Origin: Acidobacteriota bacterium
GTDB taxonomy: Bacteria > Acidobacteriota > UBA6911
Assembly: GCA_016929335.1 (NCBI GenBank)
Contig: JAFGIY010000136.1
Location: 1 to 64,000 of the forward strand
Reading direction: 5' to 3'
Length of the DNA stretch: 64,000 nucleotides
Numbering within the stretch: the stretch's first letter is position 1; the number at the start of each line of letters is the position of its first letter. The notes beneath the pieces were generated by a model, which was not told the origin of the DNA, did no database searches, and saw only the letters and a list, made by a program, of their open reading frames with translations. Shown here in pieces: positions 1-64,000 of the stretch. A program made the translations under genes and the position numbers.

Positions 1-81
1 CGGGCGGGCATCTGCGGCGTTGCCGCTCCTCGACAATGTCCCGCATTGCCTGCGTCGCGGCGCCTTGCATCTGCCCGCCCG
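1..81. repeat. GC-rich inverted repeat at window edge
   Basis: The first ten bases (CGGGCGGGCA) recur as their reverse complement (TGCCCGCCCG) at about 72-81, and the word GCATCTGC-like sequence lies inside both arms. The element may begin before the window. It lies just downstream of the leftward glycosyltransferase gene, where it could act as a terminator or be a dispersed repeat. Confidence 0.4.
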
Positions 82-121
82 GCGCTCACGTCAAAATGTA
101 AACTTATTGTTGCGCGGGCCC

Positions 122-1012
122 TTAGTTCGGCGGCATTTTGCGATAGTTGCCGGGAATCCTGGATCGGATTGCTTTTAACGCCCGGTAGACAATAAGCAGC
201 AGCCGGACCAATAATTTCCAGCAGCGGCCATAATGCTTCCCGCAAAAAAGCAACAGGCTGCGATAATACAGATCCTGCCTCTGAGCCGATCCGTCCGCCT
301 GGCTGGCGCCGCCCAGGTGAGTCACATGAAGGCGAGGATTATAAATGACTTTCCAGCCTGCGGCCCTCATGCGCATACACCAATCAGTGTCTTCAAAGTA
401 AAGAGAGAACCGCTCGTCCAATTCGCCGATTTCCAGAATCACGCTGCGGCGAACGCACAGGCAGGCAGCTGAAACCCATTCAACTTCGAGCGGTTCGTCG
501 GCGAACCAGTCATGCAGCGAACCGGAACCCAAGATGGAGCGAATTCCCCGACGGATAAGGTACACGGGAGAAGGTTCGGCTCCGAAAGCGAACATCTGAG
601 GATTGCCCTGAGCGGTCAGGAGCCCAGGGCTCATGGCCGCTGCCTGAGATTGTCTGCCCAGCGAATTCGCCAGTGATTCAAGGACTTCCGCAAGAGCAAG
701 CACGTCGGAATTCATTAAAATTACGAATTCGCCCTTTGCAGCGCGCAAGCCAAGGTTATTCCCCGCAGCGAAACCCAGGTTCCGTTTGCTGCGGATCACC
801 TCAATCCCGTCGAATTGCGCCTTGACGGTTGAGCACACATCTTCATCGGAGCCGTTGTCTACTACAATAACCTGCCATCCCAGACCGTGAACGCCGTCAT
901 AAAAGCTCTTCAGGCATTGGAACAACAAATCGGGAGTGTTATAGACCAGCACAATGACAGTTGCCGGGACATCAGCATCAACACGAGTTATGGCCCGCAT
1001 TTGATCGTGCAT
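122..1012 (-). CDS. Glycosyltransferase family 2 (rhamnosyltransferase-like)
   Basis: 296 aa. The N-terminal GT-A fold starts near residue 17 (TVIVLVYNTPDLLFQCLKS), followed by VVDNGSDED, the NLGFAAGNN loop and a NSD triad standing for the DxD metal/nucleotide-sugar site near residue 102. An FSLYFEDTDWCMRMRAAGW segment near residue 205 carries the ED and W residues typical of WbbL/rhamnosyltransferase-like GT2 enzymes. The C-terminus is basic and hydrophobic, which suggests membrane association. It probably transfers a sugar onto a surface glycan or lipid-linked intermediate; donor and acceptor cannot be read from sequence. No other polysaccharide gene lies in the window, so the locus may continue to the left. 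An in-frame ATG at 1000 is an alternative start. Confidence 0.85.
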   Translation of the reverse strand: MHDQMRAITRVDADVPATVIVLVYNTPDLLFQCLKSFYDGVHGLGWQVIVVDNGSDEDVCSTVKAQFDGIEVIRSKRNLGFAAGNNLGLRAAKGEFVILMNSDVLALAEVLESLANSLGRQSQAAAMSPGLLTAQGNPQMFAFGAEPSPVYLIRRGIRSILGSGSLHDWFADEPLEVEWVSAACLCVRRSVILEIGELDERFSLYFEDTDWCMRMRAAGWKVIYNPRLHVTHLGGASQADGSAQRQDLYYRSLLLFCGKHYGRCWKLLVRLLLIVYRALKAIRSRIPGNYRKMPPN

Positions 1013-1158
1013 ATAAACCTTCTCGATATGGGCAGTTCGCCCTGATTATTCCATAGATCCCGCGTAATCAGTATGACGGAAAAGACAATACACACGGCAC
1101 CAGAACTAATGTTTTCCGATTTTCCTCCGATCAAACAGATAAAGATGAGGATAAAGGC

Positions 1159-1500
1159 ATGACTATTCAGACCCGTGTATCTCAAGACCGCCGGAATGCT
1201 TCGAGAATCATGTCCCGCCTGGAATGCAATTTTACGTTTGAGGGGAAGCAACACAAGGCCATGATTCTTGATCTTTCGATGAAGGGCGCTTTTCTATCTT
1301 CCGCTTTCATGCCTCCAAACGGTTCCCATATCATCGTCGAAATCCAACAGCCCGGAGCAAAAAAGGACCTCATATTCAACGGCACCGTAATCCGCGGCAA
1401 CTGGGGCCATTCCGAACATGGCAGGCGCGGCAGGTTCGGGATACGTTTTCCCGATGCTCCAATCGGGCTGTTGGCCCTGATCAGCAAACTATACTCATAA
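1159..1500 (+). CDS. PilZ domain protein (c-di-GMP effector candidate)
   Basis: 113 aa, a single PilZ domain. An N-terminal RRNASR stretch (residues 11-16) supplies the arginine-rich switch, followed by a beta-barrel with DLSMKGAFL (about residues 36-44), which corresponds to the D/NxSxxG c-di-GMP-binding motif. The C-terminal GRFGIRFPD is also typical of PilZ proteins. No output domain is attached, so it probably signals by binding a partner protein. The start is the ATG after GAGGATAAAGGC. A diguanylate cyclase gene lies 15 kb away and a second PilZ protein at 28.6 kb. Confidence 0.82.
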   Translation: MTIQTRVSQDRRNASRIMSRLECNFTFEGKQHKAMILDLSMKGAFLSSAFMPPNGSHIIVEIQQPGAKKDLIFNGTVIRGNWGHSEHGRRGRFGIRFPDAPIGLLALISKLYS

Positions 1501-1858
1501 AGCGCAAAGCATTCGCCGTTAGCCACGAATTTTCCCGGCGCGGCCTGCGGCCACAACCAAATTGAGGCAGCCTCATGAACCGGCCGCGCTGGAGCTGTCC
1601 GTCATCAGCTATCAGGTCAAGAATAGGTTTTATTGCCAAAAAAACACCATGTATTAACGCAGTACTGCGAATTGCCCCGATCGAGCAGGCAATATTGCAA
1701 GATATTGTTCTTTAAAGGATTTGCGTGGAAGTTGCGACAGGCTCCCTATTTTGATCTTGTACAGCAGGACAGAAATGCTTATAAAACCTGATAGAGATTG
1801 AGATAGTTCTATCTGCTGCAGCACGTGTTTAATAAAAGCCGCTGAATGAGGAATCGGC
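1501..1858. other. Intergenic stretch without a convincing gene
   Basis: No ORF here has family character. The stretch holds a fragment of the CCACGAATT repeat family near 1520-1532, an 8-bp inverted repeat GCGCGGCC/GGCCGCGC in roughly 1535-1595, and a promoter-like pair near 1757-1785, listed separately. Confidence 0.5.
1757..1785 (+). promoter_or_regulatory. Candidate sigma-70 promoter for the hydrolase
   Basis: TTGTAC at 1757-1762 and TATAAA at 1780-1785 are separated by 17 bases, about 70 bases before the hydrolase start codon. The match is by eye only. Confidence 0.4.
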
Positions 1859-2713
1859 ATGAGCAAGCAGCGCACGTGGCAATCCTGGCTCTTGTTTTTA
1901 ACAACACGGGCAGCTCTGATCTATCTTGGGGTAATGCTTCTGGGAGCGCTGCTGCAACGGCGCCTGATTTACCTCCCCAGCAGAGCAAAAGAAGAGGCCT
2001 TGATCAGACAGGCGGAAAGCGAAAAGCTTTATCCATGGCGGGATCACGGCATGAAGCTTATTGGCTGGCGCACTTCACTGCCGGACGCAGTTTCACGCCC
2101 GCGAAACCGGCTGGTCGTTTTTCACGGGAATGCCGGCTACGCCTTGCACCGGAGTTATTATGTAAATGGTTTCCATGCCCTTCCGGAAGGACCGATGACA
2201 TGGGAGCTGTATTTATTTGAATATCCGGGCTATGGTGCCCGAGCCGGCTCGCCGGGCGAAGAAAGCATTATGGCGGCGGCACGGCAATCTGTCAGGGATC
2301 TCTTTCAAAACGACTCCAGACCACTATTTCTGCTGGGCGAATCTCTGGGAAGCAGTTTTGCCGCGCGCCTCGCTGCCGAAAATCCGCAATCCGTTTCAGG
2401 TTTGTTCCTGGTCACTCCAATGACCAGTCTTGCGGATGTGGCCTCCAATCACTACTGGTTTCTTCCTGTGCGCCTGATGCTGCGTGAACGCCATGATGTG
2501 CAAGCGCATTTGAAAACCTTCCCGGGCCCGGTGGCTTTTCTCGTGGCGGGACGTGATGAAATCATGTCAGGCAGCTTGGGACAGAAGCTTTTTGAAGAAT
2601 ATTCAGGGCTTAAGCGGATATGGATTCAACCGGAGGCCCGGCACAATACGCTGGATCTTTCTCCGGCGGCGCAATGGTGGCGTGAAGTTGAGGATTTCTT
2701 GAAAAACCAATGA
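1859..2713 (+). CDS. Membrane-anchored alpha/beta hydrolase
   Basis: 284 aa. Residues 10-35 form a membrane segment (LFLTTRAALIYLGVMLLGALL), followed by VFHGNAGYA (oxyanion strand), EYPGYGARAG, the nucleophile elbow GESLGSS, an acidic strand VAGRDEIM and a late RHNTLD carrying the catalytic His. This resembles the ABHD13/BEM46-like hydrolase group (the HGNAG and YPGYG motifs). The likely role is an esterase or thioesterase facing the periplasm; the substrate is unknown. The ATG at 1859 follows GAGGAATCGGC. The next gene begins 24 bases downstream, so they may be co-transcribed. Confidence 0.8.
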   Translation: MSKQRTWQSWLLFLTTRAALIYLGVMLLGALLQRRLIYLPSRAKEEALIRQAESEKLYPWRDHGMKLIGWRTSLPDAVSRPRNRLVVFHGNAGYALHRSYYVNGFHALPEGPMTWELYLFEYPGYGARAGSPGEESIMAAARQSVRDLFQNDSRPLFLLGESLGSSFAARLAAENPQSVSGLFLVTPMTSLADVASNHYWFLPVRLMLRERHDVQAHLKTFPGPVAFLVAGRDEIMSGSLGQKLFEEYSGLKRIWIQPEARHNTLDLSPAAQWWREVEDFLKNQ

Positions 2714-2737
2714 GAACTATGACAGGAGTATAAGGCT

Positions 2738-4327
2738 ATGGAATTCAGAGAGGTCATGGTGGCAAAGGTCGGTGAATTGCCGGATGGAACCATGAAACAG
2801 GTGGCGGTCGAAGGCGGAGAGATCCTTCTCACTAATGTTGAAGGCGAAATTTCCGCAGTGGGCGCCTTTTGCACTCATTATAGCGCCCGCCTTGAAAGCG
2901 GGCTCCTGAGCGGCGACACGATTGTCTGTCCGTATCATCAGGCTTGCTTTTGTGCAAAATCAGGCGACCTGAAACAGCCTCCCGCATTGAATGCGCTTCC
3001 TAAATTTGAAGTCCTGCTCAGGGGAGACGATGTGGTTGTTAAGCTCCCCGAAAAGATCGCAAAAAGCCGGATCCCTGAAATGGCGTCGCTCGATTTATCT
3101 CGCGACCCTCGGACATTTGTGATTCTGGGAGCCGGCGCGGCGGGAAACGCCGCGGCTCAAAGTCTTCGTCAAGGCGGCTATATGGGCAGAATCCTGATGG
3201 TTTCCGAAGAAACGGATCTTCCCTACGACCGGCCGAATCTGGACAAGGATTATCTCCAGGGCGAAGCCAAAGATGAATGGATGCCGCTGCGATCGGAAAA
3301 ATTCTTTCAGAACCGCGGCATTGAATTGATGCTTGGGAAAAAGGCAACGAAAGTGGACGCCGCCACAAAGACCCTATCCTTTGAGAAAGGCGAAACACTC
3401 GCCTACGACAAACTGCTGCTGGCGACGGGAAGTATCCCCAGGAAGCTGGGAGTATCCGGTGAAACACTCCGGAATGTTTATACCCTCCGAAGCTACGAGG
3501 ATTCAAGAGCGCTTGTCAAAGCATGCGAGAAGGCGGCACGGGCCGTAATAGTGGGATCAAGCTTCATCGGCCTGGAGGCGGCCTTCAGCCTCAGAAAGCG
3601 CGGGCTTCATGTAACCGTAGTGGCGCCGGAGGCAGTGCCTTTTGAGAAGATTTTCGGCGCAGAGATCGGCGCCATGTTCCGCAAATTTCACGAAGAGAAT
3701 GGCGTGGCATTCCGGCTTGGAACCACCGTTGAAAAATTCGAAGGGGCCGATGCCGTAAATGCCGTGTTGCTGAAAAACGGAGACCGGATAGAAACGGATG
3801 TTGTTCTGATCGGAATCGGTGTTAAACCAAATACCGACTATCTGCAGGGAGTGCCCAGGGAAAGCGACGGCAGCATTAAAATAGACGCGTACTTCCGTGC
3901 AGCTGAAGATATTTACGCCGCAGGTGACATCGCTCGTTTTCGCGACTGGAGCTTTGGTGAAAACATACGGATTGAACACTGGCGCACGGCGGAACAACAG
4001 GGCCGCGATGCCGCATTAAATATGGCAGGGCAATCAACCCCGAACATGAATGTGCCGTTCTTCTGGACCAGGCAAGGCAATTTAGGCATCCGCTATGTGG
4101 GGCATGCTCCGGAGTGGGACGAGATTATTTTTGACGGCGACGTTTCAGCCGGAAATTTCCTGGCATTCTACATCAGGAAGAACGAAGTTCACGCCATCGC
4201 CGGATGCAAGCGCGACAAACAGATGGCGGCAATAATGGAACTCATGCGCCTGAAGCAGATGCCTCCCCCTGCGGAGATTCGGGGCAAGTCTCTCGACTTT
4301 CTTGAACTGCTCAGTCTCTCCCAGTAG
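2738..4327 (+). CDS. Rieske-ferredoxin/FAD reductase fusion (AIFM3-like)
   Basis: 529 aa. Residues 1-105 form a Rieske [2Fe-2S] domain with ligands in CTHYSARL (about 42-44) and CPYHQACF (about 63-66). Residues 120-529 form a pyridine-nucleotide-disulphide-type reductase: VILGAGAAGNAAA (first FAD Rossmann motif), DRPNLDKDYLQG, VIVGSSFIGLEAA (NADH Rossmann motif), then IYAAGDIA (FAD-contacting Asp) and a C-terminal reductase domain. The order matches AIFM3/ferredoxin-NAD reductases that carry their own Rieske centre. It is cytosolic, with no signal peptide. The probable role is NADH-dependent electron transfer to an unidentified acceptor. AGGAG lies ahead of the ATG. Confidence 0.88.
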   Translation: MEFREVMVAKVGELPDGTMKQVAVEGGEILLTNVEGEISAVGAFCTHYSARLESGLLSGDTIVCPYHQACFCAKSGDLKQPPALNALPKFEVLLRGDDVVVKLPEKIAKSRIPEMASLDLSRDPRTFVILGAGAAGNAAAQSLRQGGYMGRILMVSEETDLPYDRPNLDKDYLQGEAKDEWMPLRSEKFFQNRGIELMLGKKATKVDAATKTLSFEKGETLAYDKLLLATGSIPRKLGVSGETLRNVYTLRSYEDSRALVKACEKAARAVIVGSSFIGLEAAFSLRKRGLHVTVVAPEAVPFEKIFGAEIGAMFRKFHEENGVAFRLGTTVEKFEGADAVNAVLLKNGDRIETDVVLIGIGVKPNTDYLQGVPRESDGSIKIDAYFRAAEDIYAAGDIARFRDWSFGENIRIEHWRTAEQQGRDAALNMAGQSTPNMNVPFFWTRQGNLGIRYVGHAPEWDEIIFDGDVSAGNFLAFYIRKNEVHAIAGCKRDKQMAAIMELMRLKQMPPPAEIRGKSLDFLELLSLSQ

Positions 4328-4389
4328 TCGGCAGTCGTTGGTCGGCAGCCGGCAGTAAATATCCGGCGGAATCTGCCGACTGCCGACTA
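4325..4389. repeat. Inverted repeat of GTCGGCA words (family E), terminator-like
   Basis: TAGTCGGCAGTCG (4325-4337) pairs perfectly over 13 bases with CGACTGCCGACTA (4377-4389). The left arm repeats the GTCGGCAG word further inward (4341-4355). The reductase stop codon TAG is the first triplet of the left arm. The element separates two convergent genes, so a bidirectional terminator is a sensible role. Confidence 0.7.
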
Positions 4390-4399
4390 ATAACTGCTT

Positions 4400-4942
4400 T
4401 TAAGTGCGCTGGGCTACTTTGCCTTTGCCGATGATGCCTTTTGTGATTCCCTTGCGGAGCTTTAGAATATCCGCCTTGGCATAGGGATGCCGGTCGCTGT
4501 GTTTCGGGTGTGTCGACGGATCCGCACCTTTTGCCATCTTATATTTGCCCTGAAATAGTACATGCATCCACTGAACCGGTTTATCCACTTTTAGTGTGGT
4601 GATCGGACAATGAATAACGCCGGCCGGAATATATATGATTGTGGTTTTATCGACGATATGCCGTTCCTGTTCCGCACCCATCATGATTTCAATCTCAGCG
4701 CCGAATTCGAAATAGTTATGAGGATTCCCGCCAAAAATGAAAAAGAGCTCATCCACTTCGTGCGCATGAGGCGCATGAATCATGACGCCCGGCTTGCTGA
4801 GGCAAAGCAGCTGCATTTCAATGGGAAAGCCGCTGAACCGGGATCCGACGCATCCCTTTTCTCCGCAGACATGAAGCATTGGCCCGATTTCTATCGGCTC
4901 CGTCATAAAGTATTTCCCATATTTTGATTTCTTAGTCGCCAT
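4400..4942 (-). CDS. Cupin-domain protein
   Basis: 180 aa. A single cupin barrel spans residues 40-135. The first metal motif is in HAPHAHEVDELFFIFGG (His and Glu ligands, about residues 57-66) and the second in IPAGVIHCP (His, about residue 113). It resembles small metal-binding cupins used as dioxygenases, isomerases or sensors; no substrate can be assigned. GAAGGAGAG before the ATG is a strong ribosome site. It is leftward and convergent with the Rieske reductase, and the next gene upstream is a leftward O-methyltransferase separated by a family A hairpin. Confidence 0.75.
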   Translation of the reverse strand: MATKKSKYGKYFMTEPIEIGPMLHVCGEKGCVGSRFSGFPIEMQLLCLSKPGVMIHAPHAHEVDELFFIFGGNPHNYFEFGAEIEIMMGAEQERHIVDKTTIIYIPAGVIHCPITTLKVDKPVQWMHVLFQGKYKMAKGADPSTHPKHSDRHPYAKADILKLRKGITKGIIGKGKVAQRT

Positions 4943-5052
4943 AACATTCTCTCCTTCGTAGGACGGTGCAGTGAATAATCATTTGGAGCGTGGCTGCCAA
5001 TATATCACAAGGCCACGCCAAAGAAATTAAATTACCCCAAGAACAAAAAGCA

Positions 5053-5100
5053 GCCGCAAATCGTCACGAATGCCGCCGTTCTTTCGTGATAATTCGTGGC
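5053..5100. repeat. CACGAATT-type inverted repeat (family A, copy 1)
   Basis: Arms starting GCCGCAAATCGTCACGAA and ending TTCGTGATAATTCGTGGC are imperfect reverse complements. It lies between two leftward genes, just after the methyltransferase stop. Six further copies or half copies lie elsewhere in the window. Confidence 0.7.
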
Positions 5101-5128
5101 ATTGAAAATGTCCAAAGAAGGGATGCGG

Positions 5129-6124
5129 TTAGGGTTTGAATGCCTCGACGACGGCATCCATGTGATCGCCTTGTTTGAGAAGCCTGATTTTATGAAATCC
5201 GGCGTGTAAAAGGCCGTCCTTAATTTCTTCATAAGTGTACGTACCGCCGCCCGTAGTGCCGACGAGCATATTGATCGCGAAGATCGCTCCGTCTTTGGGA
5301 AAAGTCCTATCGGGACTCATGACATGGTCTCGAACCAGAATCCGGCCTCCCGGTTTTAGTGCGCGGAAGACTTTATTGAAAAGATCAAGATTTTCTTCAG
5401 GACTGTTGGAGTGGATGATGGCAGATAGCATTGCCAGGTCATGGCCATTTGGCAATTCCTGAAGGGAATAGTCCCCTTCCACAAGTGTTGTGCGGTCGAG
5501 CAATCCCTCCTCTCTCAGGCGCTCGCGAGCCATTTCAACAACCTCCGGCAGATCGAATAGCGTAGCCTTCATCTCGGGGACGGCGCGCAGGAATGCGATT
5601 GTATAGGTTCCGGACCCGCCTCCCACATCGAGCAAAGCCCGCGAAGCGCCGGGATCCACGCCTTCGACAATCCTTTTCGCCATTGGGGCTCCGATCGCAT
5701 GCATGGCGCCAATAAAGGAACGCAGCTCCCCGGCGTTCTTCGAAAAGTCATATTCCTCTTTAGCGCCGCCGAGACCTTTTACGATGTCCGTAAGATAAGA
5801 CCACCGTTTCCAGAGCGAAGCCATATGGAGGACAATCGGAAGGATTGTCCGGGGAGAGCGTTCGGAGAGCATTTGAGCCACGGACGGTTCACAAAGATAC
5901 TTATCCTCACGTTTCGACAAAAGACTCATGGCCGCAAGGGCATCCATCAGAAAAGCCACAGCACGAGCCTCACCCTGGATTTTGGATGCGACCTGGCCGG
6001 CAGACAAGGGCGCTTCAGCCAGAATGGTGAAAAGATTAAGCTCCGCTGCAGTGTGAAATATTCTGCATTCCATGAAGCTTTGAGACATTTTCAAAATACT
6101 TTCCATACTGATTGCGTTCTCCAT
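5129..6124 (-). CDS. SAM-dependent O-methyltransferase (family 2 type)
   Basis: 331 aa. Residues 1-95 form the winged-helix dimerisation region of plant-type/polyketide O-methyltransferases (FHTAAELNLFTILAE, then a helix-turn-helix). Residues 165-330 form the Rossmann methyltransferase: LLDVGGGSGTYTIAF (SAM-binding), FDLPEVV (acidic residue for the ribose), and LKPGGRILVRDHVM. The catalytic His common in true O-methyltransferases is probably the H of AIIHSNSPEEN. The substrate may be a small phenolic, quinone or polyketide. A strong GGGAGGA precedes the ATG. No biosynthetic partner is adjacent apart from the cupin downstream. Confidence 0.82.
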   Translation of the reverse strand: MENAISMESILKMSQSFMECRIFHTAAELNLFTILAEAPLSAGQVASKIQGEARAVAFLMDALAAMSLLSKREDKYLCEPSVAQMLSERSPRTILPIVLHMASLWKRWSYLTDIVKGLGGAKEEYDFSKNAGELRSFIGAMHAIGAPMAKRIVEGVDPGASRALLDVGGGSGTYTIAFLRAVPEMKATLFDLPEVVEMARERLREEGLLDRTTLVEGDYSLQELPNGHDLAMLSAIIHSNSPEENLDLFNKVFRALKPGGRILVRDHVMSPDRTFPKDGAIFAINMLVGTTGGGTYTYEEIKDGLLHAGFHKIRLLKQGDHMDAVVEAFKP

Positions 6125-6437
6125 TCGCTTTTCCTCCCTTCCCCAAATTTAGCATTCAAAATTCCGAATGCCCTCAGAAATCCGAAATTCAAGTTTCGAG
6201 ATTTGTGCATATGGCAATAATCCTTTGTTCAATCTCGAATTCTTTCTACTGCCTGGGACTCATCAGCCGCTCAAACATACGCTATAATACGTCGGCTGTA
6301 TGACTGGATTTCGGGAGTGTCCTGGTTGGGGCAGCATGGAAGTCGGACCTTTGCTCCGTCCATTCGGTCCCGGGCTCAACTCCGGTGCACCTGTTTGTCT
6401 CTGATTCCGGAGCGGAGACGCGTCGAGAGGAACTGCA
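6125..6437. promoter_or_regulatory. Divergent intergenic region with -10 box and ~140-nt leader
   Basis: TATAAT at 6283-6288 precedes a GC-rich leader of about 140 bases before the receiver-FNT gene. The leader has several short self-complementary words (for example CTCCGG/CCGGAG) and could fold, but I recognise no riboswitch class. A weak AT-rich repeat of TTCGAGATT/AATCTCG words lies at about 6150-6240. Confidence 0.45.
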
Positions 6438-7709
6438 ATGGCAGAAAAAATGTTGATCATCGATGATGACGAAATAGTACTAAAAGCTTGTCGAAGCATT
6501 TTTGAAAAGGAAGGATTTGAGGTCACCGTTACGGCGAATCCGCAGGAGGGTCTGCACATGGTGCTCGAAAGAGCCTTTGATGTGATTCTTGTGGATTGGA
6601 TGATGCCGGGCTTTGACGGGATGGATGTTGTTGAAGAAATCGACAAGCGATCGCCCAATTCAGCCATGGTGATGATCAGCGGGAGCCCCTCCGTCGGCAG
6701 GGCGACAGAAGCCATGAAGCGCGGTGCGATGGATTATGTCGCCAAACCGTTCAAATCCGAAGAAATCATACAGGTTGTAAAGAGGGCCGTTCGACGGAAG
6801 GTGACCGAGGAAACAAAAGCAGTCGGTCGGTTCGAAAAGATGATGAAATCCTGGCAATTTCCCGTGCCAACCCTTGAGGACAAAGCTCCTAAAAACATCG
6901 CGGAAACTGTGGCACAGACTGTCGGGGTTGCAAAGGCGACCTCTCCGTGGCTCTCGGTCTTCGTGCTGGGAATTCTTGCCGGTGCCTATATCGGTTTTGG
7001 AGGCTTTCTTTCCACGACCGTTACTTTTGACGCGGCGGCAATAATCGGCATAGGGCTGACAAAACTGATCAGCGGGGCTGTTTTCAGCGTCGGCCTGATG
7101 CTTGTGGTAATCGCGGGAGGAGAGCTCTTCACCGGCAATAATTTGATGGTTTCAAGCGTCATGTCCAAAGAGATCACCTTTGCGAAAATGATGAAACGAT
7201 GGGGTCTCGTCCTGCTGGCCAATTTCATAGGCGCCATAATCATCACGCTGATTTTTTATTATTCGGGGCTTTGGAGGACCGGAGATGGAGCGCTGGGAGT
7301 TGCTGCCGTTAAGATCGCCTACGCAAAAGTAAATCTTTCTTTCACAGAGGCTCTTGTCCGCGCCATCGGCTGCAACTGGCTGGTTTGCCTGGCTGTCTGG
7401 ATGGCGCTTGCAGCCCGGCAGACGATCGGCAAAATTTTTGCCATTTTCTTCCCTATCATGGCCTTCGTAGCTATGGGATTTGAGCATAATGTCGCCAACA
7501 TGTATTTCATTCCCACCGGCATATTGTTTTCGCACACTCTGTCCATTCCTCTTGCGGCAGGAATCGATATAAACGCTCTCAGCTGGATCAACTTCCTGTG
7601 GAGGAACCTGTTTCCGGTTACAATCGGCAATATCATCGGGGGCGCTGTATTCGTCGGGATGAGTTACTGGGGCGCGTACCTCAGGCCGGTAAAGACCTCT
7701 CAATCCTAA
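6438..7709 (+). CDS. Response-regulator receiver fused to FNT (formate/nitrite) channel
   Basis: 423 aa in one uninterrupted frame. Residues 1-120 are a full receiver domain: acidic pocket IIDDDE (8-12), phospho-acceptor Asp53 in ILVDWMMPGFDGMD, Ser81 at the switch position and Lys103 in VAKPF. A linker of about 45 residues follows. Residues 165-418 are a six-helix FNT channel with GGELFTGNN, CNWLVCLAVW and GFEHNVANMYFIP, including the central His of the pore. FNT proteins move formate, nitrite, hydrosulphide or lactate through pentameric channels. I infer that phosphorylation of the receiver, facing the cytoplasm, could gate the pore. No kinase gene is adjacent. GAGAGGAA precedes the ATG. 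Confidence 0.88.
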   Translation: MAEKMLIIDDDEIVLKACRSIFEKEGFEVTVTANPQEGLHMVLERAFDVILVDWMMPGFDGMDVVEEIDKRSPNSAMVMISGSPSVGRATEAMKRGAMDYVAKPFKSEEIIQVVKRAVRRKVTEETKAVGRFEKMMKSWQFPVPTLEDKAPKNIAETVAQTVGVAKATSPWLSVFVLGILAGAYIGFGGFLSTTVTFDAAAIIGIGLTKLISGAVFSVGLMLVVIAGGELFTGNNLMVSSVMSKEITFAKMMKRWGLVLLANFIGAIIITLIFYYSGLWRTGDGALGVAAVKIAYAKVNLSFTEALVRAIGCNWLVCLAVWMALAARQTIGKIFAIFFPIMAFVAMGFEHNVANMYFIPTGILFSHTLSIPLAAGIDINALSWINFLWRNLFPVTIGNIIGGAVFVGMSYWGAYLRPVKTSQS

Positions 7710-7715
7710 AACCAA

Positions 7716-7814
7716 ATCGATATCGGGATCGGTATCGGGGTCGGCTTTGAGCCATAGATCATATACATTGATTTTGCACTTAATATCATTTGCGGTTCGA
7801 CCCCGACTCCGATG
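7716..7814. repeat. TCGG-word inverted repeat with conserved core (family B, copy 1)
   Basis: The left arm is made of TATCGGGATCGG/TATCGGGGTCGG words, the right arm is GACCCCGACTCCGA, and a core of about 50 bases contains AGCCAT, CATAT and TAATATCATTT. The core also occurs in copies 2 and 3. It lies between the receiver-FNT gene and hpnH, so an upstream in-frame hpnH start inside it is unlikely. Confidence 0.75.
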
Positions 7815-7874
7815 TGTATCCCCATTGTCGCATGCAGACCAATAGGTTACGATTCTGTCCCTGAAGGGATCTTT

Positions 7875-8882
7875 ATGGGCATTCCGGTTTCGCAGATGTA
7901 CGCGGTTGCATCCTACATAATCAAGCAAAAGGCATTGGGAAAGAAACGCTATCCGCTGGTGCTCATGCTGGAACCGCTGTTCCGCTGCAATCTGGCCTGC
8001 ATCGGATGCGGCAAGATCCAATATCCGGCCCACATTCTCCGACAGCATTTATCGCCTGAACAGTGTTTCAGGGCCGCCGCCGAGTGCGGGGCTCCGATGG
8101 TCAGTATTCCGGGCGGCGAACCTCTGCTGCATCCTCAAATTGCCGAAATCGTGGAAGGACTGATCGACCGCAGGAAATACGTTTACCTCTGCACAAACGC
8201 CCTTATCCTTAAGGAAAAACTCGACTCGTTCCGCCCCAACAAGTTCTTCACAATCAATGTCCACCTGGATGGGCAAAGGAAATTTCATGATCGATCGGTG
8301 GGCCGTGAAGGCGTCTATGACATTGCAGTCGATGCGATCCGCGAAGCGTTGAAGCGGGGCTTTCGGGTAACGACAAACACGACTCTGTTCAACGATGCCG
8401 ACGCCGCCGGCGTGCGCGCGTTCTTCGACGAAATGATGGATTTGGGCGTCGAGGGGATGACGCTTTCTCCCGGCTACTGCTATGAAAAGGCTCCGGACCA
8501 GCAGCATTTTCTCGATAGGGCCGCGACCACCAGGTTATTTGCCGGCATCCTGAGCAATCGCGGAAGAAAATGGAAATTCAACCAAAGCCCTCTATTCCTG
8601 GAGTTTCTGATGGGCCGGAGAAACTATCCATGCACACCGTGGGGAATGCCCAGCTACAGCCTGTTCGGCTGGCAAAAACCCTGCTATCTGCTTCAGGACG
8701 GATATTTCGATACTTTCGCGGAACTGCTCGAAAAAGGAGAGTGGGACCGCTACGGCATGGAGTCCGGCAATCCCCGCTGCGCGAATTGCATGGTCCATAG
8801 CGGCTACGAAGCCAGCGCCGTCAACGATACCTTCGGCTCCATCAACGGCCTGATAAGTACCATCCGCGCACTCGTGGGGTAA
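7875..8882 (+). CDS. hpnH: Adenosyl-hopene transferase HpnH (radical SAM)
   Basis: 335 aa from the ATG at 7875, which follows GAAGGGA. Two residues identify it: the opening MGIPVSQMYAVASYIIKQK, typical of HpnH, and the radical SAM cluster CNLACIGCGK (CxxxCxxC, about residues 37-44). VSIPGGEPLLHP and FFTINVHLDG follow, and YSLFGWQKPCYLL and CANCMVHSGYE complete the family pattern. The enzyme adds a 5'-deoxyadenosyl group to diploptene, the first step toward side-chain-extended hopanoids. Squalene cyclase and later hpn genes are not in the window, so this copy stands alone here. Confidence 0.9.
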   Translation: MGIPVSQMYAVASYIIKQKALGKKRYPLVLMLEPLFRCNLACIGCGKIQYPAHILRQHLSPEQCFRAAAECGAPMVSIPGGEPLLHPQIAEIVEGLIDRRKYVYLCTNALILKEKLDSFRPNKFFTINVHLDGQRKFHDRSVGREGVYDIAVDAIREALKRGFRVTTNTTLFNDADAAGVRAFFDEMMDLGVEGMTLSPGYCYEKAPDQQHFLDRAATTRLFAGILSNRGRKWKFNQSPLFLEFLMGRRNYPCTPWGMPSYSLFGWQKPCYLLQDGYFDTFAELLEKGEWDRYGMESGNPRCANCMVHSGYEASAVNDTFGSINGLISTIRALVG

Positions 8883-8887
8883 TTCGA

Positions 8888-8963
8888 GATTCGAAATTCG
8901 AGATTCGAAATAAAAATTAAAACAGCAGATGGTTTTTAATCTCAAATCTCGAATTTCGAATCT
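8888..8963. repeat. ATTCGAGATTCGAA-word inverted repeat (family D), terminator-like
   Basis: AGATTCGAAATTCGAGA (8888-8904) pairs perfectly with TCTCGAATTTCGAATCT (8947-8963). The left arm continues the same word in tandem. It sits between convergent hpnH and the CocE-type hydrolase, and overlaps the stop codon of the latter, so it could end transcription both ways. Confidence 0.7.
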
Positions 8964-10824
8964 ATTTCATTTGATACAGCGTAATGCACGACGGGCTGCG
9001 CCGGGACCGGTAGACTCGTTGGGTCGCCTTAATAAAATCTGATTCCTTAGCTTTGTATATGTCGACGAACTGCTGCGGATTCCGGTCGATCAAGGGGAAC
9101 CAGGTGCTTTGTATCTGGATCATAATCCGATGCCCCTTTTGGAACGTGTGGAAGATATCGGGCATCTGAAATTCAATGGTGGCGGCCTCTCCGGGGATAA
9201 AGGGCTCCGGATCCGAAAAGCTATTCCGATATTTGCCGCGGAATGCCTCTCCCCGCACCAACTGCTGGAACCCTCCCATCCGAGACTTTCCCGGCTTCGG
9301 CGGCTTATCCGGATATACATCGATTAGTTTCACAATGAAATCGGAATCGGTTCCTGAAGTCGAGACGCTCAGTCTCGGAGCGACAGGGCCCGCGATCGTT
9401 ATGTCTCGCTGGAGCTCATCGGTTACGTACACCAGCACATCCGGCCGTCGGGATGCAAAGCGCTGATCATCGATCATATGTCCTTGCGTCATCCCGGTGG
9501 TTATTTCATTGGTGTACGGGACCGGTTTCGCCGGATCGCTGATGTATTCGTCGTAATCAGGAGAGACATCATGGCGATCCGGGTCCCATGCAAGTTTTCC
9601 GTTGGCGCACAAATACAGCTTAACCGGTTTGATATGACGAGGCGGCCATTGAGCCTCCTTTTTCCATTGATTGCTTCCGGTCAGGAAAACGTACGCTTCC
9701 GGCAGATTTGGATATTCCATCCCTTTCAGGAAATGCCTGAAAAACGGGTACTCGATCTCCTTGCGATAGAACTCCGAAGTTTTTCCTCCGAACTGAAGAT
9801 TCCCAAAAGAGTCGCCGTCCGAGCGGGCCCAGCCCCCATGATACCAGGGGCCCATGACGAGTATGTTATGGATGCCGGGGTTTAATTCTTCTATTGACTT
9901 ATAGACATTCAGAGCGCCGAACAGATCTTCGGCGTCATACCAGCCTCCGACCGTCATGACTGCGGATTTGATATTCTTGAGATGCGGCCTGAGATTTCTG
10001 CTCTGCCAGAATTCGTCGTAATTGCCGTGCTGCATGATGTGATTCCAGAAAGGAATCTTGTTTTTAAGATACTTTGCATTGGCATTAGGCAGAGGTCCCA
10101 TCTTGAGAAAAAAGTCATATCCGTCAGGTGTTGGAAATTCAAAATGAGGATTAAAGGTCATCGTAGGTTCCGGGCGAGGATGACCGAAGGTGGCGAGAAA
10201 TCCGAAAGCATGGGCCAGATAGAAAGCTCCGTTATGATGGAAATCATCTCCGACGAACCAATCCGCGATAGGAGCTTGAGGAGACACGGCTTTCAGGGCA
10301 GGGTGCGCATCGATCATGCCGGCAGCCGCATAGAATCCGGGATAGGAAATTCCCCACATTCCCACCCTGCCGTTGTTATTCGGGATGCTTTTCACCAGGT
10401 AATCTATGGTGTCATAAGAATCCGTTGATTCGTCCACATCGTCCGGCGCGCGTCTTTGCGGATGCTGGGGAGTCATGTTCACAAACTCTCCCTCGGACAT
10501 CATTCTACCCCGGACATCCTGGTAGGCGAAAATGAAGCCGTCTGCGCTCATTTCATCCGATGGGCCCAGTTCAGCAGGATAATTATCCGTTCCATAAGGA
10601 GCGACGCTATACGGTGTCCGCATCAAAAGGATCGGATAGGTTCGAGTGGTATCCCTGGGAATATAGACGGCGGTAAACAGCTTCTTCCCATCACGCATGG
10701 GTATCAGCAGTTCCTGTTTTGTATAATTCGATTTTATGGATCCGTCCTGCTGGCTCCAGAGAAAACCGAGCAGAGCGAAAGCAATCGATCCCGCAAGGCC
10801 ATACCTGAGCATCCTGTTATTCAT
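8962..10824 (-). CDS. CocE/NonD family hydrolase (X-Pro dipeptidyl-peptidase-like)
   Basis: 620 aa. A signal peptide or anchor spans residues 6-24. The alpha/beta hydrolase core holds QDVRGRMMSEGEF, the nucleophile Ser160 in GMWGISYPGFY, an Asp in GGWYDAEDLFG and His in VMGPWYHGGW. The C-terminal X-Pro jelly-roll (about 440-610) includes QIQSTWFPLIDRNP. The family includes cocaine esterase, glutaryl-acylase-like enzymes and Xaa-Pro dipeptidyl peptidases; the exact substrate cannot be told. It is probably exported and acts on acyl esters, amides or peptides. The promoter is shared with a divergent AAA ATPase gene. Confidence 0.85.
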   Translation of the reverse strand: MNNRMLRYGLAGSIAFALLGFLWSQQDGSIKSNYTKQELLIPMRDGKKLFTAVYIPRDTTRTYPILLMRTPYSVAPYGTDNYPAELGPSDEMSADGFIFAYQDVRGRMMSEGEFVNMTPQHPQRRAPDDVDESTDSYDTIDYLVKSIPNNNGRVGMWGISYPGFYAAAGMIDAHPALKAVSPQAPIADWFVGDDFHHNGAFYLAHAFGFLATFGHPRPEPTMTFNPHFEFPTPDGYDFFLKMGPLPNANAKYLKNKIPFWNHIMQHGNYDEFWQSRNLRPHLKNIKSAVMTVGGWYDAEDLFGALNVYKSIEELNPGIHNILVMGPWYHGGWARSDGDSFGNLQFGGKTSEFYRKEIEYPFFRHFLKGMEYPNLPEAYVFLTGSNQWKKEAQWPPRHIKPVKLYLCANGKLAWDPDRHDVSPDYDEYISDPAKPVPYTNEITTGMTQGHMIDDQRFASRRPDVLVYVTDELQRDITIAGPVAPRLSVSTSGTDSDFIVKLIDVYPDKPPKPGKSRMGGFQQLVRGEAFRGKYRNSFSDPEPFIPGEAATIEFQMPDIFHTFQKGHRIMIQIQSTWFPLIDRNPQQFVDIYKAKESDFIKATQRVYRSRRSPSCITLYQMK

Positions 10825-10861
10825 GGCTTTTAGGCTAAACCGACCGATGCGCCCGCTGCAA

Positions 10862-10889
10862 GATTTATCCGTGTGAATATGGATAAATC
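10862..10889. promoter_or_regulatory. Perfect 9-bp inverted repeat in divergent intergenic region
   Basis: GATTTATCC (10862-10870) and GGATAAATC (10881-10889) are separated by 10 bases, midway between the divergent CocE-type and AAA ATPase genes. It may be an operator or the degenerate arm of a dispersed repeat. Confidence 0.4.
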
Positions 10890-10898
10890 CGTGGTTAA

Positions 10899-12434
10899 AT
10901 GCTTTTCATCATGAATCCGGAAAAAGGCATTGAAGAAAGCCGTGCGTATGGCGCCCTGAAAGAAATGTTTCAGGGAGGCCGTCCGCTTATTTTTGTCTGC
11001 ACTCCCGAAGAAGGAAGAGTCCGCATGCTTCTCCAGGATATGGCGGGACGATTATTATCCAACCGGCCGCCAGTCTGGAGCTGGTCTCTGACCTCCGGGT
11101 TGCAGCCTCCCGACGGCGGCTCCGCGGAAATGCTGAGTCCGGCCGCCGTGCTTGACTTTATTGCCGCGCACCAGGCGCCCGGCATCTTTCATCTTAAAGA
11201 CTTTCATCAGTTCATGTGTGATGACGCCGGAGTTCGCAGGAAACTGCGCGATTTATACGAGCTCTGCCTGGATTCGGGCAAGTTTATCGTCATGACTTCT
11301 CCGTTGCGCCTCATTCCGGAGGAACTCAACCGGCAGGTTGCACTGGTTGAGTTGCATGCTCCCGGGCTGGAAGAATTGACCGATTTTATCCGGATGGAAG
11401 CGGACAGGATATCCCTTCAGGGATTTGCTGTGGATACAAGCGATCCGGTGTTATTTGCCATGGCTCGCGCCCTGCAGGGATTGACGCTGGACGAATCGCG
11501 CCATGCGCTTCGCCGTGCACTCGCCGTTCGCGGCTCGCTGGATGCAGATGCGATCGTCTCGCTCATCGATGAGAAGAAGCTGATTGTCAACAGAACGGGC
11601 CTGATCCAGTACATCGCGGACTCCACGCAGCTTGAACACGTCGGGGGGCTTGAGTACTTGAAAGCCTGGCTTCTCGAACGGCGCAAGCTGTTCATGGAAC
11701 GGGACAGTCTAAGTGTCGAGATCGTTCCAAAGGGTTTGCTGATCATGGGTGTTTCGGGTTGTGGGAAAAGCCTGTCTGTGAAGGCAATTGCCTCATGCTT
11801 CAGCCTTCCGCTCTATCGCATCGAGATGAGCGAAGTGTTTTCCGGCCGTCACGGGAATCCTGATGCCGCGTTCGTCGAAGCGTGCCGGACCGTCGAGTCC
11901 GTTGCTCCCGCTGTCGTCTGGTTTGACGAAATCGAGATGGGATTGACGGGACAAACAGGAGAAAGCGGCACAAGTCTCGGGCGCATTTTCGCGTTTTTCC
12001 TGACGTGGATGCAGGAAAAAACGCGCGGGCTTTTTGTCGCAGCCACCGCAAACCGCATCGATCTGCTTCCGGCTGAAATGATCCGAAAAGGCCGATTCGA
12101 CGAAGTCTTCTTTATCGACCTCCCTACGGAAGAAGAACGGATTGAGGTATTTCAGATTCACTTGCAGAAACGCGGAATCGATCCAAAGGAACTGCAGCTG
12201 CACCGGCTCAAAAAGATTACGCATGGGTGGACCGGGGCAGAGATCGAGCAGTGCGTGGTTTCGGCCCTCACCCAGGTTCGTCTGCAGGACAGGACGCTTC
12301 GATTCGAGGACTTGCATCATGCCGCGATCAGTGTGATTCCGCTTTCGAAAACCATGCGCGAACAGGTAGACCACATACGTTCCTGGGCTTACGATCGAGC
12401 TGTCCGCGCCTCACCCCGCGAAACAAAAAGTTAG
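10899..12434 (+). CDS. AAA ATPase, Ycf46-like
   Basis: 511 aa. The N-terminal 230 residues form a degenerate P-loop-like domain without a Walker A. They are followed by a linker (EHVGGLEYLKAWL, about 246-258) and an active AAA module: Walker A GVSGCGKS (284-291), Walker B VVWFDEIE (339-346), sensor-1 Asn in ATANR and an arginine-finger region RKGRFDEVF. This two-part layout is that of the Ycf46 group found in cyanobacteria, plastids and many bacteria, whose role is poorly known. The start may be 10899 or the ATG at 10911; neither has a clear ribosome site. Its stop codon abuts the family A hairpin shared with the convergent YhaN-like gene. Confidence 0.82.
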   Translation: MLFIMNPEKGIEESRAYGALKEMFQGGRPLIFVCTPEEGRVRMLLQDMAGRLLSNRPPVWSWSLTSGLQPPDGGSAEMLSPAAVLDFIAAHQAPGIFHLKDFHQFMCDDAGVRRKLRDLYELCLDSGKFIVMTSPLRLIPEELNRQVALVELHAPGLEELTDFIRMEADRISLQGFAVDTSDPVLFAMARALQGLTLDESRHALRRALAVRGSLDADAIVSLIDEKKLIVNRTGLIQYIADSTQLEHVGGLEYLKAWLLERRKLFMERDSLSVEIVPKGLLIMGVSGCGKSLSVKAIASCFSLPLYRIEMSEVFSGRHGNPDAAFVEACRTVESVAPAVVWFDEIEMGLTGQTGESGTSLGRIFAFFLTWMQEKTRGLFVAATANRIDLLPAEMIRKGRFDEVFFIDLPTEEERIEVFQIHLQKRGIDPKELQLHRLKKITHGWTGAEIEQCVVSALTQVRLQDRTLRFEDLHHAAISVIPLSKTMREQVDHIRSWAYDRAVRASPRETKS

Positions 12435-12477
12435 CCGTGAATTGCACGAAGGCATTTTCATTCGTGCAATTCGCGGC
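12434..12477. repeat. CACGAATT-type inverted repeat (family A, copy 2)
   Basis: GCCGTGAATTGCACGAA (12434-12450) and TTCGTGCAATTCGCGGC (12461-12477) pair at 16 of 17 positions with a 10-base loop. Convergent genes end on both sides. The right arm encodes the last residues and stop of the YhaN-like gene. Confidence 0.8.
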
Positions 12478-15340
12478 CGAAGCCGTTTTGATCCAATCGG
12501 ACTATGTGGGCGTTCTGGTGGAGAGCGAGTTCGAGCAGATCCTCCCGGCAGGTGAACAGGATAAGCTGGCGGCGCACGGCTTCTCCGGCCAGTATCTCGA
12601 ACGCTTCCCTCAGCCGGATTCTATCGTAGGCGGCAAACGGTTCATCCAGAAGACAGGGACAGGACTCGGCTTCATTGGAAACCAGATCCAGGATGCCGAA
12701 GCGCATGGAAAAATAGATCTGATCCTGAGTACCCCGGCTGAGATGTTCCGCAGATCGCAGCTCCCCGCTGCCGGGCTCTCGAACCCATACCTGGAAATCG
12801 GGATCGATTTTGACCTCTTCGTAGCGGCGCCCGCACAGACGAAGGAAACGCTGCTCGACCGCGGCATTCAGCTGCGGCGCCAGCACTTCCTGCTGCTGCC
12901 GGGAAAGCCTCTCAATGGTTTCCAGCGCGATTTCCAGCGCAAGGCGATTGGTTTCCAATTCCCGGAGACTCCGCTCCGCCAGAGCGAGGTCTTCCTCAAT
13001 TTCGGAGTCGAGCCGATAGCTCCGGAAAGCCTGGTTGATGCGCTCCACGGTGCGCGCGTACTCTTCGCGGGTGCCGGACAACTGAGAAACGATCTGTTTT
13101 TCCTGTTCTTCGGCTTCAGAAATCGTCGGCTGATAGGGCAGAAGCGGCGCGGAGCTTTCGACCTCAACCCTGGGAGTCACTCCGCCTGATTCCGCCGCGG
13201 CCTGAGAATTCTGCCGCGCCGTAAATTCACACAGTTGTTCCTCCCATTGCTGCAGAGTCAGGTCGCCGGCCAGCCTGTTGAATTCTCTTTTGCGCGACGA
13301 TTCCCTGTCAAGAAGCGCCAGCAATTTTTGCCGCCTGGCACACTCCTCGCGAAATCTTTCGGGAGAATCGACCTGCGCCCGATCCAGCAACGATTGAATG
13401 CGCGCGCAAGTCAGGTTGTATTCCTCCGTCAGTTCCGAATCCCTGGACCCTATAGCCTCGGCTTTCTCGATGCAATTGCCGTAATTGATGTCGAGATCAC
13501 GGAACCGCCGGAGATTGGACCGCAAGGCATCGATCTGGAACTTCAGATTGCCGGGAGAGCAGGAAAGGCCCACTTTGGCCAGCCCATCCTTCAATGACTG
13601 ATACAAATCCCGGGACTGTTCCTCCAGGCGGTGCTCCTGCTGTTCCGCTTCCACAAGACGAGCCTGAAGGTCAGCCATTTTCCGGCGGTCTTGATCGGCC
13701 TGTTTCGCTGCCGCAAGAAAATCATCCAGCTTGTGAAAGCCCGAATCAGTCATCACCAGATTCAGTTGCCTTCGCTTTTTCCCGCCTTCCTTGCGGATAT
13801 CGGCCAGTTCTGCTTCAAGGCTGCCCAGCATCTTTTTTGCCTGCTGTGCGGCTTGCGCCCGCCTGCTGCCGGATATCAAAAGGATCACGGCTGCAACGGC
13901 ACACACAGCGCCGATTCCAATTCCCAATTCAAGCGAAAGAAAGGCGGGTATAGGGATGAGCTGCGTGGATAGCGACAAGGCAGCGAAAACGAGGAACATA
14001 CCTCCGAGGAGTCTCCGGTTCAGCGCGGACCGGGCTGCGGATGAGCGGCTGGAATTTTCAGCCGCGATTTTTTCGGCAAGGAGCGAACAGCTCTGGGAAG
14101 CATCCTGTTCTTCTTCTGCCGCCTCGCGAGCCAGGCGCTGCCAGTCCGTGTCCGGATCTATCAAAGCCGGGCTGAGTTCGCTCAATCGCTTTTCCAGAAC
14201 TCCGGCTTCGCTTTGAAGCCGGCTGATGGTCTTCTGCAGACCGTCCTTCTGAAGTGAAATGCCGAGGTAGCTTACAAACCATTCGGTAATCTTTTCCGCA
14301 TCCGAACTTGCGGCAAATGCCTCGTACGCGGCAAGCTCCTGTCTTTGCAATTTGGCGCGATCGAGTTGCGCCAACGAAGCCTCTCTCTCAGCCCGGACCT
14401 CGCTCAGCTGTCTGCCAATGCTGTCGCGCGCGCCAACCAATCGGTTTAGTTCTTCAAGACCATCGCTCGGAAAATCGGCACGAGCGCCCAAAGCCTCGAT
14501 TTCAGCCCTCAAATTGGCCAGGTCGCCGTTGATTTCCTCCAGAGCCTGTACTCTGGAGGCTGCTTCTATCCGGCGGGCCGACAGAAGCGCCGCCCGGATT
14601 TTTACGAGATCCTGCTCCAGCTTCGTGATTTCACAGGCAACGCGGTTCCGATCCTCGATCCATCCCTGGAATTGGACCCGCCGTTCCTCGAGATCCTTGC
14701 GTTCGGATTGAAGAGACTGAACAAGATCCTGAGCCTGCTTATACGGCTTTGTCGGCGCCCGATCCGATCCTATGGAATCCAGCTTTCCTTCAAGGCTTGA
14801 CAGGCTGCGGCGAATGGAAAGCTCTTCATCTCCCGATTGGGCCAGATTTGCGATCCGGTCGCGAATAGTCTCATAGCCATAGATCTCCGCAACCTTGTTT
14901 TCCCTGATCATTCCAACGGACTCAAAAAGATCTTTGGGCATTCCCAGATGGCAGGGAGCGAACAACACTTCGCCGTTTCGCTGCTGCTCATATTGGCCGG
15001 TAATGTCTTCACCGGTAGAGGCACGGATTTCAATCCGAATCTCTTCTTTGCCGAAAGACCGGTGAATTTCCACTTCGCGCCCGTCTGCAAAACGGCACCA
15101 GAGAATTCCGCCGTATTCAGAGCCCCGCCATGGCTTGTATTGTTCCACCCAGGAATCCAGCCTGCGCTGAACCCGCAAATCCGATCGTAATTGTCCATAA
15201 AGCAATCCGACCAGAAAGCGCTGGAGGGTAGTTTTCCCTCCCTCATTTTCGGCGAAAACGAGGTTCAGCCCGTTCTGAAAATCAAACGGAAGGTCGCAGA
15301 GTTTTCCGAATCCATGAATCCGGCCGCGCAGAAGTATCAT
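12458..15340 (-). CDS. SbcC/YhaN-like ATPase with long coiled coils
   Basis: 960 aa. The N-terminal half of an SMC/Rad50-type ATPase head carries Walker A in FAENEGGKTTLQR (about residues 31-43). Long heptad-rich coiled coils follow, interrupted by a hydrophobic hairpin (LLGGMFLVFAALSLSTQLIPIPAFL and a second segment, about 450-500), as in YhaN. The C-terminal head has the signature LSRGTQDQIYFSMR and Walker B CPCLLDEPFAAYD. The family works with an SbcD-like nuclease in DNA end processing; the internal membrane hairpin suggests membrane attachment. It overlaps the upstream SbcD-like gene by 4 bases (translational coupling). The final codons lie inside a family A repeat arm. Confidence 0.85.
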   Translation of the reverse strand: MILLRGRIHGFGKLCDLPFDFQNGLNLVFAENEGGKTTLQRFLVGLLYGQLRSDLRVQRRLDSWVEQYKPWRGSEYGGILWCRFADGREVEIHRSFGKEEIRIEIRASTGEDITGQYEQQRNGEVLFAPCHLGMPKDLFESVGMIRENKVAEIYGYETIRDRIANLAQSGDEELSIRRSLSSLEGKLDSIGSDRAPTKPYKQAQDLVQSLQSERKDLEERRVQFQGWIEDRNRVACEITKLEQDLVKIRAALLSARRIEAASRVQALEEINGDLANLRAEIEALGARADFPSDGLEELNRLVGARDSIGRQLSEVRAEREASLAQLDRAKLQRQELAAYEAFAASSDAEKITEWFVSYLGISLQKDGLQKTISRLQSEAGVLEKRLSELSPALIDPDTDWQRLAREAAEEEQDASQSCSLLAEKIAAENSSRSSAARSALNRRLLGGMFLVFAALSLSTQLIPIPAFLSLELGIGIGAVCAVAAVILLISGSRRAQAAQQAKKMLGSLEAELADIRKEGGKKRRQLNLVMTDSGFHKLDDFLAAAKQADQDRRKMADLQARLVEAEQQEHRLEEQSRDLYQSLKDGLAKVGLSCSPGNLKFQIDALRSNLRRFRDLDINYGNCIEKAEAIGSRDSELTEEYNLTCARIQSLLDRAQVDSPERFREECARRQKLLALLDRESSRKREFNRLAGDLTLQQWEEQLCEFTARQNSQAAAESGGVTPRVEVESSAPLLPYQPTISEAEEQEKQIVSQLSGTREEYARTVERINQAFRSYRLDSEIEEDLALAERSLRELETNRLALEIALETIERLSRQQQEVLAPQLNAAVEQRFLRLCGRRYEEVKIDPDFQVWVREPGSGELRSAEHLSRGTQDQIYFSMRFGILDLVSNEAESCPCLLDEPFAAYDRIRLREAFEILAGEAVRRQLILFTCREDLLELALHQNAHIVRLDQNGFGRELHE

Positions 15341-16482
15341 CGAAGCCTCACTTCCCGCCCGCTGAGAGCCTGGACGCCATAAAGCCGTGCGCGTTCCAGG
15401 ACAGCCCGCTCCTCTTCGGGAGTGTCGGCAATCCGATCATTTAAAAGACGGACAAATCTGCCGCGCAACGTTTTTTCCCGGGAGATGGAATCAAAATCAA
15501 GTGCGGAATGCGTTTGATCTTCCCATCGTATATACAAGGCTTCACCTGCCAGCCTCTCTTCAATCTCGGGCAAAGAGAGCTCAAGTCGCGGATCGAGTGC
15601 GCCCACCAGTTGTACGCGAAGTATGGTTTTGGAGTTGAACCGAATCCCTCGCTGCTCCAGGATAGCGTCCAGGATCTGCTCGCGTGTGGAAAAAGCATCG
15701 CAGTTGACGACAATAGTGTTCAAATCATATTGGCTGCAGAATTGACTCTCCACCCGCACAGAACCGCCGTCCATTTCTCCAAGAAGATAGCCGCAGGCGC
15801 CTTCTTCATCCCACCCTCTCCCTTCGGGAATTCCCGAATACCAGATTTGAGCGTCGTCGATCGCATTCGACAGGCGATGCTGCTGATGGTAATGGCCCAG
15901 GGCGCAATAGTAAACGTTTTTGCCGGCGATCTCGTCGATCGAAAATGGACCATGTTTCGACTTTCCCTCCGGAACCCTGCCGACATCAGAACCGTGAGAA
16001 AGCACGATATTGAAGAAATCGTTTGATAACACCGGCAACCGCCGAAAATGATGTTCATCAAGCCGGGCATGGGCAAAACCAAAGCCGGTCACCCGGACTC
16101 CCAGGTCCGGAAGCTCAACGAACTGGAATTCTTCCGCTCCGAAGATGTGGACATTCGCAGGCCAGGTCTCTTCTTTATAAGGAGAGCCTTGAACGCAAGG
16201 GTCATGGTTCCCGGATGAAATAAATATGCGGATATCCCGAATGCTATCGAACTGCTGCCTGAGAAACTCAAAAGTATCCGGCGTTATCCGTTCCAGCTCG
16301 AACAGATCTCCGGCAATAAGAAGGAGATCGACATTATAGGAACGGGCATCGTCGATGATGCGCCGAAGGACGCTTCGGATTGCCTCCCGCTTGCGATCCC
16401 CGATACGGGAAGGAAAGCCGGACGCCGAGAAGCTGGTATCAAGATGAAGATCGGACGTATGGATAAAACGCACTGTTTTCAT
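15337..16482 (-). CDS. SbcD/YhaO-like DNA repair exonuclease
   Basis: 381 aa from the ATG at 16482, placed so that FIHTSDLHLD opens the protein. It is a calcineurin-like phosphoesterase: DLHLD (metal site 1), LLIAGDLFE (site 2), SSGNHDPC (His/Asn), LSHGSD and YCALGHYHQQH (late His ligands). A capping region of about 120 residues follows, as in Mre11/SbcD proteins. Partnered with the downstream ATPase, it should form a two-subunit nuclease acting on DNA ends or hairpins. A GTG at 16509 is a possible alternative start. The 277 bases upstream hold no gene. Confidence 0.87.
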   Translation of the reverse strand: MKTVRFIHTSDLHLDTSFSASGFPSRIGDRKREAIRSVLRRIIDDARSYNVDLLLIAGDLFELERITPDTFEFLRQQFDSIRDIRIFISSGNHDPCVQGSPYKEETWPANVHIFGAEEFQFVELPDLGVRVTGFGFAHARLDEHHFRRLPVLSNDFFNIVLSHGSDVGRVPEGKSKHGPFSIDEIAGKNVYYCALGHYHQQHRLSNAIDDAQIWYSGIPEGRGWDEEGACGYLLGEMDGGSVRVESQFCSQYDLNTIVVNCDAFSTREQILDAILEQRGIRFNSKTILRVQLVGALDPRLELSLPEIEERLAGEALYIRWEDQTHSALDFDSISREKTLRGRFVRLLNDRIADTPEEERAVLERARLYGVQALSGREVRLR

Positions 16483-16786
16483 AGCTTCAATCTGCAAATT
16501 CCGGCTCACGCCTGATTAAATCGGCGTCTCTCCTCTATTTGTTCAGCAGGCAGAGTCTTTCAGGCACCTGAAACATGCCGCTGACCGTTCCGGCTGCGCC
16601 TGCAAACCTTATCCGAATCATCCGATTGAATATGCAGGATGGGACATACAAGATGCAACATTAAATAAGGATCCCAAGCGGCACAACTCCCGACTTGAGC
16701 TCCATGCCATCGGGATTCCAAAACCATGAGGAAAAAACCACTGCCCTATTGCCGGTATATGCCGATTAGGAGAATGAAGAGGATTT

Positions 16787-17527
16787 GTGTGCACGCGGAG
16801 TACTATGAGCGAACAGAATCCAGAGGATAACAGGCAACTGAATCTGACGACAGCTCTGCGCATTATCCAGAATGCCGGTCTGCCCGATCCCTCACAGAAG
16901 AGCCATAATCCGGATGCCCAGATCCAATACATCATCGATACGCTGTGTGAATTATCGACACACGACGGATTGACGGGTTTGGTGAACGCGATATTCTTTC
17001 ATGCCATTTTATCCCGTGAGATCGACCGCAGTCTCCGAACGGGAAGGATGTGCGGATTGATGGTGATCGATATCGATCATTTTAAAAGCATTAATGATAC
17101 GTACGGCCATCAAACCGGAGACAAGGTTCTCCAGGCAGTAGCTGAGCGTATGAAGGACAGCCTGAGGAGCATGGACACGGCCGCGCGTATAGGGGGCGAG
17201 GAATTTGCGATTATTCTGCCCGAATGCTCGCCTGAGGATGCGGTTTGTGCGGCAAAGCGCATTCATGCGGGCCTGAATCCGCTTGTAGTCACGCTGGGAC
17301 AAATCACCCTGCAATTAACGACAAGTGCGGGGCTTGTCTGGACAAATCCAAATATGCCGGTCAGCTCAGCCGTCCTGGTATCCGAGGCCGACCAGGAAAT
17401 GTATCGGGCAAAATGGGAGGGCAGAAGACGCCTCTGCTACAAGCAGCCGGATTCGACATTGGTTTCCCGCCAGGAACGATCCGTTTTAATGAGCCTGAAG
17501 ATCGGAGAAGGCGCCAATGGGCACTGA
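16787..17527 (+). CDS. Diguanylate cyclase (GGDEF)
   Basis: 246 aa. The start is GTG with AAGAGG four bases upstream; an ATG six codons later is the alternative. After an 80-residue N-terminus with no recognised sensor domain comes a GGDEF domain: THDGLTGLVN, MVIDIDHFKSINDTYGH and the active site GGEEF (about 137-141). An RxxD inhibitory site (RSMD) lies exactly five residues before GGEEF, so product feedback is expected. It makes c-di-GMP, with the two PilZ proteins in the window as possible receivers. The last 11 bases overlap the MinD-type ATPase gene, indicating coupled translation. Confidence 0.88.
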   Translation: MCTRSTMSEQNPEDNRQLNLTTALRIIQNAGLPDPSQKSHNPDAQIQYIIDTLCELSTHDGLTGLVNAIFFHAILSREIDRSLRTGRMCGLMVIDIDHFKSINDTYGHQTGDKVLQAVAERMKDSLRSMDTAARIGGEEFAIILPECSPEDAVCAAKRIHAGLNPLVVTLGQITLQLTTSAGLVWTNPNMPVSSAVLVSEADQEMYRAKWEGRRRLCYKQPDSTLVSRQERSVLMSLKIGEGANGH

Positions 17528-18308
17528 ATTTGAAAGGGCACGCCGCGTTGCCATAATCAGCGGGAAGGGCGGAGTCGGCAAAACCTTTATCACCGCCAAT
17601 CTGGCGGCCACTTTATCTCTTAACGGCAGCCGGGTTCTGGTTGTGGATGCCGATTTGGGTCTGGCAAATCTTGACATACTTCTGGGTGTGACGCCTGACC
17701 TCTCGATACTGGATGTCATCCGTGGCGATCAGCCGCTCGATAAAGTCCTGCTTCAGACGCAAAAGGGGTTTGATTTTCTGCCTGCCGCGTCCGGCTTGCC
17801 GGAAGGAACTGCTTTGACGCAAATTCTGGCCGAGGGAATGGAATCCATTCTCGGCTCGATTGAAGACCGCTACGATTTTATTCTGTTCGATGCCGGCGCA
17901 GGAGTGGGGGATGTTGTTCTCTTTTTTGCCGGGCTTTCCGACGAAATTCTCCTGGTTGCCACACCGGAACCCACTTCACTGATGGATACTTATGCGGCCA
18001 TAAAGATTCTCAACCAGCTTCATGGCAGAAGCGGGTTTCTTCTGGTTGTCAATCAGACGAATCCGGATCATTCCGGACAGATCGGAACGGCCGTTGTCGG
18101 CCATCTGCAAAGTGTGATCTCGAAATTCATTGATTCGGACAAGAAAAATCCAGTGCGAATTGAGCTGATCGGCTCAATTCCTATGGATCCTGCCATACCC
18201 CATGCGATCCGACAGCGGCAACTGCTGGCAGAAGTCAGCCCTGATGCCCCTGCCGCTTCATATATAGACCATCTTGCGGATTGTCTCCACGCGCGCACCG
18301 CCTGTTAA
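17517..18308 (+). CDS. MinD/ParA-family ATPase (FlhG/FleN-like)
   Basis: 263 aa. A deviant Walker A, KGGVGKT, sits at about residues 17-23 (IISGKGGVGKTFITANLAA), then VVDADLGLANLDILLG (A'-motif) and DFILFDAGAGVGDVVLFF (Walker B region). These features are shared by MinD, FlhG/FleN and related placing ATPases. The C-terminal amphipathic helix of true MinD is not obvious, and no minC, minE or flagellar gene is adjacent. Fusion-like overlap with the cyclase gene suggests polar placement or control of a c-di-GMP-linked machine; this is inference. The start overlaps the cyclase's final codons. Confidence 0.82.
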   Translation: MGTEFERARRVAIISGKGGVGKTFITANLAATLSLNGSRVLVVDADLGLANLDILLGVTPDLSILDVIRGDQPLDKVLLQTQKGFDFLPAASGLPEGTALTQILAEGMESILGSIEDRYDFILFDAGAGVGDVVLFFAGLSDEILLVATPEPTSLMDTYAAIKILNQLHGRSGFLLVVNQTNPDHSGQIGTAVVGHLQSVISKFIDSDKKNPVRIELIGSIPMDPAIPHAIRQRQLLAEVSPDAPAASYIDHLADCLHARTAC

Positions 18309-18310
18309 AA

Positions 18311-18338
18311 GTCACGAATTAACACAAATTGCACGAAC
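18311..18338. repeat. Half copy of CACGAATT repeat (family A, copy 3)
   Basis: GTCACGAATT and AATTGCACGAAC occur as one arm only, right after the MinD-type stop codon; the pairing arm is missing. Confidence 0.5.
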
Positions 18339-18416
18339 CGGGACCGGAACTTCAACTTTTTTTCTTCAATAAGATTGAATTGGGCTCACATGGTGTAATA
18401 TGAGATCCGTCGATTT

Positions 18417-18470
18417 CACCAGCCCGCATTCTCACCGGGCAGGGGTGCAGGAACGCAGCAAAGGCTGGTG
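18417..18470 (+). ncRNA. Hairpin with SRP-RNA-like apical sequence (tentative)
   Basis: CACCAGCC (18417-18424) pairs perfectly with GGCTGGTG (18463-18470). The enclosed region reads TTCTCACCGGGCAGG, then GGAACGCAGCAAAGG, which resembles the conserved bacterial SRP RNA tip (CAGG, GGAA, AGCAGC, AAGG) with changes. A TAATAT box lies at 18396-18401. It could instead be a structured 5' leader of the sigma gene. Not proven. Confidence 0.3.
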
Positions 18471-18528
18471 CGAGCTAATGAATTCAATCTGCCAAAAAAC
18501 CAACTATAACTGCAATTTGGGGACAAAA

Positions 18529-19110
18529 GTGGAGCAAGAAACCCAGACCATCCATGAACTTCCGATAGGCAATGAAACGGTTATCGAGTTACTCCAGGGC
18601 ATCGAGGGTGGAGATCAGGCCGCCTTGATGGCTCTATACGATAAGACCAACCGGCTTCTGTTCGGACTGGTTTTGCGAATTTTGGGAGACAGAACCTCCG
18701 CTGAGGAAGCGCTTCTGGAGGTCTATACCCATATCTGGCGAAAACCGGAATCCCGAGATCCAATGCTCTTGCCGATGGAATGGCTGACCTCACTTGCGCG
18801 AGCTCAAGCCATAGCAAGATTGCATTGGAACAAACAGGCGAAAAGGAAAGCGGGATTCCAAGCGCGCAATATTGAACCTGCAATGACCGTGGCGCCGGAG
18901 CGGCAGGAACTCGCCCGCGCTTCCATAGGCGCTCTTGTTCCTGCTCAGCAGGAAATCCTCGGTTGGGCCTATTATTCGGGATTGAGTTGCAGCGAGATTG
19001 CGGCCCACATCGGCAAACCTGTCGGTGCAATTAAAACGCATGCCCGGCTCGGCTTGAACAGACTAAGTGACGCCTTTCGCCCGCTGATTGAGCGCGAAAT
19101 GAAAGCATGA
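18529..19110 (+). CDS. ECF-type sigma-70 family sigma factor (SigK-like)
   Basis: 193 aa from the GTG at 18529, which has GGGGA five bases upstream; in-frame ATGs further up (18478, 18400) lack such a site and lie in the hairpin region. Region 2 spans about residues 20-85 (GDQAALMALYDKTNRLLFGLVLRILGDRTSAEEALLEVYTHIW), and region 4 holds LSCSEIAAHIGKPVGAIKTHARLGLNRL (about 150-177). The family is activated by release from an anti-sigma factor, and the next gene encodes an RskA-like one 19 bases downstream. The signal sensed is unknown. Confidence 0.85.
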   Translation: MEQETQTIHELPIGNETVIELLQGIEGGDQAALMALYDKTNRLLFGLVLRILGDRTSAEEALLEVYTHIWRKPESRDPMLLPMEWLTSLARAQAIARLHWNKQAKRKAGFQARNIEPAMTVAPERQELARASIGALVPAQQEILGWAYYSGLSCSEIAAHIGKPVGAIKTHARLGLNRLSDAFRPLIEREMKA

Positions 19111-19129
19111 ACCGCAACGGAGGGACACA

Positions 19130-20020
19130 TTGAAACACGAACGAGCGACTGAAGAAATACGCGAACTGGCATCCCTCTATGCCTTGGGATCTTTGACGCA
19201 GCATGAAGCCCGCAGCTTCGAAATTCACATGAGGGAGGGCTGCACTGTCTGCGAACAGGAGTTCCGAAGATTTGCACGGACTATAGCGGAGATGGGATTT
19301 GCCTCTGAAGAAGTGCCGGCCCCGGATTATATCCGCGACCTCCTGCTCGCGCGCATTGAACGTGAGCACCAACCTGCAGCATCGGATGCTGCACAAAGCC
19401 ATGCCCTGGAAGCCGAGCCGTCTCAGGAAGGTGACGCATCTGCCGTTCCGGCGGCTTTACCTCGTCAGAAAAAGGAAAAATCGCGCATCCTCACATGGGT
19501 ACTTGCGGCTGCGCTGATCCTGCTGGCCGTCGGATCGTATTTTCTATGGAAATCGCTGCAGGACACAAACAATCAGCTGCGGGCAAATCTGACCGCCGCG
19601 AGAATGGACTTTGAAGAACTGAAAAAAGAGGTCGACTCACAGAAAGGGGAATCAGCGGAATTGCGGCAGGTATTGGCCATTGCGCATAAACCGGAGGCAA
19701 GGATCGCGCGGCTTATCGGACAGGCCGAGACGCCTGATTTTGCGGGAGCGATTCTTTGGGACAGGCAGGAAAATGAATGCCTTGTAATCGGATCGTTCCT
19801 TCCTGCGCCTCAGGGCAAGGTTTATCAGCTCTGGTACTTCTCGGCCGCGGCAAAAATCCCGGTTGGTTTGCTGCAGACGGATTCAAGAGGCCGGGTCTTC
19901 ATGAAGCTGCCTGTCCCGCAGGAAGCTGCGGGAGCTACGGCAGTGGTGGTGACTCTCGAGCCCGATAACGGATCTCAGAATCCTTCAACTCCCTACCGCG
20001 CAGCAGGACGTATCGATTGA
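19130..20020 (+). CDS. Anti-sigma-K factor RskA-like membrane protein
   Basis: 296 aa from a TTG with GGAGGG six bases upstream. The N-terminal anti-sigma domain has the HxxxxCxxC zinc-type motif (HMREGCTVC, about residues 34-42). One membrane helix lies at about 121-139 (LTWVLAAALILLAVGSYFL). A periplasmic coiled coil (140-185) and the RskA C-terminal domain follow (GAILWDRQENECLVIGSFLPAPQGKVYQLW). It should hold the preceding sigma factor inactive at the membrane until an envelope signal, often redox or proteolysis, frees it. The operon ends in a strong inverted repeat. Confidence 0.88.
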   Translation: MKHERATEEIRELASLYALGSLTQHEARSFEIHMREGCTVCEQEFRRFARTIAEMGFASEEVPAPDYIRDLLLARIEREHQPAASDAAQSHALEAEPSQEGDASAVPAALPRQKKEKSRILTWVLAAALILLAVGSYFLWKSLQDTNNQLRANLTAARMDFEELKKEVDSQKGESAELRQVLAIAHKPEARIARLIGQAETPDFAGAILWDRQENECLVIGSFLPAPQGKVYQLWYFSAAAKIPVGLLQTDSRGRVFMKLPVPQEAAGATAVVVTLEPDNGSQNPSTPYRAAGRID

Positions 20021-20098
20021 CGATTGACGATTTGCGATTGAACGTTCGATCTTCTCTGTTTCCGACCGTCCATCGCAAATCGTCAATCGCAAACGTTC
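20014..20098. repeat. CGATTGACGATTTGCGAT inverted repeat (family C), terminator-like
   Basis: CGATTGACGATTTGCGAT (20021-20038) pairs perfectly over 18 bases with ATCGCAAATCGTCAATCG (20072-20089). The outer sequence repeats the CGATTGA word and the AACGTT word. It lies directly after the RskA stop and before leuS. Confidence 0.75.
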
Positions 20099-20164
20099 TT
20101 ATTCTCTCTTTAAATACGGCTCAAAGCCCGCTATGCTCTCTCGTTTACGGGAGGAGAACCGCCG

Positions 20165-23005
20165 ATGCCCGCTTATAACGCCCATGCCATCGAGGAGAAA
20201 TGGCAGCAGTATTGGGAAGAGAACAGCAGTTTTCGCGCGCCGGACGTCAGCGCAAAACCCAAGCTGTATGTTCTCGACATGTTTCCCTATCCATCCGGTG
20301 AAGGCCTTCACGTAGGGCACCCGGAAGGATACAGCGCCACGGACATGTATTGCCGTTTCAAACGGATGAAGGGATTCAACGTATTGCATCCGATGGGCTA
20401 CGATGCATTCGGATTGCCCGCGGAACAATACGCGATTGAAACAGGTACGCACCCAAGAGTCACCACCGAGCGAAATATTGCGAATATACGGCGCCAGATC
20501 AAACGGCTCGGATTCAGCTATGACTGGGACCGCGAATTTGCATCAACGGATACCGGTTACATGCGATGGACGCAGTGGATCTTTCTGCTGCTGTTCGATA
20601 CCTGGTTTGACCGCGCCTGCGAATGGACCGATACCGCCGGCAGGAAGCGTACCGGGAAAGGGCGTCCTATCTCAGAGCTGCCTGTTCCCGGGACAATCCG
20701 CTCCCAGGGAGACAAAGCCGTCCGCTTATACCAGGACTCGCATCGTCTTGCCTATCAGGCGGAATCTCCCGTGAACTGGTGCGCAGCGCTCGGCACCGTC
20801 CTTGCCGACGAAGAGGTGATCAACGGACGTTCGGAGCGCGGCAATCATCCTGTACAGCGCATTCCTCTGCGCCAATGGATGCTTCGCATCACGGAATACG
20901 CAGACCGGCTTGTCGAAGATCTCGATACTCTTCAATGGCCGGATCCCATCAAGGAAATGCAGAGAAATTGGGTTGGCCGGAGCGAAGGAGCGGAGGTGGA
21001 TTTCTTCATCGATAAGGAATCGGGCTTCAAGGACTGGATGGCGGCACGGTCGGGATCCGGATTTCCCGGCGACGCGGGTTCGGATGCAATCCGAATTTAT
21101 ACAACCCGGCCCGACACCCTGTTCGGCGCCACCTATATGGTGCTCGCTCCCGAACACCCGCTGGTAGACAGGTTGACCGCATCGGAATACCGGAAAGAGG
21201 TCGATGCCTACCGGCAGCGTGTGGCGGAAACGAGCGAAGAGGACCGGATTGCGGGCCGCGGCGAAAAGAGCGGCGTTTTCACGGGAGGATATGCGATCAA
21301 TCCGGTAACCGGCGAAAGGATTCCAATCTGGATCGCCGACTATGTTCTGATCAGCTATGGCACCGGCGCAATCATGGCCGTGCCAGGCCATGACCAGAGA
21401 GACTTCGAATTTGCGCGGGCCTTCAAGCTCCCCATTCGCGCCGTCGTTGCACCGCCCGAGGACTGGCTGAACAAAATGCAGGGAAAAATGAAAGAGACGC
21501 TGTCGATCCCTCTGACGATCGAGAACTACGCCCAGTGCATCGGGGATTTGCCTGAAGCATTTATCGAAGACGGCAAGGGCATGCAATCGGCCAATCCCGG
21601 CATTTCGATCAATGGATTGCCGACTGTGGAGGCCAAAGCAAAAATCACGGCGTGGCTCGCCAACCGGGGCATCGGGTGCCCGGCAATCAAGTACAAATTG
21701 CGCGACTGGCTTTTCAGCCGCCAGCGTTACTGGGGCGAACCGATACCTATCCTGCATGAGCTGGATGCCGAAGGAAATCCGACAGGAGCGACACGGGCTG
21801 TGGAGCCTGAAGAGCTGCCGGTTCTTCTGCCGGAAATGGAAGACTTCAAACCGACGGGCCGCCCCGGCGGGCCGCTGGAAAAGGCAACGCAGTGGATCAG
21901 AATCGAAAAAGACGGCCGCAGATATTTGAGAGAAACAAATACCATGCCGCAATGGGCCGGCTCCTGCTGGTACTATCTGAGATTCTGCGATCCTAAAAAC
22001 GAGCGGGCAGCCTGGGATCCCGCGAAAGAAAAATACTGGATGCCGGTGGATCTATATGTCGGCGGAGCGGAGCATGCCGTCCTTCATCTGCTGTATTCGC
22101 GCTTCTGGCATAAAGTGCTCTTCGACCGAGGCTATGTCTCTACAATGGAGCCGTTCCGGCGGCTGATCAACCAGGGCATGATTTTGTCGGTCACCTACCG
22201 TACGTCTGAAGGAAGGATTGTGCCTTACAGCAAAATCAGGTTCGACGAAGGCAAAGCGTTTCATGCCGAAACCGGAGAAGAGCTTGCAGGCGAAACGGAA
22301 AAAATGTCCAAATCGCGCGGCAATGTCATCGCTGTGGATGTGCCCATTCAGAAATACGGCGCCGACACGACTCGCCTCTATGAGATGTTCATGGGCCCCC
22401 TTGAAGCAACCAAACCCTGGAGTATACAGGGAGTAGAAGGAATAAGCCGCTTTCTTGGCCGTGCGTGGCGCATGATCGTCGATGAATCGGCGGAAACGAT
22501 GCAGCTGAATCCCAAGGTTGCGCCGAAAGAGACTGCCCCCACTGAGGGACAATTGCGAGTGCTGCATAAAACCATTCAGGCTGTAACGCAGGACATGGAA
22601 AACCTCAGTTTCAATACGGCCATCAGCCGACTGATGGAATTTGTCAATTACTTCACGGGACAGGAAATCCGCCCGCACTCCTGTATGGAAAGTTTCGTGC
22701 TTCTGCTCTCTCCGATGGCGCCTCATATATGCGAAGAGCTCTGGCAGGCTCTCGGGCACGCAGAATCCTTGTTCTATGAATCCTGGCCGGCCCTGGATGC
22801 CAGGTACATTCAGGAAAGCACGATGGAGATTCCCGTACAAATCAACGGGAAAATTCGCGGAAGAGTCATCGCCCCAGTCCAGGCAACAGGCAGCGAGCTG
22901 GAGCAGGCGGCACTGGCAGATCCCCGAATCCAAAAGTTTCTTGCAGGAGCCGCCGTACGGAAGGTCATCATTGTCCCAAAGAAACTCATCAACATCGTGA
23001 TCTGA
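20165..23005 (+). CDS. leuS: Leucyl-tRNA synthetase
   Basis: 946 aa, longer than the usual 800-880. Class I signatures are HVGH at residues 49-52 and KMSKS at 713-717. The CP1 editing domain includes TTRPDTLFGATYMVLAPEHPLV and GTGAIMAVPGHDQRDFEFA. The anticodon-binding and C-terminal domain follow. An added stretch of about 40 residues (roughly 155-195, GRPISELPVPGTIRSQG) precedes SPVNWC; similar blocks are known in LeuRS of Planctomycetes/Verrucomicrobia-type lineages. It charges tRNA-Leu in the cytosol. GGGAGGAG lies upstream of the ATG. Confidence 0.96.
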   Translation: MPAYNAHAIEEKWQQYWEENSSFRAPDVSAKPKLYVLDMFPYPSGEGLHVGHPEGYSATDMYCRFKRMKGFNVLHPMGYDAFGLPAEQYAIETGTHPRVTTERNIANIRRQIKRLGFSYDWDREFASTDTGYMRWTQWIFLLLFDTWFDRACEWTDTAGRKRTGKGRPISELPVPGTIRSQGDKAVRLYQDSHRLAYQAESPVNWCAALGTVLADEEVINGRSERGNHPVQRIPLRQWMLRITEYADRLVEDLDTLQWPDPIKEMQRNWVGRSEGAEVDFFIDKESGFKDWMAARSGSGFPGDAGSDAIRIYTTRPDTLFGATYMVLAPEHPLVDRLTASEYRKEVDAYRQRVAETSEEDRIAGRGEKSGVFTGGYAINPVTGERIPIWIADYVLISYGTGAIMAVPGHDQRDFEFARAFKLPIRAVVAPPEDWLNKMQGKMKETLSIPLTIENYAQCIGDLPEAFIEDGKGMQSANPGISINGLPTVEAKAKITAWLANRGIGCPAIKYKLRDWLFSRQRYWGEPIPILHELDAEGNPTGATRAVEPEELPVLLPEMEDFKPTGRPGGPLEKATQWIRIEKDGRRYLRETNTMPQWAGSCWYYLRFCDPKNERAAWDPAKEKYWMPVDLYVGGAEHAVLHLLYSRFWHKVLFDRGYVSTMEPFRRLINQGMILSVTYRTSEGRIVPYSKIRFDEGKAFHAETGEELAGETEKMSKSRGNVIAVDVPIQKYGADTTRLYEMFMGPLEATKPWSIQGVEGISRFLGRAWRMIVDESAETMQLNPKVAPKETAPTEGQLRVLHKTIQAVTQDMENLSFNTAISRLMEFVNYFTGQEIRPHSCMESFVLLLSPMAPHICEELWQALGHAESLFYESWPALDARYIQESTMEIPVQINGKIRGRVIAPVQATGSELEQAALADPRIQKFLAGAAVRKVIIVPKKLINIVI

Positions 23006-23042
23006 AATCGAGGACATCCCCAATTTTGAGGAGCGCGGCATT

Positions 23043-24080
23043 ATGAAGCCAGTTGCAGACAAGACTTCGCCCTATATCCCTGTTCTGGATCTCCGCCAGA
23101 CGGAGCGTGCCATTCGCACTATCAAGGAGTTCTTTCAGATCAACCTTGCCGAAAGCCTGAACCTGCTGCGAGTCAGCGCTCCGCTTTTCGTCATGGGAGG
23201 CACCGGAATCAACGATGATCTGAACGGCATTGAAAAACCCATTTCCTTTGCGGTCAAAGCAATCAACGAGGGCCGGGCGGAAATAGTGCAGTCGCTGGCC
23301 AAATGGAAACGTATGGCGCTGGCGGATTATGGCTTCCAACCGGGCGAGGGGCTTTACACCGATATGAATGCCATCCGACCCGATGAAATTCTGGACAGCA
23401 TCCACTCCGTCTACGTCGATCAATGGGATTGGGAAAGAGTGATGGCAGACAACGAGAGGAATCTCGCGTTTCTGCGCGGAATCGTTGAGCGGATTTACGG
23501 CGTAGTTTACCGCACTGAGCAGTATGTCGCCGAAAAATTCCCGCAGATCAAGCCCTTCCTTCCATCCAAAATTGAATTTATTCACAGCGAAGAACTGGAG
23601 CGCCGCTGGCCGGATCTTGCGCCTCCCGAGCGCGAGAACAAAATTGCGCGTGAAGCGAAGGCGGTCTTCATTATTGGAATCGGCGGGCCCCTGGCTGACG
23701 GCAAACCACACGACGGACGCGCACCGGATTATGATGACTGGTCTACGGCAACGGGAAATGGGCACGGGCTGAACGGGGACATCATTGTCTGGAATCCGGT
23801 TCTAAACAGAGGATTCGAGCTTTCCTCCATGGGCATCCGCGTCAATCCGGAAGCGCTGAAAAGGCAGCTGGAAGTCGCCGGATTCACGGAACGGGCAAAA
23901 CTATTGTTTCACAGGCGACTGCTCAACGGAGAACTGCCGCAGACTATCGGCGGAGGGATCGGTCAATCCCGACTCTGCATGCTGTTCCTGCAGAAACTCC
24001 ATATCGGCGAAGTGCAATGCAGTGTCTGGCCGATGGGAATGCGCGACGATCTTAAGAGGAAAAATGTAATCCTGCTGTGA
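23043..24080 (+). CDS. asnA: Aspartate--ammonia ligase
   Basis: 345 aa, the expected size for AsnA. It belongs to the class II aminoacyl-tRNA-synthetase-like fold and shows RVSAPLFVMGGTGINDDLNGIEKPISF, LAKWKRMALADYGF, VDQWDWE and the closing GGGIGQSRLCMLFLQK motif (a motif-3 equivalent with Arg). It makes asparagine from aspartate, ammonia and ATP without glutamine. It starts 37 bases after leuS and is probably in the same transcript. The family is mostly known from enterics, firmicutes and a scatter of other bacteria. Confidence 0.95.
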   Translation: MKPVADKTSPYIPVLDLRQTERAIRTIKEFFQINLAESLNLLRVSAPLFVMGGTGINDDLNGIEKPISFAVKAINEGRAEIVQSLAKWKRMALADYGFQPGEGLYTDMNAIRPDEILDSIHSVYVDQWDWERVMADNERNLAFLRGIVERIYGVVYRTEQYVAEKFPQIKPFLPSKIEFIHSEELERRWPDLAPPERENKIAREAKAVFIIGIGGPLADGKPHDGRAPDYDDWSTATGNGHGLNGDIIVWNPVLNRGFELSSMGIRVNPEALKRQLEVAGFTERAKLLFHRRLLNGELPQTIGGGIGQSRLCMLFLQKLHIGEVQCSVWPMGMRDDLKRKNVILL

Positions 24081-24103
24081 AATCCGGCAGCAGGAACAGA
24101 GCT

Positions 24104-24985
24104 TCAATAATAGACTTCTACGGGGACTGCCACGCGGGATCGTACAATCGACGCGATACGGTCCAGCGCTTTGTCCGGAAGGCGCGAGACAAAGCTCTCC
24201 GCAGGATCGCGGGCAATCGTGTGGAGTTGAATTTTCCTGAGCCGGCCGCCGGCCGAAATGATGTCATTCAAGCGGCTGCAATAAGCACTAATCTCGCTGT
24301 CCGGCGGAGCGGCGCCATGGATTTTGGGCCATAAGGATTGAATGACCAGAGGCCGCGTGCGCGCCGCATCCAGGATATTGCAGAGAATCCGTTCAAAAGG
24401 CGTGCGGGACCGGTTGACCTGGCGGAAGTATTCTTCAGTCCCCGCATCCAATTTAGCCCATATCTCGCCGTTGTTTTGATCCAGCAAAACCAGGCCTGCG
24501 CGAACCAAAGGCCTATCCAGATAAGCAGCGTTGGTAAGCACGACCAGTTTGGTCGTATCCAATCCGAAGCGGAAACGCGCATCGGCCGCGATCCGGACAG
24601 CTTCCTCAAAACGCCGGAAAGCCGTCGGTTCTCCGTCCCCCGAAAAGGCAATATCCCTCACTCCCCTTTCGTCCGGCTTCAGCACATCAAAGGGAGTGTC
24701 TTCGTACAAAGAATCCTTCTGCTCCGCCTGAAGGATTGTATCGAGCTCTCCGGCGAGCCTTTTCAGGTCTACTCTTCGGACAACCGCAGGGAGCCGGCGG
24801 TTCACCTGGCAGTAAATACAGTCGAAATTGCAGCCCTTGCCGGGATTAAGATTCACTCCTATGGAAACCCCACGGCTTCTTCGCGAAATGACGGCATAGA
24901 CATAGCGATGATCTTTCCATTGCCGTTCATGGCGTCGCCATGCATTTGCCATTCTTATCGGAATCTCGTTTCTACGACGAATCAT
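24104..24985 (-). CDS. Radical SAM protein (Wyosine/MoaA-like class, unassigned)
   Basis: 293 aa. The cluster motif is GCNFDCIYCQ (CxxxCxxC, about residues 52-59), preceded by SIGVNLNPGKG. DIAFSGDGEPT is the GGE-type SAM-contact motif with a GDGEPT variant, then LVVLTNAAYLDRP and AKLDAGTEEYF. This set is typical of a conserved group of stand-alone radical SAM proteins of unknown reaction, related to the pyruvate-formate-lyase-activator-like and Tyw1-like sets. The gene is convergent with asnA and divergent from the ilv leader. No SPASM or other C-terminal cysteine cluster is visible. Confidence 0.8.
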   Translation of the reverse strand: MIRRRNEIPIRMANAWRRHERQWKDHRYVYAVISRRSRGVSIGVNLNPGKGCNFDCIYCQVNRRLPAVVRRVDLKRLAGELDTILQAEQKDSLYEDTPFDVLKPDERGVRDIAFSGDGEPTAFRRFEEAVRIAADARFRFGLDTTKLVVLTNAAYLDRPLVRAGLVLLDQNNGEIWAKLDAGTEEYFRQVNRSRTPFERILCNILDAARTRPLVIQSLWPKIHGAAPPDSEISAYCSRLNDIISAGGRLRKIQLHTIARDPAESFVSRLPDKALDRIASIVRSRVAVPVEVYY

Positions 24986-25060
24986 GCTCGCCTCCCGTCA
25001 ATCGGAATTATATGGGCATTTGGGAAATCGGGAACTGTATATATTCTTCAAGAATTTCCG

Positions 25061-25090
25061 TTGACATAAAAGAATGCGCCCTGCTAGGCT
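25061..25090 (+). promoter_or_regulatory. ilv operon promoter
   Basis: A perfect -35 box TTGACA (25061-25066) and TAGGCT (25085-25090) are 18 bases apart, placing the transcript start near 25097, about 48 bases before the leader peptide ATG. Confidence 0.6.
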
Positions 25091-25144
25091 TACGATGCTG
25101 TTGCGCCAGAGCGCAGAGATAGAAAAATGAGGACGGGGTCGAGC

Positions 25145-25267
25145 ATGAGCTCACCAAAAGTGCAGATGATAAATATTTCCCTTCGAGATAATTTACTGCC
25201 CGTCATCGTAGGAATCGTAATCATTGTAAATATTGCCGTCCTTACCGGAATTCCACGGTTCGGATGA
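25145..25267 (+). CDS. ilvL: ilv leader peptide (attenuation)
   Basis: A 40-residue ORF with GAGGA upstream (25129-25133) and an ATG at 25145. Eighteen residues are Ile, Val or Leu; residues 20-28 read VIVGIVIIV. Such a run makes ribosome movement depend on charged Ile, Val and Leu tRNAs. The TGA stop (25265-25267) falls within a segment that can pair with the downstream terminator arm. This is the classic layout of branched-chain amino acid attenuation, here ahead of acetolactate synthase genes. Confidence 0.85.
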   Translation: MSSPKVQMINISLRDNLLPVIVGIVIIVNIAVLTGIPRFG

Positions 25268-25330
25268 TGGCGCCAAAACTGGGATTCTCAGGGCCGTCAC
25301 CCGAACCGGGTTGACGGCCTTTTTTATTTT
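25256..25330 (+). terminator. ilv attenuator: terminator with competing antiterminator
   Basis: Terminator: GGCCGTCACCCG (25292-25303) pairs with CGGGTTGACGGCC (25307-25319, one bulged T), followed by a T-rich run (25320-25330). Antiterminator: CGGTTCGGATGATGGC (25256-25271) pairs with GCCGTCACCCGAACCG (25293-25308), 16 positions with one mismatch and one G-U. The two structures exclude each other. A ribosome at the leader stop would cover the antiterminator strand and favour termination; stalling in the Ile/Val run would free it. Confidence 0.88.
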
Positions 25331-25364
25331 GCGCTTATTCAGCCAAGTGCGGGAGACAGATACC

Positions 25365-25919
25365 ATGACAGATGTCAGCTCACAATTTTCGAAATCCGAA
25401 AGCTCGAAGGGCACGCGAACGCTTTCAATTCTCGTGGAGAACCGCTTCGGCGTGCTTTCCCGAATTGCCGGGCTTTTCAGCGCGCGCGGCTATAATATTG
25501 AAAGCCTCACGGTAGCCCGAAGCTCCGATCCCGGCCTTTCAAGAATAACAATGGTCGTACGCTGCGAACCTCTGCTTGCCCAGCAGATATTGAAGCAGGT
25601 TGATAAGCTTCCCAATACGGTTGAGGCCGTGGATTTAACGGATACCAACTGCGTCGAACGGGAATTGATATTGGTTCGCGTCCGGGCGCCGGAAGGAAAA
25701 AGGACTACGCTCCTGACTGAAGCCGAGATTTTCAGGGCCAGAGTCGTTACCGCAACGCCTGAAAACTATGTCTTCGAGGTTACAGGCGATAGCGGCAAGG
25801 TCGAAGCGTTTCTCGATGTGGTCCGTCCTTACGGTATCGACGAAATGGTGCGGACCGGCAAGGTCGCTTTGCACCGCAATTCGACTGCAAAATTAACCGA
25901 AAAGGGCGAAGCAGTCTGA
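25365..25919 (+). CDS. ilvN: Acetolactate synthase, small (regulatory) subunit
   Basis: 184 aa from the ATG at 25365; an upstream in-frame extension would run through the attenuator and is rejected. The N-terminal ACT domain (about residues 20-95) reads LSILVENRFGVLSRIAGLFSARGYNIESLTVA. The C-terminal ALS_ss_C domain contains RELILVRV and the VTGDSGKVEAFLDVVRPYGIDEMVRTG stretch. It binds valine and tunes the catalytic subunit. It precedes ilvB, the reverse of the common ilvB-ilvN order, with a 41-base gap to ilvB. Confidence 0.95.
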   Translation: MTDVSSQFSKSESSKGTRTLSILVENRFGVLSRIAGLFSARGYNIESLTVARSSDPGLSRITMVVRCEPLLAQQILKQVDKLPNTVEAVDLTDTNCVERELILVRVRAPEGKRTTLLTEAEIFRARVVTATPENYVFEVTGDSGKVEAFLDVVRPYGIDEMVRTGKVALHRNSTAKLTEKGEAV

Positions 25920-25960
25920 CCGGCAGCCGGACAAACTGACAATTGAAGGGGACATGCAAT

Positions 25961-27802
25961 ATGAAATCAAAATCCAGCAGCAGCCGCCATCCGTTGGCGG
26001 GTAAGCGCATGACCGGGGCCGAGATGATCATTCAGGTTCTGGCGCAAGAGGGAGTCGACACGGTTTTTGGTTACACCGGAGGAGCCATTCTACCGACCTA
26101 CGATGCTATTTTCCGGTATAACCTTGAACACCAATCCAGTCCAAGCGAACAGGTTCAGCTGATCGTGCCCGCCAACGAGCAGGGCGCCGGATTCATGGCG
26201 GCGGGATATGCGCGGGCGAGCGGGAAGGTGGGTGTTTTTATCGTCACTTCCGGGCCGGGCGCAACCAACAGCGTAACGCCTATCCGCGACAGCATGGCTG
26301 ATTCAGTTCCCGTTGTGCTGATCTGCGGCCAGGTCGCACGCGGCGCCATAGGCACGGATGCCTTCCAGGAAGCGCCGGTTTTTAATCTTATGAGTTCCTG
26401 CGCCAAGCATGTTTTTCTCATTGAAGAACCGGAGGATCTTGAAATCACCGTCCGCACCGCGTTTGGGATCGCGCGAAGCGGCCGGCCGGGCCCCGTCGTA
26501 ATCGATGTGCCGAAGGATGTTCAGAATTGGGAAGGCATTTTCAAGGGCGAAGGCGTTATTCATTTCCAGGGCTATGAAAGCCGAATGACCGCACTGGCAA
26601 AATCCCGGTTAACGGAACAGGAATGCAAAGACTTTTACGATCTGCTGCAGCAATGCGAGCGCCCGCTCATTTGTGCCGGCGGCGGAATTATAAGCGGAGA
26701 CGCGGCGCCGCAACTGCGCGAGTTCTCCCGCCTGTTCCAGATACCCGTCGTGACAACGCTGATGGGCATCGGGTCGATTGATACGACCGACAGGCTTTCG
26801 CTTCACATGCTGGGCATGCACGGTATGGCCTACGCCAACTATGCGGTAATGGATTGCGATTTTTTAATTACCGTCGGGGCACGCTTCGATGATCGGGTAG
26901 CCGGGAAAGTGCAGGAATTCGCACCCAAGGCGCGATTCTTTGCGCACATCGATATCGATGCCGCGGAAATCGGCAAGGTCAAATCCGTTACATGGTTTCA
27001 CATCGGCTCGGCGCGACAGGCCTTAAGCGATCTCCTGCAGCATAGGAAGGATTTTCAGAAGGATTTTTCAAAATGGATAGAGCATATTGACAATCTGAAA
27101 AAGCAGCACGTCCGCAACTATGACCGCGAGAGCCAGACCATCCAGCCGCCTCAGGTCCTTGAATGCCTCAATGAAATCACATCCGGTGAGGCGATCGTTT
27201 GCACAGGCGTGGGTCAGCACCAGATGTGGGCGGCTCAATACCTTGATTTCAGAAATCCGCGATCCCTTATTACATCGGGATCCATGGGTACCATGGGCTT
27301 CGGATTGCCGGCCGCCATCGGAGCTCAAATGGCTTTTCCCGACCGCCTGGTGATCGATGTCGATGGAGACGGCAGCATGCGCATGAATCTGGGAGAACTG
27401 GAAACCGCTACCACGTATGGCTTGCCGGTCAAAATACTCGTGCTGAACAATCAGGGCGACGGAATGGTGCGCCAATGGCAGAGGTTGTACTTCGGAAACC
27501 GATTCTCCGGCTCCGATAAATCTCTCCGGCAGAAGGATTTCGTTAAAACCGCCGAAGCGGATGGGTTTGTTTTTTCCACTCGATTGACCGACAAAAGCAG
27601 GCTGAAGGAGACGCTGAAAAAATTTGTGGAATTTCAAGGCCCGGCATTTCTGGAAGTGATGGTGGATCCGGAGGCGTGCGTTTATCCGATGGTTGGTCCG
27701 GGCATGGGATATCAAGAGATGATTACGGGCGACTTCATCGTAGGTCGAGAGCCGGGCAAAGATGCATTCGACAGATCAACAAAGAAGTCGGACGCCTTCT
27801 AG
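25961..27802 (+). CDS. ilvB: Acetolactate synthase, large (catalytic) subunit
   Basis: 613 aa from the ATG at 25961 (AAGGGG nine bases upstream). Thiamin-diphosphate enzyme: VDTVFGYTGGAILPTYDA with the catalytic Glu in VPANEQGAGFMAAGYARASG, a central FAD/NAD-fold domain (SARFDDRVAGK-like GARFDDRVAGK), and the metal/ThDP site DVDGDGSMRMNLGEL, then VLNNQGDGMVRQWQ. It condenses pyruvate into acetolactate or acetohydroxybutyrate, the first common step to valine, leucine and isoleucine. The other ilv/leu genes are not in the window. Confidence 0.96.
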   Translation: MKSKSSSSRHPLAGKRMTGAEMIIQVLAQEGVDTVFGYTGGAILPTYDAIFRYNLEHQSSPSEQVQLIVPANEQGAGFMAAGYARASGKVGVFIVTSGPGATNSVTPIRDSMADSVPVVLICGQVARGAIGTDAFQEAPVFNLMSSCAKHVFLIEEPEDLEITVRTAFGIARSGRPGPVVIDVPKDVQNWEGIFKGEGVIHFQGYESRMTALAKSRLTEQECKDFYDLLQQCERPLICAGGGIISGDAAPQLREFSRLFQIPVVTTLMGIGSIDTTDRLSLHMLGMHGMAYANYAVMDCDFLITVGARFDDRVAGKVQEFAPKARFFAHIDIDAAEIGKVKSVTWFHIGSARQALSDLLQHRKDFQKDFSKWIEHIDNLKKQHVRNYDRESQTIQPPQVLECLNEITSGEAIVCTGVGQHQMWAAQYLDFRNPRSLITSGSMGTMGFGLPAAIGAQMAFPDRLVIDVDGDGSMRMNLGELETATTYGLPVKILVLNNQGDGMVRQWQRLYFGNRFSGSDKSLRQKDFVKTAEADGFVFSTRLTDKSRLKETLKKFVEFQGPAFLEVMVDPEACVYPMVGPGMGYQEMITGDFIVGREPGKDAFDRSTKKSDAF

Positions 27803-27981
27803 ACCGAATTATTCAAGCTGCTTCCCGGCGAGGCAATGCAGAGGGGAATCAATGCTCCGCCGAGACAGACAGTCTGTTGGGACCGCAGGCCAGAGCAGCC
27901 TGCGGCGGAATCAGGAATCGCCGGATCATGGCAGCTTTTCTTGTTGTATAGGCGCTTCACAGCCGGCGCGGCCGGCGCGGC

Positions 27982-27987
27982 TATAAT
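27982..27987 (+). promoter_or_regulatory. Candidate -10 box for tpx
   Basis: TATAAT at 27982-27987, 23 bases before the tpx ATG. The nearest -35-like word, TTCACA at 27956, is 20 bases away, so the promoter is weakly supported. A GCCGGCGCG direct repeat fills the spacer. Confidence 0.35.
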
Positions 27988-28010
27988 CACTGAATGGAGA
28001 GGCTAGAATC

Positions 28011-28511
28011 ATGGCTAAGATAACGTTCAAAGGAAGTCCTTTTAATACTGCGGGCTCACTCCCCGGAGTCGGCTCCGCTGCTCCCGATTTCAGAATTATC
28101 AGGATGGATCTCACCCCATTATCCCTGAGTGAATTGAAGGGCAAAAGGGTAATCCTGAATATCTTCCCCAGCCTCGACACGGGAGTCTGCGCTGCTTCCG
28201 TCAGACGCTTCAATGCGGAGGCCTCCAAGCTTTCCAATACGGTCGTTTTATGCATTTCAAAGGACCTTCCTTTTGCTCAAAAGCGGTTCTGTGTGGCAGA
28301 GGGCTTGGAGAATGTCATTCCGGGCTCTGATTTTCGAGATTCAAGTTTCGGCAATGCCTATGGAGTTCAAATCACGGATGGCCCATTGGAAGGCTTGCAT
28401 TCGAGAGCCATAGTGATTATCGATGAAAAGGGCAAGGTCGTCTATACGGAACAGGTGCCTGAAATCGCGCAGGAACCGGATTACGATAGAGCGCTTGCAG
28501 CCTTGAAATAG
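28011..28511 (+). CDS. tpx: Thiol peroxidase (atypical 2-Cys peroxiredoxin)
   Basis: 166 aa, the usual Tpx length. The opening ITFKGSPFNTAGSLPGVGSAAPDF is characteristic. The peroxidatic Cys lies in FPSLDTGVCAASVRRF (Thr and Cys of the TxxC site) and the resolving Cys in KRFCVAEG. It reduces alkyl and lipid peroxides using thioredoxin. The start follows GGAGAGG. The protein has no signal peptide here, unlike the old periplasmic assignment of the E. coli enzyme. Confidence 0.95.
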   Translation: MAKITFKGSPFNTAGSLPGVGSAAPDFRIIRMDLTPLSLSELKGKRVILNIFPSLDTGVCAASVRRFNAEASKLSNTVVLCISKDLPFAQKRFCVAEGLENVIPGSDFRDSSFGNAYGVQITDGPLEGLHSRAIVIIDEKGKVVYTEQVPEIAQEPDYDRALAALK

Positions 28512-28583
28512 CACTCCGGCTGCCGGCAGGAGCGACAAGAAAAACAGCCGGGACAGGCAGCTTTTAATCATCAACTCTTCGGC

Positions 28584-29024
28584 GTGAATGCCGCACAAAG
28601 ACGGCTTTTCTCCTGTAGTCACTGCTTTCTGCGGCTGTCAATTGCACCTAAACCATTCCACCGATTTGCCGATAATTTAGTCGTGAGAGCTGAACGACGC
28701 GAAGATAGAGAGTTGTGTGCGGATCTGGTCAAGGTCCAGTGGAAACCTGAATTCGGACCTCCCCGCTGTGAATGGGCTATTCTCGAAGATATCTCTCCAT
28801 CCGGTGCATGCCTTGAATTTGAGGAACCCATTTCACCGGACACTCTTGTTACTCTGCAATTTAAAAGCGAACGCTGTCAGGCTCGCATAAAATACTGCAA
28901 ATTCGAAAAGTCGAACTACCTGCTGGGAGTCCAGTTCGAACAGGGATATCGCTGGTCCCGCCGCAGGTTTAAACCCGAGCACCTGATTCAATTCCGCCTG
29001 CGCCAGGTCCGCAACAGCAAGTAA
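28584..29024 (+). CDS. PilZ-like domain protein
   Basis: Up to 146 aa. The recognisable part starts near residue 33 with VRAERREDRELCADLVKVQW (arginine-rich switch) and continues with DISPSGACLEFEEPI (D/NxSxxG motif), CQARIKYCKF and LLGVQFEQGYRWS, the PilZ barrel. The first 30 residues have no similarity and two Cys; the true start may be the GTG at 28683. Neither start has a good ribosome site. It is probably a c-di-GMP-binding adaptor or a PilZ relative that lost binding. Confidence 0.65.
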   Translation: MNAAQRRLFSCSHCFLRLSIAPKPFHRFADNLVVRAERREDRELCADLVKVQWKPEFGPPRCEWAILEDISPSGACLEFEEPISPDTLVTLQFKSERCQARIKYCKFEKSNYLLGVQFEQGYRWSRRRFKPEHLIQFRLRQVRNSK

Positions 29025-29160
29025 GCACTTCATCCCGGAACAGCCGGTTCGGCCGCTTAAGAAAGGTTTGTCCGATCTGCGTGAAATTGCTATTCTTGGC
29101 ACTGCAACTTTCCAGTGCTGCTTTGATCTGGAGTGAAAAATCAAGGATTGAGAATGAATT

Positions 29161-29775
29161 ATGTTTGAAAGATCCGGATTGATGTTGATTCTCGCGGCGC
29201 TCATCCTGACATGGACGGCGCCGATGCAAGCCTCCGAAAATGCTCCCGGTCACATTCTTGGAGGCGCTTTGAACGCTCCGGTGCGGATCGAAGTTTTTTC
29301 GGATTTCCAGTGTTCCGCCTGCCGCGAATTCTATCTAAGCACAATCAGACAGGTGCTGCAGGAATTCTCCAGCAAAGACAAAGTCCGCGTTATTTACCAC
29401 GAATTCCCGATACAATCTCACCGGCTTTCCTTCGAGGCCGCCCGATATACTGAAGCGGCGGCGCGGCTGGGCACGCGAACCCTTCTTTCCGTCATGGATT
29501 CGCTTTTTATGGACCAGGTGCAATGGTCTCAGGATGGCAAGCTGGAAGCTTCCATATCGAAAAGGCTGCCGCGCGAAGATTTGCTGAAGCTAAAGAAAAT
29601 AATGCAGGATCCGGGCATCAGTCAGGCTATCGAAAGAGAATTGAAATACGCGTCCGGTCTTACGATCAGATCCACTCCAACCATGATTATCACTTACGCG
29701 GGCAAACAGCAAAGGGCTGAAGGTCTTATACCCTATCTGGTGCTCAAACAATTCCTCGACTCGATAATCAAATGA
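29161..29775 (+). CDS. DsbA-like exported thioredoxin-fold protein
   Basis: 204 aa. A signal peptide (residues 1-24, LILAALILTWTAPMQAS) is followed by a thioredoxin fold with a CSAC active site (FSDFQCSACREFYL, about 52-55) and a cis-Pro loop TIRSTPTMII. The helical insertion is that of the DsbA/BdbD class. It should act as a periplasmic thiol oxidase, isomerase or electron donor. Its stop codon overlaps the next gene by 4 bases, and that gene encodes a MauE/DoxX-type membrane protein, a pairing often seen for redox relay. Confidence 0.85.
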   Translation: MFERSGLMLILAALILTWTAPMQASENAPGHILGGALNAPVRIEVFSDFQCSACREFYLSTIRQVLQEFSSKDKVRVIYHEFPIQSHRLSFEAARYTEAAARLGTRTLLSVMDSLFMDQVQWSQDGKLEASISKRLPREDLLKLKKIMQDPGISQAIERELKYASGLTIRSTPTMIITYAGKQQRAEGLIPYLVLKQFLDSIIK

Positions 29776-30236
29776 CAATCACGCTTAAGGTGCTTCATTG
29801 GCTTTGCCGTCTCATGCTCGCCGGGATTTTTCTATATAGCGGCTATTTCAAGATTGAGGCACCGCTGCAATTTGCTGCCGCTATCGCGGGCTACAGACTT
29901 GTTCCCGAGAACCTGATTTTCCCTCTGGCAACATTCCTGCCGTGGCTGGAAATGATCCTGGGCTATAATTTCCTCATCGGATGGAAAATCCGCCTCAATT
30001 CTCTGGCCGCCGCTTTTTTGCTTTTGTTTTTCCTGGTTGTCCTGGCCATCACAGTCGGCCGAGGGATAGAAGCAAACTGCGGGTGCTTCTCTCTGGACGA
30101 GCGTATTTCGCTGAAAACGATCGTCCGGGACAGCCTGATCCTCATTCCCGCATTGTACCTTGCGGCCGAAAGCCTGATAAGGAAGCGATTGCAGAAGCCG
30201 GCGCCGGCAGAGTCCGCAGCTAAATCCCAGGCGTAG
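29772..30236 (+). CDS. MauE/DoxX-family membrane protein
   Basis: 154 aa with four predicted membrane segments (about 10-28, 45-65, 72-92, 115-132). FLYSGYFKIEAPLQFAAAIAGYRLVP is the family-typical first helix and loop, and an EANCGCFS loop carries two Cys, which suggests thiol exchange. MauE proteins help form disulphides in methylamine dehydrogenase, and many homologues serve other redox pairs. Translation is coupled to the DsbA-like gene by an ATGA overlap, so it may pass electrons across the membrane to that protein. Confidence 0.82.
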   Translation: MTITLKVLHWLCRLMLAGIFLYSGYFKIEAPLQFAAAIAGYRLVPENLIFPLATFLPWLEMILGYNFLIGWKIRLNSLAAAFLLLFFLVVLAITVGRGIEANCGCFSLDERISLKTIVRDSLILIPALYLAAESLIRKRLQKPAPAESAAKSQA

Positions 30237-30831
30237 CCCTCATTTTTCATCGGGCTTTCCGCTGAAACGGCACACATTGACGCGAACATAATGGACAGAC
30301 GGAAGCGATTAGGGCCGCCTGCCGCATCCTGCCGACCGCCGGTTATATCTGTCCCTGAATCAGCTTTGACCCGTAATCGACCATGTCTTTAAGGCATGGC
30401 TTTGGCTTGCCCCGCATAGCGCTCACTGTGGGGCAACTTTATTATATCTCGGGGTCGGAGTCGGTATCGGCGTCGGTTTCAGCCATGAAACATATCAATT
30501 GTGTTCGCACCTACTATCATTTCTGTTCTACCCGGACACCCATAGCGATCCCGACCCCGAAAAAAATCTTCCCTTTGTAACGCATCTTCCCATTTCAACA
30601 GCTCGACGGAACGGCTTAGCCTATCAGCGTCGCACGGACACAGGCTGTGGGTTCAGCTGACCGCTGTGCGCATTTGCGAAAGATTTTCCAGCAACAAGAC
30701 ACACAAATTCTTACTGGCAAGCTTCGTCAAAGAAAAAACGTATGTCCGAAGCCTGCCCAATCTATGGCTGGTCCGGCGATGTACCCCAAAAAGCAGAGAA
30801 CGCAGCAGCGAAAGGTCAACGATGCTTCAGC
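30237..30831. other. Intergenic stretch, no gene seen; holds hairpin and repeat B
   Basis: The region lies between convergent genes. GCCCCGCA/TGTGGGGC form an 8-bp stem at about 30409-30434, which may end the MauE transcript. Repeat family B copy 2 occupies 30450-30560. The remaining 270 bases show no recognised feature. Confidence 0.5.
30450..30560. repeat. TCGG-word inverted repeat with conserved core (family B, copy 2)
   Basis: The left arm CGGGGTCGGAGTCGGTATCGG and right arm GATCCCGACCCCGA flank a core with AGCCAT, CATAT, TTGTGTTCGCACC and TATCATTTCTG. The core aligns with copies 1 and 3. Confidence 0.78.
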
Positions 30832-31128
30832 TTATTCATTACGAGTAGGTCCGGCTGGTTTGGATCGCTCAGGTCCGGAATCCGATGCGACTCGTTCAAC
30901 CTCAATGGAGCAATCCTTCAGCAGCGCAACCAGTGCGCCTATTGCCGCGAGTATTGGAGCCAATATTGTTCCGACTACTCCGGCCGTCAGGGGGAATTCA
31001 GCAACAATCCGATCTTGCTGCTTCACAACAATCCGGCGCGCATTCCCCTCATCAATTATCCGTTTGAGCTTGTCCAGCAGCTCAATTCCCTGAAGCTTGA
31101 TCGTTTCCCAAGCTTTCTGCTCATGCAC
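30832..31128 (-). CDS. DUF4342-like small membrane-associated protein
   Basis: 98 aa. KLQGIELLDKLKRIIDEGNARRIVVKQQ is followed by the hydrophobic segment FPLTAGVVGTILAPILAAIGALVALL (about residues 45-70) and an acidic or polar tail. This is the pattern of DUF4342, found in Firmicutes and other bacteria with unknown function. It shares direction with the Myb/SANT-like gene 63 bases upstream and may be co-transcribed. No catalytic residue is evident. Confidence 0.7.
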   Translation of the reverse strand: MHEQKAWETIKLQGIELLDKLKRIIDEGNARRIVVKQQDRIVAEFPLTAGVVGTILAPILAAIGALVALLKDCSIEVERVASDSGPERSKPAGPTRNE

Positions 31129-31191
31129 GGTTTTCTCCCCAAGCCATTGAAGAAATCTTCAGTCGCGCACGCTCATCAGTGTTCTTTCGGG

Positions 31192-31482
31192 TCATCTCGC
31201 ACGACTTTGGGACGCCCTGGCCTTTTTGGCCGATCTGCGCTTCAAGGGCTCCCAGCGCCGTCGAATGTTCTCTCGCCCCATTTCCTTCAATCTTCGGGCC
31301 CCTTTAGCTAAGCCCAGGCGATGACCTTTAAATACGACCGAAGAAACTTTGCGCCCGAGAATACCGGCTATTTCGGCGTTGCTATGTGTGCGATACAGCC
31401 TCCTCAATAGCGCTACTTCTGCTTTTGTCCATCGAGGCCGAACTTGCGACTTTTTTGCTTTGCTTTTCATATTTCTTGGCAA
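31192..31482 (-). CDS. Myb/SANT-like helix-turn-helix small protein
   Basis: 96 aa, very basic at both ends. Residues 16-60 read WTKAEVALLRRLYRTHSNAEIAGILGRKVSSVVFKGHRLGL, the tryptophan-initiated three-helix unit seen in bacterial SANT/Myb-like and phage-terminase-associated proteins, in which the HTH recognition helix is VSSVVFKGHRLGL. The basic C-terminus (RRRWEPLKRRSAKKAR) would add DNA contacts. It is probably a small DNA-binding protein. The start could be 31482 or the ATG four codons later. Confidence 0.6.
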   Translation of the reverse strand: MPRNMKSKAKKSQVRPRWTKAEVALLRRLYRTHSNAEIAGILGRKVSSVVFKGHRLGLAKGARRLKEMGRENIRRRWEPLKRRSAKKARASQSRAR

Positions 31483-31654
31483 TTCAAAAACTCCTTGTGA
31501 AAATTCAGCTAATCCTTTAGTAGGAACTAGCTTTTCATAGCCTAGCCTTTTCGGAACTGTATTTCAATGCCGAATTATGTAAAATCCAATAAGTTTTACG
31601 GCGTGGCGGTAAGGATACCGGTTTTTCCAGAATCCTAGGCCGAAGGTTTCAGAT

Positions 31655-32737
31655 ATGGGATGGCGGCATGGTTGGGATACGGCGAAAACGCATAAATTTC
31701 AGCGAAGCCTCCTGAAATGGTATAGGAGGCACCACAGGAAGCTCCCCTGGCGGGACAATCCGACGCCCTATCGGGTCTGGATATCGGAAATAATGCTGCA
31801 GCAAACCCAGGTACAGACGGTAATCCCGTACTACAATCGCTTTCTCAACAGATTCCCGGACATAAAATCCCTGGCCGAAGCCGAGGAAGGCGAGGTTCTC
31901 GCGCTTTGGGCCGGGCTGGGCTATTACAGCAGAGCGCGCAACCTTCATCGGGCTGCCAGGCTAATGATCGAAAGGCGCGGAGGATTCCCGGAGAAATACG
32001 AGGAGGTTCTGGCACTGCCCGGAATAGGTCCATATACGGCCGGAGCGATTTGTTCTCTTGCTTTCAATCAACCGCGTCCTGTTGTTGACGGGAATATCCG
32101 GCGCGTTATAACGCGGTTGAAAGGAATAACAAAATATTCCGCCAAGAGCCTGTTTTGGGACCAGATGTCTGCCTGGATTCCGGACGCAAAATCCTCTTTC
32201 TTTAACCAGGCAATGATGGAGCTGGGTGCCACAATTTGTATGCCTTTCCATCCGCGGTGCAGGCAATGCCCGGTTGAGGGGTTTTGTGAGGCCCGAAGGC
32301 TTGGTATGGAGAATAAGATACCGGCCGTTCAAAGAAGGCAGGAGACACGGCGCATCCGGATTGCAATCCTGGTTCTGCAGCACGAAGGCCGGCTGCTCGT
32401 GACCGACGGCCATATGCCTGATTTCATTCCCGGCAGATGGGGATTCCCCTGTCAGCAAATTCAGGAGGGGAAGTCTCCAAAAGATGTTGCGTCCATAATG
32501 TGCAGAAAAATGCTCGGCAGAAAGATCCCACTGGCGGCCTCTCCAAAAATCAGCCATAGCATCACCCGCTATCGTATCGAGGGCTACGGATTCTTCGGCA
32601 GATTGGACGACTCCGGGAAAACACTTCAGAAAGCGGGAGCCCTTCGGTGGGTGGATATCGGCCGCCTTGGAAGCCTGTTGATATCGTCGCTCTTTAAAAA
32701 GGCAGTGCAGAAGCTTCCCTGCCCGGGCATTGATTGA
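31655..32737 (+). CDS. mutY: A/G-specific adenine glycosylase
   Basis: 360 aa. N-terminal HhH-GPD domain: LPWRDNPTPYRVWISEIMLQQTQVQTVIPYY (catalytic Glu in SEIMLQQT), LPGIGPYTAGAI hairpin, VVDGNIRRV (catalytic Asp). [4Fe-4S] ligands have spacing C-x6-C-x2-C-x5-C in CMPFHPRCRQCPVEGFC (about 205-221). A C-terminal NUDIX-like domain recognises 8-oxoG (ILVLQHEGRLLVTDG, PGRWGFPC). It removes adenine mispaired with 8-oxoguanine. The gene stands alone, with a GAAGG-like site ahead of its ATG. Confidence 0.95.
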   Translation: MGWRHGWDTAKTHKFQRSLLKWYRRHHRKLPWRDNPTPYRVWISEIMLQQTQVQTVIPYYNRFLNRFPDIKSLAEAEEGEVLALWAGLGYYSRARNLHRAARLMIERRGGFPEKYEEVLALPGIGPYTAGAICSLAFNQPRPVVDGNIRRVITRLKGITKYSAKSLFWDQMSAWIPDAKSSFFNQAMMELGATICMPFHPRCRQCPVEGFCEARRLGMENKIPAVQRRQETRRIRIAILVLQHEGRLLVTDGHMPDFIPGRWGFPCQQIQEGKSPKDVASIMCRKMLGRKIPLAASPKISHSITRYRIEGYGFFGRLDDSGKTLQKAGALRWVDIGRLGSLLISSLFKKAVQKLPCPGID

Positions 32738-32793
32738 ATGCGATAAGGCGGGGATAGGGCTGCGAAAATTATTCAAGTGATTAAGCCGATATT

Positions 32794-33300
32794 TCAGTCC
32801 GGGCGGCCGGGATGCCCTGGAGGCGGGCCGTCCGGCGGCGGAGGCTCCATCTTGCGGCCTCTCGACATATGCCTCCCCATATCCTCAGCTTCCTTTAAAA
32901 ACTCCTCGAATTTCTTCCTTTGTTCGGGGCTGAGGATGGCGGAGATTTTATTGTTGGTTTCAATTCGAATCGCCTCTATTTTGCGCATCTGCTCTGCCCG
33001 CATTGCATCCATTTGCCGTCGCAGAGGCTCCCCTTGTTTCCGTAATGGTTCCATCTCTTTCCAGGATTCCATCATGATTTCCTTGAATCGGGCATCCTGT
33101 TCAGGGGTCAGTTGCAGGGAGCGGAGGAGATTCATCCATTTTTGGCGTCCCTGAATATCCGGCGGCCCGTCCTGCCTGCGGTGGTTACCCGGGGCTTCGG
33201 TTTTCTGTTTCAGCCAAAAGTAGGATCCGGAAGCTCCCGCAATAGCTCCTACAAGGAACACTGCGATCAGTACGGCCAATGCGCGCGGACGGTCAGTCAC
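32794..33300 (-). CDS. Spy/CpxP-like periplasmic protein
   Basis: 168 aa from GTG at 33300, chosen because GTGA overlaps the anti-sigma stop and GGGAGGGG lies nine bases upstream. An N-terminal membrane helix (about residues 8-27, LAVLIAVFLVGAIAGASGSYF) is followed by an LTxxQ-type unit (LQLTPEQDARFKEIM) and a second near the end (LSPEQRKKFEEFL), as in Spy/CpxP and the heavy-metal sensor ZraP. A charged helix separates them. The C-terminus is proline-rich (PPPPDGPPPGHP). As the third gene of a sigma/anti-sigma operon, it may report envelope stress or act as a chaperone. Confidence 0.75.
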   Translation of the reverse strand: MTDRPRALAVLIAVFLVGAIAGASGSYFWLKQKTEAPGNHRRQDGPPDIQGRQKWMNLLRSLQLTPEQDARFKEIMMESWKEMEPLRKQGEPLRRQMDAMRAEQMRKIEAIRIETNNKISAILSPEQRKKFEEFLKEAEDMGRHMSRGRKMEPPPPDGPPPGHPGRPD

Positions 33301-33758
33301 TGCGATTCCCCTCCCTGTGCCAGCCACAGCATGACTTCGCTGTCGGTGCGGACTTGAGACATGCTTGCACTTATACTCAGATTTATCGCTGCTTCGTCAT
33401 CCATCAGCTTTAGATACTCAGAATAGGTATCGAACTGCTGTTTGCCGGACGTCGCCCACAGGAATGATAAAAGCAACAGCATCATACTGAGGGCAGCAGC
33501 CCATGCCGTTCCCGGGTGCAACCAGGAAACCACGAGAGAAGACAAGGATTCATCCTTCGCAAACGCTTTCTGTGCGATCCGGTTCGCCAAGTCCAGCGGC
33601 CTCGATTCTTCCTGTTTCAGGATAGAAACAAGGTTGTTGAGCAGAGCCATCCTGGTCCGGCAGGCTTCGCAGACCGTCAGATGCGATTTGAATTCCGCCT
33701 GCTCGGCGGATTTGAGCTCACCGTCGCGATATTTATCAAACAGATCACATGTACGCAT
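33297..33758 (-). CDS. Anti-sigma factor, zinc-finger (zf-HC2/ZAS) type
   Basis: 153 aa. The N-terminal ZAS domain has CDLFDKYRDGELKSAEQAEF and HLTVCEACR (HxxxCxxC, about residues 26-33), followed by a membrane helix (about 84-104, WAAALSMMLLLLSFLWA) and a short periplasmic tail. Five bases separate it from the sigma factor gene, and it overlaps the Spy-like gene by 4 bases. It should bind the sigma factor at the membrane. The outer tail ends SEVMLWLAQGGESQ, without known sensor motif. Confidence 0.85.
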   Translation of the reverse strand: MRTCDLFDKYRDGELKSAEQAEFKSHLTVCEACRTRMALLNNLVSILKQEESRPLDLANRIAQKAFAKDESLSSLVVSWLHPGTAWAAALSMMLLLLSFLWATSGKQQFDTYSEYLKLMDDEAAINLSISASMSQVRTDSEVMLWLAQGGESQ

Positions 33759-33763
33759 AAGCT

Positions 33764-34372
33764 TTATGTTCGCTCCTTTCTCTTTAAGCCCGAAAGATAG
33801 GCGCGAAATTTCTTCTCCAATTCAGCCCGGGCTCTCGAAACCCGTACCCGGGCAGCTACTTCCGAGGTCCCAAGCAGTTTTGCCACTTCGTCGTAATTCT
33901 TCTCCTCCACTTCCCTCAACACGAAGGCTGCCCGGTATTTTGGATTTAAACCATCCAATAAGGCCTGTGCGATTCTAGCGTATCCCTCACCGCCCTCCAT
34001 ACCGCCGGCCTCCACTTCATTTTCTCGAGAAATATTGTTGAGCAAACGCTGCTGATCGAACTCCGTGAGTTCCGACCATAATTGAACTCTTCGTCCTCTT
34101 CTCCGTCGAAGCTGGTCGATGCAGTAGTTGGTGGCGATTCGAAGGATCCAGGGACCGAACGGATACTTGAGGTCGAATTTTTTCAGCGCAGCAAAGGCTC
34201 GTAAAAACACCTCCTGAACCGCGTCTTCGTTTTCGGAGGAATTTCCCAGTATTCGGTGTACCGTTCCCCAAACCGCAGCCTGGTATCGGCGTACCAGCTC
34301 TGCAAATGAACTTTGATCCCCATTGAGCGTATCTTCGATCAGAGTAGCGTCTGCCGAATCTTTCATGCTCAT
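33764..34372 (-). CDS. RNA polymerase ECF sigma factor (RpoE-like)
   Basis: 202 aa. Region 2: DQSSFAELVRRYQAAVWGTVHRILGNSSENEDAVQEVFLRAFAALKKF (about 20-67), with the DAVQEVFLRAF core-binding and promoter-opening stretch. Region 4: LNPKYRAAFVLREVEEKNYDEVAKLLGTSEVAARVRVSRARAEL (about 145-188). The gene order sigma, anti-sigma, Spy-like implies an envelope-stress circuit with its own feedback. The 5' region contains GTTAC/GTAAC repeats that may be its autoregulatory promoter. Confidence 0.92.
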   Translation of the reverse strand: MSMKDSADATLIEDTLNGDQSSFAELVRRYQAAVWGTVHRILGNSSENEDAVQEVFLRAFAALKKFDLKYPFGPWILRIATNYCIDQLRRRRGRRVQLWSELTEFDQQRLLNNISRENEVEAGGMEGGEGYARIAQALLDGLNPKYRAAFVLREVEEKNYDEVAKLLGTSEVAARVRVSRARAELEKKFRAYLSGLKRKERT

Positions 34373-34377
34373 AAATC

Positions 34378-34412
34378 AGTTACGGAAATGTAACTAAATG
34401 TTACAAAAAACT
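34378..34412 (-). promoter_or_regulatory. GTTAC/GTAAC repeats upstream of ECF operon
   Basis: On the plus strand the sequence reads GTTAC, six bases, GTAAC, four bases, then GTTAC within 34378-34404. The motif appears on both strands just before the sigma gene start. Its position suggests an autoregulatory -35 element or an operator. Confidence 0.45.
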
Positions 34413-34477
34413 AACAAATGGGTGAGAGCAGCCATTTCAGATATACGCCTTTGCAAAATCACCATAAACTACTAATT

Positions 34478-35224
34478 CTAAACAAATTCCGTCTCACTAA
34501 CATCCCAGACAGGATGAGATTCGCGCGGTTGCGGGCCGCGCATGAAACGAATAAGAGAAACCGCATCATTGAGATCCGGAACAAGCAGATCCGGATCATG
34601 GGCTCTTAGTTCTTCCATCCCGTATCTGGCGCTTGCCACAGCCACGACGCGGGCACCTGCCGCGTGTCCATGACGAATGTCCAGAGGAGTATCTCCGATA
34701 ACGAATGCTCCATCGACCGGAGCAGGAGCAATTATCTGCGCTCCCCGCCGTATGCCGATCCGGGTTAGAGCTGTCCGATCTTCCGAATCGGATCCGTAGC
34801 TTCCAAACCGGAAATATCGGTCCAATCCGGCGTTTTTAAGTTTAATGCCGGCTCCCTCTTCCAGATTTCCCGTCACAAGGCCAATGCAGAAATCAGGCTG
34901 TGCGCTGAGCATATCAAGGAAAGTCCTTACGCCCGGCAGTATCCGGATGAGACCGCGGTCTCTTACCTCGCTCATTTCCTCATCCAGATAGCGGAGATAG
35001 GATGATAATACCAGATCGCGAGTTGCTTCACTCCACCGGTCTTCGAGATGAAAATACTCCAGCAGCTCTCTCAGGATAAGCGGGTCTGTTTTCCCATCAG
35101 GCTGTATCGGCGCCTGATCTGCCGGGACGCCAAAATGGTGATTCATAGCGCGATGCAAAGCTCGCATGATTGCCCCATGGGTCAGTATAAGAGTGCCATC
35201 CACATCAAAGAGCACCAGCAACAT
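34478..35224 (-). CDS. HAD-superfamily phosphatase (phosphoglycolate phosphatase-like)
   Basis: 248 aa from the ATG at 35224, which opens directly with MLLVLFDVDGTL (nucleophile Asp of the DxDGT motif). The cap domain spans about 18-90. Motif II is LVTGNLEEG, motif III Lys is in the KLKNAGLDRYF region, and motif IV is VIGDTPLDIRHGHAAG. The domain order fits type I-cap HAD phosphatases such as Gph. The substrate is uncertain. A start eight codons upstream (35248) is possible. The next gene, a cyclophilin, ends up to 49 bases away on the same strand. Confidence 0.82.
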   Translation of the reverse strand: MLLVLFDVDGTLILTHGAIMRALHRAMNHHFGVPADQAPIQPDGKTDPLILRELLEYFHLEDRWSEATRDLVLSSYLRYLDEEMSEVRDRGLIRILPGVRTFLDMLSAQPDFCIGLVTGNLEEGAGIKLKNAGLDRYFRFGSYGSDSEDRTALTRIGIRRGAQIIAPAPVDGAFVIGDTPLDIRHGHAAGARVVAVASARYGMEELRAHDPDLLVPDLNDAVSLIRFMRGPQPRESHPVWDVSETEFV

Positions 35225-35272
35225 AATGAAACGCTCCAACTGCAGCAAAGAATTCCGTGTCGCGGCTTGTTT

Positions 35273-35863
35273 CTATTTGGAAAGCGCCTTCACGGATTTC
35301 ACGATGATATTCTGCATCGGTATATTTGAAAACATGCCCCTTGTCCCGGTTTTTACCTTGCCGATTTTGTCGACCACATCCATCCCCTCGATCACCTTCC
35401 CGAAAACAGCGTACCCGAAATCGCCTCCGGAGGCATCCAGATGGCTGTTGTTTTTGAGATTGATGTAGAACTGGGATGTAGCACTATCCGGATCGTTATA
35501 GCGTGCCATCGCCACCGTTCCCCGCAGGTTCTTCAGACCATTCCTGGATTCATTCTTAATTCCCGACATGGTGGGCCTTCCCTGCAGAGATTCCGTGTAG
35601 CCGCCAAAACCGACGACGAAGTCCACTCGATGAACGATGGTACCGGCGTAGAAGCCAATATCGACATAGGCAAGGAAATTCCTTGTTGTGACGGGCGATT
35701 TGCCGGAGAACAGTTCCACCTTAATAGTACCCATGGTTGTTTCAATCGCCACGACCGGATTCGGCTGAGATTTGGCAGTCTTACCTTGTCCAAAGACGGG
35801 CGATGCGATTGCCAATAGCATCAGACTTGATATTGCGGTACCCCATAGTCTCCCTTTGCTCAT
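35273..35863 (-). CDS. Exported cyclophilin-type peptidyl-prolyl isomerase
   Basis: 196 aa from ATG at 35863, opening with signal peptide MSKGRLWGTAISSLMLLAIA and cleavage after SPVFG. The cyclophilin domain (about 31-190) contains TMGTIKVELFSGKSPVTTRNFLAYV, IVHRVDFVVGFGG, ATSQFYINLKNNSHLD and FGKVIEGMDVVDKIGKV. VHRV replaces the usual FHRV and the QGGD motif is FGG, a small active-site variation. It catalyses proline cis-trans isomerisation in the periplasm. A start 13 codons upstream is possible. Confidence 0.88.
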   Translation of the reverse strand: MSKGRLWGTAISSLMLLAIASPVFGQGKTAKSQPNPVVAIETTMGTIKVELFSGKSPVTTRNFLAYVDIGFYAGTIVHRVDFVVGFGGYTESLQGRPTMSGIKNESRNGLKNLRGTVAMARYNDPDSATSQFYINLKNNSHLDASGGDFGYAVFGKVIEGMDVVDKIGKVKTGTRGMFSNIPMQNIIVKSVKALSK

Positions 35864-35995
35864 TCCAGATCCTCCCTCAAGGAATATCCATTTTATCCGC
35901 ACTTAAGGCTAAAGAGAATCACTCAGAGAGAAATGATGCTTCCGGAAAGACAGATATCAAGGCAATCGCGATTCCCTGTCTCCGGAATTCTGAAG

Positions 35996-36442
35996 CTAGA
36001 AATGAATATGGAGATGCTCTTTTACGATTTGCCGCACGCCGGACTGGATGGGTTCCCAACGGGCCGAGCCGTTCTTTTTGATCATGATGACTTTCTGGTC
36101 GATCGTGATTTCTTCGACTCCCGGCAGGGCAAAAAGCTCCCTGACCAAACCATCGTCCGTGGCTGTTATCTCGAGGCGGCTCCGATATCGGAGCGTTATT
36201 TCGGAAAGTTTGGTATCAAGATAAAATACGCCGACATCCGATCCAGTACCCACAGCATCGGAAACGACACCCACTGCGGAACCGCCCGAAGGCTCCATTC
36301 CCCGCTTCCCGTAGTAGCGAAAGACAAAGGTAACCAGAACGCCGAGCGCTACCATGAGAACCAAAATGAAAAGGAGATTTGTTATTTCGTATCTTTTCAG
36401 GCTCTTTTTACCGGCCCGGGATTTGCTCAAATGCTTCTCCAT
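35996..36442 (-). CDS. Single-pass membrane protein with Nfu_N-like domain
   Basis: 148 aa. One membrane helix (about 21-43, ITNLLFILVLMVALGVLVTFVF), then a linker and a C-terminal domain LVRELFALPGVEEITIDQKVIMIKKNGSARWEPIQSGVRQIV (about 97-138) that resembles the N-terminal domain of NfuA/NFU1 scaffold proteins. The Nfu CxxC [Fe-S] domain is absent, so iron-sulphur assembly is unlikely here. It is the last gene of the six-gene efflux-like operon, 36 bases after the permease. The role is unknown. Confidence 0.6.
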   Translation of the reverse strand: MEKHLSKSRAGKKSLKRYEITNLLFILVLMVALGVLVTFVFRYYGKRGMEPSGGSAVGVVSDAVGTGSDVGVFYLDTKLSEITLRYRSRLEITATDDGLVRELFALPGVEEITIDQKVIMIKKNGSARWEPIQSGVRQIVKEHLHIHF

Positions 36443-36478
36443 TCCGGCGGATTGTCCAGGATCTCCGGCAATCGGGGA

Positions 36479-37714
36479 TTACTCGTATCGGAGACATTCG
36501 ATCGGATCCAGGTTCGACGCTTGAACTGCAGGATATATACCAAAAATCAGGCCGATAATCGAGCTCACTCCGAAGGAGAGTACGATAGACACACCTGTGA
36601 TAATGGTGCTCCAACCTGAAAAGATGGCCACAGCTCTGGAAATCCCGTAGCCCAGAGCCACGCCGATGATTCCTCCGGCCAGGCTGATGGCGATCGCTTC
36701 CGCCATGAACTGCATCCGGATGTCCATCTTCTTAGCGCCAATCGCGCGGCGCAAGCCGATTTCATTGGTTCTTTCCAGAACAGACGCCAGCATGATATTC
36801 ATAATTCCGATTCCGCCGACCAGGAGAGAGATGCTGGCGATGGCGCCCATCACCACATTGAAAATGCCCTGGGTTTTCTGCCGTTGTTCGAGGAGCTTTT
36901 CGGGGACCACGATGGAGTAATCATCCACATATCGATGCATCACAGATACCAGGTTATTGATTGTGGAAGCCTGCTCTTTGATATTGGCACCGTCGGCGAT
37001 CTTGATCACAATCTCGTTCAGTTCATTCTCAACGGTTTCGGTATCGAATTTCCTTATCGCTGTTGTAATCGGTATATAAATATCATTGTTGGGATTCTGG
37101 ACTTTCACTCCTTCAAATTCCTGCTTCTCAACAACGGCGTCTGCAAGAACCCCCACCACTTTGAGCCAGATATCATTGACCTTGATCTGCTGATTCAAAA
37201 CGTCGCCGAATCCGAACAGCTTCTGTTTGGCGACGATTCCGAGCACGCAAACCTGGGCGTTGGATTGTTCATCCTCCGGCAGGAAAAAGGATCCCTGCAG
37301 CATTTTCAGGTTCTGAATGATCGGATAGGCACTGCTGACGCCGAGGACACGGCTGTCGCTCCGTGCTTTTTCCGAATTTATCTGGTACGTCTTAATCAAT
37401 CTGGATGCCGATATCAGAGGCCTCGGCTTCAGGATGGTCTGGAGGGCCTCAACGTCACGCATGCTTACGCCGAGCGATTCAGTACGGATCTGCTGAAGTT
37501 CTTCCGACTTGAATTCCTTGGCTTGAACAATAATGTTCCGGATACCCAGGCTTGCAATGGTGCGAAGGCTTTCCTCTTCGGCGCCGGCGCCTATGGAAAG
37601 CATCGCGATGACCGCGCCGACACCGAAAATCATACCAAGCATCGTTAAAAAGGACCGCAATTTGTGCCTGCCCAGATTGACCAGGGCACCTATCATTGTT
37701 TCAGTCGATATCAT
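36479..37714 (-). CDS. MacB/FtsX-type ABC permease without ATPase domain
   Basis: 411 aa. First helix: HKLRSFLTMLGMIFGVGAVIAML (about 15-37). A large periplasmic MacB-PCD domain (about 45-270) follows, then three helices (SISLLVGGIGIMNIMLASVLERTNEIGLRRAIGA and two more at about 325-395), and the closing PAVQASNLDPIECLRYE, typical of FtsX/MacB permeases. No P-loop is fused and no ABC ATPase gene is present in this operon, so the energy unit must be encoded elsewhere. It is preceded by three HlyD-type adaptors. Confidence 0.88.
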   Translation of the reverse strand: MISTETMIGALVNLGRHKLRSFLTMLGMIFGVGAVIAMLSIGAGAEEESLRTIASLGIRNIIVQAKEFKSEELQQIRTESLGVSMRDVEALQTILKPRPLISASRLIKTYQINSEKARSDSRVLGVSSAYPIIQNLKMLQGSFFLPEDEQSNAQVCVLGIVAKQKLFGFGDVLNQQIKVNDIWLKVVGVLADAVVEKQEFEGVKVQNPNNDIYIPITTAIRKFDTETVENELNEIVIKIADGANIKEQASTINNLVSVMHRYVDDYSIVVPEKLLEQRQKTQGIFNVVMGAIASISLLVGGIGIMNIMLASVLERTNEIGLRRAIGAKKMDIRMQFMAEAIAISLAGGIIGVALGYGISRAVAIFSGWSTIITGVSIVLSFGVSSIIGLIFGIYPAVQASNLDPIECLRYE

Positions 37715-37801
37715 ATAGAATCAGGCCTCTAATTTGATACAGCACGTTACGCCCGGGAACTGTCGTATTTTCGCGGCAGCCGCGGCGAAAGGATAATCCG
37801 C

Positions 37802-39217
37802 CTAACGCCCGCGCCCTCCCCTCATCATCATCATCCCTCCGGGCGGCGGCATTCCTCTCATCCCGCCGGGGCCTTGCTGTGCCGCCCCACCCTTGCTGAA
37901 ATCCGGGAGGTAGAGCTTGCGGGTTTCGAACGGATTGGTGAGGGCGATCATTTCGCCTTCATCCACGCCGCTGATGATTATGGCCTCCCCATGAGAACTG
38001 AGTCCGGTCTCGACGGTCTTGCTGACGAATGCGTCTCCCTTTTTCACGTATACAACGCTGTCCTTTTCCTTGTCTCTGTAAGTGACAGCACCGGAAGGAA
38101 CGACGAAGCACGAATCATACTTCTGCAGAATGACTTCTCCTCTTAAATTCATGCCCGGACGGATCCGTTTCAGGTCCCTGCCTGCGTCGGAGATGGACAC
38201 GTCGCAGGTAAAGTAACGAAGCACCGAATTCCGCTCTATGGAAGCCGCAACAGAGGAAATATTGCGGATGGTGCCCTGGTATTCCTTGTCCGGAATCGCA
38301 TCCAGCTTTATCACCACAGGCTGCCCCTTCGTCAGGTTTCCCCCATCTCTTTCAAGAACATAGATGCGGGCCTGGAGGACTTCGAGATTGATTATTTCAA
38401 CCACCACCTGGCCAGGATATGTTTCATCCCCGATTTGAGGATCTTCCCGGTGCTCTCTGTGATACAAAACCAGGCCTCCGACGGGCGCGTTCAATTCAAG
38501 AGAGTTCAGCGTCTGCTGAATGGTGGCGACCTCAGCCTGAGCTCTGTTCCTCTCAATCGTCAGAATCTGCTGATCCGACCGGGCGATGCGCTGTTGCGTT
38601 TTCGCCTTGCTCTTCAGGAAATCAATGCGTTCTTTGGCGTAATGCGCATCCGCCTGCGCCGTGATGATATCCCATTTGGAGAAGATCGATTCGTCCTGCG
38701 GCATCACCGTCATTGCGTATTGATACTCTTCTTCCGCATCGGTCCGGTCGATGCCAAGCACCTTTTCGTCCGTTTTTTGCTGCAGTGTCTTGATTTTGGT
38801 GTTTTCCTCGTTTGCCACAAGGGTGTTCTGCTGCTTCTCAAGGCTTAATTTCGCATCGGTGCTGTCGAAACGGGCCACCGGGGCGCCAGCCTCCACAAAA
38901 CTCCCTTCGTTTATAAGCCATGCAATTTTCAGGCTTCCGGAAGAAGTGCCGGGTGTCATCACGGGAGTCGTTTCAAGACCGACAATTTCGCCGTTAGCCG
39001 GGACGTTAAGCGAAAACGGCTGTCTTGAAAGCTTTGTCACCGGGATCGGATCTTCCTCCGTTGCCGCCAGAACTTTTGAGATCCGGGTAGAAAGATTGCT
39101 CCGATATTGAAAAAACAACAAAGCTGCGGCGATGAGCACAATCAAAGCGGCAATCCGTCCTATTATTTTTAAAGAACGGCCCTGTTGCGGTTTGGATTCT
39201 TCTCCGGTGTATTTCAT
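37802..39217 (-). CDS. HlyD/RND-type periplasmic adaptor 3
   Basis: 471 aa from ATG at 39217 (GAGGTG upstream); upstream in-frame codons run into the preceding adaptor gene and are rejected. N-terminal membrane helix (about 18-38, IGRIAALIVLIAAALLFFQY), lipoyl half with LETTPVMTPGTSSGSLKIAWLINEGSFVEAG, long coiled coil, second half lipoyl ELNAPVGGLVLYHREHR, then beta-barrel and membrane-proximal domains. The C-terminus is glycine- and methionine-rich (GGMRGMPPPGGMMMMRGGRGR), an unusual tail. It would bridge the permease and an outer-membrane exit. Confidence 0.85.
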   Translation of the reverse strand: MKYTGEESKPQQGRSLKIIGRIAALIVLIAAALLFFQYRSNLSTRISKVLAATEEDPIPVTKLSRQPFSLNVPANGEIVGLETTPVMTPGTSSGSLKIAWLINEGSFVEAGAPVARFDSTDAKLSLEKQQNTLVANEENTKIKTLQQKTDEKVLGIDRTDAEEEYQYAMTVMPQDESIFSKWDIITAQADAHYAKERIDFLKSKAKTQQRIARSDQQILTIERNRAQAEVATIQQTLNSLELNAPVGGLVLYHREHREDPQIGDETYPGQVVVEIINLEVLQARIYVLERDGGNLTKGQPVVIKLDAIPDKEYQGTIRNISSVAASIERNSVLRYFTCDVSISDAGRDLKRIRPGMNLRGEVILQKYDSCFVVPSGAVTYRDKEKDSVVYVKKGDAFVSKTVETGLSSHGEAIIISGVDEGEMIALTNPFETRKLYLPDFSKGGAAQQGPGGMRGMPPPGGMMMMRGGRGR

Positions 39218-39231
39218 GATCACCTCAAAAT

Positions 39232-40458
39232 TTATGCTTTGGGCTTTGCCCTGATTTTCTCTTTTTCGTTCAATCCGGATTCCACAACGGCCGTCAGACC
39301 ATCGTTTGTTCGCAACCGAATTTCCCGCCAATCGAATTTCCGGGTTTCCGGTTGCCACACTTGAACGAAGGACCGGCCGTCTCTCTCTTGAATACTTGAC
39401 AGCGGGATCACGACCGCTTTGGAGTATTGGCCTACGCGGATCTGCACCTTTATGTTCATGCTGGGACGTAACTGCTTCTTGTCCTCATTTTTTATATCCA
39501 CATAAATTTCGTTTACCTTCTGCGGCCGATCAAACGATGCTTGCTTCAAGATGGTGCCGATACTGGACACTGTGCCGCCGAATGTTCTGCCCTGGACGGC
39601 ATCGACAGTAATATTGGCTTCCTGTCCGACCTGGACTTTTCCGGAGTCAAGCTCGTCAATCTGAACCTTGGCGCGAATACTGGATAAATCCGGAATCTCC
39701 ATAATCGTGTCCATCACGAACACGTTGCTTCCTGCCTCTTTGGCCTCGTTATTCCAATCCCGTTTGTAGATAACCACGCCTGAAACCGGAGCACGGACCG
39801 TATAGGAATCCATTGCGTCCATAAGGTCGTCCATACGGCTTCGGTAGTGGCGTTCATTGCTGCGGGAGATCTGAAGATCCAATTGTCCGCTTTCCGCTTT
39901 GTAGCTAACCTTTTTTTCGAGAAATTCCACATTCTTCCTTGCCGCATCCCGCTGCAGCCGGATCTTCTCAATTTCAATGCCGCTGATTAAATCCACTTGA
40001 GAACTCAGCTTGACTTCCAGTTTTTCGAGGTCGGATTTGGCTTGTTCCAGAGAAAGCCTCTGGCTCTTGAGCTGAATGTCGGAATCCGACCGCTTCTTTT
40101 GTCTTTCTTCCTGGACTCTCTGGAAATTGGCGGTTTCATCCTTCAGGCGTGAAGCGATATCCGACGTATCAAATTCCAGGAGAAAGTCCCCTTCGGACAC
40201 GTCGGTCCCTTCATCCACCATACGCATTATCTTGAATCGTCTTTCCCTGCGGACCTGCGGGGGTGTGATGCTGACACTGCGAGTGGCTTCCAGAGTTCCG
40301 GTAGCGCTGATAATCAGAGGGAAATCGACCCGCTGGGCGGTTATCAGATCTTTGTCGCTTATATTGGCGGAGACACTCCGAGAGTGATAGATCCAGTAAA
40401 CACCCGCTATGATAATTAGAACCGAAGCAATGATGATAATCCACTTCCGGGATGTCAT
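39232..40458 (-). CDS. HlyD/RND-type periplasmic adaptor 2
   Basis: 408 aa. N-terminal helix (IIIIASVLIIIAGVYWIYHS, about 7-26), then ISATGTLEATRSVSI (lipoyl start), coiled-coil helices around 100-200, YTVRAPVSGVVIYKRD (lipoyl return), and a beta-barrel with VQIDELDSGKVQVGQEANITVDA. It overlaps the first adaptor's stop by 4 bases and is followed by the third after 14 bases, so the three are strictly co-translated. The coiled coil is shorter than that of adaptor 3. Confidence 0.86.
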   Translation of the reverse strand: MTSRKWIIIIASVLIIIAGVYWIYHSRSVSANISDKDLITAQRVDFPLIISATGTLEATRSVSITPPQVRRERRFKIMRMVDEGTDVSEGDFLLEFDTSDIASRLKDETANFQRVQEERQKKRSDSDIQLKSQRLSLEQAKSDLEKLEVKLSSQVDLISGIEIEKIRLQRDAARKNVEFLEKKVSYKAESGQLDLQISRSNERHYRSRMDDLMDAMDSYTVRAPVSGVVIYKRDWNNEAKEAGSNVFVMDTIMEIPDLSSIRAKVQIDELDSGKVQVGQEANITVDAVQGRTFGGTVSSIGTILKQASFDRPQKVNEIYVDIKNEDKKQLRPSMNIKVQIRVGQYSKAVVIPLSSIQERDGRSFVQVWQPETRKFDWREIRLRTNDGLTAVVESGLNEKEKIRAKPKA

Positions 40459-41777
40459 TTTGATACCTCCGCTAAACGCTGCGGCGAAAGCAGCGGATCT
40501 CCAACGGATACGCCGGAAATTGCCTGCACCAGGCGATCGCCGACTGCACCGATTGTGACCGGCTGAACGCTGGCCTTTTTGGGTTCAGTCCCCTTCAGGA
40601 CGAAATACCTTCCCAGAGAATCAACGCCCAGATATTCTCTGAGAATTGCCGTTGCTTCCTTTTCAAGTACCCGGGGGACTCTGACGCGCGCGGTCATCCC
40701 GGGTTTCATGATTGCAGGATCGACCTTGTCCAGCTGAACGGTGACCTGGAAGACCTTTTTCTCCGAAACGAAGCTCTTTCGGCTGGCGACACTGGTCCGT
40801 GAAAAAATCCGCCCGCCGACCTCGAAACCGGGCAATGAGTCCAGAGTCACTATGCAGCGCATATCAGACTGAAGCGAACTATATTCGGTATCATAGACGC
40901 TGCCTATTACCTGCAAACTGGACAGATCCGGCAGGCTGGCGACCTCCATTCCCTGAAAGAGGCTATCTCCAGGCTGGATTTTGCGGTTGCTGGTCCAGTT
41001 ATCACCGTAAATCAGAATACCATCCTGGGGAGCGTCAATTTTTAAAAGCTGCATATCGCTTTCTATCTTCTTCAGATCAATTTCCGCCTGAGACCGCTTG
41101 ATTTCGACCAGTGACATCTGCGACGCATAGCTTTTTTCAAAATTTTCAAGGTTTTCCCTGGCCTTCTGCAGGGACAATTTCGATTTGGTTACGTTCAACT
41201 GATATTTTTGATAGGTATTCCCGGCCAGAAGGTCTTTGCTGATTCTGCCGTAGAGTTCATCCTGTTTCAGGGTCGATTCAGCCTGTGCCAGGCTGTTAAG
41301 AAGATCGCAACGTTCCGCCTCCAAGTCGGCCTTCTTTTTCTCTATGTTCAGCTTAGCCTCGTCCAGAGTCCGTTCAGCCTCGGATTTGTTGCTCAAAAGA
41401 GAAGAATCATCGAATTCGACAATCCGTTCCCCCTTTTTTACTATGGCGCCCTCGGGCGCAAGAAAGGAAACGGTATTGGAAAAGCTGCTGCGGATATTGG
41501 GAGCAAAGATGATGACCGAGCGCGCAGCCTTCAATTCCCCGGTCAAGACCAATTCCTTGATGATCTGCTCATTTGCTACAGTGTAGACCGCCTGCTTATT
41601 ACTATCCATTTTGACCGTAGGCTTCGGCAGGGGCGTTTTGGATTTGGCGCCGCCCAATCCGGGATTCTGGGCAGATGCCGGCTGCAGACACAACGCGGCT
41701 GCAGCAAGTAGAAGAGCAGCCGCCAGGAAAGCTGCCGGAAATTTAAATCGGGAATATCGCTTGTTGTCCATACTCAT
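40455..41777 (-). CDS. HlyD/RND-type periplasmic adaptor 1
   Basis: 440 aa from ATG at 41777. Signal or anchor helix (about 10-36, FPAAFLAAALLLAAAALCLQPASAQ) with likely cleavage after SAQ. Lipoyl half KELVLTGELKAARSVIIFAP, coiled coil with many KxDLE repeats (about 135-225), return strand LKIDAPQDGILIYGDNW, and the barrel ASLPDLSSLQVIGSVYDTEYSSLQ. The start is not decided by a strong ribosome site; ATG at 41771 is nearby. First adaptor in the operon and the only one with a cleavable-type signal. Confidence 0.84.
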   Translation of the reverse strand: MSMDNKRYSRFKFPAAFLAAALLLAAAALCLQPASAQNPGLGGAKSKTPLPKPTVKMDSNKQAVYTVANEQIIKELVLTGELKAARSVIIFAPNIRSSFSNTVSFLAPEGAIVKKGERIVEFDDSSLLSNKSEAERTLDEAKLNIEKKKADLEAERCDLLNSLAQAESTLKQDELYGRISKDLLAGNTYQKYQLNVTKSKLSLQKARENLENFEKSYASQMSLVEIKRSQAEIDLKKIESDMQLLKIDAPQDGILIYGDNWTSNRKIQPGDSLFQGMEVASLPDLSSLQVIGSVYDTEYSSLQSDMRCIVTLDSLPGFEVGGRIFSRTSVASRKSFVSEKKVFQVTVQLDKVDPAIMKPGMTARVRVPRVLEKEATAILREYLGVDSLGRYFVLKGTEPKKASVQPVTIGAVGDRLVQAISGVSVGDPLLSPQRLAEVSK

Positions 41778-41812
41778 AAACTGATCTCGATCTGTGTTAG
41801 TGTGATTAGGAA

Positions 41813-42979
41813 TCAATTGCGTCTGAACGGCTCCTCTGCTTTCTGGGTTTTCACCCATGCAGCCCAGTCGGATTCTATCTTCTCAAAATCGGGACCAAGC
41901 ACATCCGGCTGGATAATATAATTTCTGCTTTCTTTGCCTTCCCGAACCTGTTTTACGAGCTCTCTGACCTTGGTCGTCCCGACCTTTTCTATCAAATACT
42001 GGAAAAATGTGCCGGCTTGCCCATCAAAGAGCATTCGATCCTGTTCATCTTTCGGCATTGTCATCTGCATACCGCCACGCATACCGTTCGATCCGCCCGT
42101 GCTTCCGCCGGGGAAACCACCACCGCTACCTCCACCGGGAAAGCCACCACCGTTCATCCCTCCGAAGCCTCCCATACCGCCGAATCCACCAGGAGCGCCT
42201 CCCTGTCCCCGGCTGAATCCACCGCCATTCCGGCCGCCGCCCATAGATCCCATGCCGCCCGGTGCGCCACTCTGGCCCGAAGAAGAGGCTACAAAAGGAC
42301 GGGACATGGAGAGTACATCCTCGATCGGAAATGTCTGATCCATATTTTGCTGCAGGAAGGAAAGCGCCGAATTGGAACCGCTGGCGTAGGCGCCAATGCC
42401 GATATCAAGCCAATCCGGCAGAGGGCTTTTGCCCATATCATCCAGGCGCGACGAGCGGTATTGCAGGTTTTTATCCAGGAGCGTCTGTATAACAGCGTAG
42501 GCGATCTGCTGGGTGATCGATGCCACCATCTGCTTCTCAGCGTTAGCCATCATATCGGTCGGCATATTCTTCATGCGGTCCAGAAGCGCCGCCGGGACGT
42601 CTGCTCCCATCTGCGATTTGATGCGGGCCAGCATCTCCTGGCTCCTTACCGCAGCCGTCACGGCCGTCAGGGACCATCCATAGCCCATTTTTATAACTTT
42701 CGGCTCATAGACGGAATCCTTTTGCTCCAGCGTGGAACATATGAAAATCGCTCCCTTGGGCAAGTCAGGCCCAAAGATCTCTCTGAGCTTGGCAATTGTT
42801 TGAGAAGTCGACTCTTCATAAGGAGCAACAATCTGCCTGCTGGAAGCAAAAAAATCCACCCCCGGTGCAAGATTTCTGAAAGCGGCAAAGTTTTTAAACG
42901 AGGCGGGCTGTTGCGCACTTATTGTGCTGATTCCGAATGTCGCAATAATGATAAAAGCTGCAATGATAGGTCGAACCAT
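41813..42979 (-). CDS. Secreted protein, degenerate peptidase-MA-like with Gly-rich insert
   Basis: 388 aa. Signal peptide (residues 1-22, cut near ISAQ). Residues 25-200 resemble the peptidase-MA fold: an ITQQIAYAVIQTLL helix sits where HExxH would be, and LPDWLDIGIGAYASG matches the xPxWxxEGxAxY segment of that fold, but the zinc-binding His and Glu are absent. Residues 238-310 are glycine- and methionine-rich (GGMGGFGGMNGGGFPGGGS). C-terminal residues return to an alpha-helical fold (KVRELVKQVREGKES). It opens the efflux-like operon. The function may be structural or as a binding protein; this is inference. Confidence 0.55.
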   Translation of the reverse strand: MVRPIIAAFIIIATFGISTISAQQPASFKNFAAFRNLAPGVDFFASSRQIVAPYEESTSQTIAKLREIFGPDLPKGAIFICSTLEQKDSVYEPKVIKMGYGWSLTAVTAAVRSQEMLARIKSQMGADVPAALLDRMKNMPTDMMANAEKQMVASITQQIAYAVIQTLLDKNLQYRSSRLDDMGKSPLPDWLDIGIGAYASGSNSALSFLQQNMDQTFPIEDVLSMSRPFVASSSGQSGAPGGMGSMGGGRNGGGFSRGQGGAPGGFGGMGGFGGMNGGGFPGGGSGGGFPGGSTGGSNGMRGGMQMTMPKDEQDRMLFDGQAGTFFQYLIEKVGTTKVRELVKQVREGKESRNYIIQPDVLGPDFEKIESDWAAWVKTQKAEEPFRRN

Positions 42980-43283
42980 AGCGGGTAACCCTATCTCCTA
43001 ATAAAAATCGTGCTTTAGCCATTTCTGGCATTTTGTAAAAGGCCTTTTTATACGGCAAAAGCCAAATCCTCTAAAACCCGGTACGCACTTTAATTACGTT
43101 GCGTCCGCATCACTTGTTACATCCATCCGACCAGTACCGAATCAATCCGGCATTCCCGCTTCGGGCGGATACATCCATTGGCTCCGGGAGTCACTCGAAA
43201 ACGGCTTCGGAAGGGTATTGCCAAACACACGCTGAAGGAGGGGAATCAGCGGATTTGCGCCTTTCAACGGATCGCACTTTCCT
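42980..43283. other. Intergenic stretch before tRNA-Cys, nothing recognised
   Basis: About 300 bases upstream of the minus-strand efflux operon and downstream of the tRNA gene. I see no ORF, no clear promoter for the operon and no strong hairpin. Confidence 0.4.
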
Positions 43284-43359
43284 TGGAGGCGCCGAGCGGA
43301 CTCGAACCGCTGCATCGAGGTTTTGCAGACCTCTCCCTTAGCCACTTGGGTACGGCGCC
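43284..43359 (-). tRNA. tRNA-Cys (GCA)
   Basis: The minus strand gives a 76-nt cloverleaf: acceptor GGCGCCG/CGGCGCC with discriminator T and an encoded CCA, D stem CCC/GGG, anticodon stem GAGGT/ACCTC with loop CTGCAAA (anticodon GCA), five-base variable loop, and T arm AGCGG-TTCGAGT-CCGCT. The U73 discriminator agrees with cysteine identity. Confidence 0.95.
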
Positions 43360-43709
43360 CGGTGACCAACTATTCATTGTATTACAATAGGGGGACAGTC
43401 ACCAGTGTCCCTCTAAAAAGTAATCGACCGCGCCTGGAAGGCGTAGCTGTAGCCTGTCCGCACAGCGGGGCGATTCCCGGATCTCGGGGTCGGGGTCGGA
43501 GTCGGTATCGGACTCGCCTTTTAGCCACGGACCATATCCATTGTGTTCGCGCCTAATATCATTTCTCTTCGACCTCGATACCGATCCCGACCCCGACTCC
43601 GAAAAAAAAGCTTCTTCCGTTCGTCGCATATCTATTAGCAGGAACCAACGGCTTCTGAATCTCTTGTCATATCGGAAGCGATACCGCATAGTAGGCAGGT
43701 GAGGTAATT
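43360..43709. other. Intergenic stretch, mostly repeat B copy 3
   Basis: Between the minus-strand tRNA and the plus-strand hydrolase. The middle 120 bases are repeat B copy 3; the remainder holds no recognised gene. GAGGT precedes the hydrolase ATG. Confidence 0.5.
43484..43602. repeat. TCGG-word inverted repeat with conserved core (family B, copy 3)
   Basis: The left arm has four or more TCGG words (GGGGTCGGGGTCGGAGTCGG); the right arm is CCGATCCCGACCCCGACTCC. The core carries AGCCA, CATATCCATTGTGTTCGC and CCTAATATCATTTC. It is the best-preserved copy of the family. Confidence 0.82.
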
Positions 43710-44591
43710 ATGAAGATAAGGGCGATCATATTGCTTCTGTTTCTTTTCCTGCTGACCGCGATTTTAACCGTCGCGGCCGGACCGAAGGGTCCATGGGAAG
43801 ACAAATATCTGCAGATCGGCGACATAAAAATCCACTATCTGGAAGCGGGCGAGGGGGATCGGGTTCTGGTCTTTATACCGGGGTGGATTTTACCTGCTGA
43901 GGTGTGGAAAGAACAGATACCGTATTTTTCAGCCAGAGGATTCCGCGTTATTGCATTGGATCCGCGCAGCCAGGGGCAGACAACAAAAACGGAAGTGGGG
44001 AATACTTACCATCAGCACGCCGCGGATCTGCATGCATTTCTGGGAGGATTGAATATTGAGCACTCCTATCTCGTCGGCTGGTCGGCCGGTGTGACAACCC
44101 TGTTGGAGTATCTTTCCAGTCCGGAGACTCTCAGACCCGAAAAGGTCGTCTTCGTGGAGGGCAGCCCTGCCTTTATAAAGCAGGATGACTTCCCCGGATC
44201 CATAACCGCGCAACAGGCTCGAAAACTGCTCTTCTCTTTCCAGGATAACCGGACCACGGCAATAGACCAATATGTCCGTAGCCTCTTCAAAGTAAGCCAC
44301 CCGGAAATACTCTATAAGGAAATCTCCGAAGGCAGTCGGAAAATTCCGCTTTCAGCGGCATTTTCACTCTATTTCGACCAATATACCGGGGACAGACGTC
44401 CTGCATTGAGGCATGTGCAAGTACCCGCCCTGATTATTGCATCTCCTGAAAACCGGGTGGTGGGAGAGTATATGAAATCCAGGATTGCGCGCTGCAGCCT
44501 GGAGGTGATCGAGGGAACAGGATCTGCGCTTTTCCTCGATAAACCTCAGGCATTCAATCAGATTCTCGAGGCGTTTTTAGGAGAGCATTAA
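43710..44591 (+). CDS. Exported alpha/beta hydrolase
   Basis: 293 aa. Signal peptide (about 1-22, IILLLFLFLLTAILTVAAG). Alpha/beta hydrolase core: LVFIPGWILPAEVW (oxyanion strand), LDPRSQGQTTKT, nucleophile LVGWSAGVTTLLEY (Ser about 136), IIASPENRVVGEY, and a late conserved region with no obvious catalytic His except TGSALFLDKPQAF, where the His is missing from its usual position. That leaves its activity open. The convergent neighbour is a HEAT-repeat protein, 10 bases away. Confidence 0.78.
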   Translation: MKIRAIILLLFLFLLTAILTVAAGPKGPWEDKYLQIGDIKIHYLEAGEGDRVLVFIPGWILPAEVWKEQIPYFSARGFRVIALDPRSQGQTTKTEVGNTYHQHAADLHAFLGGLNIEHSYLVGWSAGVTTLLEYLSSPETLRPEKVVFVEGSPAFIKQDDFPGSITAQQARKLLFSFQDNRTTAIDQYVRSLFKVSHPEILYKEISEGSRKIPLSAAFSLYFDQYTGDRRPALRHVQVPALIIASPENRVVGEYMKSRIARCSLEVIEGTGSALFLDKPQAFNQILEAFLGEH

Positions 44592-44601
44592 TGAGCAGCC
44601 C

Positions 44602-45339
44602 TTATTCCGATTTGCGCTTCACTGTCCCTTTGGAGGTTAAATAAAAGGGAAGAGAAATCGCCTCCTCCATTTTCTTCCGGTAGCCTTTTACGGGCCATTC
44701 CTTCTCACAGAAGTGATCCAGGATGCGTCCTCGAACCCTTGGCCGCGATTCCGCGTCCAGAAAAACCTGGATCAGTTTCTCGCGGATTGTTTCATCTCCA
44801 TTGCGGGCCAGGTAATCGATCGCGGCAATGCAGACATCGTCATCTTCATCCTCAAGGGAGCGGAGCACCGTTTCAGCGACCTGTGCGAAAGCTTCATCCG
44901 AAAGATGAGCAATAAACACCGCTTTCGCTTCGGGCCACCGTGTATATCCCGTAGACAGACTGGCCAGAATATCCATAAGGCATTTGTGAAATTCGTCTGA
45001 AGGCAGTATCTCCCTCAAAGCTCGAACCGGATAGGTTACATCGGGCTCCGCGCTTATATAGCTAAGGATGGGTTGGACCGCGATTCTCCCCATATTTGCC
45101 AGCAAACGGACGGCGTACTGCTTCTCTTCAAGGTCCATGCTTGCCTGAGGAGTCTGGACGGTGAATCTGCGCAATAGGGCACTCGCGGCTTCCGGAGTAC
45201 GCCAGGAAGCCAGGCGTTCCATGGCACCGACCCGGGTTGCCGCTTCCCCGTGCATCTGGATGACTTGTTTAAGAGCACGCTTTATCTGACGCTCGGATGG
45301 ATCGGACTGATCTGAGAACAATTTGCTAAAGAATCCCAT
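44602..45339 (-). CDS. HEAT-repeat-like helical protein
   Basis: 245 aa with no signal peptide or membrane segment. The sequence is a run of paired helices with HEAT-type spacing: ATRVGAMERLASWRTPEAASALLRRF, EKQYAVRLLANMGRIAVQPILSY, SDEAFAQVAETVLRSLEDEDDDVCIAAIDYLARNGDE and REKLIQVFLDAESRPRVRGRILDHF. Such solenoids bind proteins or, in some cases, act as lyases; no active-site residue is visible. The ends of the protein are charged. Function unknown. Confidence 0.7.
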   Translation of the reverse strand: MGFFSKLFSDQSDPSERQIKRALKQVIQMHGEAATRVGAMERLASWRTPEAASALLRRFTVQTPQASMDLEEKQYAVRLLANMGRIAVQPILSYISAEPDVTYPVRALREILPSDEFHKCLMDILASLSTGYTRWPEAKAVFIAHLSDEAFAQVAETVLRSLEDEDDDVCIAAIDYLARNGDETIREKLIQVFLDAESRPRVRGRILDHFCEKEWPVKGYRKKMEEAISLPFYLTSKGTVKRKSE

Positions 45340-45456
45340 AGAAGTCGGCTTTTTAATCTGCGCGATTATTGTTTATTAATTACGCCGGTATCCCGTCCGA
45401 CCGACGTATTCCTATCTTACATCAACTTATTGCTGTAGAGACGAGTCATTGCATCA

Positions 45457-45462
45457 TATAAT
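45457..45462 (+). promoter_or_regulatory. -10 box abutting a start codon (leaderless candidate)
   Basis: TATAAT at 45457-45462 is eight bases before the ATG at 45470, so a transcript starting seven bases on would begin at or next to the codon. No ribosome site precedes this ATG. Confidence 0.4.
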
Positions 45463-45469
45463 ACCTGTC

Positions 45470-45742
45470 ATGGAAGAACGCGACCTGTTCAATGAAAAAG
45501 ATGAAATAGTGCCGGCCATAATCTATTGCCCGAAATGCCGGACCTCGATGGAATATCCCATCAGATGGCGCCGCCGAACCAAAAAGGCTTCTATCCCCCC
45601 TGGGGCGAACGAGCAAGATCGCGCGAGATTCGCCAAGGCACGCAACTATCGCATCCGTTTGGACGACAAGTTACGCTGCAAGAATCCGCGTTGCGGCAAG
45701 ACGATCGAGATTACGACTCTTCAGACGGTCGTTTTTGATTAA
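45470..45742 (+). CDS. Small zinc-ribbon-like protein
   Basis: 90 aa from ATG at 45470; an in-frame TTG at 45449 is an alternative start. Two cysteine pairs, CPKC (about residue 20) and CKNPRCG (about residue 73), could form one split zinc site across a basic middle segment (WRRRTKKASIPPGANEQDRARFAKARNYRIR). The protein is highly charged and probably binds nucleic acid or another protein. Its last 32 bases overlap the 3' end of the convergent hemE gene. I do not recognise a family. Confidence 0.55.
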   Translation: MEERDLFNEKDEIVPAIIYCPKCRTSMEYPIRWRRRTKKASIPPGANEQDRARFAKARNYRIRLDDKLRCKNPRCGKTIEITTLQTVVFD

Positions 45743-46769
45743 ATTCAGCCGAGTATTCGTGAACGAAGTCCGCTAAAGCTTTTACGGAATCCTCCGGAGT
45801 CGTCGGAAGGATTCCATGTCCCAGGTTAAATATGTGTCCGCGCCTGCCGCCGGCTTCGTCCAGAACCTCGGCGGCCTTCTTCTTCAGAACAGGAATTGGA
45901 GCCATCAGCGCGACCGGGTCCAGATTCCCCTGTATGCCTTTTTTCGAATCGAATGACTGCCAGGAACGATTAAGCGCAACGCGCCAATCGACTCCGATGA
46001 TGTCGCCGCCTGCCTCAGCCATCAAATGCAGCAATCCTGCCGTTCCTGTCCCAAAATGAATGGAAGCAATACCGTCCGCCTGCAATCCCAGAAGTATTTT
46101 TTGGCTATAGGGCAAAACATAGCGCTGATAGTCCGACGGACTCAGGCATCCGGCCCAGGAATCAAAAAGCTGTACAACCTGAGCACCGGCCCGGACCTGG
46201 GCTTTTAGAAAAGCGAGAATAGTATCGCTCAATTTGCTCATTAAAAGATCCCATGCCGTATGATCTCCGTACATCAATTTCTTCGTAAGGGTGTAACTGG
46301 AAGAAGATCCGCCCTCGATTGCATAGCTCGCCAGCGTAAATGGCGCCCCGGCGAATCCTATGAGAGGAATGTTCCCCTCCAGATCCGCGCGGACATATTG
46401 AAGGGCTTTAAGCACAAAATCCAGATCCTGCTCCGGATCGGCCATCCTCAGCATCTGGATTTCGGCCGCGCTGCGCACCGGATTATGAATGACCGGGCCG
46501 GGCGCGAATTCCAGATTCACGCCCATGCCTTCCAGCGGCAGCAGGATATCGGCAAAGATGATTGCCGCATCCAGGGAGAAAGCCTTAACCGGTTGGAGAG
46601 TGACTTCTGCGGCGATCTCCGGAATTTTGAACATATCCATGAGGCTGTGCTTCGCCCGTATTTCACGATAAGCCTTCATATATCGCCCTGCCTGGCGCAT
46701 AAACCAGACAGGAGTGCAATCAGCCTCTTCCAGTCGGCATGTGTTTAGAAATCTATCGCTTCGGCTCAT
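45711..46769 (-). CDS. hemE: Uroporphyrinogen decarboxylase
   Basis: 352 aa, the expected size. The signature PVWFMRQAGRYMKAYREIR (about residues 20-38) carries the substrate-binding Arg residues. FADILLPLEGMGV, GFAGAPFTLASYAIEGGSS and FNLGHGILPTTPEDSVKAL (late GHG motif) complete the family. It removes four carboxyls from uroporphyrinogen III to give coproporphyrinogen III, in haem and related tetrapyrrole synthesis. The gene stands alone; no other hem gene is in the window. Confidence 0.96.
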   Translation of the reverse strand: MSRSDRFLNTCRLEEADCTPVWFMRQAGRYMKAYREIRAKHSLMDMFKIPEIAAEVTLQPVKAFSLDAAIIFADILLPLEGMGVNLEFAPGPVIHNPVRSAAEIQMLRMADPEQDLDFVLKALQYVRADLEGNIPLIGFAGAPFTLASYAIEGGSSSSYTLTKKLMYGDHTAWDLLMSKLSDTILAFLKAQVRAGAQVVQLFDSWAGCLSPSDYQRYVLPYSQKILLGLQADGIASIHFGTGTAGLLHLMAEAGGDIIGVDWRVALNRSWQSFDSKKGIQGNLDPVALMAPIPVLKKKAAEVLDEAGGRRGHIFNLGHGILPTTPEDSVKALADFVHEYSAEFNQKRPSEES

Positions 46770-46887
46770 TCAAACCGTTCTTTCAGATATGCATATATAC
46801 GATCACAATACAATTTGCTTCTGTCTGTTTCGAATCGATACAAGTTACGCCATAGAGCATCGGCTGTCCACTGCCGGTTGTCTGCAG

Positions 46888-47853
46888 CTACTTCCCGGCA
46901 TGTACTGGAAGAGATTTTTCAAAATCTGAAACCATGCCCCGCAATTCCCGCAAAGATTCCAGAAGGCTGGAATTTCGCAATTCATCCAGTTCTACCGTGA
47001 AATTTTCAGGATGGACGAAACGATACACTCGTCGGGTAACCGCATTCGCAATAGCGGCAATCCGATTCGCTCTTTCCACGGGATCCTTGATTGCCCGGAA
47101 AGTCGCTTCGGATTTCGCGCGTGAGCGCTTTTTCTTTTCGGACACTGGAAGTGCCTGTTCCAGGTTCGAGGCCAGTTTGCCTATATGTTTCTCCAGCTCC
47201 TGAGCGTGATCGGAGCATATGCTACAGGCCCTCGATTTGAGCTCATGCGACAGGCTGGGATCATACGTGGCGCGGGTAAGGGCTGAAAGACCCAATGCGT
47301 ATTGCCTTATTCTTTTGTTCCAGTTGAGAATTTGTTCGGCATATATCAGCAGCCGCTGCTTTAACAATATATCCATCTCAGGAGAATCCAAATAAATGAG
47401 TGTTTCCGAAATCTGGCGGTAGGTAAGCAGGCTGATGCGATCCCCCATGTTGGAGCGCAATTCATAATTCTGCCATAGGCTGGGGGGAGGATCTTCCAGG
47501 TGATCCTCCTTATCCCCTTCGGGCGGGCGAGTCGTATACAACGCTACGGGGTACGAACTCTTCAGGGGTTCAAACAGCTTCAGAAACTTCCGCAGGTCTT
47601 TATCCCGCTCAATCCGGCTCCACACTTCCATCCCATTCTTATTAAAGACGAATATGGCATCGATATCCTGGCAGAGACCGGTCTCATGGTAAGACAGCCA
47701 TGCTTCCCGCAGTTTCTGGGGTGTGCTCTTGTTCGGTATGCTCAAGGGCCGATCAGCGATGTCGAACCCTCCGGTAGCAATGAGTGCAAAGCAGATAATC
47801 CAGGCAATCGACAAGACCAAACGAATCATTCCCGTCCTGTTCCGTTCAGGCAT
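46888..47853 (-). CDS. Exported protein of unknown function
   Basis: 321 aa. Membrane helix or signal peptide at about 9-27 (MIRLVLSIAWIICFALIATGG). The ATG at 47853 has AGGA eight bases upstream; the ATG at 47829 is also plausible. The rest is helical and charged, with KLREAWLSYHETGLCQDIDAIFVFNKNG, a CSICSDH dyad (about residue 230) and a basic stretch KKKRSRAKSEATFRAI. No family is recognised. It may be periplasmic and helix-rich. It is divergent from the metallo-beta-lactamase gene. Confidence 0.5.
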   Translation of the reverse strand: MPERNRTGMIRLVLSIAWIICFALIATGGFDIADRPLSIPNKSTPQKLREAWLSYHETGLCQDIDAIFVFNKNGMEVWSRIERDKDLRKFLKLFEPLKSSYPVALYTTRPPEGDKEDHLEDPPPSLWQNYELRSNMGDRISLLTYRQISETLIYLDSPEMDILLKQRLLIYAEQILNWNKRIRQYALGLSALTRATYDPSLSHELKSRACSICSDHAQELEKHIGKLASNLEQALPVSEKKKRSRAKSEATFRAIKDPVERANRIAAIANAVTRRVYRFVHPENFTVELDELRNSSLLESLRELRGMVSDFEKSLPVHAGK

Positions 47854-48008
47854 GGTGTATTCCTATCTCTAGGGTACTCGTCGCCCCACTGCCTGTACAG
47901 GCTTCTTGAATAAAAATCGCCCCGGAATAGGCTGCTTCCCCGGTTTTTATTAAGGGAAGGGTGGTCAGAAGGACCGTTTTTTGTATACTTCAAATCGTGG
48001 AGGTTTGA

Positions 48009-48692
48009 ATGGAATCTCGCAGCATGATTGTGAAACAGGCCGAAATCGGCCCAATGATGAATTATGTTTATTTGATCGGATGCACGGAAACCAGGGAAGC
48101 CGCGGTGGTGGATCCGGCATGGGATGTGCGGCTGATCCTCGATCTGAGCCGCAAATCGGAGCTTAAGATCGGACATATACTGTTAACCCACGGCCACCCG
48201 GATCATGTCAATGCATTGGAACCGCTGATGGAGTCTACGGGAGCCCCAGTTTATATCCATGCGGAAGAAGTGGATTATATGCGGGAAGTGGCCCGAAGCT
48301 TCGGAATGTCTACGGAATTCATGAAAAGGCACGCGAATAAGATACAAACGGTTTCCGACGGCGATAAGATCACTGTGGGAAAGCTTCATATAAAATGTCT
48401 GCACACGCCCGGTCACACTCCGGGATCCATGTGTTTTCTGGTTGAGAACTGCCTTTTTTCGGGAGATACCCTTTTCGTGGATGCATGCGGACGCGTCGAC
48501 ATGCCCGGAGGGGATCCTAAAAAAATGTGGTGGAGTCTGAATCACACACTGCGAGCGCTGGATGACCAAACGATCGTCTATCCCGGGCACGATTATGGAG
48601 GCAGCCCCACCTCAACAATCGGCGCGCAAAAGCGAACAAATCCCTACATGAACTACGACTCGGTCCAGCAGTTTATGCAAGATATGGGCTAA
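48009..48692 (+). CDS. Metallo-beta-lactamase-fold hydrolase (glyoxalase II-like)
   Basis: 227 aa. Metal-binding motif THGHPDH (about residues 60-66), then HTPGHTPGSM (third His) and GDTLFVDACGR (bridging Asp) and YPGHDYG (last His). This is the glyoxalase II-like/persulfide dioxygenase-like set, with a short C-terminus that lacks the long helical cap of true GloB. The ATG has GGAGG five bases upstream. Substrate candidates are a glutathione or other thioester; not decided. It ends in a family A hairpin shared with convergent proS. Confidence 0.86.
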   Translation: MESRSMIVKQAEIGPMMNYVYLIGCTETREAAVVDPAWDVRLILDLSRKSELKIGHILLTHGHPDHVNALEPLMESTGAPVYIHAEEVDYMREVARSFGMSTEFMKRHANKIQTVSDGDKITVGKLHIKCLHTPGHTPGSMCFLVENCLFSGDTLFVDACGRVDMPGGDPKKMWWSLNHTLRALDDQTIVYPGHDYGGSPTSTIGAQKRTNPYMNYDSVQQFMQDMG

Positions 48693-48740
48693 CCACGAAT
48701 TACGCGAATAAAGCCCGCATTTTTTCGTGCAATTCGTGGC
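48693..48740. repeat. CACGAATT-type inverted repeat (family A, copy 4)
   Basis: CCACGAATTACGCGAA (48693-48708) and TTCGTGCAATTCGTGG (48724-48739) are near-complementary. It lies between convergent genes (MBL hydrolase and proS) and is followed by T-rich DNA in both directions. Confidence 0.75.
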
Positions 48741-48748
48741 TTGTTTTC

Positions 48749-50203
<1,455 letters not shown>

Positions 50204-50275
50204 TCACAGGAAATTTTAAGTGTGAAAGCCTATAGAACCCCCCGCTCTCTGTCAACAGCACTGTTTTGACGGGTA

Positions 50276-50320
50276 GCCGCGAATTGCACGGATGCGGATT
50301 TGATTCGTGTAGTTCGTGGC
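50276..50320. repeat. CACGAATT-type inverted repeat (family A, copy 5)
   Basis: GCCGCGAATTGCACG (50276-50290) and CGTGTAGTTCGTGGC (50306-50320) pair, followed by a run of seven T. It lies in a divergent intergenic region, downstream of no gene on either strand, so termination of a coding transcript cannot be its only role. Confidence 0.75.
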
Positions 50321-50410
50321 TGTTTTTTTGGTCTTGGACTATCCTTGATTAGCGGATTCCTGCCGATAAGATAGGGAATACCGGAACACTTTTGAGGGAG
50401 GAGTCTGGGA

Positions 50411-51184
50411 TTGAGCGGCAATACATATACCGAAAAGCGCTGGTTGAAAGCGGAGCTGCATGCGCACTGCAGTCTGGATCCGTCCGATTATCGAATATGT
50501 CGATATTCAGCCGAAGAACTGATATCCGCGGCGGCAAAGTCCGGCTATGAGATTCTCGCCATCACCTGCCACGATTATGACGCGTGGTCCGATAATCTTT
50601 CGGATTATGCACGGGATTTGGGCATCACTCTGATCCCGGCTATGGAAGTAACCGCCGAGCAGAAGCACCACGTGCTCGTTTACAATTTTCGGACAGGTCC
50701 CGAGAAGCTCAATACTTTAAAGAAAATCCGTGAGCGGTCGAGCGAAGAAACGCTTGTTATTGCTCCCCACGCATATTTTCCGGAACGCACCTGTTTGAGG
50801 AATCTTCTGGCCGAGAATCTGGATGTCTTTGATGCGATCGAGTGGTCGGGCTTTCAAGTCAAGGGACTGAACTTTAACCGGCGCAGCGCCAAACTCGCCG
50901 CTCAGGCCGGGAAACCGCTTGTGGGCAACAGCGACATTCATTTTCTTTGGCAGCTAAACCGAACTTATAGCTGGATTTATGCTGAACCAAACGTGCAATC
51001 CATATTGACCGCGATTAAACAAGGGCTGATAAAAATCGAGATCTCGCCTCTCTCCTGGCTCGAAGCCGCAACATGGTTTGCCACCGCATTCTGGTTAACC
51101 GTTATTGCGAAACAGTCTGTTGCCTCAGATAAAGTCAAAGATGGAAGAAGCTTTGGAACCACGCAGGAGAGCGTGGAACCTTAG
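50411..51184 (+). CDS. PHP-domain phosphoesterase
   Basis: 257 aa from a TTG with GGGAGGAG upstream. PHP metal ligands: ELHAHCSLDPSDY (HxH plus Asp region), YEILAITCHDYDAW (His/Asp), PAMEVTAEQKHHVLVYNF (Glu and His), and GNSDIHFLWQLNRTYSW (Asp-x-His, about residue 178-180). The domain is complete in 230 residues and nothing is attached after it apart from a helical tail (YSWIYAEPN, TWFATAFWLTVIA). It may hydrolyse a phosphate mono- or diester. It overlaps the convergent dgt gene by 60 bases. Confidence 0.83.
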   Translation: MSGNTYTEKRWLKAELHAHCSLDPSDYRICRYSAEELISAAAKSGYEILAITCHDYDAWSDNLSDYARDLGITLIPAMEVTAEQKHHVLVYNFRTGPEKLNTLKKIRERSSEETLVIAPHAYFPERTCLRNLLAENLDVFDAIEWSGFQVKGLNFNRRSAKLAAQAGKPLVGNSDIHFLWQLNRTYSWIYAEPNVQSILTAIKQGLIKIEISPLSWLEAATWFATAFWLTVIAKQSVASDKVKDGRSFGTTQESVEP

Positions 51185-52465
51185 GGCGTCCATATCGGTC
51201 AGCAAAGCCAGGAAATTGCAGACTGCGCGTGCTGCTTCCATCTGCCCTCCTTCGAGACACTCCTCAATAATAGGCCGATAATACCGCGGGAACAGCACGA
51301 CGCTCTTTTTATTGATGACTTCTTCCATGAGCAGTTGGAAGAGGTCCCGAAGGATTTCACGCCCTTTTGCGCTCATGGCGGCGACTCGAGGATCCGTGAT
51401 TACGGCTTCCCAAATGACGGATTTGCAGAGCACGGAAAGAATCCTGGCTTCGTCCGGAACAATGAGGCGCCAGGAGAAATCCGCGCGCCGGGTGCCGGGG
51501 CAGGATTCAACGGATACCGAAGTAATCAGATCGTTGAGTATATTGCGCATAGCCGATTTCCGAAGCGCCCGCTCATCACCCTGCCCCGAAGGCTGTATTC
51601 TGTGCTCCAAATCAAGCATGCGTTCCCGAAACTCCGGCAGTGTCAATTTTGGCACCGCCTCTCCACTGCGCGTTTCCTCGTAATGGGCAAAAACACGTCG
51701 CGCGAAGCGAGCATCCTCCAGATCCCCCGGATGAAGGAATTGCGCCTGCAATGCGTCTTCCACATCGTGAACGGAGTAGGCGCAGTCGTCTGCCCAATCC
51801 AAAACCTGGCAAGCTATGGAGGTCCTGGGCTGCCGCCGTTTTGACCGGTCCCGAGCTTTCAGGATGGCGCCTCCCTGCTGCAGTGCCCACCTGGCCATTG
51901 CGAGATCTGAAGCGAAGATGAATTTATCGTTCCCGATTTCCTGTGCGAAGGGATATTTCAGTACTCCGGCCAGTGTCGCCCGGGTCAGGTTCAGCCCGGG
52001 ATAGGAGGTGGATTTCGGCTCTGCAGCCACCAGGATATGAAAGGTTTGCGCATTGCCTTCGAACCGGAGAATGTTTTTCCCGGTCAGCCTGGCTTTGCGG
52101 CTTACCTCGCGCATACAGGCATCCAGGGTCTGCTCTCCCGCGTGCCCGAACGGCGGATGTCCCAAATCATGCGCGAGGGCGGTCGCCTCGGCCAGTTCCG
52201 GGGAGAGACAATGATTCAGCAGAGGCTGCTCCACAAGCAGGTTGTAAGCGATTGCCCGGGCGATCTGAGCACATTCGACACTATGCGTCAGACGCGTGCG
52301 ATAAAAATCCGCCTGCCCGATTCCGAAAACCTGGGTCTTTCCCTGGAGCCGGCGGAAGGCCGCGCTGTGCAAAATCCGGTCCCGGTCTCTTTCCGTAGCA
52401 TGGCGATGATCTTTGGACGAGGTCGGGGCTTCCTCGTACCTGCGCTGCAAAAGAAAATCATCCAT
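51125..52465 (-). CDS. dgt: Deoxyguanosinetriphosphate triphosphohydrolase family
   Basis: 446 aa from ATG at 52465. HD-domain metal motif: LTHSVECAQIARAI (H...), ATALAHDLGHPPFGHAGE (HD and GHPPFGH), with DWADDCAYSVHDVEDAL (D ligand and a second helix). DRDRILHSAAFRRLQGKTQVFG at the N-terminus is the family opening. It cleaves dGTP or other dNTPs to nucleoside and triphosphate, controlling pool size. Family members without a known ssDNA function often show broad dNTP activity. A GTG at 52477 is a possible start. Confidence 0.9.
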   Translation of the reverse strand: MDDFLLQRRYEEAPTSSKDHRHATERDRDRILHSAAFRRLQGKTQVFGIGQADFYRTRLTHSVECAQIARAIAYNLLVEQPLLNHCLSPELAEATALAHDLGHPPFGHAGEQTLDACMREVSRKARLTGKNILRFEGNAQTFHILVAAEPKSTSYPGLNLTRATLAGVLKYPFAQEIGNDKFIFASDLAMARWALQQGGAILKARDRSKRRQPRTSIACQVLDWADDCAYSVHDVEDALQAQFLHPGDLEDARFARRVFAHYEETRSGEAVPKLTLPEFRERMLDLEHRIQPSGQGDERALRKSAMRNILNDLITSVSVESCPGTRRADFSWRLIVPDEARILSVLCKSVIWEAVITDPRVAAMSAKGREILRDLFQLLMEEVINKKSVVLFPRYYRPIIEECLEGGQMEAARAVCNFLALLTDMDALRFHALLRGSKASSIFDFI

Positions 52466-52503
52466 GATTACCCGCACATCGAGGGAGCAACAGCCGGATG
52501 CTC

Positions 52504-53334
52504 CTACAGATCGTGTATTTTTGTGAGTTCAGCCTTTAAATATTCGAATGCTTCATAGGGATCATCCGAACGGTGAATCAGATCCCTATCCTCGGGCGAG
52601 ATGGTTCCCCATCGAACCATCGCATCCAGGTCAAGAATATCCTTCCAGTAATCGGTACCATAAACAATGACCGGCACCCTCTTATGAGCCTTCCTGGTCT
52701 GCACCAGCGTCAGGACTTCAAACGCTTCGTCCAGAGTCCCAAATCCGCCGGGAAATATGACCAACGCCTTCGCAAGATATACAAACCAGAACTTTCTCAT
52801 GAAGAAGTAGTGGAATTCGAAAGCCAATTCTTCGGTCACATATGGATTGACTTCCTGCTCCATCGGAAGACTGATTGAGAAGCCGATCGATTGGCCGCCG
52901 GCTTCTCTTGCTCCGCGATTGGCCGCCTCCATTATTCCCGGCCCGCCGCCGGAGCAGATCATCAGCCGCTTCAATCCGCCATCCAGCGTCTTGGCCCAGC
53001 GGACGATCAACTGCGCCAGGATGGAGGCTTCTTCATAATAGCGTGAGAGCTGAACGGCACATTCCGCGCGCGCAATCTCCTCCGCCGCAGGCTTTGTTTC
53101 AGGTCCCTCCGCCCCTGATTGCTTTCTCAGGTTCTCGAGATGCCTCTCGCTTTCCGCAAGCGGATGAATCCTGGCGGAGCCGAAAAATACGATCGTATCC
53201 TTTACGCGATGCAAGTTAAGACGGCTCGCGGGCTCCAGATACTCGCTCAGAATCCGGACGAGGCGGGCATCGTTCCCATGCAGGAATGCCAAATTTTCAT
53301 ATGCTTTGATCGGTTGCTGGGGATTGCTCTTCAT
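52504..53334 (-). CDS. LOG-family/TIGR00730 Rossmann-fold protein
   Basis: 276 aa from ATG at 53334 (CGGAGA nine bases upstream); an ATG at 53358 lacks one. Signature [24 protein letters not shown] (nucleotide-binding) and [22 protein letters not shown] (the PGGxGTxxE motif), as in the LOG/YvdD/lysine decarboxylase-like family. Family members hydrolyse nucleoside monophosphates, in plants releasing free cytokinins. The N-terminal extension (about 1-70) is longer than in short LOG proteins. It is followed downstream by dgt, a possible nucleotide-related pair. Confidence 0.82.
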
Positions 53335-53435
53335 TCCACTTATCTCCGGGACCTGCATAATTACAAGTATGCCGTTCTAAGAATAGAAGCCTGAACGGCA
53401 AAAAACAACGCACACTATACTGCCCTGCATCGGCA

Positions 53436-54221
53436 TTATCGAGTCCGGGCATGATGATTAACCGGACCGCAGCCTTTGCCCAGGCCGGGATTCGTCTCGA
53501 TGGCCTTAGTGATATATCTTTTGGCAATCCCTATGGCGTCAATAAGAGTGCGACCCTTCGCAAGCTCGGCGGTGATACAGGCGGAATAGGTGCATCCTGT
53601 TCCGTGCGTATGTATCGTCGATATGCGAGGAGAACGGTACTCCACAATCTCCCCTTTCCAATAGAGCACATCAATGGCATCTCCTTCGAGGTGACCTCCT
53701 TTGACCAAAACCGCTTGCGGTCCCCGCAACGCAATCCTGGCAGCCGCCTCTCTCATCGAAGCCGGATCGTGAACAGCCATTCCGGCCAGTTCTCCCGCCT
53801 CATGCAGATTGGGAGTGACCAGGAAAGCGTTTGGCAGCAAAAGCTCCGATATGCCTGTGCGCGCTTGTTCCGTCATCAGCGGCCGGCCATGTTTGCTGAT
53901 CATTACGGGATCCACCACGAGGGGGAATGCAAAGCTCCGCGCCCTTTCTGCTATCAGGCTGACGATTTCGATATTGCCGAGCGCACCGGTTTTTGCGGCC
54001 TGAGGAGGTATATCCTCCAGCACCGCATCCAGTTGATCTCCGACAAGGATCCCTGAAAGCACTTCCACCGCACTTACTTTCTGCGTGTTCTGAACCGTCA
54101 CCAGGGTAATGACGCTGGCTCCGTAAACGCCTCTTTGATGGAATGTTTTCAGGTCGGCTTGAATGCCGGCTCCTCCCGACGGATCCGATCCTGCAATAGT
54201 CAATGCAACCGGCATTTTCAT
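53436..54221 (-). CDS. thiD: Hydroxymethylpyrimidine/phosphomethylpyrimidine kinase
   Basis: 261 aa. Ribokinase-like fold: ALTIAGSDPSGGAGIQADLKTFHQRGVYGASVITLVTVQNT (substrate loop), VVDPVMISKHGRPLM, VTPNLHEAGELAG, AVLVKGGHLEGDAIDVLY and THGTGCTYSACITAEL (anion hole, catalytic Asp region). It phosphorylates HMP and HMP-P in thiamin synthesis. Other thi genes and a TPP riboswitch are not seen here. The 339-base space upstream carries a partial repeat B. Confidence 0.95.
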   Translation of the reverse strand: MKMPVALTIAGSDPSGGAGIQADLKTFHQRGVYGASVITLVTVQNTQKVSAVEVLSGILVGDQLDAVLEDIPPQAAKTGALGNIEIVSLIAERARSFAFPLVVDPVMISKHGRPLMTEQARTGISELLLPNAFLVTPNLHEAGELAGMAVHDPASMREAAARIALRGPQAVLVKGGHLEGDAIDVLYWKGEIVEYRSPRISTIHTHGTGCTYSACITAELAKGRTLIDAIGIAKRYITKAIETNPGLGKGCGPVNHHARTR

Positions 54222-54288
54222 GGCAATTAATTATTAACCACAAACAGCGGAGAGGCCATGTTTTTAAACATTTCCCCACAGATATGGG

Positions 54289-54322
54289 AATCGGGGTCGG
54301 GGTCGGAGTCGGTATCGGCGGT
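54289..54322. repeat. Truncated TCGG-word repeat (family B, copy 4)
   Basis: The left arm only (TCGGGGTCGG, GGTCGGAGTC, GGTATCGG in sequence) is present; the core and right arm are missing. It shows that the family can be broken or inserted in part. Confidence 0.65.
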
Positions 54323-54412
54323 CGATAGATGTGAAACCATACATCGCCGCTACGGCTTTTTAAGCCTGTTGTCGAGTTTTGAGCGTTCAGCGTATCGGCG
54401 CGATAGCTTAAG

Positions 54413-54433
54413 CCACTAAACCACGTTTAGTGG
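54413..54433. promoter_or_regulatory. CCACTAAA/TTTAGTGG inverted repeat upstream of FAD oxidoreductase
   Basis: CCACTAAA (54413-54420) and TTTAGTGG (54426-54433) are exact 8-base complements separated by five bases, about 130 bases before the FAD oxidoreductase start. It could be an operator for either of two divergent genes. Confidence 0.4.
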
Positions 54434-54560
54434 AGAGACAGCCTCTGAAGCCCGCCTCCACATGTGACATGTGAATCCAAAAATCTCAGCAAAAACATAG
54501 CCTGTGTCGGTGATTTTTCGTAATATGCCGCATATCGCATAATCATGGGAGGGCCGCATT

Positions 54561-55985
54561 ATGAGCGCCAGTTCAGCGAAGAGAACAATCATGGAGCCGG
54601 CCAGAGAGATCGAGGTCTGCCGGGAAGTGGATGTCGTTGTTGTGGGCGGAGGTCCGGGAGGAATCGGTTCGGCACTTGCCGCAGCCCGAAGCGGTGCGGA
54701 CACCATGCTCGTTGAACGGTATGGGCACCTGGGAGGCATGTCTACCGGCGGGCTGGTTACCATCATCCCGAACCTGAGTGACATAAGCGGGAAGCAGCAG
54801 ATCGCCGGCATCTGCCAGGAGATTATCGACAGGCTGGATGCCATGGAAGCCGCGGATTATCCGAAGAAGAAAGACTGGGGTTCGACAGACGAAAAGCTGG
54901 TCAACCATTATATCAATTCAAATCTCGCTTTTTTCTATGTGCGCGATGATCTGAATATCGGACGCAAGAGAGTGCTCTATACCGTATTGACGGATCCCGA
55001 GATAATGAAGTGTGAACTGAACAGCATGATGGAAGAGGCGGGAGTAAATCTGTATCTGCATTCCTGGGGGGTCCGCCCGATCGTTGAAGGGAATTCAGTG
55101 AAGGGCATCTTCGTCGAAAACAAATCGGGAAGGCAGGCAATACTGGCGAAGGTGGTAATCGATTGTACCGGCGACGGCGACCTCCTGCAGCCGGCCGGCG
55201 CGGAATGCGACACAAGAATGAAACCCGGCATGAGAATTTCGGCCTTTGCATTCCCGTTCTGGATCGGCAATATCAACATGAAAAAGGTTGAGGAATTCCG
55301 AGTTGCGCAACCGGAGAAATATGCGGAGTTAATGCAGGAACTCGGACGCCGGGGTGGCGCCGCCTTTTATCTGAAGGACCTGGTCAAATACCACGACGGG
55401 ATCGTCTGGTTTCATCCTTTTTTCCCCAGCCTGAATCAAAATGACATTAATGAAATAAACCGGGTTGAGCTCGAAGGCCGCAGGAAAATGCATCTTTCCT
55501 ATGACTTCTACCGCAAAAATGTGCCCGGTTTTGAGAATAGCTATATCGCACTCAGTTCTCCACAGCTGGGCCTTCAGGGCGGCCAGAGGGTGGTTGGAGA
55601 ATATGTCTGCACCGAAAGGGACATGGTCTCCGATGAGATATTCGAAGATACCATTGCGGTGTTCCCCGATAACGATAATGGAGAAATTTCAGCCAGGCAT
55701 CCCAACGTATGTATCCCCTATCGGGCTCTCGTGCCGAAAAAAATAGACGGGCTGCTGGTTGCGTGCCGGGCATTCTCGTCGGAATATGGATTTAACGAAT
55801 ATTTCAACCTGATCCCGCATTGCATCGCCATGGGACAGGCAGCCGGCACGGCCGCGGCACTCGCGGTGAAGGCAAAAATCGATCCCAGGAAGGTCCCCTA
55901 TAGGACGCTGCAGAAACGCCTGCTTCAACAAGGAGTTATTCTTCCGGAAAAGATTGCCCGGCAAGCCGGGAATGGACACGCATGA
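54561..55985 (+). CDS. FAD-dependent oxidoreductase (PF12831-like)
   Basis: 474 aa; the ATG has GGGAGGG seven bases upstream. The N-terminal dinucleotide site is VVVVGGGPGGIGSALAAARSG (about 25-45), followed by MLVERYGHLGGMSTGGLVTII, typical of the FAD_oxidored group. VVIDCTGDGDLLQPAGAE and GLLVACRAFSSEYGFNEYFNLIPHCIAMGQAAGTAAALA (about 415-453) form the second FAD contact region. No signal peptide, so it probably works in the cytosol. It resembles uncharacterised oxidoreductases often linked to polyol or sugar-acid breakdown, but no such partner lies next to it. Confidence 0.82.
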   Translation: MSASSAKRTIMEPAREIEVCREVDVVVVGGGPGGIGSALAAARSGADTMLVERYGHLGGMSTGGLVTIIPNLSDISGKQQIAGICQEIIDRLDAMEAADYPKKKDWGSTDEKLVNHYINSNLAFFYVRDDLNIGRKRVLYTVLTDPEIMKCELNSMMEEAGVNLYLHSWGVRPIVEGNSVKGIFVENKSGRQAILAKVVIDCTGDGDLLQPAGAECDTRMKPGMRISAFAFPFWIGNINMKKVEEFRVAQPEKYAELMQELGRRGGAAFYLKDLVKYHDGIVWFHPFFPSLNQNDINEINRVELEGRRKMHLSYDFYRKNVPGFENSYIALSSPQLGLQGGQRVVGEYVCTERDMVSDEIFEDTIAVFPDNDNGEISARHPNVCIPYRALVPKKIDGLLVACRAFSSEYGFNEYFNLIPHCIAMGQAAGTAAALAVKAKIDPRKVPYRTLQKRLLQQGVILPEKIARQAGNGHA

Positions 55986-55996
55986 TTCAGCGCGAT

Positions 55997-58066
55997 TTAT
56001 GATTCCCGGTAGCCGATAACCATCACCGTGATGTCGTCGTGCTGCGGAGTATTCGCGGAGAAAGCAATAACGGCATCCCGCAGGCGGTTCAGAATTTCCG
56101 GGGTGCTTGCCTTGGCATTGGCGCGCAGCAATGCGGTAAGACGATCCATCCCGAATTCTTCGTCTTCGCTGTTAAGCGCTTCGACCACTCCATCGGTGAA
56201 TAAGACCAGATGGTCATCCGGCTGAAGCTTGACGCTGCCGGCTTCGTACTTTGCACCGGCAAAAAGGCCGAGCACCATCCCTCCGTCCGTCAATTCCTTC
56301 ATCGAGCCATCTCTTCCTACAACAAGCGGCGGATTATGTCCTGCATTGACGTAGGTGCAGTTGCCGTCGGGCTCAAGGATTCCGAAGAAAAACGTTATGA
56401 ACCGATTGCCGGTGCCCCGTTGAGTCAGAATTTGATTTACGCCGGAAATCATGGTGGGCAACGGAGCTTCAAATCGCGCTTGTGAGGAAAGGACGCCCTG
56501 GAATAAGGAAGCCAGCAAAGCCGCCGACATGCCTTTCCCGGCTACGTCTCCAAGGGCAAAGCCAAAGCGGCCCCTGTCCAATTCGAAATAGTCAAAATAA
56601 TCGCCGCCGACTTCATTACAGGGAAGGTTCTGACTGACAGCATTGACGAAATCCAACTTTCTTTCAGGCTGAGGATATAATGACTGCTGAATCTCTCGGG
56701 CAATAGCCAGCTGTTCCTCCATCCTTCGCTTATCCTGGGATTCCTTGTACAACCGGGCATTGTAAATAGCCATCGTCGCTTCCGATGCAAGGGACTCCAG
56801 CGCATCCAGCCGCATATTGGAAAATCCGGCGCCGACATTTGAGCTGTCTACATAGAGCGCGCCGATAATGAAAGCGTTCTGGTTGTTGGACATATCACCG
56901 GGATCGTGAACAGTGGAATAGCGGAGAGGAACACAGGAAATGCTGCGCAAACCCAGGCGGCGCGTAGCGGTATGATCCTCACACTGGTCGTCAAAGTCCA
57001 AATCCTTTATGACAACAGGACGTCCGGTCTTTAGAACTTCGTAGGGAACCCGATTACTGGTCTGAAAACAGGATCCATCCAATGTGCGTTTTTGACTGTT
57101 GCGCGCGCAGCGGAAGCTCAGGCTCTCATCTTCTTCCTTAAGCATGATGAAACCTCTTTCGGCTCCCGTCAGCTCAATTGCGGCATCGAGGACTAAAGCC
57201 AGAAGATCATCCAGAACCGGGGTTGAACTGAGCGCCCGGAAAACGGCAAATAACATCCCCACTTCCTTGAATCCACGGACCGACAGACTGATTTCGGTCC
57301 TGGGACCCGAAATTCCCAGCAGCGAGTGCAGAAGATCGCCCGAATGAAACACAAGGGTGATTCCGTGAGGACCGCCAAGCTGAATCCGGTCGCCGTCGGA
57401 AAGCCCGGATTCCTCAACGCGAACGTCGTTCAGATATGTTCCCTGCTTGCTTCCGAGATCGCGCAGCAAGTATTCGCCCTGGCGCACAAGTATTTCGGCA
57501 TGAGATCGTGAGATCTCCCTTTGGCCTAAAATGAGGTCATTGCCGGAACTGCGGCCTACGGTAAATCTGGGCGGGGAAATTTTTGCCCAGCATTCTTTCC
57601 CCGCTTCATCGAGGTAAAACAGCCGGGCTTGAGTATGCGAAAGCGGTTCCTGTTTGCGTGTAGAAATCCGGCTTGAACAGTGCTGCAGACTGGTATTCAA
57701 AACTCCGGCTGCCAGTGGGGGAAAAAGAATATCCGCAGCGCCCGCATGCCAGGCTTTGAGGACAAATCCATCGGCCGGGCTTTCGCAGATGAGTACGACA
57801 GGAATCGAAGCGAAGCGTGCGGTCATATCCTCAATTTCACGCACAGTCTTATCATCCGGCGTTGCCCGAAAATAGAGGACATCGGCTGCCTGAGAGGCAA
57901 GCTTTGCGCAGGCATCCGGTAAATCCACGGCTCTGATTATCTTATGGCCCAATCCGCCAAAATGGGTCGAGACCAGGGCTTCTTCCGAAGGTTCAAGCCC
58001 CGCAAGCAAAATAGAATATGTTTGAGCCATAGCCGGATGCCCGCTTTCAACAAAATTGAGACTCAT
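55997..58066 (-). CDS. RsbU-like PP2C phosphatase with pseudo-receiver, FHA and GAF
   Basis: 689 aa. Residues 15-130 form a receiver-like fold in which the phospho-acceptor Asp is missing (YFRATPDDK at that strand). Residues 155-235 form an FHA domain (FTVGRSSGNDLILGQREISRSHAEIL, LRDLGSKQGTYLNDVRV). Residues 275-440 form a GAF domain. A coiled coil leads to a SpoIIE/PP2C domain (about 475-685) with EVGGDYFDYF, ALGDVAGKGMSAALL and DGVVEALNSEDEEFG metal ligands. It should dephosphorylate a STAS antagonist, encoded next. The kinase or anti-sigma is not in the window. Confidence 0.88.
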   Translation of the reverse strand: MSLNFVESGHPAMAQTYSILLAGLEPSEEALVSTHFGGLGHKIIRAVDLPDACAKLASQAADVLYFRATPDDKTVREIEDMTARFASIPVVLICESPADGFVLKAWHAGAADILFPPLAAGVLNTSLQHCSSRISTRKQEPLSHTQARLFYLDEAGKECWAKISPPRFTVGRSSGNDLILGQREISRSHAEILVRQGEYLLRDLGSKQGTYLNDVRVEESGLSDGDRIQLGGPHGITLVFHSGDLLHSLLGISGPRTEISLSVRGFKEVGMLFAVFRALSSTPVLDDLLALVLDAAIELTGAERGFIMLKEEDESLSFRCARNSQKRTLDGSCFQTSNRVPYEVLKTGRPVVIKDLDFDDQCEDHTATRRLGLRSISCVPLRYSTVHDPGDMSNNQNAFIIGALYVDSSNVGAGFSNMRLDALESLASEATMAIYNARLYKESQDKRRMEEQLAIAREIQQSLYPQPERKLDFVNAVSQNLPCNEVGGDYFDYFELDRGRFGFALGDVAGKGMSAALLASLFQGVLSSQARFEAPLPTMISGVNQILTQRGTGNRFITFFFGILEPDGNCTYVNAGHNPPLVVGRDGSMKELTDGGMVLGLFAGAKYEAGSVKLQPDDHLVLFTDGVVEALNSEDEEFGMDRLTALLRANAKASTPEILNRLRDAVIAFSANTPQHDDITVMVIGYRES

Positions 58067-58141
58067 CAGCCGCGGATATTTACAGAGGCATCCCGTTTCA
58101 TCTTATGAACCGGATAATCTCATCCGCAGATACTTCATCCT

Positions 58142-58480
58142 TTATCTGAAACTGTCGAGTGCCGCCTTCTCGTCGTCATATATATCAAAAACCGTTAACA
58201 GCTTGGTGATGGTGAGCAGCTCACGGAGCTTGTTGGTGAGTTTCAAAAGCTTCAGCTTACCGCCCTTATTGACCGTGGTGGTATATGTGCTGACCAGCTC
58301 GCCGACTCCCGCGCTGTCGATATAGGCAACATCGGCAAGGTTCAGGATGATTTTCTTCGCACCGTTCTGCAGAACATCACGCACCGTGTTGCGAATAGAC
58401 ATTGTTCCCTCACCCAACGTGATCTTGCCGCTGCAATCCAGTATATGAACATCTCCAATGGTGCGCACCTCAATCTTCAT
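58142..58480 (-). CDS. STAS-domain anti-sigma factor antagonist
   Basis: 112 aa from the ATG at 58480, which has AAAGGAGG seven bases upstream. A whole STAS domain: VHILDCSGKITLGEG, then ILNLADVAYIDSAGVGELVSTYTTTVNKGG, with the phosphorylatable Ser in DSAGVGEL (about residue 59), then LKLTNKLRELLTITKLLTVFDIYDDEKAAL. It is the RsbV/SpoIIAA type and lies 75 bases upstream of the PP2C phosphatase on the same strand, its likely partner. The serine kinase (RsbW-like) is not adjacent. Confidence 0.92.
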   Translation of the reverse strand: MKIEVRTIGDVHILDCSGKITLGEGTMSIRNTVRDVLQNGAKKIILNLADVAYIDSAGVGELVSTYTTTVNKGGKLKLLKLTNKLRELLTITKLLTVFDIYDDEKAALDSFR

Positions 58481-58580
58481 GGCCAACCTCCTTTGGTTGA
58501 AGAACACTTAAATAAAATAATTAGACCCTGTTCCGGCGGAAACGGTCCTGAAAATTAAGATCTGATCCGATATGGCCATT

Positions 58581-59006
58581 TCAGAATGACGGTTTGGCCT
58601 TGAGGACCCCAAGTTGAAGCAGAAGTCCTGTGAAATCGTAAATCCGGATCTCACGCGCTATTTTATCGCCTTCAAAGACAAACAGGAATGCACATCGAAT
58701 TTCAAATTGCTTTCCTGTCGGTGCAAGGCCGCAAAATTCACCCTTCTGGATCCCCGTCATTCTTACAAACTGTACTGCCCGATTCCCGTCTATCAACAGA
58801 TGCTCTACCGTGTATTCTACATCGGGGAAGGAAGAAAACCATCCTCTATAGATATTTTCTATTGCGATGCATCCTTTGACATTTCCACCGACAGGGCTTT
58901 CTACTTCACAATCCTCCGTATGGTCGGCCGTAAGATCGTCTATATCATGGCGATTCCAGAATTTATCCCTCCTGGCAAAAAAAGCCGCAATTTCTTCGGG
59001 AGACAT
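58581..59006 (-). CDS. SnoaL-like/NTF2-fold small protein
   Basis: 141 aa from the ATG at 59006, with AAAGGAGAG six bases upstream; an ATG six codons earlier is in frame. A single NTF2-like cone: IAAFFARRDKFWNRHDIDDLTADHTEDCEVESPVGGNVKG, a FSSFPDVEYTVEHLL helix-strand pair, and GLAPTGKQFEIRCAFLFVFEGDKIAREIRIYD. The same fold serves ester cyclases and polyketide cyclases but also non-catalytic roles. The Asp and His residues that would catalyse cyclisation (DHTEDC) are in place but not diagnostic. It precedes the STAS gene by 101 bases. Confidence 0.75.
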   Translation of the reverse strand: MSPEEIAAFFARRDKFWNRHDIDDLTADHTEDCEVESPVGGNVKGCIAIENIYRGWFSSFPDVEYTVEHLLIDGNRAVQFVRMTGIQKGEFCGLAPTGKQFEIRCAFLFVFEGDKIAREIRIYDFTGLLLQLGVLKAKPSF

Positions 59007-59624
59007 GCTCCGCTCTCCTTTCAATATGCACCACCTGCTACGGCATTACTGGACATGCAATTAGAGGCGCGATGAATCGGGGCGGCTTTTGAACACTCGG
59101 GCAATTGCGTATCCACGGCACCCTGTGCGTCTTCCTAATTCAGCGCATTCGCTGCCCTCCCGGTCTTTCCTTGGTCCGCGGCCCTGTTGAGATATTTCCC
59201 TGCCATAGAAACTTATAAAGTATCCAACCTGTGATGGAGCGACTCAAGAGAAAATTTTACGGTAGAATGCGCCAGGTTCTGCTTGCTCGCTTCAGAAGGA
59301 TCGCATATTGTCGCCGGCGATCCACTTCGCAGAACCCGCTGCCGGTGAAATCACATATCCTGTATTTGCAGCGGCCTTTATTTATGCTCTCCGAGCTTCA
59401 ACCGCCGGCCGATCGCGCATCGGTTCATTCCACTTCAACAATTGGTAAAGGGAATCCGTTTAGCGTTTTTTAGACTTGATGGGATTGCGCCAATTCAATC
59501 CCGGGAATCTGGCAAAATCCGCATCTGTTGAGCACAATAGAAGTCATGATGGCCGTTGCGCTATAATCCGTTTGTTTCTAATCGAATCAATCAAACAGAT
59601 TTAGTCCCAGGAGCCGAGTGAGAT
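59007..59624. other. Intergenic stretch of 600 bases without recognised gene
   Basis: A short ORF on the plus strand at 59231-59473 has no family character and is basic with arginine-rich stretches; I do not support it as coding. TATAAT at 59562-59567 may be the -10 box of the ferredoxin/flavoprotein operon, 58 bases before its ATG. No -35 partner is clear. Confidence 0.4.
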
Positions 59625-59912
59625 ATGACGGTATATGCCATGCCTAATATCACGACGCCGGGCAGGCCGGCGATCTTTAATCCGGAAATATGCGACGGGT
59701 GCAACACGTGTGTGGAGCGTTGCCCGATGGATGTGTTCATTCCGAATCCCGAAGAGGGCAAGTGTCCGGTTATCCTGCATCCCGAGGAATGCTGGTACTG
59801 CGGCACGTGTGTCAACGATTGCCCGCGTCCCGGCGCCGTCAAATTCAGCTGGCCGCTCAACCAGAGAGGCTACTGGAAACGAAAATCAACCGGACAGGTT
59901 TTCCGCGCTTAA
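59625..59912 (+). CDS. 2x[4Fe-4S] ferredoxin, AprB-like
   Basis: 95 aa. Two four-cysteine motifs: CDGCNTCVERCP (CxxCxxCxxxCP, about 25-36) and CWYCGTCVNDCPRPGAV (about 53-64), with an eight-residue link. The C-terminal tail (FSWPLNQRGYWKRKSTGQVF) resembles that of the beta subunit of APS reductase, which binds its flavoprotein partner. A full AprB is longer. AGGAG upstream supports the ATG at 59625. The flavoprotein gene starts 85 bases downstream, after a perfect hairpin. Confidence 0.88.
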   Translation: MTVYAMPNITTPGRPAIFNPEICDGCNTCVERCPMDVFIPNPEEGKCPVILHPEECWYCGTCVNDCPRPGAVKFSWPLNQRGYWKRKSTGQVFRA

Positions 59913-59919
59913 GAAAAAC

Positions 59920-59970
59920 GCCACGGATTGCACGGATCAATAATTTTTATAAATCCGTGCAATCCGTGGC
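59920..59970. repeat. Perfect 18-bp inverted repeat inside operon (family A, copy 6)
   Basis: GCCACGGATTGCACGGAT (59920-59937) and ATCCGTGCAATCCGTGGC (59953-59970) pair without mismatch; CTTTTTT follows. It lies between ferredoxin and flavoprotein genes that otherwise look like one operon, so it may set their ratio by partial termination or RNA processing. Confidence 0.8.
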
Positions 59971-59996
59971 CTTTTTTAAATTGTAGGAGTCAGACA

Positions 59997-61895
59997 ATGG
60001 CTACATTTCATGAATTTGTCGGAAACAAAGGTCACGCACCTGAATGGCCGTATCCGATTCGCTATGACCAGGAACAGGTAGTTGAGACCGATGTGCTGGT
60101 TATCGGCGGGGGGATTGCCGGGTGCTGGGCCGCCATCAGCGCCGCCCGGAACGGCGTGCGGGTTGCGTTGGTTGAAAAATCGGCCACTATCCGCAGCGGC
60201 GCAGGCGGGCCGGGATGCGATCACTGGTGCGACACGGCGGCAAATCCTCTCTCCAAGGTCAACCCGGACGAATGGGCTCAAATGCTGACCGACGGATTCG
60301 GTGGATATGGAAACGGAATCGGCCGCGAAATTCAATGCCGCGAAAATTACGATACGCTGCTGGAACTCGAGAAAATGGGCGGCAAGATTAGGGACGCCGA
60401 GGACAAATTCAAGGGCGTCGAAGGCCGCGACGATAAAACCAAATTCCTGATCTCTCCCCGCATGAATCCATTCCATGACACAAATGTCGTCATCCGTGTG
60501 TGGGGAACAACCTTCAAACCGGCATTGAAGAAAGAATGCGAACGCCTGGGCGTCAAAGTTATTGACCGGGTCATGGTTACCAGCCTGCTGACGGAAAAAG
60601 GGATTCAAGGCGCCGGAGTGGTCGGCGCAACCGGCGTGAACGCCCGGACGGGCGAATTCATGATCTTCAAGGCCAAATCAGTCATTCTCTGCTCGTCATC
60701 CGGCGGATCCCTCTGGCTTCTCAGCACAGAACTATCCGGTTACAACACCATGTCGCCGCGCGCCGTGTCCGGCGACGGCATCGCGATGGCATGGCGAGCC
60801 GGCGCAGAGTTTGCGCTTATGGAAAGATCCGGAATCATGGGCATTACGCCCGGATTCAAACACCGATGGTATACCGGCGCAGGCGATGCGAGCTACGAGA
60901 ACGTCATGCTGGTCGATGCCAACGGCAAATCCCTTCCAATCGTTACCGAACCGGGCTGGCGTCAGAAAAATGTCGATCGCATGGGAATGGGATTTGCGGC
61001 AATTCGCGAAAAGGTTCTCAGCGGCGAATATGCCCTGCCGTTCTACGGCGACTTCCCTTCCATGCCGGAGATCGAGCGCAAAGTCGTCTGGAACATGCTG
61101 CTGGAAGAAGAGAGTACCGGGAAAATTATCGTGGATACCTATTCGGAAGCCGGATTTGATCCGGCGAAGGATCAGCTTCAGAATTACGCGCTGATCGAGG
61201 GATCCAGTCTGCCTCAATGGCGCGAAACCAATGGCGGCGGCCTGGTGATTGACTGGGATTTGAAGACGACTCTCGACGGACTCTATGCCGCAGGCACGCA
61301 GTTGTTTTCTCCGGGCGATCACAGCTTCGCAGCCTCGACCGGAAGATATGCCGGAAGGAAAGCGGCGGCTTTCGCGCGGCAGGCAGGCGGCGGAGCGGTA
61401 TCCAGGGATCAAATTTCCATAGAAAAGGCCAGAGTCTATGCCCCTGTAAGGAGAAACGAAGGAATGGATTGGAAGGAATTGCACGCCGGTATCGCCCGCG
61501 TGATGCAATACTACTGCAGCGAATACAAAACCGAGTCTCTTTTTAAAATTGCATTGGATTCGCTTCAGGAGATCGAGGAGAAATGGGCGCCAACGCTCCA
61601 TGCCCTGGATCCGCATAAACTCATACGAAGTCTCGAGGACTTGAGCATGCTGACGCATGCCCGGATCCATTTGTACGCCTCTTTGGCCCGCAAAGCCAGC
61701 AGCCCCTTTCTTGGATTCCACAGAATGGATTATCCTCAATCGGATCCGCCGGAGTGGCGTAAATTTATTACGGTGAAACTGGCGGACGGCAAGGTGCGGG
61801 CTGGAGAGCTGCCTCTGGATTACTGGGGTAATCTCAAGGAAAATTATGAAGCGCATAACAAGGACTACGAAGGCGTATACGATGCGAAAACCTAA
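59997..61895 (+). CDS. Flavoprotein, FrdA/AprA-like
   Basis: 632 aa from ATG at 59997 (TAGGAGT upstream); in-frame codons before it lie in the hairpin. FAD Rossmann motif VLVIGGGIAGCWAAISAARNG (about 33-53), SGAGGPGCDHWCD, and the GDGIAMAWRAGAEFALMER helix with late FAD motif GGGLVIDWDLKTTLDGLYAAGTQL, as in fumarate reductase, aspartate oxidase and APS reductase alpha. A long C-terminal helical domain follows (about 470-632). The ferredoxin partner implies electron transfer to an unknown substrate; it is not typical AprA, whose sulphite-binding residues I could not confirm. Confidence 0.85.
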   Translation: MATFHEFVGNKGHAPEWPYPIRYDQEQVVETDVLVIGGGIAGCWAAISAARNGVRVALVEKSATIRSGAGGPGCDHWCDTAANPLSKVNPDEWAQMLTDGFGGYGNGIGREIQCRENYDTLLELEKMGGKIRDAEDKFKGVEGRDDKTKFLISPRMNPFHDTNVVIRVWGTTFKPALKKECERLGVKVIDRVMVTSLLTEKGIQGAGVVGATGVNARTGEFMIFKAKSVILCSSSGGSLWLLSTELSGYNTMSPRAVSGDGIAMAWRAGAEFALMERSGIMGITPGFKHRWYTGAGDASYENVMLVDANGKSLPIVTEPGWRQKNVDRMGMGFAAIREKVLSGEYALPFYGDFPSMPEIERKVVWNMLLEEESTGKIIVDTYSEAGFDPAKDQLQNYALIEGSSLPQWRETNGGGLVIDWDLKTTLDGLYAAGTQLFSPGDHSFAASTGRYAGRKAAAFARQAGGGAVSRDQISIEKARVYAPVRRNEGMDWKELHAGIARVMQYYCSEYKTESLFKIALDSLQEIEEKWAPTLHALDPHKLIRSLEDLSMLTHARIHLYASLARKASSPFLGFHRMDYPQSDPPEWRKFITVKLADGKVRAGELPLDYWGNLKENYEAHNKDYEGVYDAKT

Positions 61896-61936
61896 GATGA
61901 CGATTGGCAACGTGGAAATGACGGCGGAGGCTCTGC

Positions 61937-61978
61937 AGCCACGAATTGCACCAATTTAAATTTGTGAAATGCGTGGCT
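61937..61978. repeat. CACGAATT-type inverted repeat (family A, copy 7)
   Basis: AGCCACGAATTGCACCAATTTA and its imperfect partner AAATTTGTGAAATGCGTGGCT flank the convergent ends of the flavoprotein gene and the next minus-strand gene. Confidence 0.7.
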
Positions 61979-61980
61979 CT

Positions 61981-63006
61981 CTAATCCCGGCCGCTGCCGC
62001 TCTTGTATTTGTTCACGACGCCGATGGGCATGATATTGCGGAGCAGGCAGTTCTGAAGCTTTTGGATTTGCAGGACAATCAATACAGTGATCAGAGGCGG
62101 AAGAGATGTGGCAAATATCAAATTCAGAAGCGAAGCATCGGGGCGAGTGAGGTTGCTTAAAATTTGAATATAGGCGAAAACCATGCTGAAAGCCGCCACT
62201 CCTGCAAGACGCCGGTGCAGTTTTCTGATATCAAAAACTGTGAGTCCGACGAGCACTGATACCAGAGAGAACGCAGCCGTCATCCAGAGCACACCGGCAT
62301 CAATGCCATCAGGATAGAAGGATAGGAGCCCGAATCGTGCCGTGGGGATCAGCACACCCACATGGCAGAGCAGCATCATTAATATTGATGCAGGGCCGCG
62401 AGATTTCGGAGCGGCAAGGAATAAGCCATAGAATGTGGACATAATAATCATGGCAATACCTGGACCAAGTTTGGAAGGGTCTTTTGCACAGACAAGTGAG
62501 TAAAAAATGCCCCAGGTTAAGCCCAGCCAGGAGCCATAAAACGCATACCTGCGCAGCGAATCAATATCGCGCTTGCGAGTGATCATAAAACCAACAGCCG
62601 CGCAGACAGCCATAAAGAGCAAAAGCGAAGGGTGGAAAAACGCATGGATTCGAATCCGGGCAATTTGTCCCAGGGGTAAAGCAAAAAGAGCCGCGATCGC
62701 CAGGAACCGGATCAGCATGCATCTGCGGGATTGCGCGCGCGCCCTTTGAATCTCCTGCGAGATCACCGAGACATCGCCAAAGCGCTCCTGCGCAAGTTTC
62801 CAGGCATCTTCGGGATTTTGTCCTTCTGCAAGATGGGCTTCGTATGAATCCCGCAGATGGCATTCAAATTCCCGTTGCACGGATTCAGCGCCGTCCATGC
62901 GGGCGCCGATTTTGGGAAATCGCCGGTTCAGCATCGAAATCCATATTGGTTCGGGCGGAAGGTGTCGTTCGCAGTATTCCTTTATTGACTCCCCGATATC
63001 ACGCAT
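61981..63006 (-). CDS. Multi-pass membrane protein with ADOP-like N-terminal domain
   Basis: 341 aa. The N-terminal 90 residues are soluble and helical (VQREFECHLRDSYEAHLAEGQNPEDAWKLAQERFGDVSVISQEI), like the prefix domain found at the start of Acidobacterial duplicated orphan permeases. About eight membrane helices follow (about 95-335), but no FtsX permease or periplasmic domain. It may be a stand-alone relative of that prefix protein. It overlaps the PadR regulator by 8 bases, so expression is coupled. The role is unknown. Confidence 0.65.
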   Translation of the reverse strand: MRDIGESIKEYCERHLPPEPIWISMLNRRFPKIGARMDGAESVQREFECHLRDSYEAHLAEGQNPEDAWKLAQERFGDVSVISQEIQRARAQSRRCMLIRFLAIAALFALPLGQIARIRIHAFFHPSLLLFMAVCAAVGFMITRKRDIDSLRRYAFYGSWLGLTWGIFYSLVCAKDPSKLGPGIAMIIMSTFYGLFLAAPKSRGPASILMMLLCHVGVLIPTARFGLLSFYPDGIDAGVLWMTAAFSLVSVLVGLTVFDIRKLHRRLAGVAAFSMVFAYIQILSNLTRPDASLLNLIFATSLPPLITVLIVLQIQKLQNCLLRNIMPIGVVNKYKSGSGRD

Positions 63007-63334
63007 AGGACGCCTCCAGAATGCTCTCGACCGCCTTGGAGTATACGGACCATTCCCTGGTGTCGGACATCAGTGCACGCTTTCCATCGTCTGTAATGAC
63101 ATAGACGCGTCGCTTTTTGCCGCTTGAGGCTTCCACCCATTCTCCCCGGATAAGCTCTTTCGCTTCGAGCTTGTGAAGCGCGGGGTATATGGTTCCTTCC
63201 TGCCATTCGAAAATGCCGTCGGATAATTCGTTTATCCGCCGGACAATTTCATAGCCATGAGCTGAACCGGTGTTTAATACCGACAAAATAAGCGTAGTCG
63301 TCGTTCCACCAACCAATTCCTTGCGAAACTTCAT
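62999..63334 (-). CDS. PadR-family transcriptional regulator
   Basis: 111 aa, typical for the family. Winged helix: LSVLNTGSAHGYEIVRRINELSDGIFEWQEGTIYPALHKLEAKELIRGEWVEASSGKKRRVYVITDDGKRAL, where the GTIYPALHKLE helix is the recognition helix and KKRRVY the wing. The C-terminal helix mediates dimerisation. It is the first gene of a two-gene unit with the membrane protein and most probably represses it. PadR/ADOP-type pairs are frequent in Acidobacteria. Confidence 0.92.
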   Translation of the reverse strand: MKFRKELVGGTTTTLILSVLNTGSAHGYEIVRRINELSDGIFEWQEGTIYPALHKLEAKELIRGEWVEASSGKKRRVYVITDDGKRALMSDTREWSVYSKAVESILEASYA

Positions 63335-63439
63335 ATCTCCTCCATCGCTGACTGACCTTTTACATCGACCATCGAGGTATCTTTCTTTAAGCCATTTTGA
63401 ATATTTGATGGGTGTCCAAATATTTTTGCTTGATTTTAG

Positions 63440-63451
63440 TCATACGTATGA
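63440..63451. promoter_or_regulatory. Palindromic operator candidate for the TetR gene
   Basis: TCATACGTATGA is a perfect 12-base palindrome ending 13 bases before the TetR ATG, in the divergent space shared with padR. It is the expected type of TetR-dimer site. Confidence 0.5.
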
Positions 63452-63464
63452 TTTAATCGGTCGC

Positions 63465-64000
63465 ATGATTGACACGAAGCAGCGGATTCTGGATGCAGCC
63501 GAAAAGCTCTTTGGAGAAAAGGGTTATGACTCCACTTCTCTGCGACAGATCATCTCCGAAGCGAAAGTGAACCTGGCAGCTATCCATTACCATTTCGGAT
63601 CAAAACAAGAACTGCTGGATCAGGTGATTATTCGAAAAGCCGGACCAATGAATGAGCGCCGGCTGAAACTCCTTGACCGGTTTGAAGCCGAATCAGCGCC
63701 TGAATCCGCCGCTCTCGAGAAAATTGTGGTAGCTTTTGTACTGCCGGCAATCCTGGTGGAAAAGAGTCCCGGATTCGTTAAATTGATGGGAAGAGTGCAT
63801 GCAGAAGGGCTTATGCCGGAAATCGCCAGGCGGAACTTTCAGCCGATGATCGCCCGGTTTCTGTCAGCCCTGCATCGTGCTTTGCCGGATTCATCGCAGA
63901 AAGAGCTGATCTGGAAGGCTCATTTTGCGCTGGGCGCGATGTCCATCGCCCTGACTGCAAGCCCGGACGTAGATCCGGAAACCGCAGCCGAATCACCGAC
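63465..64000 (+). CDS. TetR-family regulator, cut by window end
   Basis: At least 178 aa, open at the right edge. HTH domain: ILDAAEKLFGEKGYDSTSLRQIISEAKVNLAAIHYHFGSKQELLDQVI (about residues 8-55), where LAAIHYHFGSK is the recognition helix and following turn. The C-terminal ligand and dimer domain begins at about residue 65 and includes VLPAILVEKSPGFVKLMGRVHAEGLMPEIARRNF, like the AcrR/CerR-type group. It reads away from PadR and has a palindrome just upstream. Effector and target are unknown. Confidence 0.88.
   Translation, partial: MIDTKQRILDAAEKLFGEKGYDSTSLRQIISEAKVNLAAIHYHFGSKQELLDQVIIRKAGPMNERRLKLLDRFEAESAPESAALEKIVVAFVLPAILVEKSPGFVKLMGRVHAEGLMPEIARRNFQPMIARFLSALHRALPDSSQKELIWKAHFALGAMSIALTASPDVDPETAAESP

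What the first reader, a model, noticed from the sequence alone, without database searches (positions are those of the whole stretch)
6438..7709. Receiver domain fused to a formate/nitrite-family channel
An intact response-regulator receiver (Asp53 acceptor, Lys103, acidic pocket) is joined in frame to a complete FNT channel with its pore His. Receivers usually drive DNA-binding or enzyme outputs; an ion or solute channel as output would be direct phospho-control of metabolite flux. Neither half looks damaged and there is no intergenic gap. I do not know of a characterised protein with this order.
Basis: partly seen in the sequence, partly recalled or inferred. Interest (0 to 1): 0.85.

Follow-up and report, generated by a model that had tools for sequence, protein, structure and literature searches.

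The report
Phosphorylation switch fused to formate-type channel
This gene joins the phosphate-receiving switch of a bacterial signalling system directly to a formate-type membrane channel, and in many related genomes it sits beside a sensor kinase gene, so a sensor may open or close a channel in the membrane rather than switch genes on.

Summary
ORF 6438-7709 (423 aa) is one open frame: an intact receiver (REC) followed by a complete FocA-like FNT channel. The fusion is a conserved family: I found it in 23 genomes. Eighteen full-length copies (this one included; the others 62-81% identical to it) keep the phospho-acceptor Asp, acidic pair, Lys, pore His and pore Thr without exception. The fused channels form one supported clade. 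In 18 of 20 copies with readable upstream DNA a sensor histidine kinase gene lies upstream, in 17 of these 18 with at least one separate receiver gene between. The window's copy is one of the two exceptions. In E. coli FocA the cytoplasmic N-terminal helix is held to gate the pore (PMC11841067, passages); here that end carries the receiver. Best explanation: a response regulator whose output is channel gating. Formate is the likeliest cargo, but the evidence is mixed: a formate dehydrogenase gene precedes 9 of 29 unfused channels of 47-60% identity and no fused one. Phosphorylation, gating and cargo are inferred. My paper searches found no description of this architecture.

The parts
6438..7709 (+). 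REC-FNT fusion gene, 423 aa
   Evidence: homologues
6425..6431 (+). Shine-Dalgarno-like GAGAGGA before the ATG
   Evidence: read by eye
6453..6779 (+). receiver domain (residues 6-114)
   Evidence: Pfam PF00072
6594..6596 (+). codon of D53, predicted phospho-acceptor
   Evidence: invariant in 20 of 20 aligned copies
6744..6746 (+). codon of K103, conserved receiver Lys
   Evidence: invariant in 20 of 20 aligned copies
6756..6851 (+). last receiver helix, modelled as one long helix (residues 107-138)
   Evidence: AlphaFold2 model; residues 125-169 have pLDDT under 50, so the extension is tentative
6852..6899 (+). conserved junction (residues 139-154) before and into the segment aligned to the FocA N-terminal region
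   Evidence: linker rows; profile alignments to 3kly (from residue 150) and 3kcu (from residue 157)
6900..7670 (+). FNT channel domain (residues 155-411)
   Evidence: Pfam PF01226; fold match to FocA
7131..7133 (+). codon of T232, aligned to FocA T91
7485..7487 (+). codon of H350, aligned to FocA H209
7677..7685 (+). Y-L-R motif (residues 414-416) typical of FocA-type FNT proteins
   Evidence: YLR or YLK in 17 of 18 copies, YLW in L172; motif described in PMC5572259 (abstract and passages)

Best explanation
It is a response regulator whose output is a FocA-type anion channel, most likely for formate. A membrane sensor kinase with an extracytoplasmic sCache_3 domain senses an unidentified small molecule and phosphorylates D53 of the receiver. 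The receiver's change of shape or self-association passes through its last helix and the linker to the cytoplasmic N-terminal segment of the channel. In E. coli FocA that segment is held to control opening, so phosphorylation would gate flux within the pentamer without a change in gene expression. SHOWN: the fusion, its conservation, intact active-site residues in both halves, one supported clade of fused channels, and a kinase gene upstream in most loci read. INFERRED: that this kinase phosphorylates it, that phosphorylation gates the pore, and that formate is the cargo. In the window's own species the kinase gene is not adjacent, so its phosphate donor is unknown.
For: Fusion in 23 genomes. 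D9, D10, D53, K103 invariant in 20 of 20 copies aligned. H350 and T232 invariant in 18 of 18 full-length copies. Kinase gene upstream in 18 of 20 loci with readable upstream DNA; sCache_3, HAMP, HisKA and HATPase domains in 3 of 3 kinases scanned. Distances correlate: REC-kinase r 0.89, REC-FNT r 0.82, n 14, 0 of 2000 permutations as high for each. Purifying selection in both halves: omega 0.02-0.14 for REC and 0.04-0.20 for FNT in the 6 of 10 pairs with usable dS in both. Fused clade support 100/97. FocA structures are the best solved fold matches. FocA N-terminal helix and gating: PMC11841067, passages. For formate: FdhA just upstream of 9 of 29 unfused channels of 47-60% identity; FdhA above cut-off in 5 of 8 fusion-bearing genomes searched.
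Against: No phosphorylation or transport data exist here. The window copy and that of G003 have no such kinase next door (for G003 only a 6.2 kb contig could be read), and the best kinase in the window's genome is only 40% identical to the operon kinase. No fused locus, the 64 kb window included, gave a formate dehydrogenase hit, nor does the nearest unfused channel, that of G005; 20 of the 29 unfused channels of 47-60% identity have none just upstream. The window's genome has no FdhA above the family cut-off (best 306 of 666 bits), and G003 and G004 have none at E 1e-60. The protein misses the FocA equivalog cut-off (231 against 290 bits). The structure model is weak (mean pLDDT 67, pTM 0.49), so receiver placement is unknown. 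Distance correlation can come from shared ancestry alone.
Confidence: 0.54

Rival explanations
1. The channel is the sensor, not the output. Anion binding or flux through the FNT part changes the receiver's phosphorylation or its dephosphorylation rate, and so feeds information to the kinase and to the separate receivers in the operon.
For: A transporter domain has been turned into a sensor in Ks-Amt5, an ammonium transporter fused to a histidine kinase (PMC5764959, abstract and passages). Separate receiver genes in 17 of 18 kinase-bearing loci could be the true outputs.
Against: A receiver accepts phosphate and does not start the signal (general knowledge). The kinase has its own sensor domain. 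Pore Thr and His stay FocA-like in 18 of 18 copies, whereas Ks-Amt5 lost transport.
Confidence: 0.16
2. The receiver is a membrane-tethered phosphate sink or a docking module that holds the kinase near the channel; transport is constitutive.
For: Several receivers share one kinase in many of the loci read, a layout in which one receiver can drain phosphate from another (general knowledge of two-component systems).
Against: The linker is on average as conserved as the domains (mean identity to the window 69.6% linker, 68.9% REC, 73.5% FNT), which a passive tether would not need; but only 6 of its 35 columns are invariant.
Confidence: 0.15
3. The cargo is not formate but another small monocarboxylate such as acetate, or another FNT anion. 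This can hold together with phospho-gating.
For: Acetate-CoA ligase lies within about 5.5 kb of the fusion in L039, L172 and L178. No fused locus gave a formate dehydrogenase hit. The score is under the FocA equivalog cut-off. FdhA is under cut-off or not found in 3 of 8 host genomes.
Against: FdhA precedes 9 of 29 unfused channels of 47-60% identity, against 5 of 94 loci under 47%. 5 of 8 host genomes have FdhA above cut-off. GFEH and Y-L-R are FocA-like.
Confidence: 0.35
4. In the window's own species the receiver is an unused leftover: the kinase was lost and the gene works only as a channel.
For: No operon kinase in the 64 kb window or next to the G003 copy; best kinase match in the window's genome 40%. 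The two kinase-less copies share A17, K24 and R45 in the receiver, seen in none of the other 16 copies.
Against: The active-site residues are intact in both. REC differences between the window and L032 are mostly at third positions (15, 9 and 64 at positions 1, 2 and 3).
Confidence: 0.2

Closest known systems
FocA formate channel (E. coli, V. cholerae, S. Typhimurium; PDB 3kcu, 3kly, 3q7k, 9g49)
   Same: FNT fold, pore Thr and His, GFEH and Y-L-R motifs, 35-40% identity in the fold matches listed. That 3kly is from V. cholerae is recalled.
   Different: FocA has a short cytoplasmic N-terminal helix that interacts with pyruvate formate-lyase (PMC11841067, passages); here a receiver is attached there. 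No pyruvate formate-lyase above cut-off in any of 8 fusion-bearing genomes searched, though 5 of 8 have weaker matches.
CheY/NtrC-type receivers (PF00072)
   Same: Complete phosphorylation site; receivers of NtrC-family regulators are among the best solved matches
   Different: Output is a membrane channel instead of the DNA-binding, enzymatic or protein-binding outputs I know of (recalled).
Ks-Amt5, ammonium transporter fused to a histidine kinase (PMC5764959)
   Same: Two-component module fused to a transporter
   Different: There the transporter is the input and the kinase the output, and transport is lost; here the receiver is expected to be the input and the channel the output.
Ferritin-like domain fused to FNT (L155-L158)
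   Same: Another N-terminal fusion to an FNT channel
   Different: Unrelated domain, distant FNT branch (24-26% identity), SFTH where the fusion has GFEH (read by eye).

Membership tests
Response regulator | Receiver domain over the Pfam cut-off | tested here: met
   98.5 bits, cut-off 30.2
Response regulator | Acidic pair, phospho-acceptor Asp, Ser/Thr switch, Lys | tested here: met
   D9, D10, D53, K103 in 20 of 20 copies; S81 in 19 of 20 and Thr in L035
Response regulator | Phosphorylated by a histidine kinase | not testable with these tools
   only gene neighbourhood available
Response regulator | Partner kinase gene near by | tested here: inconclusive
   present in 18 of 20 readable loci of the family, absent for the window copy
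FNT (formate/nitrite transporter) family | Full-length FNT domain over the curated cut-off | tested here: met
   PF01226 273.3 bits, cut-off 34.6; TIGR00790 255.4, cut-off 232.3
FNT (formate/nitrite transporter) family | Central pore His and Thr | tested here: met
   H350 and T232 in 18 of 18 full-length copies
FNT (formate/nitrite transporter) family | Homopentamer | not testable with these tools
   no multimer model available
FocA formate channel equivalog (TIGR04060) | Score over the equivalog cut-off | tested here: not met
   231.2 bits, cut-off 290.1; so it is FocA-like, not filed as FocA
FocA formate channel equivalog (TIGR04060) | Formate transport | not testable with these tools
   gene neighbourhoods give mixed support

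The most novel reading that the evidence does not exclude
A whole two-component pathway ends in a membrane pore: a sensor kinase phosphorylates Asp53 of a receiver built onto the gating end of each protomer of a pentameric FocA-type channel, and so gates anion flux (formate or a like acid) directly and fast, with no transcription. This would be a new output class for response regulators, present in a genus whose public records are deposited as Acidobacteria and in lineages deposited as Syntrophaceae and Deltaproteobacteria.
Probability: 0.5. Interest if true: 0.88.

Novelty: new variant of a known kind. Interest (0 to 1): 0.76.

Why it matters
Response regulators are known mainly to control transcription, enzymes or protein binding (general knowledge). 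A conserved regulator whose output is a channel would link extracellular sensing to metabolite flux in one step. Formate and like acids are exchanged between partners in anaerobic communities, so a fast, sensor-controlled channel would matter for syntrophy and sulfate reduction. How FocA-type pores open is still under study, and a natural protein with a phosphorylation switch on the end that is held to gate the pore makes that question directly testable. The operon kinases give ready partners for in vitro work.

Tried and rejected
Assembly or frame artefact: rejected, since the same junction recurs in other genomes. Viral or mobile origin: one scan of viral contigs found no relative. L103 (Solirubrobacteraceae) first looked like another long N-terminal extension (589 aa open); its translation is GC-rich and shows no receiver by eye. 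G572 (L194), listed with an open frame of 1204 aa, is FdhA followed by a stop and then an unfused FNT. A kinase for the window copy elsewhere in its genome: best full-length match 40%, with a regulator in a 474-aa frame right behind it, so not the orthologue. Pyruvate formate-lyase as formate source: none of 8 genomes over cut-off; 5 of 8, the window's included, have matches under it. The structure model was too weak to place the receiver, so I did not argue from domain contacts.

A correction made on checking: I first counted FdhA upstream in 10 of 10 unfused relatives, but those ten had been picked because one search showed such a gene, and two of them (L016, L195) are one place. A script over all unfused loci held gives 8 of 13 loci at 51-60% identity, 2 of 17 at 47-51%, 2 of 40 at 43-47% and 3 of 54 below; G005's channel (67%) has none. 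In that script's 60-101% bin three loci fetched by the kinase search (L120-L122) are fused copies wrongly labelled unfused, and L015, L115 and L193 are one place.

Rows left out of counts: fused copies cut by contig ends (G001, G004) are not in the 18-copy alignment; L116 (G004) and the broken copy L182 are in the 20-row residue count but not in A1; L197 and L198, found later, are in neither. Three C-terminal FNT fragments (G418, G446, G461) could not be judged. In some searches fused or unfused was judged from the start of the match and the open frame, and the fused ones were checked. In the kinase count L179, L197 and L118 (G001) were left out because the DNA ends too soon; L117 is the other cut half of G004. 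For L173 and L198 only the kinase's end is in the DNA read. A notebook entry wrongly puts the Thr at position 81 in L182; it is in L035.

Full report
OBSERVATION. The ORF at 6438-7709 on the + strand is a single 423-aa frame. Pfam finds a receiver at residues 6-114 and an FNT channel at 155-411, both far over their cut-offs. NCBIfam places the channel over the FNT subfamily cut-off but under the FocA formate equivalog (231.2 against 290.1 bits). The window lies in a 6.5 Mb genome (G000) in which a search with the channel half found this one FNT gene only at E 0.001.

HOW WIDESPREAD. A search of 396 genomes of the window's phylum found an FNT at E 1e-40 in 20; 6 of the 20 are fused (G000, G001, G003, G004, G006, G007), all in the window's own genus. 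G001 and G004 are cut by contig ends; G001 shows only receiver residues 98-125. Public records of four of these genomes (G001, G003, G004, G007; equal contig lengths) are deposited as Acidobacteria. In the same genus G005 has an unfused FNT 67% identical to the window's channel, G002 and G008 have more distant unfused ones, and in G009 (81% complete) none was found. A search of 395 genomes of the phylum of G199 (L032, deposited as Syntrophaceae) found an FNT at E 1e-40 in 50; 10 of the 50 are fused (L197 and L198 confirmed). A search of 197 relatives of G200 (L035, deposited as a Deltaproteobacterium) found an FNT at E 0.001 in 27: 12 fused, 3 fragments that cannot be judged and 12 without a receiver. 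Together 23 genomes carry the fusion: 6 of the window's genus and 17 others.

CONSERVATION. Eighteen full-length copies, 417-426 aa, the window's included, align with 62-81% identity of the others to the window protein. Residues D9, D10, D53, P57 and K103 are invariant in the 20 rows, which include the partial L116 and the broken L182; residue 81 is Ser in 19 and Thr in L035; residue 100 is Tyr in 17 of 18 and Phe in L175. In the channel T232, E349 and H350 are invariant in 18 of 18; the profile alignment puts T232 on FocA T91 and H350 on FocA H209 (counted by me along the printed alignment). Y-L-R or Y-L-K closes the last helix in 17 of 18, a motif reported for FocA-type proteins (PMC5572259, abstract and passages). 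Mean identity to the window is 68.9% for the receiver, 69.6% for the linker and 73.5% for the channel. Of ten pairs examined, six have usable dS in both halves: omega 0.02-0.14 in the receiver and 0.04-0.20 in the channel. In the four pairs with the window dS in the receiver was saturated, so there I rely on codon position counts, such as 15, 9 and 64 differences at positions 1, 2 and 3 against L032. The receiver is thus kept about as strictly as the channel.

ORIGIN. A maximum-likelihood tree of 61 FNT domains (18 fused, 43 unfused, a selection of the loci fetched) puts the fused channels on one side of a branch with support 100/97, with the unfused channel of G005 as nearest neighbour at 100/99. 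One fusion event explains this. The window genus and the Syntrophaceae copies L032 and L039 form a supported set of six in the receiver tree (100/99), although none of the fusion-bearing genomes of the window's genus turned up among the 198 relatives of G199 or the 395 genomes of its phylum. This suggests horizontal transfer; the direction is not settled.

GENE NEIGHBOURHOOD. In 18 of 20 fused loci with readable upstream DNA a histidine kinase gene lies upstream on the same strand, within about 2.5 kb: L032, L039, L035, L112, L113, L116, L171 to L178, L180, L181, L182 and L198 (only the kinase's end is in the DNA read for L173 and L198). Three of three kinases scanned have sCache_3, HAMP, HisKA and HATPase domains. 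In 17 of the 18 at least one separate receiver gene lies between kinase and fusion; in L172 none was found. Several have a second receiver of about 214 aa with an unassigned tail, and L177 and L180 a receiver-HisKA-HATPase protein. Distances of receiver and kinase correlate (r 0.89, n 14, 0 of 2000 permutations as high), as do receiver and channel (r 0.82, 0 of 2000); shared ancestry contributes to both. The exceptions are the window, where no relative of the operon kinase was found in the 64 kb, and G003, whose contig is only 6.2 kb. The window copy's neighbours are an O-methyltransferase, a cupin-like protein (my reading; no Pfam match at 1e-5) and a radical SAM DUF3463 protein. The best full-length kinase matches are 40% in the window's genome, 37% in G003 and 42% in G001, against 64-65% for the operon kinases of G004, G006 and G007. 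The window copy is therefore an orphan as far as can be seen. The two kinase-less copies share A17, K24 and R45 in the receiver, absent from the other 16 copies; of all 153 pairs only one (L177 with L180, close kin) shares more private receiver residues. This hints at altered partner contacts but is weak evidence.

CARGO. Some unfused relatives sit just downstream of a formate dehydrogenase alpha gene: ten loci from nine genomes, in each of which the upstream gene scores 568-632 bits to TIGR01591 over the part present (cut-off 666 for the whole protein). These ten were chosen because such a gene was visible. Over all unfused loci held, FdhA ends within 1 kb upstream in 10 of 30 loci of 47-60% identity (9 of 29 different places), in 5 of 94 loci below that, and not at G005's channel; no fused locus, the window included, gave an FdhA hit at 1e-10 (in its top bin L120-L122 are mislabelled fused loci). 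FdhA above cut-off is present in 5 of 8 fusion-bearing genomes searched (G006, G007, G236, G378, G430), each read with one internal TGA, as expected of selenocysteine enzymes; the window's genome has only a match under the cut-off, and G003 and G004 none at E 1e-60. Near the fusion lie an FrhB/FdhB-like protein (L032 scanned, L039 by similarity), HydE further upstream in L032, and in L178 NuoF-like, glutamate-synthase-like and NuoG/Fdh-like proteins, the last with scores well under the cut-offs; acetate-CoA ligase lies within about 5.5 kb in L039, L172 and L178. Formate is the likeliest cargo; acetate or another small acid is a real alternative.

STRUCTURE. AlphaFold2 with the 18-row alignment gives mean pLDDT 67.3 and pTM 0.49. 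The first 60 residues of the receiver have block means of 75-89, the last receiver helix is drawn from 107 to 138, and residues 125-169 are under 50. The best solved matches are FocA structures (TM-score up to 0.84 by target length). The model says nothing reliable about receiver placement.

MECHANISM. In E. coli, pyruvate formate-lyase interacts with FocA's cytoplasmic N-terminal helix, removal of that helix severely disrupts translocation, and the interaction is presumed to gate the channel (PMC11841067, passages). N and C termini of FocA protomers are cytoplasmic (PMC5572259, abstract). A receiver attached to that end is therefore expected in the cytoplasm, where kinases act, and on the element held to gate the pore. 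No pyruvate formate-lyase over cut-off was found in any of 8 fusion-bearing genomes; 5 of the 8, the window's included, have weaker matches. I propose that the receiver takes the place of such a protein partner, as a covalently attached, phosphorylation-controlled one. This step is inference.

NOVELTY. Searches of the open paper library (only the listed papers seen) showed no paper on a receiver fused to an FNT channel or on a response regulator with a channel output. The library lacks most subscription papers, and domain databases, which I could not search, may list the architecture. The nearest parallel found is Ks-Amt5, a transporter fused to a kinase, where the transporter is the input (PMC5764959, abstract and passages). 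Both domain families are known; the combination and its operon are new to me, so I rate it a new variant of a known kind with a chance of being a new output class.

Noticed in passing
L155:1411-2700 (-), L156:1408-2697 (-), L157:1-1188 (-), L158:1018-2307 (+): A different N-terminal FNT fusion: ferritin-like/rubrerythrin domain plus FNT, 430 aa in three copies (L157 is cut by a contig end), in four genomes related to G199; Pfam was run on L155 and L158 only.
   Followed up: partly
L182:2155-3450: A REC-FNT copy in G440 with three in-frame stops in the channel half and changes at otherwise conserved positions: a pseudogene or a poor assembly.
   Followed up: partly
L177:7518-8648; L180:10586-11716: In two operons a receiver-HisKA-HATPase protein stands between kinase and fusion, so these operons hold two kinases (L177 scanned; L180 by similarity).
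   Followed up: no
L035:3252-3896 and similar genes in L171, L173, L178, L179, L181, L197, L198: Receiver of about 214 aa with a conserved C-terminal tail of about 90 aa without a Pfam match in the two scanned (L035, L171), next to the fusion.
   Followed up: no
L115, about 8300-9176 (G005): Unfused FNT in the window's own genus, 67% identical and nearest to the fused clade: close to the pre-fusion state, or a loss of the receiver.
   Followed up: partly
L016, L017, L138, L194, L196, L199-L202: Unfused FNT genes directly behind a formate dehydrogenase alpha gene in nine genomes.
   Followed up: partly
window 2738-4327: Rieske domain fused to a pyridine nucleotide-disulphide oxidoreductase; a known type by recall.
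   Followed up: no
window 12458-16509 (-): Overlapping pair of an AAA_23 ATPase and a metallophosphoesterase, SbcC/SbcD-like by my reading.
   Followed up: no
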